DNA of 45,940 nucleotides, from NCBI GenBank assembly GCA_902598735.1, contig CACKCM010000009.1:1-45940 (forward strand). The letters run 5' to 3'. The stretch is from an uncultured Pelagibacteraceae bacterium (lineage in GTDB: Bacteria; Pseudomonadota; Alphaproteobacteria; Pelagibacterales; Pelagibacteraceae). The notes beneath the pieces are model-generated. The model worked only from the letters and a program-made list of their open reading frames with translations, did no database searches and was not told the origin of the DNA. The number at the start of each line of letters is the position of its first letter. Position 1 is the stretch's first letter. Position numbers and translations under genes: made by a program. This document shows, one piece after another, positions 1 through 45,940 of the stretch.

Positions 1-1256
1 TCTACAAGATTGGACTCAATTTGGTAAAGCTTTAAATATTTATCATTAGAAGTATCTTGGTATGAAAAACTGAATGAGTTTTCAGAACCATTTTTACCAA
101 AGAAATTTTTTACAAATTTTCCAAAAAAGTGGGATTTTTCCCCTGATCTTTTAGCAGTACTCGTTTGTTTGTATCCTGCGGTGTAACCAAATTCTGAAAA
201 AAAATAGCTATTTTTAAATGCTTGGTGATACTCTCCCAAGAACAAAGGATTTTCAGATTGGTACAATCTACTTGTTAAAGTAAAATTTTTATCTTTATCT
301 ATGTCAAAAAAATAAGGAACTGATACTCCTAAACCTAAATTTTTAGTATCGTACAAGGTAGGATTTAAAAATCCTGATCTTCTATCAACAGTTGGGTCAG
401 GGTGCGATAATTTAGGTAAATAAAAAATTGGGATGTCATATACCTTGATAACAGCATTATCATAATAAATTGTTTTTTTATTATTATCATGAAGCATTTC
501 AGCAGCTTGAATAGTCCATGGAGGACACTTATCATTTTTTCTATAGTCACAGATTGTAAACACGCTTTTTTTGAAAAGGCTTTTTTGCTTACTTAGATTA
601 ATTGTATTTGCAAAAATTCTAGGTTTATTATTTTCATTAAATTTTAATTCTTTTTGATTTAAGAAGGCTTTAATATCAGTACCAAGTATTTCTTTTTTTT
701 TCGTATCAATATATATCTGGGAAAATTGGTAAGAATTTCCTTTTTCATCATCAATTTTAATTTCACCTATTGATTTAAAAATATTATTTTGAGCCGAATA
801 TTTAAAATTCTCTAAATATACCGAATTTCCATCCTGATCTTTTACTATAGTATTTTCTTTCGAGCTAATAATTCTATCAGAATTATTTAGGGTTATATCC
901 TTTGTATCAATTTCATAAAGATCTGTTGTGATTATAATTGTTTGACCTTTACTTACAAATCTTTTGTCATTTTCATTATACTCTGCAAAATTAGTTTTGA
1001 TTAGATTATTCAGCTTATCTCGTGCTTCAATATTATTTTTTAAAATTAAAAAACCATTTTTTTTATCATATTCAACATAGTCAGCAGAGATTATATTTTG
1101 ATCTTCGGTAATAATTATTACATCATCTTTAAAAATTGTAGTATTATTAATCTTATTTAATGAGATATTTTTAGCTTTTATTTGTAGTGTTTCAGCAAAA
1201 CTATATTCTTTAAAAAAAGATATTAGAACTAAAATAAAAATTAATTTATTTTTCAT
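1..1256 (-). CDS. lptD: LPS-assembly protein LptD, N-terminal part (cut by left window edge)
   Basis: Outer-membrane translocon that inserts lipopolysaccharide into the outer leaflet. The frame is open from an ATG at 1256 to the window edge, giving about 418 residues. Residues 1-21 form a signal peptide ending ...YSFA before ETLQ. Residues 22 to about 220 are rich in short beta repeats, as expected for the periplasmic OstA/LptA-like jellyroll. C236 and C244 followed by PPW match the cysteine pair at the start of the LptD barrel region. After that come aromatic, alternating barrel-like strands. The start lies inside the 3' end of lptG (11 bp overlap), so the gene is translationally coupled as the third gene of lptF-lptG-lptD. 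The rest of the barrel and any C-terminal cysteines lie outside the window. Family assignment is from domain order, the motif and the operon. Confidence 0.88.
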   Translation of the reverse strand, partial: MKNKLIFILVLISFFKEYSFAETLQIKAKNISLNKINNTTIFKDDVIIITEDQNIISADYVEYDKKNGFLILKNNIEARDKLNNLIKTNFAEYNENDKRFVSKGQTIIITTDLYEIDTKDITLNNSDRIISSKENTIVKDQDGNSVYLENFKYSAQNNIFKSIGEIKIDDEKGNSYQFSQIYIDTKKKEILGTDIKAFLNQKELKFNENNKPRIFANTINLSKQKSLFKKSVFTICDYRKNDKCPPWTIQAAEMLHDNNKKTIYYDNAVIKVYDIPIFYLPKLSHPDPTVDRRSGFLNPTLYDTKNLGLGVSVPYFFDIDKDKNFTLTSRLYQSENPLFLGEYHQAFKNSYFFSEFGYTAGYKQTSTAKRSGEKSHFFGKFVKNFFGKNGSENSFSFSYQDTSNDKYLKLYQIESNLV

Positions 1257-2334
1257 TTATTTGTAAAATTCCCACAAAAGTAAATAAGGATAGTGCAATT
1301 ACAGGTGCCCAAACCGCTAAAATTAAAGGAATTCTATCAGTTTGACCTAAAGCTAAAGATAGATCTTTAAAGTAAAATACCAAAACGCTTACAATTAATC
1401 CTATAACTATAAATTTCAAATTGTCAGACTTTTTAAGTGTGTTTAGAGTTAAAATTGCTGCTATTCCAGTCATTAAAAGTAAGAAAAAGGGAAAGGATAA
1501 TAAAGAGTGAAGATTTTGATTTAATGAAATTTTGTTATAACCCTCTTTAATTAAAGAATTATAATTAATAACTAACTCTATGAAAGACATTGTATCGAAA
1601 TTTTTAAACAATGAATTTACTTTCTCATAATCGTAGATTGAAAACATTTCATACTTATCAAATTTGTTTTTTTTTAAAATTCCTTCAATTGACTCAAATA
1701 TTTCAACCTCTTCTAGTTTCCAATTATTATCTTTAATATTAACCTTTTTAGATATAATTTTTTCTTTTAAATTATAATTTTTATCTAAATGAAATATATT
1801 TACGTCAATTAAATCGAATCCATCAGGCCTATCCGCTGTAGTAATTCTGACACCATCATCAATATTTTCTTTTATCCAAAGTCCATTTTTATTAAATGTT
1901 ACCAAGTGCTCAATATCTCTCGCATAATTTGACTTTGTTTTCTCGTAATATTTTGTCATTGAAGATGATATGGGATTAACAATTAACAAAATTAACCATC
2001 CTAATAAGAATGATGTTGCTGCCAATATAAAAAAAATTTTTATATTAGAATAGCCATACACTTTCATTGTTAAAAGATCTCTATTATTTCTAATCCTTAT
2101 CATAAACCACATACTAGAGATAAAAATAATAAATGGTAAAAGTTGAATTATTAAACTTGGTATAAAAATACTTGTGAGCATTAATGGTGTTAAAAAACTT
2201 ACATCTATATTTTTAAAAAATTCAATTTCTTCAAATAAATTTAGAATTACTCCAAAACAATAAAATATCAGAACCCATACTAAAATTGTTTTAAGAAAAT
2301 TTTTTAATAGGTAATTGAAAATAATTTTATTCAT
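1246..2334 (-). CDS. lptG: LPS export ABC transporter permease LptG
   Basis: Inner-membrane permease of the YjgP/YjgQ family, which with LptF and the ATPase LptB extracts lipopolysaccharide and pushes it along the LptC-LptA bridge to LptD. The 362 residues have the family's layout: three hydrophobic helices in residues 1-125, a beta-rich periplasmic domain at about 130-255 (with GLWIKE, typical of the family), and three helices at about 270-355. The start codon overlaps the lptF stop by 4 bp and the end overlaps lptD by 11 bp, which makes a tight export operon. LptG rather than LptF is chosen from the second position in the operon and the N-terminal pattern with EEIEFF after helix 1; a swap of the two names cannot be fully excluded. 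The ATPase lptB is not in the window. Confidence 0.85.
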   Translation of the reverse strand: MNKIIFNYLLKNFLKTILVWVLIFYCFGVILNLFEEIEFFKNIDVSFLTPLMLTSIFIPSLIIQLLPFIIFISSMWFMIRIRNNRDLLTMKVYGYSNIKIFFILAATSFLLGWLILLIVNPISSSMTKYYEKTKSNYARDIEHLVTFNKNGLWIKENIDDGVRITTADRPDGFDLIDVNIFHLDKNYNLKEKIISKKVNIKDNNWKLEEVEIFESIEGILKKNKFDKYEMFSIYDYEKVNSLFKNFDTMSFIELVINYNSLIKEGYNKISLNQNLHSLLSFPFFLLLMTGIAAILTLNTLKKSDNLKFIVIGLIVSVLVFYFKDLSLALGQTDRIPLILAVWAPVIALSLFTFVGILQINEK

Positions 2335-3455
2335 GAAGGTTTTGACTCTTTAGAAAACTTGAAGATTAAAAATAAATATAATATCGTTGACAAAACAAAC
2401 GGGAGTATAATAAAAGCAAACCTCAACAATTCATTCATTCCGGTGTATCTTACTGTCATCTCCGTAAAAAGTAATAGTAAAAAACTATAAAAAAAAATAC
2501 TTACCCTATTCAAATATTTCTTTTTTGAATTAATTAATAAAAGAGAGCAAATTAGAGATATAGTAGGTATGTATAATGGCAAAACTACTCTTCGATTAAG
2601 TGCAGATATTATTTCTTTTTTTGTATCTCCCTTACAAATTTCATATCTTAAATTATTTCTGGTGAAACATTTTAATAATTTTAAAGTTTGTGTTTCTTGA
2701 ATTTTAGGTTGTTTTATTGTAGCAGTCGTCAAATCCTTCAAATCTATATTAAGTTGTTCAAAACTAATAATTTCATTTTTTTTATTGTCATCTTTTGAAG
2801 AGATTATTTGTCCGTCAAAAAGATAAAATTTTTTTTTATCAACTATCCCACTATCTGCTACTATAGTTGTACTAAAAATATTTGATATATTAGAGGATAA
2901 TCCTTTCAAATTGTTTCCTTTATCATGCAAAAAAATATTTTTTACTTCATTGTTGACTTTTTTTTCTACAATGAATGTGAAGCCTTTAAAAGTATCACTG
3001 AATTGTTGTGTCTTCACGGTCGGTATAAATGAATTGAATTGTTCCATGCTTAATAAAGATCTTGATTTGTTTAATGCAAGTGGAGTAATAAATGTTGATA
3101 AAATTAGATAAAATATAAGAATTAAAAATGAAATTAAAAAAAGTAAATTTACTAAAAAAATTTTTTTCACTCCAGAAGTCCACAAAATTACAAGCTCACT
3201 GTCTTGAATATGCTTTACTATGAAAATTGTTAAAGCCAAAAGAAAAGAAAAAGGAATAAACTTTGGTGCTAAGCCAAAGAGGTTTAAAAAAGAATATTCA
3301 AAATAGATACTTACTGGGTATCCGCTGTCTACTATTAGGTCAAGAAAACTTACTGCTCTAACAGTTAGCGCAATAATTGATAAACCAAACAATATAACAA
3401 AAAAAGTTTTTATTATTTCTATTATAAAGTTCTGATAAATTTTGTTTTGTAACAT
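2331..3455 (-). CDS. lptF: LPS export ABC transporter permease LptF
   Basis: Partner permease of LptG in the lipopolysaccharide transporter (YjgP/YjgQ family). It has N-terminal transmembrane helices, a periplasmic beta-rich middle (about 130-270) and three C-terminal helices. An upstream in-frame ATG at 3488 would add 11 residues. I prefer the ATG at 3455 (374 residues) because it puts the first helix about 10 residues from the N-terminus as in the family, and because AT-rich promoter-like sequence (TATACAAT on the minus strand, about 3462-3469) lies between the two ATGs. First gene of lptF-lptG-lptD, divergent from pepA. Confidence 0.85.
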   Translation of the reverse strand: MLQNKIYQNFIIEIIKTFFVILFGLSIIALTVRAVSFLDLIVDSGYPVSIYFEYSFLNLFGLAPKFIPFSFLLALTIFIVKHIQDSELVILWTSGVKKIFLVNLLFLISFLILIFYLILSTFITPLALNKSRSLLSMEQFNSFIPTVKTQQFSDTFKGFTFIVEKKVNNEVKNIFLHDKGNNLKGLSSNISNIFSTTIVADSGIVDKKKFYLFDGQIISSKDDNKKNEIISFEQLNIDLKDLTTATIKQPKIQETQTLKLLKCFTRNNLRYEICKGDTKKEIISALNRRVVLPLYIPTISLICSLLLINSKKKYLNRVSIFFYSFLLLLFTEMTVRYTGMNELLRFAFIILPFVLSTILYLFLIFKFSKESKPS

Positions 3456-3585
3456 GAAAATATTGTATATAAATAATGCATCTAGCAAGTAAATTCAACC
3501 AATGGTTTAACCGTGATTAATTTATCGTTGAAAATAGATATATTTGGACTTATATGACTGACACAATTAGGTTTAATTAAAAATA
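3456..3585. promoter_or_regulatory. Divergent lptF / pepA promoter region
   Basis: On the plus strand TTGAAA (3528-3533), a 17-bp spacer and TATATG (3551-3556) form a plausible sigma-70 promoter about 30 bp ahead of the pepA ATG. An inverted repeat AACC-AAT-GGTT (3497-3507), followed by TAACC, sits between the two divergent units and could be an operator. The minus-strand promoter for lptF is less clear. All of this is pattern-based. Confidence 0.4.
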
Positions 3586-5040
3586 ATGTCTATAAAAATA
3601 AATTATTCAAAAAATACGAATAAAACTTCGTCTAACGTAGTTATATTTGTTAATGAAAAATTTAATTTAGGACCAATAAAAAAATTTCTTTCTAAATTTG
3701 AGATTTCTTACATATCTGATTTATTGAAAACGAGTGATTTGAAAAAAAATCTATTTGTTTTTGAATTAAATTCAAAAAAGAAAATAATATTAATTTCAAT
3801 AAAAAATAATTTAAAGACTTCAGATATAGAAAATTTAGGAGCAGATTTTTATAAGCGAGTAAATATTGGAAAAAATTGTGATTATTCTTTAATATCTGAC
3901 AGTATTGAAAGTAAACAAAAAAATTTTATAGGTTATTTTCTTCACGGTTTTAAATTAAAATCATATGAATTTAATAAATACAAAACAAAGAAAACTACAA
4001 GAATTATTTCAATTAAAGTTTTAGGTAATAAAAACAAAATTTCATCATTAGATCAAACAAAGTTTAAAGCTCTTGAAATGGGAACTTTTTATGCAAGAGA
4101 TTTAGTTTCGGAGCCAGGTAATATTTTAAGTCCTGATGAATATGCTAAAAGATTGAGTTCATTAAGAAAAGATGGTCTTAAGGTTACTATCTACGATAAA
4201 AAAAAATTAAAACAACTTGGAATGAATGCTCTTTTAGGGGTAGGTCAGGGAAGCGTTAAAGGCTCTTATCTCGTAACAATGGAATGGAATGGACTAAAAA
4301 ATAAATCTAAACCTTTAGCATTTGTTGGAAAAGGTGTTTGTTTCGATACCGGTGGTTACTCTCTTAAACCTGCAAGATTTATGGAAGATATGACTTACGA
4401 TATGGCTGGTTCTGCAACTGTGGCAGGACTAATGAAGAGTTTAGCTTTGAGAAAAGCTAAGGTTAACGTTGTGGGAGTAGTTGGTCTTGTTGAAAACATG
4501 GTAAGTGGAAACGCTCAAAGACCTGGAGATATTGTTAAATCTTACAGTGGAAAGACTATTGAAATATTAAACACAGATGCTGAGGGACGTTTAGTTTTGG
4601 CTGATGCTTTGACTTTCACTGAAAAAAAATACAAGCCAAAATTTATTGTAGACTTGGCTACATTAACAGGGGCTATAATAGTTTGTTTAGGTTCTGAGTA
4701 TGCGGGATTATTTTCTAATAACGATAAACTATCTCAACAAATTTTTAACGCTGGTGAAAAAGTTGAGGAAAAAGTGTGGAGAATGCCCCTGCATAAAAAT
4801 TATGATAAACTTATGAATTCTAAAAACGCAGATGTTCAAAATATAAATTATGTTGGAGGAGCTGGCTCAACAACAGCAGCTCAATTTTTACAAAGATTTA
4901 TTATAAATAAAACTCCTTGGGCTCATTTGGATATTGCTGGAATGGCTTTTTCTAAATATGGAGGTGCCTTAAATTCAGGAGGAGCTACAGGCTATGGTGT
5001 AAGATTATTGAATCAACTTATCGAGGAAAATTATGAGTAA
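3586..5040 (+). CDS. pepA: Leucyl aminopeptidase (cytosol aminopeptidase, M17)
   Basis: Cytosolic two-metal aminopeptidase that releases N-terminal amino acids from peptides. The 484 residues match the usual bacterial length. The N-terminal macro-like domain (about 1-160) is poorly conserved. The catalytic domain has the metal and active-site blocks GKGVCFDTGGYSLKP and EDMTYDMAGSA, and the M17 signature NTDAEGRLVLADAL. The gene overlaps ndk by 8 bp, so ndk is translationally coupled. In many alphaproteobacteria a holC gene (DNA polymerase III chi) sits between pepA and ndk; it is absent here. Some PepA homologues also bind DNA as regulators, but nothing in this sequence shows that. Confidence 0.95.
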   Translation: MSIKINYSKNTNKTSSNVVIFVNEKFNLGPIKKFLSKFEISYISDLLKTSDLKKNLFVFELNSKKKIILISIKNNLKTSDIENLGADFYKRVNIGKNCDYSLISDSIESKQKNFIGYFLHGFKLKSYEFNKYKTKKTTRIISIKVLGNKNKISSLDQTKFKALEMGTFYARDLVSEPGNILSPDEYAKRLSSLRKDGLKVTIYDKKKLKQLGMNALLGVGQGSVKGSYLVTMEWNGLKNKSKPLAFVGKGVCFDTGGYSLKPARFMEDMTYDMAGSATVAGLMKSLALRKAKVNVVGVVGLVENMVSGNAQRPGDIVKSYSGKTIEILNTDAEGRLVLADALTFTEKKYKPKFIVDLATLTGAIIVCLGSEYAGLFSNNDKLSQQIFNAGEKVEEKVWRMPLHKNYDKLMNSKNADVQNINYVGGAGSTTAAQFLQRFIINKTPWAHLDIAGMAFSKYGGALNSGGATGYGVRLLNQLIEENYE

Positions 5041-5443
5041 TATTGAACAAACGCTTTCTATAATAAAACCTGATGCAGTTGAAAGAAACTTAATTGATGA
5101 AATAAAGTTTATTTTAAAAAAAAATAATTTAAATATAAAAGACAGTAAAAAAATTCATTTAACAAAAGATGAAGCTGCTGATTTTTATAAAGTTCATCAG
5201 TCAAAACCATTTTATAATGATTTATGTTCATATTTATCGTCCGGTCCAATAGTTGTTATGGTACTAGAGGGTGAAAATGCAGTTTTAACTTATAGAAAAA
5301 TTATGGGCGCAACTGATCCAAAAAATGCAAAAGATAACACTATTAGGAAATTATATGGTTTATCTATAGATAAAAATTCAGTACACGGATCTGACTCAAA
5401 AGATAATGCTAAAAAAGAAATAGATTTTTTTTTCAAGTATTAA
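5033..5443 (+). CDS. ndk: Nucleoside diphosphate kinase
   Basis: Transfers the gamma phosphate from ATP to nucleoside diphosphates through a phosphohistidine, balancing NTP and dNTP pools. The 136 residues are the normal short bacterial length. The N-terminal block TLSIIKPDAVERN and the active-site block SVHGSDS with H118 are clear. The usual NAVHGSDS has become NSVHGSDS, a mild change. The start overlaps pepA by 8 bp. The 3' end overlaps the oppositely oriented purN by 11 bp, so no terminator fits between them. Confidence 0.96.
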   Translation: MSNIEQTLSIIKPDAVERNLIDEIKFILKKNNLNIKDSKKIHLTKDEAADFYKVHQSKPFYNDLCSYLSSGPIVVMVLEGENAVLTYRKIMGATDPKNAKDNTIRKLYGLSIDKNSVHGSDSKDNAKKEIDFFFKY

Positions 5444-6002
5444 TATTTTTAAATATTTTTATTATCGCTTCTGGATAGGCCAGATACTCTAACTTTTGAG
5501 TCTTTATTCTTAGATCGTATTCATTGTCCTGTTTACTTATGAAGAAGCTTTTTTGAGTAATAATTTTTCCACTATCCAATTTTTCATTTACATAATGAAC
5601 AGTACACCCTGACTTGATTTCATTAGATTTTAATATTCTTCCAAAAGTATTTAAACCTTTATATTTTGGCAATAATGAAGGGTGTATATTTATAACTTTT
5701 TTTCTGAATTCAAACAAAAATCGTTTAGACATAATTTTCATGTAACCTGCCAAACAAATAAGATAAATATTATGTTTTTTTAAATTATAAATTATTTTGT
5801 TTTCAAAACTTCTTGAGTTTGTATTTATTATCAAAAAAGGGATAGAATTTTTTTTTGCATACATTACACCCTCTGCTTCTTTATTGTTGCAAATTACCAA
5901 TTTTATATTAATTGGAAAATTATATTCTCTAGACTTTTTTATCAAATTTTTTAAATTTGAACCTTTACCAGAAATAAAAATACAGGTATTTTTTTTTACC
6001 AT
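5433..6002 (-). CDS. purN: Phosphoribosylglycinamide formyltransferase (GART)
   Basis: Third step of purine synthesis: transfers a formyl group from 10-formyl-THF to glycinamide ribonucleotide. The 189 residues show the N-terminal phosphate loop (ISGKGSNLKNLI), the catalytic block NIHPSLLPKYKG with its His, and SGCTVHYVNEKLDSGKII containing the catalytic Asp. Length and order fit PurN. The gene overlaps the end of purM by 7 bp, giving a two-gene purM-purN unit, which is the conserved bacterial pairing. Its stop codon lies inside ndk. Confidence 0.95.
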   Translation of the reverse strand: MVKKNTCIFISGKGSNLKNLIKKSREYNFPINIKLVICNNKEAEGVMYAKKNSIPFLIINTNSRSFENKIIYNLKKHNIYLICLAGYMKIMSKRFLFEFRKKVINIHPSLLPKYKGLNTFGRILKSNEIKSGCTVHYVNEKLDSGKIITQKSFFISKQDNEYDLRIKTQKLEYLAYPEAIIKIFKNINT

Positions 6003-7024
6003 TGCAAATAATTTTTTATTTCAATTTTTTTTCTTTTATTTGATATATTTCCTATAACGTAAGGTCTATATTTTTTTGAAAAGAATTTACTTATTTTTTT
6101 TATGTTTTTTTTTGGAGCAATTACACAAAAACCAACACCACAGTTAAATGTATTTAACATTTCAGTGTCAGATAAACCTTTATTTTTTAACCATTTAAAA
6201 ATCTTTCCTATTTTAATTTTAGATAAATCAATATTTAGACAAAGATTTTTAGGAACTGATCGTAGTAAATTTTCTATTAAACCTCCTCCTGTGATATGCG
6301 CAGCAGAGTTGATAAGATTTTTTTTTACTAATTTAAGAATTTCATTTGAGTAAATTTTGGTTGGTTTAATAAGTTCTTTTTTTAATTTTTTATCTATTTT
6401 ATTTTTTTTTAAAATTGATCTTACTAAAGAATAACCATTTGAGTGAATACCATTAGACGGTATTGCTAAAACAACATCGTTATTTTTAACATTATATTTA
6501 TTTAAAATTCTTTTTTTTGAAACAATACCTACACAAAAACCTGCTAAGTCAAATTTATCTGTAGAATAAATTCCTGGCATTTCAGCAGTTTCGCCACCAA
6601 TTAATCTACAATCTGAAATTTTACAACCCCTAAATATCCCATTAATAATTTTTTTTGTTTTATTTAGATCTAGTTTTCCCACAGCAATATAATCCAAAAA
6701 AAATAGTGGCATTGCACCTTGAACAATCAAATCGTTTACACACATAGCAACTAAATCTATCCCAATGCTATCAAACTTCTTAAATTTATTAGCTAAATCA
6801 ATTTTTGTACCAACACCATCAGTGCACGATACTATAACAGGGTCTTTTATTTTCAGTTTACTTATATCATACAAAGATCCAAACCCGCCTATTACTTCTT
6901 TATTAAATGAATCGTTCCTTTTTTTGACATTTTTTTTTGATACATTTGAAATATAATTTACTAACTTATTAGCTAATGAAATATTTACACCACTTTTTTT
7001 GTAACTATTTTGCGTTTTTTTCAT
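5996..7024 (-). CDS. purM: Phosphoribosylformylglycinamidine cyclo-ligase (AIR synthetase)
   Basis: ATP-dependent ring closure of FGAM to aminoimidazole ribonucleotide, the fifth step of purine synthesis. The 342 residues begin with the typical SYKKSGVNIS, and contain the ATP-binding segment SCTDGVGTK, GGETAEMPG and AHITGGGLIENLLR. Length fits PurM. Its start is only 24 bp from the divergent DUF2066 gene, so promoter elements for one or both must lie within coding sequence. Downstream it is coupled to purN. Confidence 0.96.
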   Translation of the reverse strand: MKKTQNSYKKSGVNISLANKLVNYISNVSKKNVKKRNDSFNKEVIGGFGSLYDISKLKIKDPVIVSCTDGVGTKIDLANKFKKFDSIGIDLVAMCVNDLIVQGAMPLFFLDYIAVGKLDLNKTKKIINGIFRGCKISDCRLIGGETAEMPGIYSTDKFDLAGFCVGIVSKKRILNKYNVKNNDVVLAIPSNGIHSNGYSLVRSILKKNKIDKKLKKELIKPTKIYSNEILKLVKKNLINSAAHITGGGLIENLLRSVPKNLCLNIDLSKIKIGKIFKWLKNKGLSDTEMLNTFNCGVGFCVIAPKKNIKKISKFFSKKYRPYVIGNISNKRKKIEIKNYLQW

Positions 7025-7048
7025 TTATAAAATGTTATTTAAATACTT

Positions 7049-8092
7049 ATGAAATCAATTAAATTAAATTTCATTATTTTAGTTATTTTTTTAAAAACTG
7101 GAAATGTTTTATCTGAGCAAAGTATTTTCAATGTTAATAATATTGAGGTGGTTAAAAAGGCAAATATTTCTCATAAAGAATTAGCTAATCAAGCAATCAA
7201 AAAGGGTTTTAATGAATTAATAAATAAAATATTAATTGATAAAGATATAGTAAAAATATCAAAAATTAGTTTTTCTGAAATTAAACAGCTTGTCTCTTAT
7301 TATCAGGTTTTTGAAGATGATAAAAATCAAGAGGAGAAAAAAATTACTTTTAACATTTTTTTCGATAAAAATAAACTTTATGAAGTTTTTTATGAAAGAG
7401 GCATTTCTTATTCTGAGATAGTTAATAAAGAAATTTATCTATTACCAATATTAATTACAAAAGATCAAATTCATATTTTTAATCAAAATTATTACTATGA
7501 GAATTGGACAGAAAAAAATGATAATAAACTTCTTGAATTTATTTTGCCTTTAGAAAATATCGAGATTATAAGAAATTTAAGTCTAAATATTGAAAATTTA
7601 GAGGATATAAAATTAAATAATTTATTTAAAGAATATCCAAATAAAAATTTAGCCCTAGTAGTAATTGATGAAAACAACTTTAAGGTACAAAAGATTTATC
7701 TTAAGACTGTTATATTAGGCAAAAGTGTCGATAAAAATTTAATACTAAAACAAAATAATTTATCTAAACAAGAATTTAATGAAAAAATAATTAATACAAC
7801 AAGTAATATAATTACGAATATAGTAAAAACTCAAAATTTAGTTGATATAAGCACACCATCATTTTTAAATGCAAAGCTATTACTTAATAAAAAAAATAAT
7901 TTATTAGAATTATATAAAAGGTTAAAGAATATTGAATTAATAGATAATGTTTATGTTCAAAAATATAATAATCAATATGTTTTACTTAAAATAAAATACC
8001 TCGGTAAACTTGATAAGATAATAAATCAATTAAAAAATGAAAATATATTGTTAAAGCTAACTGGAGAAAGTTGGAGTCTAAAAATTATTTAA
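7049..8092 (+). CDS. DUF2066 domain protein, predicted exported
   Basis: Function unknown. The 347-residue product starts with a signal-peptide-like segment (residues 1-22, ...TGNVLS before EQSIF), then NVNNIEVVKKANISHKELAN, which resembles the start of DUF2066 proteins found in proteobacteria between purM and the DnaA-related gene hda. The body is Lys/Asn/Ile-rich with no catalytic motif that I recognise. It overlaps hda by one base (TAATG) and belongs to the DUF2066-hda-aspS unit. A candidate -10 TATAAA lies at 7026-7031. The family call rests mainly on the N-terminus, signal peptide, length and gene order. Confidence 0.65.
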   Translation: MKSIKLNFIILVIFLKTGNVLSEQSIFNVNNIEVVKKANISHKELANQAIKKGFNELINKILIDKDIVKISKISFSEIKQLVSYYQVFEDDKNQEEKKITFNIFFDKNKLYEVFYERGISYSEIVNKEIYLLPILITKDQIHIFNQNYYYENWTEKNDNKLLEFILPLENIEIIRNLSLNIENLEDIKLNNLFKEYPNKNLALVVIDENNFKVQKIYLKTVILGKSVDKNLILKQNNLSKQEFNEKIINTTSNIITNIVKTQNLVDISTPSFLNAKLLLNKKNNLLELYKRLKNIELIDNVYVQKYNNQYVLLKIKYLGKLDKIINQLKNENILLKLTGESWSLKII

Positions 8093-8748
8093 TGAGTCAA
8101 TTAGTTTTTAAATTTCCTTTCAAAAAAAAATATTTTGAACAGGATTTTTACGTGTCAAATAATAATTTTTCTGCATATAAATTAATTGAAAGTTGGCCAA
8201 ACTGGCCAGGAAAATGGGTTAATATTTTTGGTGATACTGGAAGTGGTAAAACGCATTTATCTAAAATTCTTGAAAAGAAAATCAAAAAGATTAAGATTTC
8301 TGATTCTAAAGCTATTAATCAAAAATCAATTAATGATCTTATCAATTTGGAGTGTCTGATCATTGATAATTTTAAAAATAATATTGAAGAAAAACTATTA
8401 TATTCAATTTTAAATCAATCAAAACAACTTGATATGTATATTGTCATTAACAGTTTTTCACCTATAAAAGAATCAGTATTTAGCCTTAAGGATTTGACAT
8501 CAAGAATAAATAGTTTTGTAAATATAGGTATAGATCTTCCTACTGATGATTTATTAAAAGTAATTATATCGAAAACATTTTCTGATAGACAGATAAATAT
8601 AAATCCAAAGATTTCTGAATATATTATTAATAACGTAGATCGTTCTTATGAAAAAATGTTCAAATTTCTTAAAGATATTGATGAATTATCTTTATCTTCT
8701 GGAAAATCTATAAATATTAATTTAATAAAAAAAGTATTAAAAAAATGA
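8092..8748 (+). CDS. hda: DnaA regulatory inactivator homologue Hda/HdaA
   Basis: DnaA-family AAA+ protein that, with the DNA-loaded sliding clamp, stimulates ATP hydrolysis by DnaA and so prevents re-initiation. Walker A is GDTGSGKTH (48-56), the Walker B-like block is CLIIDNF, and DLTSRINS is a box VII-like Arg segment. There is no C-terminal DnaA helix-turn-helix DNA-binding domain, which fits Hda rather than DnaA. I chose ATG 8092 (218 residues) over an in-frame ATG at 8071. It gives the TAATG overlap with the upstream gene and places QLVFKFP at residues 3-9, where family members carry a QLxLxLP clamp-binding motif. It overlaps aspS by 4 bp (ATGA). Confidence 0.85.
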   Translation: MSQLVFKFPFKKKYFEQDFYVSNNNFSAYKLIESWPNWPGKWVNIFGDTGSGKTHLSKILEKKIKKIKISDSKAINQKSINDLINLECLIIDNFKNNIEEKLLYSILNQSKQLDMYIVINSFSPIKESVFSLKDLTSRINSFVNIGIDLPTDDLLKVIISKTFSDRQININPKISEYIINNVDRSYEKMFKFLKDIDELSLSSGKSININLIKKVLKK

Positions 8749-10532
8749 ATAAATATAGAAGTCATAATTGCTCAGAACTAAGAGATAAAGATATAGATCA
8801 GCATGTAACCTTATCTGGTTGGTTACATAGAAAGAGGGATCATGGTAACCTGTTATTTCTAGATTTGAGAGATCATTTCGGTGTTACTCAATGTGTAATA
8901 GAAAACAGAAATAAATTCTTTCCAATATTAGAAAAAACAAAACCAGAAAGCGTTTTAAAAATAAACGGTAAAGTCGTAGAGAGGGCAAAGGGAACTGAGA
9001 ATTTAGAATTAAAAACTGGAAAAGTTGAGGTATCAATTCAATCTGTTGAAATTCTATCGAATGCTAAAGAACTACCAATTCCTGTATTTGGTGAACAGAA
9101 TTATCCAGAAGAATTAAGATTAAAATATAGGTTTTTAGATTTAAGAAGAGAGGAAATGCACAATAATATTATTTTGAGATCAAAAATAATTACTTTTATA
9201 AGATCTGAAATGTTAAAGTTGGGTTTCCTTGAATATCAAACTCCGATTTTAACATCTTCTAGTCCAGAGGGAGCAAGAGATTTTTTAGTGCCAAGCAGAT
9301 TAAATCCGGGTAAATTCTATGCCTTACCACAAGCCCCTCAACAATTTAAACAATTAATAATGGTCTCTGGTTTTGACAGATATTTTCAAATTGCTCCATG
9401 TTTTAGAGATGAAGATGCAAGAGCAGACAGAAGCCCAGGAGAGTTTTACCAAGTAGATATTGAAATGTCTTTTGTAGAGCAAGAGGATGTTTTTAAGGTA
9501 CTTGAAAATTTAATGGTTAATTTATTTAAAAAATTTTCAAATAAAAAAATTGTTTCTGAAAGTTTTCCTAGAATTACCTACAAAGAAACTATGGAAAAAT
9601 ACGGGACCGATAAACCAGATTTAAGGAATCCTTTAATAATTCGTGACATAACTAATATTTTCTTGAGACCAGATGTAAAATTCGAAATTTTTAAAAAACT
9701 TGTTAAAAATGGAGCAAACGTAAAAGCAATAATCACAAAAAATACTAAAGATAAACCAAGGAGTTTTTTTGATAATATTGACAAGTGGGCAAAGGATCAA
9801 GGAGCATCTGGATTAGCTTATTTTACTTTTGAAAAAGATAAAACAATCTCTGGCAAAGGACCTGTTGGTAAATTTTTTAGTGAAGATTCTTTAAAAGAAA
9901 TAATGAAAATTTGTAAAGCAGAAATAGGTGATAGCATTTTTTTAGGATGCGCCAAAATTAAAGAATTAGAAAAAATTCTTTCAAGCGCTAGGGATAAAAT
10001 TGCTAAAGACTTAGATTTAATTAATGAAAATCAATTTGCCTTTTGCTGGATTGTTGATTACCCAATGTTTGAATTAGATGAGAAAACAAACAAAATTATT
10101 TTTAGCCACAACCCTTTTTCAATGCCCCAAGGTAAAATTAATGAGATTAATTTTGATAAACCATTAGAAATTAAAGCATATCAATATGATATTGTTTGTA
10201 ATGGTGTTGAGCTTTCTTCTGGCGCAATTAGAAATCATATACCTGAATTAATGTACAAGTTATTTGCATTAGTAGGATACAATAAACAAAATGTAGATGA
10301 AAAATTTAGTGGGATGATAAATGCTTTAAGTTATGGAGCGCCGCCGCACGGTGGAATTGCACCAGGTTTGGATAGAATTATTATGTTATTAGCAAACCAA
10401 GAAAATATCCGGGAAATTACTTTATTTCCCATGAATCAAAACGCTCAGGATTTGATGATGAAAGCTCCCTCAGAAGTAAACGAAAAGCAGCTGAAAGAGC
10501 TTGGCATAAAAATAGATTCAAAAAAAAATTAA
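8745..10532 (+). CDS. aspS: Aspartyl-tRNA synthetase (probably non-discriminating, Asp/Asn)
   Basis: Charges tRNA-Asp with aspartate. The 595 residues have the bacterial layout: an anticodon-binding OB fold (about 1-110), the class II core with [37 protein letters not shown] and the motif 3 block [10 protein letters not shown], and the bacterial GAD insertion (about 290-420). In the OB fold, [10 protein letters not shown] carries His33, equivalent by alignment to His31 of Pseudomonas aeruginosa AspRS. That residue marks non-discriminating enzymes which also make Asp-tRNA-Asn for GatCAB. The gene follows hda with a 4-bp overlap. Its stop shares a TTAA with the stop of the convergent gene. Confidence 0.97.
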
Positions 10533-11350
10533 TTTTTTGTTTTTAAATTAATCCTTACATCTGAAAGGTCTACAAGTTTTTCCTCGTAATTACTTCTAAC
10601 AAAACCTTTTGATGTAATATTCTTAACGATTTTGAGAAATTTATCGTCTGTACTTTCTTCTGTAATATTTTTTGAGCTAGAAATTGAAGGTGTATGAGCT
10701 AATTCCTCTCTACCTAGATAAGAAATAGCTAGCTCTCTAAAAACGTAATCTAGAATTGATGAAGCACTTAAAATCCTATCATTTCCTAAAACTTTGCCAG
10801 ATGGTTCAAATTTTGTATCAATGAAAGCGTCTACGTATTCATCTAATGGCACTCCGTACTGAAGCCCTAATGATATAGCAATAGCAAAGTTATTCATCAT
10901 CGCTTTTACCAATTCACCTTCTTTATTGGTATCAATAAAAATTTCACCAATTTTTCCATCATCATACTCACCTGTATGCAAGTAAACTTTATGATCACCT
11001 ATTTGTGCCTTTTGAATATAACCTTTTCTTCTATCCGGCATTTTAAATCTTGATTTATTTTTAATTTTAATATTATTTGAATTGTTAATTTTATTTTCAT
11101 TCCTTGTAACAATAATTTTTTCGGTTAATTTTGTAGCTGTTTTGTTCTCAGAATTTTGATTACTAACTTCTTCATTTTTTTTGTCTCCAACTCTCTTTGT
11201 CTTCCGATTATTTAGCTTGACATCAATAACTTCAACCTCTCCATCTTTTCTTTGATCTATTTTTGATAATTCATTGTCATTTAAATCGTTTAAAGAATGA
11301 ACAGTTTTAAAAGTACAAGTGTAATAAGTCTCTACAATAAATTTTTTCAT
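10529..11350 (-). CDS. Stand-alone NrdJ C-terminal (TSCPD-type) domain protein
   Basis: Function unknown. Residues 104-221 closely resemble the C-terminal region of alphaproteobacterial B12-dependent ribonucleotide reductase Nrd[51 protein letters not shown] and [20 protein letters not shown]. The first 55 residues ([14 protein letters not shown]... DVKLNNRKT) form a separate conserved-looking block. Residues 56-103 are a polar, low-complexity linker. There is no catalytic barrel, finger loop or radical site, and aspS occupies the downstream side, so this is not simply the end of a broken nrdJ. It may be a regulatory or accessory partner of a ribonucleotide reductase encoded elsewhere. The family resemblance is strong; the role is not known to me. 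Confidence 0.75.
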
Positions 11351-11452
11351 AATTAAATGGAATCTTTAGCCCTTATGATATATATAAATAATTATCAGTG
11401 TCTATTAATTATTATACAATTTTAAATTGTGTGGATTTAAAATATTTTTGCA
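11351..11452. promoter_or_regulatory. Divergent promoter region with a 15-bp palindrome
   Basis: A 102-bp gap separates the NrdJ-domain gene (minus) from the NDUFA12 gene (plus). It contains a perfect odd-length palindrome, ACAATTT-T-AAATTGT, at 11416-11430, 23 bp ahead of the NDUFA12 start codon, overlapping a TATACAAT element. It could be an operator, but in DNA this AT-rich such repeats also arise by chance. Confidence 0.25.
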
Positions 11453-11806
11453 ATGATATTTAAAACAATTTTTACATGGTGGAATAAACATACTCTGGGA
11501 ACATATTTAAAAACATTATTCTTTGGAAAATTTGTTGGTAAAGATGAATTTGGAAACAAATATTATAAGAATAATAAAGATAATGAGAGGTGGGTAATAT
11601 ATGCAAATGAAATTGAAGCAACGAGAATAACTTCTGATTGGTACTTATGGATTCACCATACAACAGATAAAATACCAAGTAATAATGAAGTAAAATTTTC
11701 TTGGCAAAAAAAACATTCAGAAAATAAAACTGGTACTAAGGATAGTCATAAGCCAATTAAAATTAAAAAAAATTCTTCCCCAAAAAAATATGAAACTTGG
11801 AAATAA
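11453..11806 (+). CDS. NDUFA12-type accessory subunit of NADH:ubiquinone oxidoreductase
   Basis: Small supernumerary complex I subunit shared by alphaproteobacteria and mitochondria (B17.2 family), sitting on the matrix/cytoplasmic arm. The 117 residues match the family in order: an N-terminal TWWNKHTLGTYL, GKFVGKDEFGNKYY, NERWVIYANEIEATRITSDW, and LWIHHTTDKIP, then a polar tail with SWQKKH and TGT. The core nuo genes are not in this window, as is usual for this subunit in alphaproteobacteria. It overlaps the DUF2155 gene by 17 bp, the same pairing seen in relatives. Confidence 0.9.
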   Translation: MIFKTIFTWWNKHTLGTYLKTLFFGKFVGKDEFGNKYYKNNKDNERWVIYANEIEATRITSDWYLWIHHTTDKIPSNNEVKFSWQKKHSENKTGTKDSHKPIKIKKNSSPKKYETWK

Positions 11807-12296
11807 ATTATTTTTTTTATTAATATTATTTTTATTTACTCCTAATAAAATTATTACGGAGGAAAAAATTACTTCAACTCCTCTAATTAATTTAAATCAA
11901 ATAAAACCTAGTTTTGAAGAGCAAGATGGAAAAAATGAGAATTTAATTAAAAAAAAAGCTCTTCAAAAAAAGGTTAATAAAAATGTTTCTCTCAAAACAC
12001 CTCATGCAGTTTTAATGGGATTAGATAAAATTACAGCAAAATCTTCTAAAATCATAATAAATTTAAATGAAATTGAAAGTTTTGGTTCGTTAGAGATAAA
12101 GATTTTGAAATGTGGAAAAATTAAAGAAAACAATAAATTAAATGATGTTGCTTATATGCAGGTGAAGGATTTGACTAAAACTGAAAACGAAAAAGTTTTT
12201 ATCTTTAATGGCTGGACTTTCTCCTCTGATCCGAGTATTACTCCTTTCGATCATGCTATATATGATCTTCAACTAATTAATTGTAATAACGTTTAA
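11790..12296 (+). CDS. DUF2155 domain protein, predicted exported
   Basis: Function unknown. The 168 residues start with a hydrophobic signal segment (1-23, KLFFLLILFLFTPNKIIT). A Lys/Asn-rich linker follows, then at about 70-165 a compact domain with HAVLMGLDKITAK, GSLEIKILKCGK, a VFIFNGWTFSSDPS block and a terminal YDLQLINC. These are the conserved elements of DUF2155 as found next to NDUFA12 in alphaproteobacteria. Two cysteines (in ILKCGK and LINC) could form a disulfide in the periplasm. The start lies 17 bp inside the NDUFA12 gene; the stop shares TTAA with accC. Confidence 0.8.
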   Translation: MKLGNKLFFLLILFLFTPNKIITEEKITSTPLINLNQIKPSFEEQDGKNENLIKKKALQKKVNKNVSLKTPHAVLMGLDKITAKSSKIIINLNEIESFGSLEIKILKCGKIKENNKLNDVAYMQVKDLTKTENEKVFIFNGWTFSSDPSITPFDHAIYDLQLINCNNV

Positions 12297-13630
12297 TAAA
12301 ATTTTTCTTTACCGAGCCAGTTAGTATCAAAAGTTGAGTCAATAAATTTTTTATGGTTTAAAATTTTTTTATGCAAGTCAATTGTAGTTGTTATTCCCTC
12401 TAAAACAAATTCATCTAATGATCTTAATGTTCTTTGTATTGCTTCAGTACGATTTCTTCCCTTACAAATTACTTTAGCTATCAAACTGTCATAATAAGGA
12501 GTAACCTTGCATCCTTGAAAAATAGACCCATCAACTCTAGTTCTAAATCCAGACGGTTGATGACATACACTGATCACTCCAGGACTTGGTTGAAAATCTA
12601 AAGCAGGATTTTCAGCATTTATTCTACATTCAATTGAATGTCCTCTAGGCATTATATCGTTTTGGTTTAAAGCAGTATTTCCGGTAAAAGCAATCCATAA
12701 TTGTTCTTTTACAATATCAATACCAGTTTGAACCTCTGTCACTGGATGCTCAACTTGAACTCTCGTATTCATTTCTAAAAAATAAAATTTACCATTTTCG
12801 AAGATAAATTCTACAGTACCTGCACCTTCGTAGTTTATTTGTTCAACCATTTTGACAGTCTTATTAAGCAAATCTTTTCTTTGTTCTTCATTTATTACTG
12901 GACTTGGAGTTTCCTCAATTAATTTTTGGTGCCTTCTTTGAACTGAACAATCTCGTTCACCTAAATGAACAGTTCTATTCTTACCAGACATTATCTGAAC
13001 CTCAATATGTCTTGGATTTTTAAAATATTTTTCGATATATAATTCATCATTTCCAAAAAATTTTTTTGCCTCGTTTTTTGCTGTAAGATATAAATTTTCT
13101 AATTGGCTTTCTTCCTCGACGATTTTCATACCTTTTCCACCACCGCCTCCTGCAGCTTTAATTAAGATAGGATATCCAATTCTTTTACTAATAGATTTAG
13201 CTTCTTCTAAAGATTTTACGCTTCCTTCAGAGCCATCAATAATAGGGAGACCATATTTTTTTGCGATCTTCTTTGCTTCAATCTTATCACCCATTTTAGA
13301 AATAATATTTGCACTTGGACCTATAAACTTAATACCATGTTTATTGACAATATCTGAAAATTTAGCATTCTCTGATAAAAAACCATATCCTGGATGTATT
13401 GCCTCTGCTCCAGTAAGATCAACAGCAGACATTATTGAGGAAATATTTAAATAACTATTTTGTGGTTGATGTGAACCTATGCAGACACTTTCATCAGCTA
13501 ATCTTACGTGCATTGAGTCAGAGTCGACATCTGAATGAACTGCTACAGTCTTTATTCCCCATTCTTTACACGCTCTTATAATTCTAACAGCTATTTCTCC
13601 TCTGTTAGCAATCAATACTTTTTTAAACAT
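12293..13630 (-). CDS. accC: Acetyl-CoA carboxylase, biotin carboxylase subunit
   Basis: ATP-dependent carboxylation of biotin on AccB, the first half-reaction of the committed step of fatty acid synthesis. The 445 residues equal the usual AccC length. The N-terminal fold starts KVLIANRGEIAVRIIRA. The ATP-grasp domain has the Gly-rich loop KAAGGGGGKGM, and HLGERDCSVQRRHQKLIEE. The catalytic block EMNTRVQVEHPVTE precedes the C-terminal domain. It starts 2 bp after the accB stop. Biotin carboxylases of other carboxylases share these motifs, but direct linkage to a free-standing AccB makes AccC the best call. Confidence 0.96.
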   Translation of the reverse strand: MFKKVLIANRGEIAVRIIRACKEWGIKTVAVHSDVDSDSMHVRLADESVCIGSHQPQNSYLNISSIMSAVDLTGAEAIHPGYGFLSENAKFSDIVNKHGIKFIGPSANIISKMGDKIEAKKIAKKYGLPIIDGSEGSVKSLEEAKSISKRIGYPILIKAAGGGGGKGMKIVEEESQLENLYLTAKNEAKKFFGNDELYIEKYFKNPRHIEVQIMSGKNRTVHLGERDCSVQRRHQKLIEETPSPVINEEQRKDLLNKTVKMVEQINYEGAGTVEFIFENGKFYFLEMNTRVQVEHPVTEVQTGIDIVKEQLWIAFTGNTALNQNDIMPRGHSIECRINAENPALDFQPSPGVISVCHQPSGFRTRVDGSIFQGCKVTPYYDSLIAKVICKGRNRTEAIQRTLRSLDEFVLEGITTTIDLHKKILNHKKFIDSTFDTNWLGKEKFY

Positions 13631-13632
13631 TT

Positions 13633-14061
13633 TTACTTTAAAAGAATTAGTGTTTGACCAAACTCAACTGCCTGTCCATCTTCGACTAATATTTTTTTTA
13701 CTTCTCCATCAGAGGTTGATGGAACATGATTCATTGTCTTCATAGCCTCGACTATCATAACCGTCTGTCCTTTTTTAATTTTATCTCCGACTTTAACGAA
13801 TTTTTTTGCTCCTGGCTCAGGAGCTAAATAAGCAGTACCAATTATTGGAGACTTAACTCGAATAGTATCTACTTCATCAGAATCTTTCAATACTGTTTTA
13901 TTTTGTGAAACTACTGCGCTAGTTGTTTTTGAGGGCTCTACTCCTATTGGAATTTTTGAAACTTTTATTTTAGTTTGACCATCCTGGTATTCTAATTCTG
14001 AAAGATTAAATTCTTTTAAATTGTCAACTAGCTCCTTTATAAGTTTTTTGTCAATTTTCAT
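13633..14061 (-). CDS. accB: Acetyl-CoA carboxylase biotin carboxyl carrier protein
   Basis: Carries biotin between AccC and the carboxyltransferase AccAD. The 142 residues comprise an N-terminal helical segment (1-35), a Ser/Thr/Lys linker (36-65) and the C-terminal biotinyl domain (66-142). The biotin attachment site is EAMKTMN with K108. The residue after the biotinyl-Lys is Thr rather than the common Leu/Met, a conservative variation. Its start overlaps aroQ by 4 bp, and accC follows after 2 bp. The aroQ-accB-accC order is common in alphaproteobacteria. Confidence 0.96.
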   Translation of the reverse strand: MKIDKKLIKELVDNLKEFNLSELEYQDGQTKIKVSKIPIGVEPSKTTSAVVSQNKTVLKDSDEVDTIRVKSPIIGTAYLAPEPGAKKFVKVGDKIKKGQTVMIVEAMKTMNHVPSTSDGEVKKILVEDGQAVEFGQTLILLK

Positions 14062-14495
14062 TTTTTTAAATATCCTATCATTGCGTCTAAAGCCATTATG
14101 TAACCTTGATCACCGAAACCACAAATTACTCCTTTTGCTACTTTACTAATTAATGATTTATGTCTGAATTCTTCTCTATTATAAATATTACTTATATGCA
14201 ATTCAATAATTGGAATCTTAAGTATTTTCAAAGCATCGTGAATTGCTACTGAGGTGTGAGTGTAACCTCCTGCATTGATAATCAAACCATTATGTTTATT
14301 TCTAGACTCTTGGATTTTTTCAACCATTTCACCTTCAATATTAGATTGAAACATTGTAAGAGATAAATCTTTTTTAATTGCGTAATCTTTACATTTTTTC
14401 TCAATATCCTGTAAAGTAAAATTTCCATATTGATTTTTTTCTCTTTCACCTAAAAGGTTGAGATTTGGCCCGTTAAGAATTATAATTTTTTTCAT
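14058..14495 (-). CDS. aroQ: 3-dehydroquinate dehydratase, type II
   Basis: Third step of the shikimate pathway, dehydrating 3-dehydroquinate to 3-dehydroshikimate. The 145 residues match the type II family: NGPNLNLLGEREKNQYG with the active-site Tyr, QSNIEGEMVEKI, the substrate-binding INAGGYTHTSVAIHDAL, and ELHISNIYNREEFRHKS with the catalytic His and Arg. First gene of aroQ-accB-accC, separated by only 34 bp from the divergent thiS. Confidence 0.95.
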   Translation of the reverse strand: MKKIIILNGPNLNLLGEREKNQYGNFTLQDIEKKCKDYAIKKDLSLTMFQSNIEGEMVEKIQESRNKHNGLIINAGGYTHTSVAIHDALKILKIPIIELHISNIYNREEFRHKSLISKVAKGVICGFGDQGYIMALDAMIGYLKK

Positions 14496-14529
14496 TGATA
14501 CTTATTTATTATTATTGATTAACTGAATT

Positions 14530-14733
14530 ATGGCAAAAATACAATTAAATGGTAAAAAAATTTCAATTAGGCCAAATTTATCTATATATGATTTATTGAA
14601 AAAATATAAACTAACTAACAAAAAAATAGCTATTGAGTATAACGGAACAATTATTCCAAAATCTAGATTTAAAAAAAGATATTTAAAAGATAAAGATATA
14701 ATAGAAATTGTTAATTTTATTGGAGGAGGGTAA
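14530..14733 (+). CDS. thiS: Sulfur carrier protein ThiS
   Basis: Ubiquitin-fold sulfur carrier whose C-terminal glycine is turned into a thiocarboxylate that feeds sulfur to the thiazole of thiamine. The 67 residues show the beta-grasp pattern (IQLNGKKISI..LSIYDLL..IAIEYNGTIIPKSRF..KDIIEIVNFIGGG) and end in three glycines, one more than the minimal GG. Directly followed by thiG with no gap. The last glycine codons double as the thiG ribosome-binding site. Confidence 0.93.
   Translation: MAKIQLNGKKISIRPNLSIYDLLKKYKLTNKKIAIEYNGTIIPKSRFKKRYLKDKDIIEIVNFIGGG
14722..14730 (+). promoter_or_regulatory. Shine-Dalgarno of thiG built from the ThiS Gly codons
   Basis: GGAGGAGGG encodes Gly-Gly-Gly of ThiS and lies 3 bp (TAA) before the thiG ATG. 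GGAGG at 14722-14726 has a 7-nt spacing to the start codon. This is one of very few strong Shine-Dalgarno sequences in the window; most genes here have none or a weak one. Confidence 0.7.
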
Positions 14734-15507
14734 ATGAAAAAAGATATATTTAAAATTGCAGGTATAAAACTGAAATCTAGATTAATAGTAGGAACAGGAA
14801 AATATAAAAATTTTTTAGAAACAGCTAAAGCAGTAAATGCTTCAGGGGCTGATATGGTTACAGTTGCGGTTAGAAGGGTAAATATATTAGATAAAAAAAA
14901 ACCTTTGTTAACCGATTATCTTAATCCTAAAAAAATAATTCTTTTGCCTAATACTGCAGGATGTTTTAATTCTAAAGAGGCTTTAAGAACTTTAAGACTT
15001 GCTAGGGAAATGGGTGGTTGGAAATTAGTCAAGTTGGAAGTCTTAGGTGATAAAAAAACTTTATATCCAAATATGATAGAGACAGTTAAATCAACAAAAA
15101 CTCTTGTTAAAGAAGGATTTAAAGTTATGGTTTATTGCACGGATGATCCAATATTAGCTAGAAAATTAGAAGATTGCGGTGCTTCTGCAATTATGCCTTT
15201 AGCTTCACCTATAGGTTCAGGATTAGGTATACAAAATAAAGTAAATATTTCCATAATAATAAAGCAATCTAAAGTACCAGTGATAGTAGATGCTGGTATA
15301 GGCACCGCCTCAGACGCAACTATTGCTATGGAACTAGGATGTGATGGTGTGTTAATTAATAGTGCAATAGCGAATTCTAAAAATCCACAATTAATGGCAA
15401 AAGCTTTTAAAGATGCTGTAGCATCTGGGCGTAATTCTTATCTGGCAGGAAGAATGAAAAAAAACTATTTTGCTAAAGCTAGCTCTCCTACTTTTGGATT
15501 GATTTAA
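14734..15507 (+). CDS. thiG: Thiazole synthase ThiG
   Basis: Builds the thiamine thiazole from deoxyxylulose 5-phosphate, dehydroglycine and ThiS-thiocarboxylate. The 257 residues form a TIM barrel with [29 protein letters not shown], the block KLEVLGD with the Schiff-base Lys candidate, [10 protein letters not shown] and [11 protein letters not shown]. Length is normal. Its ATG abuts the thiS stop. The 3' end runs 20 bp into the oppositely oriented RNase E/G gene, the longest convergent overlap in the window. No thiC, thiE or other thi gene is present here. Confidence 0.96.
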
Positions 15508-17332
15508 TTTTTTTTTTTCTTCTTACCCACAAAGTTCTTAATTCTGATTTTAACTTAGTTCTCGAATTTTCTTTTTTGTTTAATTTTTTAGTTTTCTTTT
15601 TTTTCTCTAAAGAAGTTTTTTTCAATTGAATAATGCTATTTATATTTTCAACTTTATTTAAAAGTTTTTTTGATTTATTGAATAATTCTATCTGATATTC
15701 AGGGATAATTAAATTTTCGTTAGATAAAAGTTCAATTTTAAAAGAATATTTTTTTTGAAAATATTTTAACTCCTCCTCTAAATTTTTTTCAATAAAAAGA
15801 TTAACTTTTTCCGGGATGTGACACTTGATTATTTTAACCTTGTCAGTGAAAGCTAAATGCTGAACCTTTTTTAATATTTTTTGTGAAAACGATCCAAGAG
15901 AAAGTTGTGTTTCCCATCTAATTGAACTTTCACGCAATCTTTGACGCGTCATTTCAAGTAAACCAAAATTACTTATTCTTCCGGTCTGTATTCTTGCTCT
16001 GTCTTTCCGAATACTTTCTCGCATTTTTTTTTCAACTGTTCTCCTATTGTAAAAATTCAACATATCAATAAAATCAATTACAATTAAACCAGATAAGTCT
16101 CTTAATTTGATCTGACGAGCTATTTCCTCTGCAGCTTCTAAGTTTGTATTTAAAGCAGTTTTTTCTATATTTATTTGTTTTGTAGATTGTCCAGAATTTA
16201 TATCTATAGATACCAAGGCTTCAGTAGGATTAATTACTATATACCCACCGGATCTAAGTTTAACAGTGGGTTCATAAATATTATTTAACTCTCTTTCAAT
16301 GTTAGCATCATGAAACAATGGTATTTTTCCTCTATACTTTTTTATATTCTTAACACTTTTTGGCATCAACTCTTTCATAAATTTTTTTGCCTTTTGATAT
16401 GCATCATTTCCCTCTATATAGACATTTTTTGTGTCGTTATCGAATGTGTCTCTTAAGGTTCTTTTAATTATATCGCCTTCTTCGTAAACGAGTGAGGGAG
16501 CATTAGAATCTAAAGCTTTTTCTTTAATTTCTTCCCAAGTTTTAATTGTATTTTGAAAGTCTTTTTCGACTTCTTTCTTTGTTTTATTAGCACCTGCAGT
16601 TCTTACAATTACACCCATACTCTTTGGAATGTCTATTTCATTAAGTATATTTCTAATTTTTTGTCGATCAGATGAATTAAAAATTTTTCTTGAAATTCCT
16701 CCTCCTTTAGGAGTATTAGGCATCAATACAATATATTTTCCAGCTAGAGAAATAAAAGTTGTTAAAGCAGCACCTTTTTGACCTCTTTCTTCCTTGATGA
16801 CTTGAATTAAAACAACTTGCCCAGGTTTTATAACTTCTTGAATTTTATATCGTTTTATTCCATATGAGGATTTAACTTCCTCTCTATATTCTTTTTTTTC
16901 AACTTCATCATTTTTTACAATTGAATTGTCATCATTTTTATTTATTTCATCAATTGAAATATTATCAGTAATTGAATTTTCAGGTAGTGTTTGTAAATTA
17001 TTTTCTTGATTAGAATTAATAGCTTTATTCTTTAAATCCTCTCTTATTTTTTCCTCTACTTCTTTGATCTTTTCCTTGTCTTCAGAGGGAACCTGATAGT
17101 AGTCAGATTGGATATCATTGAAAGCTAAAAAACCATGTCTATCTCGTCCAAAATTCACAAAGGCTGCTTGTAAAGATGGTTCAACCCTGCTTATAGTGCC
17201 AAGATAAATATTATTTTTAAAGTTTAAATTATTCTTATCTTCAAACTCATATTCTTCAATTGAATTATTTGATTTAAGAACAATACGTGTTTCGTTAGGA
17301 TGCGATGCATCGATATATAAATTTTTTTCCAT
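15488..17332 (-). CDS. rne: Ribonuclease E/G family endoribonuclease, lacking the zinc-link
   Basis: Endoribonuclease for mRNA decay and rRNA/tRNA processing. The 614 residues cover the catalytic half only: an S1 domain (about 37-200) split by an acidic, low-complexity insertion (about 82-150), a 5' sensor/RNase H-like region, and the DNase I-like subdomain with metal ligands D377 (LVSIDINSG) and D420 (LIVIDFIDM). After [13 protein letters not shown] (458-470) the CPxC zinc-link expected near 472-480 is missing; the sequence reads [11 protein letters not shown] instead. The C-terminal degradosome scaffold is also absent, replaced by a short Lys-rich tail. It is called rne by the alphaproteobacterial neighbourhood next to mrcA; rng would be the alternative. 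AAGGA lies 9-13 bp before the ATG. Confidence 0.9.
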
Positions 17333-17475
17333 TTTGGTTGAATTCCTTTTAATTTGGTGAAATCTATTAAGTTTAAATTTGTCATAAATTCATTTTATAC
17401 ATTTTTTAAGATAAATACACATATTTAAATTATTATGCCTAAAGAAAGTCAAAATTATTAATAATTATATAGCAA
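17333..17475. promoter_or_regulatory. Divergent rne / mrcA promoter region
   Basis: This 143-bp gap is the largest in the window without an RNA gene. On the minus strand TATAAA (17394-17399) is a good -10 candidate, giving rne a leader of roughly 55 nt; its -35 is weak. An upstream minus-strand TTGACT also exists near 17440-17450. No convincing plus-strand promoter for mrcA stands out. In many alphaproteobacteria an N-acetylmuramoyl-L-alanine amidase gene lies between rne and mrcA; none is here. Confidence 0.3.
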
Positions 17476-19836
17476 ATGTTTAAATTTCTTAATTTTTCAC
17501 TTAAATTTATTATTATATTTGTATTAGTTCTAATCTTTTTTGCCTTATCAACTTTATGGTATTTTTCTATAGGTTTGCCAGATTACAAAAAACTATCTAA
17601 CTATCAACCTCCGATTTCAAGCAGAGTTTATTCTGAGGATGGAAAATTGATTGCAGAGTATGCTGTACAAAAACGTTTATTTGTTCCTTTTGAGTCTATA
17701 CCTGATGTAGTGATAAATTCATTTTTATCTGCTGAAGATAAAAATTTTTTTAGTCATCCTGGCATTGATGCGAAAGGTATATTAAGAGCTGTTATAAACA
17801 ACTTAAAAAATATAACCCAAAAAAAAAGGTTAGAAGGCGCCTCAACTATTACTCAGCAAGTTGCTAAAAATTTTCTTTTGACAAATGAAGTTTCTTTAAA
17901 AAGGAAAATAAAAGAGGCAATTTTAGCCTTTAGAATTGAGAGAGCTTATTCTAAAGAGAGAATTTTAGAATTATATCTTAATCAAATATATCTTGGACAA
18001 GGAACATATGGTATCGCAGCAGCAAGTCTAGAATATTTTGATAAATCAATTAAAGAATTGAATTATCCTGACGCAGCCTTATTAGCAGCCCTACCTAAGG
18101 CACCGAGCAAGTATAATCCGTATAAATTTCCAGACGTTGGAAAATTTAGAAGAGATTTAGTTTTAAAGAATTTAATGGAAAATAATTTTATTTCTAAAAA
18201 AGAATTTGAAAATTTTAAAAATACAAACCTTAAATTAAAAAAAAGAAAAATTGAAATTGTAAATGAAGCAAATTCTTACACCGAGGAGGTAAGAAGAATT
18301 GTTAACGAAAATTATGGTTTTGAAAAATTATATTCTCAAGGTTTAAGCGTTAGAACTCCTTTAAATATAAATTATCAAATTCAAGCAATAAAATCTCTAA
18401 GAGAAGGAATAGAAGAATATGACAAAAGACACGGCTGGAGAGGACCAATTGCAAATAAATTAAAAAACAAAAATTGGAAAGACAAAGTAAATAAATTTAA
18501 ATTAGACCCATCTTTAAATTGGGAAGTAGCTGAAATAATTAGATTAGATGACTCTTTAATCAATTTTAAAATAACTTCCGGAAAATCAGAAAATCAAATA
18601 GAAAATTTAATGTTAAAAAATATTAAATGGACCGTGCCTAAAAATAAAAGTATTAAAGATAGGTACAAAATAGGAGATATCATTTTTGTTAAAAAAGAAA
18701 AAAATTTTTGGTCAATAAAACAATACCCTAAAGTAAATGGAGGCATTGTTGTAATGGATCCTTTCACAGGTGATGTAAAAGCCTTAGTCGGTGGATTTAA
18801 TTTTAAATCAAGTGAGTTTAATAGGGTTACACAAGCAAATAGACAGCCTGGCTCAGCCTTTAAACCTATCGTATATGCAGCTGCTTTAGAGAACGGATTT
18901 TCTCCTAACTCAATAATATTAGATGCTCCTTTTGTAGAAAGCCAAGGAGTAGGACTTAAAAATTGGAAACCAGAAAATTATGGGAAAAAATTCTATGGAC
19001 CATCTACTTTGCGAAAAGGAATTGAATACTCTAGAAATTTAATGACTATTAGAATTGCAAAGATATTAGGTTTAAATAAGATTTTGGAATTATCAAAAAA
19101 TTTAAATATCTATCAAGAAATTCCAGAATTGCTTTCAGTCTCTCTAGGTGCGGCTGAAACAACTTTATTAAATTTAACTTCTGCTTATTCTTCTTTTGTT
19201 AATGGTGGAAAAAAAATTGAACCGTCATTAATCTCAAGAGTTCAAGATAGGAGAGGAAAAACAATTTTTAAAGTTAAAAATAGAGATTGCTCAGGTTGTG
19301 ATAAATTTGTAAATCAAGAAAAAATTTTTCCCAATATAGTATTTTCTAATAAACAAGTTTTCAGTGAGGAAACAGCTTATCAAATGACTTCAATTCTGAG
19401 TGGAGCTGTAGAAAGAGGTACAGCAAAAAAACTTAAATCTCTTAATGTTCCCATTGCAGGCAAAACAGGCACAACAAATAATAACTATGATGCATGGTTC
19501 ATTGGTTTTTCTTCTAATTTAGTAATTGGTGTATATGTTGGTTTCGATAATCCAAAATCACTAGGAAAGTTTGAAACTGGTTCTAAAGCCGCTTTACCAA
19601 TATTTAAGAAATTTGTTGAAAAAACACTTTTTAAAGAAGATTTTAAAGAATTTAAAATTCCCGAAAATATTTTTTTAACATCGTTAAATTACGATACAGG
19701 GCTGAAATCTACATTAGGTGATAAAAATACAATTATAGAGGCTTTAAAAATAAAAGATATTAACAATACAACCAATAATAATTTAATTTCAATTAACAAG
19801 CATGATAATCTAATTAAGTTTAGGCAATTTTATTAA
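17476..19836 (+). CDS. mrcA: Bifunctional penicillin-binding protein 1A
   Basis: Class A PBP that polymerises and crosslinks peptidoglycan. The 786 residues start with a short cytoplasmic segment and one membrane anchor (about 9-31). The GT51 glycosyltransferase domain has the catalytic Glu E87 in SAEDKNFFSHPGID, and GASTITQQVAKN. An OB-like linker at about 320-420 is typical of PBP1A. The transpeptidase domain has the SxxK pair S460/K463 (RQPGSAFKP), SRN (519-521) and KTGT (663-666). The gene ends with a one-base overlap (TAATG) with prfB, and prfB overlaps the AsmA-like gene in the same way, making a three-gene unit. Confidence 0.95.
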   Translation: MFKFLNFSLKFIIIFVLVLIFFALSTLWYFSIGLPDYKKLSNYQPPISSRVYSEDGKLIAEYAVQKRLFVPFESIPDVVINSFLSAEDKNFFSHPGIDAKGILRAVINNLKNITQKKRLEGASTITQQVAKNFLLTNEVSLKRKIKEAILAFRIERAYSKERILELYLNQIYLGQGTYGIAAASLEYFDKSIKELNYPDAALLAALPKAPSKYNPYKFPDVGKFRRDLVLKNLMENNFISKKEFENFKNTNLKLKKRKIEIVNEANSYTEEVRRIVNENYGFEKLYSQGLSVRTPLNINYQIQAIKSLREGIEEYDKRHGWRGPIANKLKNKNWKDKVNKFKLDPSLNWEVAEIIRLDDSLINFKITSGKSENQIENLMLKNIKWTVPKNKSIKDRYKIGDIIFVKKEKNFWSIKQYPKVNGGIVVMDPFTGDVKALVGGFNFKSSEFNRVTQANRQPGSAFKPIVYAAALENGFSPNSIILDAPFVESQGVGLKNWKPENYGKKFYGPSTLRKGIEYSRNLMTIRIAKILGLNKILELSKNLNIYQEIPELLSVSLGAAETTLLNLTSAYSSFVNGGKKIEPSLISRVQDRRGKTIFKVKNRDCSGCDKFVNQEKIFPNIVFSNKQVFSEETAYQMTSILSGAVERGTAKKLKSLNVPIAGKTGTTNNNYDAWFIGFSSNLVIGVYVGFDNPKSLGKFETGSKAALPIFKKFVEKTLFKEDFKEFKIPENIFLTSLNYDTGLKSTLGDKNTIIEALKIKDINNTTNNNLISINKHDNLIKFRQFY

Positions 19837-20925
19837 TGGAAAACATTGAAACTAAATTTGAATTAGCCCAAAAAACTCTTAAAAATATTTGGGGGTATCT
19901 TTGATAAGCATAAAGTTTATCTTCAACTAAAAGAAATAGAAAATACTCTTTCTAAAGAAAATTTTTGGAAAGATAAAGATTTAGTAAAAAGAACAATAAA
20001 ACAAAAAAAAGTATTAGAATTAATTTCTTCGGGTTATGAAAACGCTCAAAGGGAATTAAAAAATTTAAAGGATTTATTTAAATTAGCAACTGATGAAAAA
20101 AATGATGAAACAGTCGAAGATTGTAAATTAAAAATAGAGGAAATTTTAATTAATTTAAAAGAGTTGGAAACTAATTGTTTTCTCTCGGGTGAAAATGATG
20201 ATCTAAATATTTATTTAGAAATACATGCTGGCGCAGGTGGAACTGAAAGTCAAGACTGGGCTGATATGCTTCGGCGAATGTACATGAAGTGGTTTGATAA
20301 AAAAAAGTTTAAATATGAAATTATAAGTGAGCACAAAGGTGAAGAAGCCGGAATTAAATCGTCTACAATTAAAGTTGATGGTGATTATCTTTATGGACTA
20401 ATGAGATCTGAGTCAGGAGTGCACAGGCTAGTAAGAATATCGCCTTTTGATAGTGGAGCTAGAAGACACACAAGTTTTGCGAGTGTTTGGGTTTATCCTG
20501 CTATTGAAGATAATATTAAGATTAATATTGATGATAAAGATTTAAGAATTGATACTTATAGATCTAGTGGAGCTGGCGGGCAACACGTAAACACGACTGA
20601 TAGCGCAGTAAGAATTACACACATACCAACAAAAATTGTTGTTCAATGTCAAAATGAGAGATCCCAACATAAAAATAAAGAAACTTGTTATAAAATGCTT
20701 AAAGCTAGGCTTTATGAGTACGAAATACAGAAAAGAGAAGAAAAAAATCAAAAAGAATTAAATTCAAAAACAGATATAGGATGGGGGCATCAAATTCGAT
20801 CTTATGTTTTACAGCCTTATCAGCTTGTAAAAGATTTGAGAAACAAAACTGAAAACACCAATCCAGATAGCGTTCTTAACGGAAATATTGATCAATTTAT
20901 TCAGGAAGGAATCAAAAATAAATAA
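19836..20925 (+). CDS. prfB: Peptide chain release factor 2, with programmed +1 frameshift
   Basis: RF2 recognises UGA and UAA stop codons and triggers peptide release. Frame 0 reads 22 codons from ATG 19836 to CTT, then meets TGA at 19902-19904; skipping T19902 continues the frame at GAT 19903 to the stop at 20923-20925, giving 362 residues. The main part carries SPF at 202-204 (stop-codon recognition) and GGQ at 247-249 (hydrolysis), the same 45-residue spacing as in E. coli. A call of the 20164-20925 frame alone would lose the whole N-terminal domain. The gene starts on the last base of the mrcA stop. Confidence 0.95.
19891..19904 (+). other. Programmed +1 frameshift site of prfB
   Basis: GGGGGTATCTTTGA contains an internal Shine-Dalgarno-like GGGGG, the slippery CTT codon and the in-frame TGA, as in the E. 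coli prfB site. When RF2 is scarce, the ribosome slips by +1 on CUU and makes more RF2. In the zero frame TGA is followed immediately by TAA (19905-19907), so a ribosome that reads past the TGA without shifting stops one codon later. Confidence 0.95.
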
Positions 20926-23105
20926 TGAGAAAAATATTTTCAACAATAATTTTTTTATTATTATTTTTATTTCTATTTTTTATCATCACTTTATCAACTA
21001 TTGGTATTAATACAAACAAATTTAATAATTTGATTTCACAAAAAATAACCCAGTCTAATAATAACATTCAATTAGATTTTAATTCTATTAAATTTAAATT
21101 AGATATTAAAAAAATTAGTTTGTTTATTGAAACAATTAAACCAACAATTAAGTATGCTAATTCTGTAATCCCAGTAAATGAAATAAAAGTTTACATAGAT
21201 TTTATTACCTTGCTTAAATCAGAGCCGAAAATAAAAAACATATACATATCTTCTGAAATTTTAGATATCATTCTAATAAAAAAATTATTTAAAAATTTAA
21301 AACCGTCAAATTTAGCCAGTTTTATAAATCATAAATTAACTGAAGGAAAACTGAAAACTGAGATTGAAATTTATTTCAATGATGAAAATTTATTAGAAAA
21401 TTTTATTGCTAAAGGATCTGTAATTAATTTAAAAGCTAAAATTTTAAGAGATTTCGATTTAGAAAAAGCAAATTTTAAATTTTTTGCCGATAAAACTGAT
21501 ATATTGTTAAAAAATTTTAATGGAAATATAGGACCATTCAATATATTCGATGGTGATCTTAAAGTTGATTTTTTTAAAGGTGTTAATCTAAAATCAAATT
21601 TTACATCAAGTTTAAAATATAATAAGAAAAACTCAAATTTTTTTGATACCTTTAACAATTACGATTATTTAAACAATCTTTTTGATATTAATGCAAATTT
21701 AAATAATACTTTAGAAGTTAGTTTTGATAGCAATTATAAAGTTAAAAAATATTTTTTTAAAACCAATGGAGAAATTTCAAAAGCTTCCTTTAAATTAAAA
21801 GAGCCTCAAAAGACTTTTCTTTCGAACAAAAAAATTGATGAAGTATCTTTTATAGATACAAAAATTGAGTCAAACTTTAACTCAAAAAATAACACCTCAC
21901 AAATTTTTGGAAAATACTCTTTAAATGGAAAAAATTTTTTACCATTTAATTTGAAAAATAGTTTTAAAAAAGAAATTTTAAAGCTAACTATAGCTGCAGA
22001 ATATGATCAAGATTTAAAATTCGAAATTATAAATTATGAAAAAGACCCAAGTACAATTTCAGAAATTTCAATAGATTTATATAAAGATAAAGAAAATATC
22101 AACATACAAAACCTTGATTACTCTGAGGGCAAAAATTCAATATCTTTTAAAGATTTAAAATTTAATAAAAAAAATTTTTTATCTTTAAATGAAATTTTAG
22201 TAAAAACGAATAAAGATGGTCGAGAAAATAACAATTTTTCGATAAAACTGAAAAATAAATTTATCGTTAATGGTAATATTTTTGATGCGAGAAATTTACC
22301 TAAAATTTTAAACAGATCATCGGAAAATAGTATCTTTAAAAATATTAATAAAGAAGTTGAAATTAATCTTAGAAATATTGTAGCACCGCTCTCTAATAAA
22401 ATGAAAAATTTTACACTGATTGGCAAGATTGAAAACGGTAAATTTACTAAAATTTCCTCTAAAGGTGATTACGGAAATAATAATTTTTTAGATATTTCAT
22501 TAAAAAATGACAAATTAGGTAAAAAAAAATATTTAGAAATTTATTCTGACTTAACTAGACCGCTTTTAACCGAATTTAGTTTTTTTAATGGTTTAACCGG
22601 AGGAAACTTACTTTACTCATCTATAATTGAAAAAAATAATTCTAATTCAAAACTTGTTATTGAAAATTTTAAAGTAGTGAATGCTCCTGGAATGGTTAAG
22701 CTGCTTTCACTTGCTGACTTAGGTGGCTTGGCGGATCTAGCTGAAGGAGAGGGTATTTCCTTTGATGTTTTGGAAATAAAAATGGAAAAAAATAAAGATA
22801 CACTTAAAATAAATGAAATTTTAGCACTCGGCCCAAGCATCTCTGTTCTGATGGAAGGCTATCAGGATAAAAAAGTAACGAGTTTGAGAGGTACTCTTAT
22901 ACCTGCAAAAACGCTTAATAATATGATTTCTAAAATCCCTGTTATAGGAGATATCATTATTCCTAAAGAAATTGGAGAGGGTTTGTTTGGAATAAGTTTT
23001 AAAATGAAAGGGCCAAAAGGAAAAATTAAGACTACAATAAATCCTATAAGAACAATAACACCAAGATTTATTCAAAAAATTATTGATAGAAAAAAATATA
23101 ATTAA
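20925..23105 (+). CDS. AsmA/YhdP-like protein (DUF3971 / AsmA-like C-terminal)
   Basis: Large predicted membrane-anchored protein of 726 residues with one N-terminal helix (about 5-27) and a long, beta-rich, Asn/Lys/Phe-rich body. The C-terminal 170 residues contain the AsmA-like signature: VNAPGMVKLLSLADLGGLAD, GEGISFDVLEIKM, SLRGTLIPAKTLNNMISKIP, then GEGLFGISFKMKGP ending in NPIRTITPRFIQ. Proteins of this type are thought to be envelope bridges that move phospholipids to the outer membrane (YhdP, TamB, YdbH in E. coli). The exact paralogue cannot be assigned. It begins one base inside the prfB stop; its own stop shares TTAA with tyrS. Confidence 0.8.
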   Translation: MRKIFSTIIFLLLFLFLFFIITLSTIGINTNKFNNLISQKITQSNNNIQLDFNSIKFKLDIKKISLFIETIKPTIKYANSVIPVNEIKVYIDFITLLKSEPKIKNIYISSEILDIILIKKLFKNLKPSNLASFINHKLTEGKLKTEIEIYFNDENLLENFIAKGSVINLKAKILRDFDLEKANFKFFADKTDILLKNFNGNIGPFNIFDGDLKVDFFKGVNLKSNFTSSLKYNKKNSNFFDTFNNYDYLNNLFDINANLNNTLEVSFDSNYKVKKYFFKTNGEISKASFKLKEPQKTFLSNKKIDEVSFIDTKIESNFNSKNNTSQIFGKYSLNGKNFLPFNLKNSFKKEILKLTIAAEYDQDLKFEIINYEKDPSTISEISIDLYKDKENINIQNLDYSEGKNSISFKDLKFNKKNFLSLNEILVKTNKDGRENNNFSIKLKNKFIVNGNIFDARNLPKILNRSSENSIFKNINKEVEINLRNIVAPLSNKMKNFTLIGKIENGKFTKISSKGDYGNNNFLDISLKNDKLGKKKYLEIYSDLTRPLLTEFSFFNGLTGGNLLYSSIIEKNNSNSKLVIENFKVVNAPGMVKLLSLADLGGLADLAEGEGISFDVLEIKMEKNKDTLKINEILALGPSISVLMEGYQDKKVTSLRGTLIPAKTLNNMISKIPVIGDIIIPKEIGEGLFGISFKMKGPKGKIKTTINPIRTITPRFIQKIIDRKKYN

Positions 23106-24340
23106 ATTAATTTCAAAAGATAATGTTTCTTTTTTCCATAAGAAATTTTTAAAATTTTTCCTTTAAAATCATCAATTTCAATAATCTTATTCTCATTACT
23201 CACTAAAATATCATTAATCTTAATACCTTTATTTATTATTATCCTTCTAGCCTCACTTTTTGATGAAACAATTCTGTTCTCGGATAGAAAATTTAATAAA
23301 CTCATTCCATGATTTATTTTATTTTGACTAATCTTTATTTCTGGTAAATATTTTCCAAATCCGTCACCTTCAAATGTTTCTCTTGCTGTTTGTTCTGCCT
23401 TTTCTGCAGCTTTGTTTCCATGAAGAATCTTTGTTGCTTCATTAGCTAAAATTATTTTAAGCTTATTAATATTTTTTTCTGAATCACAAATTTTATCTAT
23501 ATAATTTGTATCTAATTGAGTAAAAAAATTAAGAAATTTTTTTACATCTCGATCATCAGTGTTTCTCCAAAATTGCCAATAATCATATGAGGAGAATAGG
23601 TTTTCATTAAGCCAAATTGCCCCTTTTTCGGTTTTTCCCATTTTCGCTCCAGATGCCAGTGTAATTAACGGTGAGGTTAGTCCATACGATTCTTTTTGTA
23701 AAATTCTTCTTATTAAATCTACTCCATTTACTATATTCCCCCACTGGTCTGACCCACCAATTTGAAGAATACAATTTTTAGATTTAAATAATTGATAAAA
23801 ATCAAAAGCTTGTAAAATCATATAATTAAATTCCATGTAACTTAGCGACTGCTCTCTTTCCAATCTTAGTTTAACACTATCAAATGTTAGCATTTTATTT
23901 ATAGTGAATTGGCTACCGATATCTCTTAGAAATTTAATATAATTTAATTTTGTTAACCAATTTGCATTGTCAATATATAACGGCTTAGTTTTTTTGTTCG
24001 AATTATCTAAAATTTTACTAAAAACTTTTTTTATACTTTTAATATTTTTTTTTATTTCTTTCTGTGATAACATCTTTCTAGTAACATCTTTACCTGATGG
24101 ATCACCTATTAAAGTTGTTCCTCCACCCATCAACACGATAGGTCTATGTCCGTATTTTTGCATTAGCTTTAATATCATTATTTGTAAAAGACTACCGACG
24201 TGCAAACTCTTAGCAGTACAATCGAAACCTATATAACCAGAAATTGATTTTTTTGAACAAATTTCACTTAATTTATCAAAATTTGTACATTGGCTTAGAT
24301 AACCTCGCGATTTCATCTCTTCCAAAAAATTATTTTTCAT
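23102..24340 (-). CDS. tyrS: Tyrosyl-tRNA synthetase
   Basis: Class I synthetase charging tRNA-Tyr. The 412 residues show the HIGH-type motif as HVGS at 47-50 within GFDCTAKSLHVGSL, GSDQWGN at 197-203, a KMSKS-type loop reading KMGKT (233-237), and a C-terminal S4 RNA-binding domain (about 345-412, with SEARRIIINKGIKIN). Length is normal. The divergent neighbour anmK starts 55 bp away; tyrS beside anmK is a frequent proteobacterial arrangement. A 12-bp palindrome (24349-24360) lies in that gap. Confidence 0.96.
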   Translation of the reverse strand: MKNNFLEEMKSRGYLSQCTNFDKLSEICSKKSISGYIGFDCTAKSLHVGSLLQIMILKLMQKYGHRPIVLMGGGTTLIGDPSGKDVTRKMLSQKEIKKNIKSIKKVFSKILDNSNKKTKPLYIDNANWLTKLNYIKFLRDIGSQFTINKMLTFDSVKLRLEREQSLSYMEFNYMILQAFDFYQLFKSKNCILQIGGSDQWGNIVNGVDLIRRILQKESYGLTSPLITLASGAKMGKTEKGAIWLNENLFSSYDYWQFWRNTDDRDVKKFLNFFTQLDTNYIDKICDSEKNINKLKIILANEATKILHGNKAAEKAEQTARETFEGDGFGKYLPEIKISQNKINHGMSLLNFLSENRIVSSKSEARRIIINKGIKINDILVSNENKIIEIDDFKGKILKISYGKKKHYLLKLI

Positions 24341-24395
24341 AGCACATTTAGTTTAAACTACTATTATACGAAAATTGTTATAAATAAATAAAAAT

Positions 24396-25517
24396 ATGCA
24401 GAAAATATATACATCTTTAGGGCTAATGAGCGGTACATCAGGAGATGGTGTTGATGCCTCTATAATTGACACTAACGGCAATAATCAATTTGATGTTATT
24501 ATAGACAAGTATTTTGAGTATGATTCTAATATATTTAAAGAAATTCATAATTTAAAAGAAAAGATTTTAAATGCTAACGATTTAGAGAAGCTAAATGACG
24601 ACCTAAAAAAATTAGAGAGAAATATTACCTTATTCCATGCAAAAATTTTTAAAGAGCTTGAAAAAAAAAAAAATATTTTTTTAATTGGTTTTCATGGTCA
24701 AACTATTTACCATAATGCTGAACAAAAAATTTCAAAACAATTAGGAAATGGAAGATTATTAAGTCAATTAACTAATAAAAAAGTTATTTTTAATTTTAGA
24801 AAAAACGATATTCTAAATGGCGGTGAAGGAGCACCATTAACACCCGTTTTTCACCATTTAATTGTAAATCAAAATAAAATTCAAAAACCTTTAGGAGTTC
24901 TTAATATTGGTGGAATTTCAAATATTACTATTATTGATAAATCAAATAATCTTTCAAAACTAATTAGCAGGGATGTGGGGCCTGGAAATTGTTTAATTGA
25001 TAGCTGGATAAGAAAAAATTCTGATGAAAAATTTGATTATAACGGAAAATTAGCAGATAGCGGTAACGTGAATGAAATAATTTTTGAGCAAGCACAGGAG
25101 CTTTACTTAAATAGAAAAAATAAAAAAAAACTTTCTTATGATATCAATGATTTTGATATTTCTTTTGCCAGAGGATTGTCAATTGAGGATGGCGCTGCAA
25201 CTTTGACTGAATTCACTTCAAGTATTATTAGTGAAACCATATTATCATTATTTAAGAATTTGAATATAGAAATTCCAAAAATTTTAATTTGCGGTGGTGG
25301 AAGAAATAATAAAGTTTTAATTAAATCAATAATAAATAAATTCCCAAAAAAAATAGATTTCCAATTAATTGATGATTATGGAATAAGTGGTGATTTTATC
25401 GAGTCGCAAGCTTTTGCTTTTCTTGCAATTAGATCGTATTTAAAATTACCAATTTCTTATCCTTCAACAACTAATTGCTCTAAACCTTGTACTGGAGGAG
25501 AACTAATAGAGAATTAA
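24396..25517 (+). CDS. anmK: Anhydro-N-acetylmuramic acid kinase
   Basis: Cleaves and phosphorylates 1,6-anhydro-MurNAc to MurNAc-6-phosphate during peptidoglycan recycling. The 373 residues match the AnmK family: N-terminal ATP-binding GLMSGTSGDGVDAS (8-21), FHGQTIYHN, LNIGGISNIT, RDVGPGNCLIDSW, and CGGGRNN. It implies that the cell recovers its own muropeptides, consistent with the PBP1A gene nearby. A run of 12 A at 24662-24673 does not break the frame. Its stop shares TTAA with the convergent hydrolase gene. Confidence 0.95.
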   Translation: MQKIYTSLGLMSGTSGDGVDASIIDTNGNNQFDVIIDKYFEYDSNIFKEIHNLKEKILNANDLEKLNDDLKKLERNITLFHAKIFKELEKKKNIFLIGFHGQTIYHNAEQKISKQLGNGRLLSQLTNKKVIFNFRKNDILNGGEGAPLTPVFHHLIVNQNKIQKPLGVLNIGGISNITIIDKSNNLSKLISRDVGPGNCLIDSWIRKNSDEKFDYNGKLADSGNVNEIIFEQAQELYLNRKNKKKLSYDINDFDISFARGLSIEDGAATLTEFTSSIISETILSLFKNLNIEIPKILICGGGRNNKVLIKSIINKFPKKIDFQLIDDYGISGDFIESQAFAFLAIRSYLKLPISYPSTTNCSKPCTGGELIEN

Positions 25518-26170
25518 ATTAAAGCAGTTTTATCTTTTAAATATTTTTCTATTTCTGATCTAAGTTCTTTCTCTTTATTTTTAAAAAAATGATTTGAATT
25601 TTTTATTTTTGAAAAAAGCACTTCAACACCTTTTTGATTTTTTATTCTGTTATCTAATTCTTTAATACTTTCTTCATTAACAAGTTCATCGTTTTCACTA
25701 TAAATTACTTGACCTGAGGTTGGGCAAGGCGCTAGAAAAGAAAAATCATAAACGTTAGGCTGTGGAGAAACTGCAATAAAATTATTCACTTCAGGTCTTC
25801 TCATTATAAGTTGCATACAAATTAATGATCCAAATGAAAAACCCGAAACCCAGCATTGACTATAGTCTAAATTCTGCCTCTCTATCCAGTCTAAAGCAGC
25901 AGCAGCATCTGACAACTCTCCTTGTCCGTTGTCAAAAACACCATCACTTTTTCCTACACCTCTAAAATTTACTTTTATTACTGAAAATCCATTCTCTAGA
26001 AAAATATTATACATTAATTGCACTATCCTATTATTCATTGTTCCACCGTATTGAGGATGTGGATGTAAAACGATTGCAACTGGTGAACCAAATTTTGGAT
26101 TTTTGTAATACTTAGCTTCTAATCTTCCAGCTGGCCCAGGTATAAAAATTTCCAAACTTTTTGGTTTCAT
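25514..26170 (-). CDS. Alpha/beta hydrolase (COG2945-like)
   Basis: Small cytosolic hydrolase of unknown substrate. The 218 residues have the nucleophile elbow GFSFG with S112, a likely acid D161 (YSENDELV) and base H194 (NSNHFF). The N-terminal HPHPQYGGTMNN (36-47) and FRGVGKSDG are typical of this family and supply the oxyanion-hole region. It is divergent from iscR and the suf operon, an association seen in other alphaproteobacteria, but nothing in the sequence ties it to iron-sulfur chemistry. Confidence 0.88.
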   Translation of the reverse strand: MKPKSLEIFIPGPAGRLEAKYYKNPKFGSPVAIVLHPHPQYGGTMNNRIVQLMYNIFLENGFSVIKVNFRGVGKSDGVFDNGQGELSDAAAALDWIERQNLDYSQCWVSGFSFGSLICMQLIMRRPEVNNFIAVSPQPNVYDFSFLAPCPTSGQVIYSENDELVNEESIKELDNRIKNQKGVEVLFSKIKNSNHFFKNKEKELRSEIEKYLKDKTALI

Positions 26171-26248
26171 AATTGATAATGATTACTATTAAAAAAAAAA
26201 GTACAGATTTATATCACGTTTTTATGCGACAAATTTTTTTTTTTAATC

Positions 26249-26277
26249 CTGACTTAAATAGTAGGAATTAATCTAAA
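26249..26277 (+). promoter_or_regulatory. Candidate iscR/suf promoter with overlapping Rrf2-type operator
   Basis: CTGACT (26249-26254), a 17-bp spacer and TCTAAA (26272-26277) form a moderate sigma-70 promoter. A dyad ACT-TAAAT-AGT (26252-26262) overlaps its -35 box. This spacing of short inverted half-sites within 11-16 bp resembles operators bound by Rrf2-family dimers, so autorepression of the suf operon by the adjacent IscR-like regulator is the likely reading. Pattern-based only. Confidence 0.4.
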
Positions 26278-26301
26278 ATTATTATATTACAACGTTAATT
26301 T

Positions 26302-26718
26302 ATGAAATTAACAAATAAAGGAAGATACGCAGTTATGGCTATGGCTGATTTAGCCTCTAATACCAGCAATGGACCTATAAGCTTATCCGAAATTTCTGTA
26401 AGACAGAACATTTCATTAGCGTATTTAGAACAAATATTTATAAAATTAAAAAGCAATAAATTAGTTAAAAGTTCTAGAGGTGCTAGTGGAGGATATGTAC
26501 TTGATAAACCAGCTTCGGATATAAAATTATCTAATATAATTCATGCCGTGAACGAAGAAGTAAAAACTCTCAATTGCAAAAAAAATTCTAAAAGGGGTTG
26601 CAACAATAAATCTTCCAAGTGTATCACTCATAATCTTTGGGATCAGTTAGATCAACATATTAATGGTTTTTTTGAAAAAGTAAAATTACATGATTTAACA
26701 AAACATAACATTAAATAA
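26302..26718 (+). CDS. iscR: Rrf2-family iron-sulfur regulator (IscR/SufR-like)
   Basis: Transcription factor of 138 residues with an N-terminal winged helix-turn-helix (about 1-65, [18 protein letters not shown] and [28 protein letters not shown]). C92, C100 and C107 followed by H110 fit the Cys3-His ligand set that holds a [2Fe-2S] cluster in IscR (C92, C98, C104, H107 in E. coli), with slightly wider spacing. It heads the suf operon with only one base before sufB, so it probably senses cluster status and controls its own operon. IscR and SufR names are both possible. Confidence 0.88.
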
Positions 26719-26719
26719 A

Positions 26720-28153
26720 ATGAAAAGTGAAGAATTAAAAAATCGAGAATATAAATACGGTTTTACGACGGACATTGAAAATTTTAAAGCTCCAAAAGGT
26801 CTTTCAGAAGAAACCATTAGATTCATTTCTAAAATTAAAAAAGAACCTCAATGGATGTTAGACTGGAGATTGAAAGCATTTAATAGATTAAAAGTTTTAA
26901 AAGAACCTAATTGGCAAAAACCAAAATATCCAAAAATTAATTATCAGGATCTTTACTACTACTCAGCTCCCAAAAGCATGAAAGATAAACCTCAAAGCTT
27001 AGATGAAGTAGATCCCAAACTTATAGAAACTTATAATAAATTAGGTATTCCTTTGAATGAGCAAAAAAGATTAAGTGGTGTTGCAGTAGATGCAGTTTTC
27101 GACTCAGTTTCAGTAGCAACAACATTTAAAGGTGAATTAGATAAAAAAGGAATAATTTTTTGTCCAATATCTGAAGCAATACAAAAACATCCAGATCTAG
27201 TCAAAAAATATCTTGGTTCCGTCATACCTATAAGCGATCATTTTTTCGCGACTTTAAATTCTGCAGTTTTTACCGATGGGTCCTTTGTTTACATTCCACC
27301 AAACACAAGATGTCCAATGGAACTATCAACATATTTTAGAATCAATGCTTCTGAAACTGGTCAATTTGAAAGAACCCTGATTATCGCTGATAAAGGTAGT
27401 TACGTAAGTTATTTAGAAGGTTGTACTGCACCTATGAGAGATGAAAATCAACTTCATGCAGCAAATGTAGAATTAATTGCTTTAGATGATGCAGAAATAA
27501 AATATTCTACAGTTCAAAATTGGTACCCTGGAGACAAAGAAGGTGTTGGAGGTATTTATAATTTTGTTACTAAAAGAGGAGCGTGCAGAGGTAAAAATTC
27601 AAAAATTTCATGGACCCAAGTCGAAACAGGATCAGCAATTACGTGGAAATATCCTAGTTGTATTTTACAAGGCGACAACTCTGTAGGTGAATTTTACTCG
27701 ATTGCTATTACCAACAATTACCAAAAAGCTGATACTGGAACTAAAATGATTCACTTAGGAAAAAATACTAAGAGTAAAATTATCTCAAAAGGAATTTCTG
27801 CAGGTCAAGCAGATAACACATATAGAGGACTTGTAGACATTGGTGTTAAAGCTAAAAATTCCAGAAATTATACTCAATGTGACTCACTTTTAATGGGTAA
27901 TAAATGTGGTGCGCATACTGTACCTTATATCAAAAATAAAAATTCATCATCAACAGTTGAGCACGAAGCTACAACATCTAAAATAAATGAAGATCAATTA
28001 TTTTACTGTAATCAGAGGGGGCTAAATCAAGAGGAAGCAGTAAGCCTTATAGTAAATGGATTCTGTAAAGAAGTATTGCAGCAACTACCAATGGAGTTTG
28101 CAGTAGAGGCACAAAAATTAGTATCAATCAGCTTAGAAGGGAGCGTTGGATAA
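26720..28153 (+). CDS. sufB: Fe-S cluster assembly scaffold protein SufB
   Basis: Core scaffold subunit of the SufBC2D complex on which iron-sulfur clusters form. The 477 residues match the usual length. The beta-helix core contains the conserved blocks [58 protein letters not shown] and [20 protein letters not shown] followed by CNQRGL with the conserved Cys. Translationally coupled to sufC by a one-base overlap (TAATG). Confidence 0.97.
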
Positions 28154-28887
28154 TGCTTCAATTACAAAATTTAATAGCCTCTATAAATAATAAGATAATT
28201 CTAAACGGCCTAAATCTAGAAATAAAACCTGGCGAGGTTCATGCAATTATGGGTCCAAATGGATCTGGAAAAAGTACTTTAGCTAATATTTTATCAGGTA
28301 AAAATGGTTACGAAGTTAGCGGAAGTTTAATTTATGAGGGTAAAAAATTACAAGATATTCCTATTGAGGAGCGAGCACAAAAAGGAATTTTTTTAGCATT
28401 TCAGTACCCTCTTGAAATTCCGGGAGTAAATACAACTAATTTTCTTAAAACATCTTTAAACACGATTAGGAAGGCTAAAGGTGAAAAAGAATTAGATACA
28501 TTAACTCTTTTAAAACTGATTAAAGAAAAAGCTTCCGAACTAAACATTGACGAAAAATTTTTATCAAGACAATTAAATGTCGGTTTTTCAGGAGGCGAGA
28601 AAAAAAAAAATGAAATTCTTCAAATGAAGCTCTTAGAGCCAAAATTAGCTATATTAGATGAAACTGACTCAGGTTTAGATATCGATGCATTAAGAATTGT
28701 TGCCGATGGAGTTAACTCGCACAAAAATAAAAAAAATGCATTTTTAATCATTACTCACTATCAAAGATTGCTTGATTACATACAACCTGATTTCATACAT
28801 GTTTTGTCAAATGGAAAAATAATTAAAACTGGATCCTCTGATTTAGGTCAAGAATTAGAGAAAACAGGATATGGAAACTTAAAATAA
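28153..28887 (+). CDS. sufC: Fe-S cluster assembly ATPase SufC
   Basis: Soluble ABC-type ATPase of the SufBC2D scaffold. The 244 residues show Walker A GPNGSGKST (34-42), the Q-loop in FQYPLEIPG, the SufC-specific signature FSGGEKKKNEIL, Walker B LAILDETDSGLD and the H-loop His in THYQRL. A run of 11 A within the signature region is in frame. It overlaps sufB and sufD by one base each. Confidence 0.97.
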   Translation: MLQLQNLIASINNKIILNGLNLEIKPGEVHAIMGPNGSGKSTLANILSGKNGYEVSGSLIYEGKKLQDIPIEERAQKGIFLAFQYPLEIPGVNTTNFLKTSLNTIRKAKGEKELDTLTLLKLIKEKASELNIDEKFLSRQLNVGFSGGEKKKNEILQMKLLEPKLAILDETDSGLDIDALRIVADGVNSHKNKKNAFLIITHYQRLLDYIQPDFIHVLSNGKIIKTGSSDLGQELEKTGYGNLK

Positions 28888-30128
28888 TGGAACAGTTGTT
28901 TAATATAGATTTTAAAAATATATCTTCTTCTTCAAAAAAAGAGGCATTAGAGAGAAGAAAAAATTTTGAGTTATTTTTAAAAACTGGTCTACCTAATAAA
29001 AAAGATGAAAATTGGAAATTTAGTGATTTAAATTCTATAATAAGTAAAAATTTTAAAGAAATTACAAACTATGACGATTTAAGAATTGATGAAGAAATTG
29101 AATTAATAAATGACTTTGATCATAATCATATCATTCTTATAAACGGAGTTTTTAAATCTTGCGATATAAGTTTTGAAGAAAAAGAAAAAGTAAAAATTGA
29201 TAGTCTTAAGTCACTTGAGGGTTTAAGCAATCAGTCAAGTAATAATCTTCAAAATCTTAACCAAGCCTTATCTTTAGGCGGATTTAATCTTGAAGTTCAA
29301 AAAGATTATAAATGTAAAAAACCAATTATAATTTACAATTATTTTAACTCAAATTTAGAAAATAAGATTATAAATAATTCAAATCAGATTAAACTCAATC
29401 AAAATTCCGAGTTAATCTTAATAGAATATAATATTAGTGAAAAATGCAAATTTTTGAAAAACACTTTTGAAAAAATTTATATGAACAAAGGTTCTGAGTT
29501 AAAAACTTTTGTCATTCAAAAAACAAAGAGTAATGGTTATTTTTATAAAAATATATCAGGTTCACAAGATTACAATTCTACTTATCAAAAATTTATTTTA
29601 AGTTCTGGATTAAAATTCAATAAATTGGAGATTAATATGGATTTAGAAAAAGAGAATGCTAGTTGTTATATTTTATCTGGATTGAGTTTGGGTAAAGAGG
29701 AACATCAGGAAATCAAAACTAGAATAAACCATATGGCACCTAATTGTAAAAGTTATCAAAAAATTAAAAATGTTTTAGAAAATGATAGCAAAGGAGTTTA
29801 TCAAGGAAAAATATTTGTTAAAGATAATGCTCAAAAAACAGATGCATATCAATTGAGTAAAGCTCTTATTTTAGACGATAAAGCCGAGTTCAATGCTAAA
29901 CCAGAGTTAGAAATTTATGCTGATGACGTTAAATGCTCGCATGGGTCGACCTCCGGAAGTATTGACGAAGATGCTATCCATTATTTAATGACTAGAGGAA
30001 TTGAATTACCAATGGCAAAAAAATTATTAATTAACGGTTTTATTAATGAAATTTTTGAAAATATACCTGAAGAGAAATTAAAAAAATTCCTCGAAAAAAA
30101 TATAATAGAGCAAGTCAATGCAATTTAG
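28887..30128 (+). CDS. sufD: Fe-S cluster assembly protein SufD
   Basis: SufB paralogue completing the SufBC2D scaffold. The 413 residues have a variable N-terminal half (about 1-190) including NWKFSDL, then the conserved beta-helix and C-terminal region with the block KCSHGSTSGSIDEDAIHYLM, whose His corresponds to the functional H360 of E. coli SufD. It overlaps sufS by 11 bp. Confidence 0.93.
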   Translation: MEQLFNIDFKNISSSSKKEALERRKNFELFLKTGLPNKKDENWKFSDLNSIISKNFKEITNYDDLRIDEEIELINDFDHNHIILINGVFKSCDISFEEKEKVKIDSLKSLEGLSNQSSNNLQNLNQALSLGGFNLEVQKDYKCKKPIIIYNYFNSNLENKIINNSNQIKLNQNSELILIEYNISEKCKFLKNTFEKIYMNKGSELKTFVIQKTKSNGYFYKNISGSQDYNSTYQKFILSSGLKFNKLEINMDLEKENASCYILSGLSLGKEEHQEIKTRINHMAPNCKSYQKIKNVLENDSKGVYQGKIFVKDNAQKTDAYQLSKALILDDKAEFNAKPELEIYADDVKCSHGSTSGSIDEDAIHYLMTRGIELPMAKKLLINGFINEIFENIPEEKLKKFLEKNIIEQVNAI

Positions 30129-31335
30129 TGATATAAAATCAAAATTTCCAATTTTTAAACAAAAAATTAAAGGTAAGCCTTTAGTATACTTGGATAGCGC
30201 CAATTCTTCACAAAAACCTAAAATAGTAATTGACGAGATATCAAGATTTTATGAAACTGAATTTTCAAATGTTGGAAGAAGTGTTCACACTTTAGCAGTT
30301 AAAGCTACGAATAAATTTGAGGAAACAAGAGATATAGTAAAATCTTATATTAACGCTAAACATAGAGAGGAAATAATTTTTACAAAAGGAGCTACAGAGG
30401 CAATTAATTTAGTAGCTAATACATACGGAGAAAAGTTTGTAAAAAATTGCGATGAAATTATTGTTACTGAACTAGAGCACCACTCAAATTATGTTCCTTG
30501 GCACTATTTAAGAAAAAAAAAAGGTGCAGTGATAAAATTTGCTAAAGTGAATGATAATGGAGAGATAGACGTTAATGAGTTTAAAAAGCATATTACTGAA
30601 AAAACTAAAATGATTGCTTTTACTCATATTTCAAATGTTACAGGTACAATAATGCCAGTAAAAAAAATTATTGATTTAGCAAAATCAAAAAATATCCCAG
30701 TGTTAATTGACGGAACCCAAGGCGCCCCTCACTCGGTTCTAGATATGCAGGATTTAGACTGTGATTTTTATGTTATTTCTTGTCATAAAATGTACGGCCC
30801 GAACGGACTTGGTATTCTTTATGCAAAAAAAAAATGGGTTGATGAATTGCCACCTTACCAAGGAGGAGGGGGAATGATAAGTGAAGTAAAAAAAGGTGAA
30901 ATAACATACGCAGAGTCACCAACAAAGTTTGAAGCTGGCACGATGCAAACTGCCGAGGTTGTGGCTTTTGCAAAATCCATCAAGTTTATTCAGGATTTAG
31001 GTATTAAAAATATAGAAAAACATGAAAGCCAAATTCTTGAGTACGGTTTAGAAAAATTAAGAAAAGATAATTCTGTAAATATTGTAGGTAATCCAAAAAA
31101 TAGAGCATCTATTATTTCATTCACAATTAATGGAATTCACCCACATGATATTGCTACAATTTTAGATGATGATGGCATCGCTATAAGAGCAGGCCATCAT
31201 TGTTGTCAAATTTTACATGATAAATTTGGTATTCCAGCTTCAGCTCGAGCCTCTATCGGAGTTTATAACAGTAAAGAAGATATCGATGTTTTAAGCGAGT
31301 CAATAAATAAATGTAAGAAAGTATTTCAGATTTAA
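30118..31335 (+). CDS. sufS: Cysteine desulfurase SufS
   Basis: PLP enzyme that takes sulfur from cysteine for cluster assembly. The 405 residues are a group II (SufS/CsdA-type) desulfurase: YLDSANSSQKP at the N-terminus, TELEHHSNYVPW, the PLP-binding K224 in SCHKMYGPNG, and the persulfide Cys C362 in RAGHHCCQ. Group II desulfurases need a sulfur-acceptor partner (SufE or SufU); the next gene is a SufU-type protein. The start lies 11 bp inside sufD and the stop abuts sufU. Confidence 0.96.
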   Translation: MQFSDIKSKFPIFKQKIKGKPLVYLDSANSSQKPKIVIDEISRFYETEFSNVGRSVHTLAVKATNKFEETRDIVKSYINAKHREEIIFTKGATEAINLVANTYGEKFVKNCDEIIVTELEHHSNYVPWHYLRKKKGAVIKFAKVNDNGEIDVNEFKKHITEKTKMIAFTHISNVTGTIMPVKKIIDLAKSKNIPVLIDGTQGAPHSVLDMQDLDCDFYVISCHKMYGPNGLGILYAKKKWVDELPPYQGGGGMISEVKKGEITYAESPTKFEAGTMQTAEVVAFAKSIKFIQDLGIKNIEKHESQILEYGLEKLRKDNSVNIVGNPKNRASIISFTINGIHPHDIATILDDDGIAIRAGHHCCQILHDKFGIPASARASIGVYNSKEDIDVLSESINKCKKVFQI

Positions 31336-31779
31336 ATGGAGTTAAAAGAATTATACCAAGAAATAATTTTAGATCACGCGAAGAATCCTAGGAATAAAGG
31401 AAAATGCGAAGGATATAATCATGATGCGAAAGCCCACAATCCACTTTGTGGAGATAAAGTTCACATTTATTTAAAATTAGATAAAGATAAAAATATTACT
31501 GGTTTAAGTTTTGAAGGTGAGGGATGTGCAATTTCTTTAGCATCAGCTTCAATTCTTACTGATACTTTAAAAGGTAAGGATTTACATTTTTCTAAGAAAG
31601 TAACTGATGACTTTTTAAATATGTTAAAAAATAAATCAAAAATTACTCTGAATAGTTTAACAGAAAATCAAATAACAACTATTTCTTCATTATCTGGAGT
31701 TCAAGAATTTCCAATGAGAATTAAATGTGCGACTATGGCTTGGCATACGTTATTATCAGCTTTAGAAAAAAAATCTTAA
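31336..31779 (+). CDS. sufU: SufU-type sulfur-transfer / scaffold protein
   Basis: IscU-fold protein that accepts sulfur from SufS. The 147 residues carry C38 and D40 (NPLCGD), C64 (GEGCAIS) and C131 (RIKCATMAW), the Zn/sulfur ligand set of SufU. The longer helical insertion between the second and third cysteines (about 75-125) and the RIKC rather than HC motif separate SufU from IscU. Its position directly behind sufS, with no sufE in the operon, supports the role of SufS partner. The ATG follows the sufS stop with no gap. Confidence 0.88.
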   Translation: MELKELYQEIILDHAKNPRNKGKCEGYNHDAKAHNPLCGDKVHIYLKLDKDKNITGLSFEGEGCAISLASASILTDTLKGKDLHFSKKVTDDFLNMLKNKSKITLNSLTENQITTISSLSGVQEFPMRIKCATMAWHTLLSALEKKS

Positions 31780-31782
31780 ATT

Positions 31783-32085
31783 ATGAATGATTTGAAAGAA
31801 AAAATAATATCTGAAATCAAAAAAATTTATGATCCAGAAATTCCAGTGAATATTTTTGAATTAGGATTAATATATAAGATTGAGGTAAATGAGCTTAAAA
31901 AAGTATCTATAGAAATGACCTTAACCTCACCAAATTGTCCTGTTGCTGAAAGTTTGCCAAATTCAGTAAAAAAGAATATATTAAAGATTGAAGGAGTTGA
32001 GGAAGTTGACTTAAAATTAGTTTGGGACCCTCCTTGGTCTAAAGACAAAATGTCTGAAGCAGCTAAATTAGAATTGAATATATGA
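31783..32085 (+). CDS. sufT: SUF-system DUF59 (MIP18/SufT-like) protein
   Basis: The 100-residue product is a minimal DUF59 domain: YDPEIPVNIFELGLIY near the N-terminus, TSPNCPVAE with the conserved cysteine, and VWDPPWSKDKMSEAA near the end. Proteins of this family assist maturation or delivery of Fe-S clusters; the precise reaction is unsettled. It lies between sufU and sufA and overlaps sufA by 4 bp. The symbol sufT is used loosely, for a DUF59 protein of a suf operon. Confidence 0.88.
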   Translation: MNDLKEKIISEIKKIYDPEIPVNIFELGLIYKIEVNELKKVSIEMTLTSPNCPVAESLPNSVKKNILKIEGVEEVDLKLVWDPPWSKDKMSEAAKLELNI

Positions 32086-32417
32086 GTGAACAAGTAATTA
32101 GATTAAGCAACAATGCAGCTGAAAGAATTAAAGAAATTATGTCTAAAGCAGAAAATTCAGCAATTGGTGTTAGAGTTGGAGTCAAATCAGGTGGTTGTGC
32201 TGGAATGTCTTATGTAATGGAGTACGCTAAAGAGCTTAAACCCAATGAGGAAGTAATAGAGGAAAAAGGTGTAAAAGTTTTTATAGATCCTAAAGCAATA
32301 ATGTATTTGTTAGGTACAGAAATGGACTATAAACAAGAAAATTTTTCGTCGCAGTTTGTTTTCAAGAATCCAAATGAAACTGAACGCTGCGGGTGTGGAG
32401 AGTCTTTTAAAACCTAA
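32082..32417 (+). CDS. sufA: Fe-S cluster carrier SufA (HesB/IscA family)
   Basis: A-type carrier that receives clusters from the scaffold and passes them to apoproteins. The 111 residues have the three conserved cysteines, one in SGGCAGMSY and two in the C-terminal CGCGESF. Last gene of iscR-sufBCDS-sufU-DUF59-sufA. Its stop codon is shared in a CTAA with the stop of convergent glnA, leaving no room for a terminator. Confidence 0.94.
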   Translation: MSEQVIRLSNNAAERIKEIMSKAENSAIGVRVGVKSGGCAGMSYVMEYAKELKPNEEVIEEKGVKVFIDPKAIMYLLGTEMDYKQENFSSQFVFKNPNETERCGCGESFKT

Positions 32418-33820
32418 CCACTATAATACATCTCAAATTCAATAGGATGAGGTGTATGCTCAAAGTTATATATTTCTTGAAATTTTAACTCAATATAAGC
32501 ATCAATTTGATCATCTGTGAATACTCCACCTTCAGTTAAAAATTTTCTATCTTTATCCAGATTTTGCATGGCTTCTCTTAATGACCCGCAAACAGTTGGA
32601 AGTTTTTTTACTTCATCTTCTGATAAAGAATATAAGTCTTGATCAAAAGCCTTACCTGGATCTATCTTATTTTTTATACCATCTATTCCAGCCATTAACA
32701 TAGAAGCAAAAGTTAAGTATGGGTTACCTGCGGCATCGGGAAATCTTATCTCCATTCTTGCAGCCTTAGGGTTCATTATTACTGGTATCCTACATGATGC
32801 CGATCTATTTCTTGCAGAGTAAGCTAAGATTACAGGAGCTTCAAATCCAGGAATTAATCTTTTGTAACTGTTAGTTGTTGCATTTGAGAAGGCATTGATC
32901 GCTCTAGCATGTTTAAGTATTCCGCCAATATAATATAAAGCTTCTTTTGAAAGTCCTGCGTATTCTTTTCCCATAAATAAGGGCGTGTTACCTTTCCAAA
33001 TTGATTGGTGACAATGCATACCAGAACCATTATCTCCTTTAACAGGTTTAGGCATAAATGTAGCTGTCTTACCAAAAGAATTTGTCACCATTTGAACAGC
33101 ATATTTATATAACTGAACGTTATCTGCTTGATTGGTTAAGGTTCCAAAATACATTCCTAATTCGTGTTGACTGGGTGCTACTTCATGGTGATGTTTTTCT
33201 ACTTTAACACCCATATCCTTTAATGCTTTTAAATATTCACCTCTCATGTCTTGTGCACTGTCAACTGGAGGGACTGGAAAATATCCACCTTTAATTCCTG
33301 GTCTGTGACCTAAATTTCCATTTTCATATTTTTTTCCAGTGTTGTAAGGTCCTTCAGAACTATCTATGCTGAAGCTCGTTTCGTTCATATCATTTTTAAA
33401 TCTAACGTCATCGAATACAAAAAATTCTGGCTCAGGTCCAAAATAAGATTTGTCACCTATACCAGTCTTTTTTAAATACGCCTCTGCTTTTTTTGCTGTT
33501 CCTCTAGGGTCTCTTTCGTAAGGATCTTTTTTTACAGCATCCAAAATATCACAAAAAATGTTTAGAGTTGTATGAGAGTTGAATGGATCTATAATTGGTC
33601 TCTCTAAATCAGGTTTTAAAATCATATCTGACTCATTTATTGCTTTCCACCCAGCAATTGAAGAACCGTCAAAAAACACACCTTTATCTAACATATCTTC
33701 ATCAACAACAGTCGAGTCCATAGTTAAATGTTGAAGTTTACCTTTTGGATCGGTAAACCTTAAATCAACAAACTCAACTTGCTTATCTTTCATAAGCTTT
33801 AATATGTTTTTTGAACTCAT
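32414..33820 (-). CDS. glnA: Glutamine synthetase, type I
   Basis: ATP-dependent amidation of glutamate, the main ammonium entry. The 468 residues are of GSI-beta length, with FDGSSIAGWKAINESDM, GPEPEFFVFD, KHHHEVAPSQHELG, GDNGSGMHCHQSIW, and NPKAARMEIRFPDAAGNPY with the catalytic region. Tyr397 in DLYSL sits at the position of the adenylylated Tyr of E. coli, so the modification site is kept. On the minus strand AAGGAA lies about 7 nt before the ATG, a better ribosome-binding site than most genes here. Divergent from the EamA gene. Confidence 0.97.
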   Translation of the reverse strand: MSSKNILKLMKDKQVEFVDLRFTDPKGKLQHLTMDSTVVDEDMLDKGVFFDGSSIAGWKAINESDMILKPDLERPIIDPFNSHTTLNIFCDILDAVKKDPYERDPRGTAKKAEAYLKKTGIGDKSYFGPEPEFFVFDDVRFKNDMNETSFSIDSSEGPYNTGKKYENGNLGHRPGIKGGYFPVPPVDSAQDMRGEYLKALKDMGVKVEKHHHEVAPSQHELGMYFGTLTNQADNVQLYKYAVQMVTNSFGKTATFMPKPVKGDNGSGMHCHQSIWKGNTPLFMGKEYAGLSKEALYYIGGILKHARAINAFSNATTNSYKRLIPGFEAPVILAYSARNRSASCRIPVIMNPKAARMEIRFPDAAGNPYLTFASMLMAGIDGIKNKIDPGKAFDQDLYSLSEDEVKKLPTVCGSLREAMQNLDKDRKFLTEGGVFTDDQIDAYIELKFQEIYNFEHTPHPIEFEMYYSG

Positions 33821-33873
33821 TAAATTTCCTTAAATAAATTGTTTTAATTTCGTGATGAACATATATAAGGAGC

Positions 33874-33895
33874 TTTTTAATAGTAATATTAAAAA
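33874..33895. repeat. AT-only inverted repeat in the glnA / EamA promoter region
   Basis: TTTTTAATA (33874-33882), a GTAA loop, and the perfect reverse complement TATTAAAAA (33887-33895). It lies about 55 bp upstream of the glnA start and about 50 bp upstream of the EamA gene. It could be an operator or an untranslated hairpin, but a 9-bp A/T stem may occur by chance. The rest of the 33821-33942 gap shows no sigma-54-type GG/GC promoter elements. Confidence 0.35.
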
Positions 33896-33942
33896 TATAT
33901 ATCAGCTATGCATTAATCACATATATACAATTAAAACTTGAA

Positions 33943-34848
33943 ATGAGAGAAGCAAACACATTCGATTTATCTTTATTAATTTTATTAGCTATAATTTGGG
34001 GTTCTGCCTTTTTTAACATCAAAATAGCCACTTATTCTTATGATCCTTTTACACTTGCTTTGGTCAGAGTAATTTTTGCAAGTATTCCTTTAATTTTTTT
34101 ATGTAAATTTAAAAAAATTAAAATTGAAGCTTTTAGTAAAAATTGGGAACTTTATGCTTTGATAGGTTTATGTAATATTGCAATTCCTTTTGTATTAATA
34201 GCTGTGGGCACTGCAAAAATCAATAGTTACCTTGCAGCAATGTTAATGAGCACTACCCCTTTGAGTGGATCTATCCTTGCACATTTTTTTATTAAAGATG
34301 AAAAGTTATCTTATGCTAAGTCAGTTGGAGTTTTAATCGGTTTTAGTGGAATAATCTTATTATTTTTTGATAAAGTAATAATTAATAGCGAAAATTACAT
34401 TTACGCTTTAATTACTATTATTGGATCAACGTTTTATTGTATTGGTGGGCTTTTAACTCTAAAATTAAAAAATAAAAAAAATGAGAATGTAACTACTTCA
34501 ACAACATTATGGTCAGTTATTTTTTTAATTCCTTTCTCATTAGTTTTCGAAACACCTTGGAATTCTAGCCCTTCGTTGATATCGACTTTATCATTATTAT
34601 ACCTAGGGGTAGTAGCTACTGGGCTTGCTTGGTTAATTAGGTTCCGAATTTTAACTGTCAATGGCCTAGTCTTTCAAACTCAAGTAGCATATTTAATTCC
34701 TGTTTTTGGAATTTTTTTTGGATTTTTCTTAATGGATGAAATAATTACGTGGAGAGTTTTAATTTCATTGGCTATAATCTTATTAGGAATCTATATTTTT
34801 AAAAAAAATAATAAAGGATTAAAATTTAATGGGAACAGAGTCAATTGA
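33943..34848 (+). CDS. EamA-family (DMT) transporter
   Basis: Inner-membrane protein of 301 residues with about ten hydrophobic helices arranged as two EamA repeats (about 8-140 and 150-290). The first begins LLILLAIIWGSAFFNIKIA, with the WG(S/A)xF element of the family; the second repeat holds YLGVVATGLAW and ends IILLGIYIFKKN. Members export amino acids, metabolites or nucleotide-linked compounds, and the substrate cannot be read from sequence. The last 20 bp overlap the next gene. Confidence 0.88.
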   Translation: MREANTFDLSLLILLAIIWGSAFFNIKIATYSYDPFTLALVRVIFASIPLIFLCKFKKIKIEAFSKNWELYALIGLCNIAIPFVLIAVGTAKINSYLAAMLMSTTPLSGSILAHFFIKDEKLSYAKSVGVLIGFSGIILLFFDKVIINSENYIYALITIIGSTFYCIGGLLTLKLKNKKNENVTTSTTLWSVIFLIPFSLVFETPWNSSPSLISTLSLLYLGVVATGLAWLIRFRILTVNGLVFQTQVAYLIPVFGIFFGFFLMDEIITWRVLISLAIILLGIYIFKKNNKGLKFNGNRVN

Positions 34849-35890
34849 AGCTAGCTTTTTATCAATCTTTGCTTTAATAAGTTTTTTTATTTTCTTAATA
34901 GTAAGTAAGCATTCATATAAAATAGGGAACGGAGTTTTGCTTGATAAAGATTTTTCAAAACCTCAGGCTTTTCATTTATTTCCAGTCACAAGAAGTGGAG
35001 GGATAGCTACTATTTTATCTTTATCTATTTTTTTTAGTATTTATTATTTAATTTTTTCAAAGATTTTATATGATTATATTTTTCTAAGTTATTCGATGTT
35101 TTTTATAGGATTTTTAGACGACCTAAAAATAAACATTAAACCATTTAAAAGATTATTGATGATGATAATCATATTATTTATTTTAATTTTCTTTTTACCA
35201 ATCAAAATTTTTAATATTGATATTCCATTTCTATCATCATTATTAAATAACAATTTTTTTTCTTCAATATTTGCTCTTATATGTTTTTTATTTATAATTA
35301 ATGGAGCAAACCTAATTGATGGTTTTAATGGATTACTCGCAATAAATTTAATAATTATTAATATTGTATTAACTTATATAAACATAAATCAAGCTAACTT
35401 AGAATTTTCTTTTTTAATAGTAGGTCAAATAATTACATTATTAACTTTTTTATTATTTAATTTTCCAAGACCAAAAATTTTTCTAGGAGATAGTGGTGCG
35501 TATTTAATGGGGTCTTTAGTATCATTAAACGTTATAATTACAAATAATTTAAATCCAGACATCTCATCATTTTTTTACTGTACATTGTTATTTTATCTTT
35601 TTTTTGAAGTTTTTTTTTCATTCTTTAGAAAACTATCTCAAAAAAAATCACCAATTCATCCTGATCAAAAACATCTACACATGTTAAGCTTTTATAAAAT
35701 TTCCTCAATTTATGGAAAAGATAAAGGTAATTTTATCAATTCATTAATCATAAATATCATTTATTTTGTGCTAATAATCCCAGGTATCTATTTTGCAAAT
35801 AACCCAAAAATTAGCATGTATTGGTTTTTTATACTTCTGTTAATTTATTTGTTTTTTTATTCAAGACTTTATCATTTAACAAAAAATTAA
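34829..35890 (+). CDS. WecA/MraY-type glycosyl-1-phosphate transferase (GT4)
   Basis: Multi-pass membrane enzyme that puts a sugar-1-phosphate from a UDP-sugar onto undecaprenyl phosphate, starting a surface glycan. The 353 residues have about ten helices, with the cytoplasmic loop motifs FIGFLDDLKI, NGANLIDGFNGL, FPRPKIFLGDSGAYLMG and the HIH-type loop HPDQKHLHML. The last motif and absence of other MraY features favour the WecA/WbpL group over MraY. It overlaps the EamA gene by 20 bp and is followed by tRNA-Leu. It could initiate the O-antigen-like glycan whose sugar genes begin at 41.8 kb; that link is inference. Confidence 0.88.
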   Translation: MGTESIEASFLSIFALISFFIFLIVSKHSYKIGNGVLLDKDFSKPQAFHLFPVTRSGGIATILSLSIFFSIYYLIFSKILYDYIFLSYSMFFIGFLDDLKINIKPFKRLLMMIIILFILIFFLPIKIFNIDIPFLSSLLNNNFFSSIFALICFLFIINGANLIDGFNGLLAINLIIINIVLTYININQANLEFSFLIVGQIITLLTFLLFNFPRPKIFLGDSGAYLMGSLVSLNVIITNNLNPDISSFFYCTLLFYLFFEVFFSFFRKLSQKKSPIHPDQKHLHMLSFYKISSIYGKDKGNFINSLIINIIYFVLIIPGIYFANNPKISMYWFFILLLIYLFFYSRLYHLTKN

Positions 35891-35903
35891 ATTGATATAT
35901 AAA
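35876..35903 (+). promoter_or_regulatory. Candidate promoter of tRNA-Leu / tig
   Basis: TTAACA (35876-35881), a 16-bp spacer and TATAAA (35898-35903), each 5 of 6 to the sigma-70 consensus. Predicted transcription start near 35910, about 12 bp ahead of the tRNA. The -35 box lies inside the last codons of the preceding transferase gene. Confidence 0.5.
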
Positions 35904-35921
35904 AAATACGATTAATTAAAA

Positions 35922-36006
35922 GGGCAAGTGGCGGAATTGGTATACGCGCTGGTCTTAGAAACCAGTGCCGCAAGGCTTAAGAGTTCGAGTCTCTTCTTGC
36001 CCACCA
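35922..36006 (+). tRNA. tRNA-Leu (UAG anticodon)
   Basis: 85 nt including an encoded CCA end. The acceptor stem GGGCAAG pairs with CTTGCCC (35996-36002). The anticodon stem CTGGT/ACCAG encloses loop CTTAGAA with anticodon TAG, reading CUN leucine codons. A variable arm (GCCGCAAGGC) and a T-arm with the GTTCGAG loop follow, as in class II tRNAs. The discriminator is A36003, correct for leucine. Only 6 nt separate the CCA from the trigger factor ATG. Confidence 0.97.
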
Positions 36007-36012
36007 TAAACT

Positions 36013-37386
36013 ATGAAAATTGAAATACAGTCCAAAAAAGGATTAAGAACTGTCTTATCTATTAATGTAGATAAAAAAACTATTCAAAATAAAATGAATG
36101 AAAGACTTGCTGAGCTTCAAAGAGAAGTTTCTTTAAAAGGTTTTAGGCCTGGAAAAGTTCCTCAATCAGTTATTAAAAGCCAATTTGGAAAGTCGATCTA
36201 TGGAGAGGTAATTGACAAAGTTCTTAGAGAAACTTCAACCAAAGCAATTTCAGAAAAAAAATTAAAAGTTGCTGGTCAACCTAAAATTGACTTAAAACAA
36301 TTTGGAGAGGGTAAAGATTTAAATTATGAATTACTAATTGACTGTTTACCAAAAATTGAATTGAAACCTTTAAATAATTTTAAAGCAAACGATTATAAAA
36401 TTAAAATTGAAAATCAAACTATAGATGAAAAATTAAAAGAAATCTCTAAGCAAAACAAACGTTTTGAAGATAAAAAAGACAATGAGAAAGCAATGATGGG
36501 AGATCAAGTAATATTTGATTATTCAGCGACGGTTGATGGAAATAGTTTTGAAGGAAGTGAAGGAAAAGGTGTGCAAATTGAACTAGGTAAAGATTTATTT
36601 TTGAAGGGATTTGATAAACAATTGGTTGAAACAAAAAAAGGAGAGATAAAAATAGTAAATGCAACTTTGCCTGCTAATCATCCAAAAAAAGAATTAGCAA
36701 ATAAAGATACAAAATTTAAATGTAAGATTATAAATGTTAAAAAATCAGTGGAGAATAAAATAGATGATAAATTTGCAACTATGATGGGAGCAAAAGATAT
36801 TAATGATTTGAGATCGTTAATTGAGAAACAAATCTCTAGTCAATATACTCAAGCTTTAAACTCTATAACAAAAAAAGAAATATTAGATCAAATTGAGAAG
36901 ACACATGTTATAGATCTACCAAAAAATCTTATAGATCAGGAATTAGAACTTATTACAAGAAATCTAAAACCTGAGGACAAAGAAAAACACAAATCTAGGA
37001 ATGAAAAATTAGCAAAATCAAGAATAAAACTTGGTCTTATTTTAAATGAATTGGGTGAAAAAAATAATCTTAAAGTTTCAGAAAATGAGGTGCGTGCAGA
37101 AATTCAAAAACAAATTAAAGGGATGCCCGGACAAGAAAAAATGGTAATTGATTATTACCAAAAAAATCCAAGTGCCACCCAAAGCCTAAAAGGATCTTTG
37201 TATGAGGAAAAAATAATTGAATTAATAAAATCAAAAATTAAACTTAACTCTAAACAAATCAAGATTAAAGAAGCGGAGAAAATTATTGCTGACTTTAACC
37301 ATCAAAATATAGATGATAATCAGTCGTCAAAAACTAAATCTTCTAGCAAGGGTCTGACTAAATCAAAAAAAATTAGTAAAAAGTAA
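36013..37386 (+). CDS. tig: Trigger factor
   Basis: Ribosome-bound chaperone and peptidyl-prolyl isomerase at the exit tunnel. The 457 residues show the ribosome-docking motif GFRPGKVPQSVI (about 44-55) in the N-terminal domain, an FKBP-type PPIase domain (about 150-245, GDQVIFDYSATVDG), and a long helical, Lys/Glu-rich C-terminal domain with a basic Ser/Lys tail. The ATG is 6 nt after tRNA-Leu (TAAACT) without a Shine-Dalgarno sequence. It heads tig-clpP and precedes clpX and lon, a classical protein quality-control cluster. Confidence 0.95.
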   Translation: MKIEIQSKKGLRTVLSINVDKKTIQNKMNERLAELQREVSLKGFRPGKVPQSVIKSQFGKSIYGEVIDKVLRETSTKAISEKKLKVAGQPKIDLKQFGEGKDLNYELLIDCLPKIELKPLNNFKANDYKIKIENQTIDEKLKEISKQNKRFEDKKDNEKAMMGDQVIFDYSATVDGNSFEGSEGKGVQIELGKDLFLKGFDKQLVETKKGEIKIVNATLPANHPKKELANKDTKFKCKIINVKKSVENKIDDKFATMMGAKDINDLRSLIEKQISSQYTQALNSITKKEILDQIEKTHVIDLPKNLIDQELELITRNLKPEDKEKHKSRNEKLAKSRIKLGLILNELGEKNNLKVSENEVRAEIQKQIKGMPGQEKMVIDYYQKNPSATQSLKGSLYEEKIIELIKSKIKLNSKQIKIKEAEKIIADFNHQNIDDNQSSKTKSSSKGLTKSKKISKK

Positions 37387-37408
37387 TCAATAGTTGTATA
37401 AACCAATA

Positions 37409-38020
37409 ATGAGTCGTGATTTTAATGAAAAAATGAACAGCCTAATTCCTATGGTTGTTGAGCAGACTAGCAAAGGGGAACGAGCTTACGATATCTATTC
37501 AAGACTTTTAAAGGAAAGAATTGTATTTCTAGTTGGCCCTGTTAATGATGCTGTAGCTTCATTAGTAACTGCACAACTTCTTTTTTTAGAATCGGAAAAT
37601 CCAAACAAAGAAATTAATTTTTACATTAATAGCCCAGGAGGTTTGGTCACCGCGGGGTTAGGAATTTATGATACTATGCAATATATTAATTCTCCAGTTT
37701 CAACATTATGTATTGGCCAAGCTTCATCTATGGGATCTTTCTTGTTAGCAGCAGGTGAAAAGGGAAAAAGGTATTCTTTACCTAATTCAAGAATAATGGT
37801 TCATCAACCTTCCGCAGGTTTTCAAGGTCAAGCCACTGATATTCAAATTCATGCCAAGGAAATTTTATCATTAAAAGAAAGACTTAATAATATTTATTCT
37901 AAGCATACGGGCAAGTCAGTCAAAGAGATTTCGGAAGCTTTAGAAAGAGACAATTTTATGACTGCAGAGGAAGCAAAAAAATTTGGTTTAATTGACTCTG
38001 TTGTGGAAAAAAGAAAATAA
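37409..38020 (+). CDS. clpP: ATP-dependent Clp protease proteolytic subunit
   Basis: Serine peptidase that forms the double-ring barrel used by ClpX and ClpA. From ATG 37409 the product has 203 residues, with catalytic S107 (QASSMGS), H132 (MVHQPSAG) and D181 (ERDNF), and the N-terminal processing region before [20 protein letters not shown]. An in-frame TTG at 37394 would add five residues (MYKPI). I prefer the ATG because it fits the family's N-terminus. There is no clear Shine-Dalgarno sequence. It is 22 bp behind tig. Confidence 0.96.
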
Positions 38021-38053
38021 AGCACTAGATATAGCGAATATCACAACTTCAGC

Positions 38054-38082
38054 TTGATAAGAAAATAATAGAGATTTATATT
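38054..38082 (+). promoter_or_regulatory. Sigma-70 type promoter of clpX
   Basis: TTGATA (38054-38059), a 17-bp spacer and TATATT (38077-38082), each 5 of 6 to consensus with ideal spacing, 17 bp ahead of the clpX start codon. The leader would be only about 10 nt. It would allow clpX to be transcribed apart from tig-clpP. Confidence 0.5.
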
Positions 38083-38099
38083 ATAAATATTGATTCGTT

Positions 38100-39353
38100 A
38101 TGTCTGAAAAAAATAGCAAAAACATTTTGTACTGCTCCTTTTGTGGAAAAAGCCAACACGAAGTAAGAAAGCTTATTGCAGGTCCTACAGTTTTTATCTG
38201 CGATGAGTGTGTTGAACTTTGTATGGATATAATAAAAGAGGAGAATAAAAGTTCTCTTGTTAAACATCAAGATGGAGTACCTTCTCCTAAGGAAATATGT
38301 GGAGTTCTTGACGAATATGTAATTGGTCAGAGAATTGCTAAAGAAATTTTGTCTGTAGCTGTCCATAATCATTACAAAAGGCTAAACCATGAAACAAAAA
38401 ACAATAAAGACGTTGAACTCTCTAAATCAAATATTTTATTAGTTGGCCCAACTGGATGTGGAAAAACTTTATTAGCACAAACTCTAGCTAGAATTTTAGA
38501 CGTTCCCTTTACCATGGCAGATGCTACTACACTAACTGAGGCAGGTTATGTAGGAGAAGATGTTGAAAATATAATTTTAAAACTTTTGCAATCTGCTGAT
38601 TATAACGTAGAGAAAGCTCAAAGAGGTATAGTTTATATAGATGAAGTTGATAAAATTAGCAGAAAATCTGAAAATCCCTCAATAACTAGAGATGTTTCAG
38701 GAGAAGGTGTTCAGCAAGCACTACTTAAAATTATGGAGGGAACAATAGCGAGTGTACCTCCTCAAGGCGGAAGAAAACATCCTCAACAGGAATTTTTGCA
38801 AGTAGATACAACAAATATTTTATTTATTTGCGGCGGAGCTTTCGCTGGACTAGATAAATTAATTGATAGTAGAGGAAAAGGAAGCTCTATTGGTTTTGGT
38901 GCAAAAGTTCAAAGCTACAAAGAGCAACCACTTTCACAAATTATGAAAATGCTTGAACCGGAAGATTTAATTAAATACGGTTTAATACCTGAGTTTATTG
39001 GAAGAATGCCTATAATAGCTACACTAGATGATTTAGACGAAAAATCACTTGTAAAAATATTGATGGAGCCAAAAAATTCTTTAATAAAACAATATAAAAG
39101 ACTATTTGAATTTGAAGATGTTGAATTGGAATTTAAAGAAGAAGCTATATTAGAAATTGCAAAAAAAGCGATTACAAAAAAAACTGGAGCTAGGGGATTG
39201 AGATCAATCTTAGAAAATATTTTATTGAAGACAATGTTTGAATTACCTGATATGGAAAATGTTATAAAGGTAACTGTAGATAGCTCAGCCGCTAAAGGAA
39301 CCTCAGAGCCCATTGTCACATACGGTAAAAAAACATCAACATCTGTAGCATAA
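38100..39353 (+). CDS. clpX: ATP-dependent Clp protease ATP-binding subunit ClpX
   Basis: AAA+ unfoldase that feeds substrates into ClpP. The 417 residues begin with the zinc-binding domain (C12, C15, C34, C37 in CSFCGKSQ and CDEC). The AAA+ core follows, with Walker A GPTGCGKT (116-123), Walker [10 protein letters not shown], the pore loop in AGYVGED, and the ClpP-contacting IGF loop, here SSIGFGA. Sensor 2 is in TGARGLRS. Length is normal. The 79-bp gap before it holds a good promoter candidate. Confidence 0.97.
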
Positions 39354-39366
39354 TTTAAATTTGTTC

Positions 39367-39394
39367 CTTGAAATTATTGAATTTATTGCCATAT
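39367..39394 (+). promoter_or_regulatory. Heat-shock (sigma-32 type) promoter of lon
   Basis: CTTGAAA (39367-39373), a 14-bp spacer and GCCATAT (39388-39394). The sigma-32 consensus is CTTGAAA, 11-16 bp, CCCATNT, so the match is 13 of 14 positions with normal spacing. The -10 end is only 7 bp before the lon ATG, so the transcript would start at or within one or two bases of the start codon. Confidence 0.65.
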
Positions 39395-39401
39395 TAATCA
39401 T

Positions 39402-41795
39402 ATGAAAGCTTCTTATTTAAAGCCACTCCTACCTCTTAGAGATATTGTGATATTTCCTTCAATGGTAGTGCCATTATTTGTTGGTAGGGAAAAATCAATC
39501 AAAGCTTTACAAGAGGTAATGAAATCAGATAAATCAATAGTCTTAGTTACTCAAAAAAATTCAGAAACTGATGATCCAATAGGAAAAGACTTATATCAAT
39601 TTGGATGTCTTAGTAAGGTTCTTCAATTATTAAAATTACCCGACGGTACAGTGAAAGTATTAGTTGAAGGTGAAAAAAGGGTAAAAATTTTAAAACATAC
39701 TGAGAATGACTCAAGTTTTTTAACTTGTGAAGTTGAAGTTGCAGATGATCAAAATTTATCAAAAGATTTAGAGCCTTTAGCTGTGGGTCTAATCAAAAAG
39801 TTCGAAAGACTTCAAGTATTGAATAAAAAAGATTTCAACGAAGGTGCAAGTAATTTAAAAAACTTAAAGAATCCTTCTCAAATTGCCAATAACATTTCAT
39901 CAAATTTAAATATTCAAATATTTGAAAAACAAGAATTATTAGAAATCGTAGATCTTAAAAAAAGGCTAGAAAAAATTCATTCGTTAATTGAAAAAGAAAC
40001 AAGTGTTTTATCTGTTGAGAAAAAGATACGTGGAAGAGTAAAAAATCAAATGGAGAAAACTCAAAGGGAATATTATCTGAATGAGCAGTTAAAAGCTATT
40101 CAGAAAGAATTAGGAGAAATTGATGAAGGAAAAGATGAGCTTTCTTCTTTGTCAAAAGCTATTTCAGAAGCTAAAATGCCTAAACTTGCTAAAGAAAAAT
40201 GCCTATCCGAACTAAAAAAACTTAAGTCAATGAGCCCTATGTCTGCTGAGGCAACAGTTGTTAGAAATTATCTTGATTGGATGACAGAACTTCCTTGGTC
40301 AAACAAATCTAAAATAAATACTGATTTAAATGATGCTCAAAAGATTTTAGATGAGGACCATTATGGTTTAGAAAAAGTCAAAGAAAGAATTATTGAATTT
40401 TTAGCAGTTCAAAAAAGAATTCAAAAAATGAAAGGACCAATATTATGTTTAGTAGGCCCTCCTGGAGTTGGAAAAACATCTTTAGGAAAATCTATAGCAA
40501 AAGCAACAAATAGAAAATTTATCAGAATATCTTTAGGCGGAATAAGAGATGAAGCTGAAATCAGAGGTCATAGAAGAACTTATATAGGCTCGTTACCTGG
40601 AAAAATAATTCAAATGATGAAAAAAGCTGGCACTAAAAATCCACTTTTCCTTCTTGATGAAATAGATAAAGTAGGAAATGATTATAGAGGAGATCCATCT
40701 TCTGCATTATTAGAAGCCCTAGATCCTGAACAAAATAAAGAGTTTAATGACCACTATCTTGAAGTTGATTATGATTTATCCGATGTGATGTTTGTTACAA
40801 CAGCTAACACTTTAAATATTTTACCACCGTTACTAGATAGGATGGAAGTTATCAGATTGTCCGGCTATACTGAAGATGAAAAAGTAAATATTTCACAAAA
40901 ATTTCTTATTCCAAATCAAAGTAAAAATAACGGATTGAAAAAAGAAGAGTGGAAAATAAGCGAAAAAATTATAAGGAGAATTGTAAGAAATTATACAAGA
41001 GAGTCTGGAGTAAGAAACTTGGAAAGAGAAATTTCAAAAATTGCTAGAAAACTCGTGAAGAAAATAGACAATAATGAAAAAGTAAATAACCCAATAGACG
41101 AAAAGGACCTAAAAGATTTACTAGGAGTACAAAAATTTAATTATGGAGAAATTGAAGAAGAAAATAGAGTAGGTGTAGTGACCGGATTAGCATGGACAGA
41201 AGTAGGGGGTGAAATTCTTAAGATAGAGTCGGCAATAATGCCCGGAAAAGGAAAAATGCAAATTACTGGAAAACTAGGAGATGTGATGCAAGAGTCGGTT
41301 AAAGCAGCGAAATCATATATAAGATCAAAAAGTTTAGATTACGGTATAATTCCACCCATTTTTGATAAAAAAGATTTTCACATTCATGTACCTGAAGGAG
41401 CAACACCTAAAGACGGCCCTTCAGCTGGCGTAGGTATGGTAACTTCGATAATATCAGCTATTACTGAAATTCCAGTTAATAAAGATGTTGCTATGACTGG
41501 TGAAATTACTTTAAGAGGATTAGTTCTTCCTATTGGAGGTCTAAAAGAAAAATTACTGGCTGCACATAGAGCTGGAATTAAAAAGGTTTTAATTCCAGTA
41601 GAGAACAAAAAAGATTTGATAGAAGTCCCTAAAACTATTTTAGAGTCTATGGAAATTATACCAGTAAAAAATGTAGATGAAGTTTTGAAAGTAGCTTTAA
41701 CTAAACCACTCAAAAGAGTTGAATGGGTTGAAGTTGATCAAATAACTGGCAAAAACAAAGGAAAAAACAAAAAAGAAGAGATTAGTACGCATTAA
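39402..41795 (+). CDS. lon: ATP-dependent protease Lon
   Basis: Soluble AAA+ serine protease degrading misfolded and regulatory proteins. The 797 residues have the LonA layout: an N-terminal substrate domain (about 1-200, [22 protein letters not shown]), a coiled-coil linker, the AAA+ module with Walker A GPPGVGKT (352-359) and [10 protein letters not shown], and a C-terminal protease domain with the catalytic dyad S674 (DGPSAGVGM) and K717, the same 43-residue spacing as in E. coli. A short Lys-rich tail follows. Its stop shares TTAA with the convergent glycosyltransferase gene. Confidence 0.97.
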
Positions 41796-42676
41796 TCTAT
41801 CCAAATCTCAAACTTATTTTTATTTATAACAATATATTCTGGAAGATTATTAATTCCAACTTTTTCTAGCGCGACACTTTCAGTCCATTTTTTTAGATTT
41901 TTTTTATCAGCTTTGTGATCATACATAACTTTTTTGTTTTTTATTAAAGATTTTAATTTTTCTAAATCATATCCGCTCTCTTCGTATTCAAGATGATGCA
42001 AAAAGTTTCTCAACTTATAATCCATTTCTTCAGCTGACATCATATTAGTAAAATGCCAACCACCAGACTCAACAAAACCTAAGTTAAAGTATTTCTTGTT
42101 ATCAAATAAAATATCAAGTCTCCAAAAAGGATATTTTTTTGTTTTAATATTTCTTAACCACTGTGGACTTATTAAATGTTTTATTTTACAAACTTTGCTA
42201 CCCATCCAGTAAAAATTTGGATATTGTAAATTAAGTTTGTAATAAAACATTTTTTGTTTAAAAATAGTAATCTTTCGCTTGTATGCAAAATTTTCTAAAT
42301 TTGGTATTTCATCAAGATCATTAATTATTACCAAATCATCTTCAGAAAATTTTTCCAATTGTTTAAAAATAAAATTTCTCTGATAATTCTCTCTTTTTGC
42401 GGCATTATCTAAAATTTTATTTTTTTTAATCTCTTTACTTTGCTCTTTATTTATAATGTAAAGATCTGATGGTTGGTTTTCAACTACCACATATTCAATT
42501 TTATCTTTAAATTTTTGAAATTTATTTATATCAAAATTTAATTTTTTTGGTCGACCGCTATGATTAAATTTTGCTTCACAAATTATAAATTTAGAAACAA
42601 ATTTATCTAAGGTATGAAGTCGAAGATCTAAAATCATATCTTCATTGAAATACATAAAAGTGTCAATTATTTTCAT
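41792..42676 (-). CDS. GT17-like glycosyltransferase, copy A
   Basis: Predicted cytosolic glycosyltransferase of 294 residues resembling family GT17 (the MGAT3/beta-1,4-mannosyl-glycoprotein N-acetylglucosaminyltransferase type, also found in bacteria). It shows [21 protein letters not shown] at the N-terminus in two parts, the acidic metal-binding block [10 protein letters not shown] (about 117-126), [16 protein letters not shown], and GGWHFTNM. It is clearly paralogous to the next gene over its whole length. Substrate unknown. It lies convergent to lon, at the point where housekeeping genes give way to surface-sugar genes. Confidence 0.8.
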
Positions 42677-42689
42677 CTATTCTAAATTT

Positions 42690-43583
42690 CTAACTTAACC
42701 AATCTTTATATTTTTCCAAATTAGATTGAACATATTGAGGTAGATTTACATTTTTTACGATTTTAAGTTTTTTCTCTCCCTTCCACTTATTAGCTCTCAT
42801 ATCTACTTGATAATCATAAACAGCTCTATTCTCTTTTACCATTCTTTCAAGGTCAATAGTGTTCAAACCACTTTGTTCAAACTCATAATGATGGGCAAAA
42901 TTTAGCAATTTTTTTTGCAAATCTTTTGGCTTTCTAATACAAGTAAAATGCCATCCGCCATCATTTATAAAAGTTAAATTAGAATATTTTTTTTTTGAAA
43001 AAAAAACGTCTATTCTCCACTTTGGATAATTTTTACCTTTTATATTCCTAAGCCATTGTGGCCCTAAAAAATTTTTATATTTTATACCTTTTGTTCCTTG
43101 CCAAGTAAAATTTTCATATAACAAATTAAGTTTATAAAAAAACATTTTCTGTTCAAAGATAAGTATTTTATTATCAATGTTAGATAAGTTAACTCGATCA
43201 ATATTCGGTATTTCATCTAAATCACTTATTAAGATTAAATCGTTATCAGAAATATTTTTTAATCCTCTTTTTAAGCTCTCTCTTTGAAAGTAATCTCTTG
43301 CCATTCCATTAAGAATTAATTTATCACCTTTTTTCCTATTTGAGTCATCTGCTTTAACTTTTAATATTTTTTTTGGTTGTTTATCTACAATTATGTAAGT
43401 GATTTTATCTTTAAATTTTTTAAAATTATTTATATCAAAATTTAATTTTTTTTTATTACCATTATGCGAGTAAGTTGCCTCAGTAATGACAAATTTTTTA
43501 ACATAATTATTTAAAATATTTAGTCTTAAATCTAGCAGGAGATCTTCATCAAAATACATGAAGCAGTCATATATATTCATCAT
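42690..43583 (-). CDS. GT17-like glycosyltransferase, copy B
   Basis: Paralogue of the downstream gene, 297 residues, with the same blocks in the same order: [77 protein letters not shown] and GGWHFTC. The two genes are 13 bp apart and co-oriented, so they probably arose by tandem duplication and then diverged mainly in the middle (about 70-110) and at the C-terminus. The start is ATG ATG (43583 or 43580). First gene of the minus-strand unit, 49 bp from the divergent fusion gene. Substrate unknown. Confidence 0.8.
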   Translation of the reverse strand: MMNIYDCFMYFDEDLLLDLRLNILNNYVKKFVITEATYSHNGNKKKLNFDINNFKKFKDKITYIIVDKQPKKILKVKADDSNRKKGDKLILNGMARDYFQRESLKRGLKNISDNDLILISDLDEIPNIDRVNLSNIDNKILIFEQKMFFYKLNLLYENFTWQGTKGIKYKNFLGPQWLRNIKGKNYPKWRIDVFFSKKKYSNLTFINDGGWHFTCIRKPKDLQKKLLNFAHHYEFEQSGLNTIDLERMVKENRAVYDYQVDMRANKWKGEKKLKIVKNVNLPQYVQSNLEKYKDWLS

Positions 43584-43591
43584 ATTTGAGT

Positions 43592-43607
43592 TATAATAAA
43601 ATATAAT
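43592..43607 (+). promoter_or_regulatory. Two TATAAT -10 boxes ahead of the sugar-enzyme fusion gene
   Basis: Perfect TATAAT hexamers at 43592-43597 and 43602-43607 on the plus strand, 26-36 bp before the ATG at 43633, inside a 49-bp gap shared with the divergent glycosyltransferase gene. Any -35 box would lie at the edge of, or within, the divergent gene. The surrounding DNA is almost pure A/T, so the match is only suggestive. Confidence 0.35.
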
Positions 43608-43632
43608 ATAAGTAAATATTAATTAAGATCTT

Positions 43633-45940
43633 ATGAGAAAGAAAATTATTATCACTGGTGGCTTAGGGTATATAGGTACGGAGCTTTGTAAGCTTTATTC
43701 TGGAGTAAGCTGGCATCATAATATAGCAATAATTGATAATAGGTTCATTTCTGAACGAGTTTCGCAGCTTAGAAAATGGAACATGGAATTCGTACATGGA
43801 GATATTTTAGATAAAGACTTATTATATAAATATTGCCATGATGCTGATATTGTTCATCATCTAGCTGGGATTACAAAAGTTCCAAGAACAAAAAGTGAGT
43901 CCAATATTGTTCAAGATCAAAAAATTAAATCTGTCAGCGAACAAGGAACTCAAAACATTTTAGACGTTATTAACGATAATTGTAAAATCATTTTCCCTTC
44001 AACACATGTTGTTTATGAGGGAATAAAAGATGTAAGAACTGATATCACTGAAGACGAAGATACAAAACCGGTGCTATCATACTCATCTTCAAAAGCTATA
44101 AATGAAAAACAGCTAAAAGACTCAGGTAAAAATTATATTATTTTAAGATTAGGATCTGTTTATGGATATTCAACTGATGCTATGCGAATTGATATAATGC
44201 CTAATCTATTTTCTAAAATTGCTTCTCAAAACGGAACAATAAGATTATTTGCTGGCGGCAGACAAATTAAAAGTTTAGTCCCTCTAATTGATGTTGCAAG
44301 ATGCTTCAAATTTATGGAAGAAAAACAAGATATCAATAAAGAAACATTTAATCTAACAAAAGACACAATTACAGTAAAAGAAGTCGCTGAACTTTGTAAA
44401 AAATTTAATCCAAAGATAATTTTAAAAGAAACAAATGATGAAATTCCTAACTTAGGTTTTTCTTTATCAAACAAAAAACTTTTTAAAGCCGGTTTCAATT
44501 TTTTATATAATCTTGATAAAAATATTGAGGAAATGATTAAAAAGTGGTCAAAACAAAGTCTTACTAATGACCTAGAATTTGTACGTAACGGAGAAAATTT
44601 ATTTGAGGATGAAAGAGGTTCTATAAGTAATCACGAGTTAACTGAGCCTATAAATTTAATAGGGTTGATTGAGTCAAAAAAAGGAACAATTAGAGCAAAT
44701 CATTATCACCCCCAACAAGAACAAAAATGCTTATTTACTAAAGGACAAATTATAGAAATATTTCAAGATATTATAAATCCAAACTCACCAAAAATTACAC
44801 AAGTTGTTAATGCTGGACAGTTGTCGGTAATAAAACCAAATGTTGCTCACACTATGGTTTTCACTAAAGACACAACTTTTTTGAATTTAGTTAGAGGGGA
44901 AAGGGATCATGAAAATTATGGAATTACTCATACGATAAAACATGTTTTTGTAGATGAGAAAGAAAAAAATGCACTTTTAAAATATTACAAGTTTGAGTGT
45001 AGATCATGTGGAAATTCTGATTTAAAAAGAGTTGTTTCTTTAGGATATCAACCACTTGCAAACAATCTATTAAAAAAAAAACAAGAAAAGTGTGAACTGT
45101 ACCCGCTCGAAGTAAATTATTGTAGTAAATGTCACAATTGCCAGCTTTCAATTTCTATAGATCCAAAAAAAATGTTTTCAAATTATTTATACACTTCCTC
45201 AACTTCTAAAGTATTCAGAGACCATTTCGTAAAAGCAGCAAATAAATATTTCAAGGATTTAAAATTAAATAAAAAAAATTCATATATCATAGATATTGGA
45301 AGTAATGACGGTGTGGCACTTAAACCATTTTTAAATTTAGGTTTTAAAAAAGTTCTAGGAATAGAGCCGGCAAAAAACTTAGCAAAAATAGCAAATAAAA
45401 ATAAGATAAAAACATTTAATGGATTTTTAGAGAAAAAAAATCTAAATAAAATAAAAAAAAACGCGGATCTCATTTTAGCTTCAAATGTATTTGCGCATTC
45501 TGACAGGTTAAAAGAAATGGCTGAGTGCATGTTAAAGCTTTTAAGTAAAAAAGGAACAATTATTATTGAAGTGCAATATTTAGTAAACACTCTTAAAGAT
45601 TTAACTTTTGATAACATCTACCATGAACACTATAATTATTGGTCACTTACTTCTTTAATTAATTTTTTTAAACAATTTGAGGCAAAAATTACAAACGCTG
45701 AAATAGTTAATACTCATGGTGGATCATTAAGAGTTTATATAAAAAAAGACAAAAAAGCTAAAATTGAAAACAATGTAAAGCAAATACTTAAAGAAGAGGA
45801 GAATTTTGGTATCAAAAAATTTGAAACATATAAAAAATTTGGAGAAAAAGTTTATAAAATAAGGGAAAATGTTAGAAAAAATATAAAAAAACTTAAAGAT
45901 AAAAACAAAATTATTATTGGGTATGGAGCTCCAGCAAAGG
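43633..45940 (+). CDS. SDR epimerase/reductase - cupin - sugar C-methyltransferase fusion (cut by right edge)
   Basis: One uninterrupted frame of 769 codons, still open at the window edge. Residues 1 to about 310: extended SDR with the NAD(P) loop GGLGYIG (9-15), HHLAGITKVP, and catalytic Y150/K154 (YSSSK). Residues about 315-440: cupin with the metal-type ligands H357, H359, E363 (NHYHPQQEQ) and H406 (NVAHTMVF); SDR plus cupin is the CapF layout. Residues 450 onward: a sugar C-methyltransferase with an N-terminal zinc domain (C456, C459, C497, C500, with C503 nearby), the SAM motif DIGSNDG (554-560), and a C-terminal domain entered at GYGAPAK just at the edge. Likely makes a C-methyl-branched deoxysugar nucleotide for surface glycan; the exact sugar is unknown. 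Confidence 0.85.
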   Translation, partial: MRKKIIITGGLGYIGTELCKLYSGVSWHHNIAIIDNRFISERVSQLRKWNMEFVHGDILDKDLLYKYCHDADIVHHLAGITKVPRTKSESNIVQDQKIKSVSEQGTQNILDVINDNCKIIFPSTHVVYEGIKDVRTDITEDEDTKPVLSYSSSKAINEKQLKDSGKNYIILRLGSVYGYSTDAMRIDIMPNLFSKIASQNGTIRLFAGGRQIKSLVPLIDVARCFKFMEEKQDINKETFNLTKDTITVKEVAELCKKFNPKIILKETNDEIPNLGFSLSNKKLFKAGFNFLYNLDKNIEEMIKKWSKQSLTNDLEFVRNGENLFEDERGSISNHELTEPINLIGLIESKKGTIRANHYHPQQEQKCLFTKGQIIEIFQDIINPNSPKITQVVNAGQLSVIKPNVAHTMVFTKDTTFLNLVRGERDHENYGITHTIKHVFVDEKEKNALLKYYKFECRSCGNSDLKRVVSLGYQPLANNLLKKKQEKCELYPLEVNYCSKCHNCQLSISIDPKKMFSNYLYTSSTSKVFRDHFVKAANKYFKDLKLNKKNSYIIDIGSNDGVALKPFLNLGFKKVLGIEPAKNLAKIANKNKIKTFNGFLEKKNLNKIKKNADLILASNVFAHSDRLKEMAECMLKLLSKKGTIIIEVQYLVNTLKDLTFDNIYHEHYNYWSLTSLINFFKQFEAKITNAEIVNTHGGSLRVYIKKDKKAKIENNVKQILKEEENFGIKKFETYKKFGEKVYKIRENVRKNIKKLKDKNKIIIGYGAPAK

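Follow-up and report, generated by a model that had tools for sequence, protein, structure and literature searches.

At the end of the window (the whole stretch of 45,940 nucleotides analysed here, from an uncultured Pelagibacteraceae bacterium) one open frame encodes three domains in a single chain, namely an SDR, a cupin and a sugar C-methyltransferase of the zinc type (Table 1), as the original prediction had read it. The three-domain fusion is confirmed, and it is a new architecture made of known parts. The fusion, its conservation, its kept active sites and its gene neighbourhood are read directly from the sequences; that the chain is, in outline, a one-chain NDP-sugar C-methylating enzyme whose product goes to a surface glycan is rather likely. 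Among the papers found in searches of the open-licence literature in PubMed Central, which mostly does not cover subscription journals, none shows such a triple fusion in its title or in the opening of its abstract; to this extent the statement in the original prediction of knowing no described system of this kind stands.

The protein is cut and lacks about 80 residues because the contig ends at position 45940 (the source genome has 889 kb in 20 contigs and is 84% complete). In complete SAR11 relatives the frames have about 845–868 codons, without stops between the domains.

Table 1. Features of the fusion gene and its neighbours (window coordinates; residue numbers are those of the window protein)
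Feature	Position	Strand	Basis or remark
Fusion gene	43633..45939	+	769 codons, ATG start, no internal stop, cut by contig end
SDR domain (extended SDR, probably NAD type), residues 1-306	43633..44550	+	Pfam Epimerase 5-241; Cj1427; fold of L031 model
PSTHVVYEG motif, residues 122-130	43996..44022	+	Ser123, His125, Val126 invariant in A1
YxxxK, residues 150-154	44080..44094	+	Tyr150, Lys154 invariant in A1
Cupin domain, residues 314-447	44572..44973	+	Predicted model, fold matches, profile comparison
HxH metal-type motif, His357 and His359	44701..44709	+	Invariant in A1, A3, A4
His406 (further cupin His)	44848-44850	+	Invariant in A1, A3, A4
Sugar C-methyltransferase domain, residues 453-769, C-terminal part missing	44989..45939	+	Pfam, fold, alignment with structural relatives
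Zinc-binding part, Cys456, Cys459, Cys497, Cys500	44998..45132	+	Methyltransf_13; invariant in A1
SAM-binding motif GSNDG, residues 556-560	45298..45312	+	Invariant in A1; GxNDG in 63/63
YHEH, residues 663-666	45619..45630	+	Aligned with Tyr222-Asp-Glu224-His225 of TcaB9
GT17 glycosyltransferase, divergent neighbour, probable partner	42690..43583	-	PF04724, 4.1e-17
Second GT17 glycosyltransferase	41792..42676	-	PF04724, 4.2e-12

Domains and active sites

In a Pfam search the window protein matched Epimerase at residues 5–241 (1.1e-23), the zinc domain Methyltransf_13 at 456–515 (4.9e-17), Methyltransf_23 at 544–685 and Methyltransf_14 at 694–769 (3.5e-19, cut off). The three-part architecture Methyltransf_13/23/14 is thus present with all parts above the cut-off, and its C-terminal part is complete in relatives. 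The cupin, too diverged for the Pfam thresholds, had no match at E ≤ 0.01 in the whole-protein search. The domain starts given in the original prediction, near codons 312 and 445, fit the predicted model of a relative with the same numbering as the window (L031), which has a low-confidence linker at residues 307–311 and a methyltransferase fold from residue 453; in the full-chain model of this relative the placement of the domains relative to each other is poorly defined (pTM 0.62).

Conservation of the active sites was followed in an alignment, A1, of 35 sequences (27 from SAR11, the window included, 7 from viral contigs and 1 from a large-phage record) and in 63 dereplicated fusions (38 viral and 25 from SAR11). 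Invariant in A1 are Asp35, Ser123, His125, Val126, Tyr150 and Lys154 of the SDR, His357, His359, Gln364 and His406 of the cupin, and Cys456, Cys459, Cys497, Cys500, GSNDG, Tyr518, His622 and Tyr663-His-Glu-His666 of the methyltransferase. The motifs of the SDR and of the cupin, GxNDG (SAM) and HEH are found in all 63 fusions. The earlier claim that every domain has kept its catalytic or ligand residues is therefore borne out both in the window and in A1. Both zinc CxxC pairs are present in 56 of the 63; the seven fusions that have lost them are all viral (L161, L165, L167, L169, L172, L182 and L186) and stand together in the methyltransferase tree. The zinc site can therefore be lost without loss of the catalytic residues.

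The best solved relatives of the methyltransferase domain are all sugar 3-C-methyltransferases of the TylC3 type, namely MtmC (4rv9), KijD1 and TcaB9, which belong to antibiotic pathways. The whole domain aligns with them at 26–31% identity, and the folds match with VIA Z values of 46–49 over 392–399 residues. These enzymes are, however, stand-alone proteins of 416–426 residues, whereas the domain in the window is fused. Residues Tyr76, His181, Tyr222, Glu224 and His225 of TcaB9, mutants of which are named in PDB titles, are matched by Tyr518, His622, Tyr663, Glu665 and His666, the two comparisons behind this mapping differing by 2 in their numbering. Sugar 3-C-methyltransferases need a ketone adjoining the carbon to be methylated.

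The closest solved relative of the SDR, by sequence as well as by fold, is Cj1427 (6vo6, 8.1e-24). The two share 26–27% identity, and the window SDR is probably of the NAD type like Cj1427, an Asp at the position of Asp35 being a mark of preference for NAD. They differ in that Cj1427 is a stand-alone protein and in that it has NTNSGY where the window SDR has PSTHVVY (PS[TS]HV in 63/63 fusions). That the SDR is itself an NDP-sugar 4,6-dehydratase (RmlB, GMD) is rejected: the Asp-Glu pair that in dehydratases follows the catalytic Thr is absent from it, His125-Val126 standing there instead, and the RmlB model scores 55.8 bits against a cut-off of 365.1.

The cupin was modelled alone as a confident cupin (pLDDT 89.5), and most of its top fold matches, a few engineered metalloproteins aside, are isomerases or epimerases of NDP-4-keto sugars. 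Searched alone, it reached 0.0011 and 19.5 bits with Polysacc_synt_C, the family of the cupin of CapF, which is under the cut-off of 28.7 bits. Because this family is matched at E ≤ 0.01 by 48 of the 53 members of the cupin alignment A3 (best 3.9e-05), a distant kinship with the CapF cupin is likely. CapF (Cap5F) of Staphylococcus aureus likewise joins an SDR to a cupin C-terminal to it, without the methyltransferase domain, and the RG and HxH motifs of its cupin align with those of the window. The Glu that follows HxH in CapF binds the metal; in the window Gln364 takes its place, and in 7/8 separate cousins it is His.

Possible roles of the SDR and the cupin

From these findings we infer in outline the substrate, the order of steps, the site of methylation, the product and its use. 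The SDR would oxidize and reduce C4 of a nucleotide sugar, the cupin would rearrange the 4-keto sugar beside the carbonyl (epimerization at C3 or at C3 and C5, or a 3,4-keto shift), and the zinc-type methyltransferase would transfer a methyl group from SAM to a neighbouring carbon, most likely C3. The chain most likely makes a C-methyl-branched NDP-sugar, and its function is probably for the cell surface: in SAR11 the adjacent GT17 (or GT2) enzyme probably puts the branched sugar on a surface glycan, and in phages the enzyme would serve to modify the surface of the host or glycans of their own. The methyltransferase and cupin types act on 4-keto sugars; the point at issue is the role of the SDR.

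The original prediction had taken the SDR for a C4 reductase of the CapF or NovS type. CapF has the same order of SDR and cupin; the nearest relative and the NAD-type Asp35 make the assignment uncertain. Being closer to NAD-dependent Cj1427 than to an NADPH-dependent ketoreductase, the SDR may, judged by its sequence, introduce the 4-keto group and not simply take it away. We therefore prefer a version in which NAD held tightly by the SDR would oxidize C4 of a common NDP-sugar first, the cupin and the methyltransferase would act on the ketone, and the SDR may reduce C4 last, so that the chain would need only this sugar and SAM and would be redox-neutral apart from SAM. If the outline holds, this version falls just short of an even chance. 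It draws on the finding that Cj1427 oxidizes C4 of GDP-D-glycero-D-manno-heptose in an NAD-dependent reaction (PMC10680097) and on the invariance of Asp35. It should be noted, however, that Cj1427 is reported to need alpha-ketoglutarate for the regeneration of NAD and to act alongside a separate epimerase and a separate reductase (PMC10680097), that its motif differs, and that it is conjectural for the substrate to come back to the SDR that oxidized it.

The distribution of dehydratases bears on the same question. In a hand-compiled list of 20 fusion genomes with a completeness of 90% or more, each of the three enzymes RmlB, GMD-like and RfbG is found in 14, different ones being missing in different genomes (GMD-like enzymes counted at 345 bits or more, below the cut-off of 415, over which there are 8/20), and one genome, G042 (93% complete), has the fusion and none of the three. 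That no single dehydratase accompanies the fusion and that G042 lacks all three fits an SDR that opens C4 itself. Binomial figures for this co-occurrence presuppose independent genomes and even assembly, which does not hold here, and they count as no more than a hint. G042 is, moreover, incomplete and 4% contaminated, the survey covered dehydratases of the PF16363 type, and the virus records may be fragments. G042 and G171, which is likewise incomplete, are candidates for a fusion without a PF16363-type dehydratase, the motif search having given no frame for several loci.

The same survey argues for a version in which the chain is restricted to the late branch. Here an NDP-4-keto-6-deoxyhexose would come from a 4,6-dehydratase encoded elsewhere, and it is this sugar which the cupin would epimerize and the methyltransferase methylate before the SDR reduced C4 last with NAD(P)H, as in NovW/NovU/NovS or CapF. 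At least one of the three dehydratases is present in 19 of the 20 genomes, the window's own genome encodes RfbG (CDP-glucose 4,6-dehydratase, 432 bits), and 19 of 65 viral loci (near-duplicates and repeated contigs included, several cut by contig ends) have GMD-like genes close by. The 6-deoxysugar substrate of the original prediction thus gains from the near-constant presence of some 4,6-dehydratase and loses by the absence of a single one throughout. Against the late-branch version stand also the probable NAD type of the SDR, its nearest relative being a C4 dehydrogenase, and the cofactor of CapF, which is described as an NADPH-dependent SDR with a zinc cupin (PMC5393024). Given the outline, it is a serious contender that we hold a little less probable than oxidation and reduction by the same SDR; the dehydratases of the 19 genomes, the window's own RfbG and the viral GMD-like genes leave both versions standing.

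Cousins with separate genes point in both directions. Outside the family the cupin and the methyltransferase are adjoining separate genes in 5/5 loci picked by the cupin (L146–L150) and in 4/6 loci picked by the methyltransferase (L223, L224, L227 and L228), the six being a selection from the 25 further genomes that had a match in the class-wide sample of 289; the remaining two (L225 and L226) have rfbF and rfbG in place of the cupin neighbour. An SDR gene adjoins five of the nine pairs and carries SSSEIYG...YDESK in every case, and the other four pairs are without an SDR match. We take this motif to be typical of UDP-glucuronate decarboxylases (UXS), makers of 4-keto sugars, and such a neighbour would favour the preferred version, in which the SDR opens C4. 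L148, whose cupin and methyltransferase are among the closest separate relatives encountered, has its genes arranged SDR, cupin, methyltransferase like the domains in the fusion, although there are three frames and the SDR is of another, UXS-like type. The late branch, in turn, is matched by rows of separate genes behind rfbF and rfbG: a Desulfolutivibrio plasmid has rfbF, rfbG, epimerase-family, methyltransferase, acyltransferase and SDR genes in a row, and on Desulfolutivibrio and Brachyspira plasmids the epimerase-family gene adjoins that of the methyltransferase, near rfbF.

Partial likenesses are found in other deoxysugar pathways. For example, the RmlC-RmlD fusion of Prymnesium parvum combines epimerase and SDR reductase in one chain of two domains, apparently without a methyltransferase (PMC6556577). 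In the virenose pathway of Coxiella, proposed in silico, a TylCIII-like enzyme would both C3-methylate and reduce an NDP-4-keto-6-deoxyhexose, and one TylCIII-type C-methyltransferase is reported there also to reduce the ketone (PMC3539893). The Coxiella pathway is made up of separate genes, unlike the fused chain. The ketone-reducing enzyme is presumably MtmC.

Compatible with either role of the SDR is a cupin acting as a 3,4-ketoisomerase (FdtA/QdtA type), with methylation beside a 3-keto group. The fold matches that of a 3,4-ketoisomerase with VIA Z 13.2 over 116 residues (rmsd 1.9), but sugar isomerases of the epimerase group (12.9 and 12.1) and CapF (11.1 over 96 residues) follow within about 2. 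Moreover, CapF sequences are the sole matches of the A3 profile at E ≤ 0.1 (best 0.0087), and the FdtA Pfam family matches 1/53 members of A3 against 48/53 for Polysacc_synt_C. A ketoisomerase is therefore unlikely, and of the 3-epimerase originally predicted the NDP-4-keto-sugar type of the cupin holds, the model tying it at once to 3,4-ketoisomerases, RmlC epimerases and CapF.

Distribution in SAR11 and in viruses

Full-length or nearly full-length fusions were found in 80 of 197 sampled genomes of Pelagibacteraceae (query start up to 26 and end at 689 or later; lists compiled by hand), broken or partial genes in G004, G008, G025, G077, G081, G085, G114, G157, G175 and G193 being left out of the count. 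In the window's own genus there are 41 in 53 genomes, again from hand-compiled lists. The fusion was otherwise confined to the window in 289 sampled genomes of the class (E ≤ 1e-60; matches to the methyltransferase alone only), and SDR and cupin were found together nowhere but in the window in 398 sampled genomes of the phylum (where each match covered either the SDR or the cupin), samples of a size that allows for rare fusions elsewhere.

A contig search of the genomes gave 222 relatives, the best 80 of which were kept as SAR11 loci, so that their synteny leans to close relatives. Of these 80 loci, 69 have lon upstream and 59 have NADH dehydrogenase (nuo) genes downstream, both named by Pfam on locus L031. 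Directly upstream of the fusion stands a divergent GT17 gene in 66 loci, a GT2 gene in 5 and lon in 7, while in 2 this neighbour is absent or has no assignment. The gene thus mostly occupies a fixed place among housekeeping genes, with the glycosyltransferase as its steadiest companion.

All three domains were in one frame in 109 of 113 loci, the remaining four (L002–L005) being short chance matches and L112 being counted despite a broken SDR part. The original prediction had named stop codons hidden between the domains and three separate genes as outcomes that would speak against it, and neither is seen in relatives of the family. That the fusion is an assembly error or a chance read-through of three genes, for which it could be said that the gene runs into the contig end, has next to no probability, as it recurs in the 80 family genomes and in viral records and is conserved in relatives without stops between the domains, which excludes chance.

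Viral contigs carry the full fusion at about 50–58% identity, with all three domains in one frame in 43 of the 65 viral loci (the SDR part of L183 is broken), and a phage record of 642 kb carries it too. Of 25 viral contigs examined, 24 have the fusion and one, L209, has just the methyltransferase; a T4-type major capsid gene scored over the cut-off in nine of them, each a fusion contig, and in 0/14 control genomes. GT17 genes lie near 13 of the 65 loci; in L111 tail-fibre genes follow the fusion, and in L112 replication genes are near it. Phages of SAR11 are reported to have glycosyltransferases and O-chain genes, many of them in host-recognition regions, and alteration of the host surface has been proposed (PMC7029224); the words epimerase, dehydratase and methyltransferase are absent from the main text of that paper.

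Separate genes occur in distant bacteria, and splits in some viral loci. In L198 an SDR-cupin is followed by a separate methyltransferase in an overlapping frame, in L195, L199 and L207 the separate methyltransferase is distant, and in L213 the SDR is apart from a cupin-methyltransferase. The methyltransferase occurs without the cupin in L203–L206, L208–L211 and L216, and also in L212 and L214, which are perhaps cut fusions. L188, in contrast, is extended: its 1139 residues include an FkbM-type methyltransferase as a fourth domain after the fusion. Inserted domains, considered for L105, L111 and L113 because of tblastn matches longer than 3 kb, were rejected, as the next frame is a separate gene: a second SDR in L105 and L111, as read in their copies L159 and L178, whereas L113 has a Polysacc_synt_2 gene there.

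In a quick tree of the methyltransferase (SH-aLRT support only, long branches flagged, no branch setting the outgroup apart) the fusion-type domains all cluster together (100), and within this cluster those of SAR11 form one group (100) and the viral fusions (90, drawn open) stand beside it; the tree does not give the direction of gene transfer between SAR11 and viruses. Of the 16 stand-alone methyltransferases from viruses in the same tree, 10 are placed within the viral fusions, which suggests that they arose by later splitting of the fusion.

Meaning for SAR11 and its phages

Each of the three domain types is known. Together, the fused, split, separate and four-domain forms are a natural set in which to ask what fusion buys, and more precisely what benefit it brings to an enzyme that would handle reactive keto sugars. 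That the single chain channels unstable keto intermediates, as the original prediction suggested, is a conjecture. A tentative reading, which we consider possible and yet rather doubtful as a whole, is that the chain is a self-contained factory for a C-methyl sugar that does without a 4,6-dehydratase and without outside reductant, that it is near-core in several genera of SAR11, and that it is shared with T4-like and very large phages. If this is true, phages and SAR11 would contest the same surface glycan with one shared enzyme.

Neighbours of the fusion gene in SAR11

Two GT17 glycosyltransferase genes stand in tandem in the window, and most relatives carry a single one. Among the 80 SAR11 loci compared (the best 80 of 222 relatives), the first gene downstream of the fusion encodes a conserved zinc-ribbon (PF13717) protein in 66. 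At three loci (L101, L102 and L103) the fusion is located elsewhere; there a GT2 gene precedes it, and past it lie genes for an arylmalonate decarboxylase/Asp-Glu racemase-like protein, a peptidase and transporters, as identified by Pfam on L101, whose gene clusters L102 and L103 share.

Coordinates of features in the window and at other loci
Locus	Positions	Feature
Window	41792-43583	GT17 genes
L031 (SAR11)	8546-9070	Protein with N-terminal zinc ribbon (PF13717), also at syntenic loci
L113 (viral contig)	4284-10541	Cluster of GMD, fusion, Polysacc_synt_2 (CapE-like) and CapF-like genes
L145 (LR756502.1)	439122-465392	Stretch holding the complete fusion, in a 642-kb phage record without annotation
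L188 (viral contig)	7947-11363	Single ORF of 1139 residues
L249 (G042, C5)	56238-57110	Separate SDR

Viral versions of the fusion

The single viral ORF of L188 joins a fourth domain, an FkbM-type methyltransferase, to the SDR, cupin and C-methyltransferase. Both zinc CxxC pairs are absent from seven viral fusions (L161, L165, L167, L169, L172, L182 and L186), which retain the remaining motifs and are placed near each other in the methyltransferase tree.

A stand-alone SDR in SAR11

The separate SDR of the SAR11 genome G042 strongly resembles by eye (NSGYGIG...YGITK) Cj1427, the NAD-dependent C4 dehydrogenase of GDP-heptose. From this likeness in sequence, SAR11 may also possess a C4 dehydrogenase of the GDP-heptose type.
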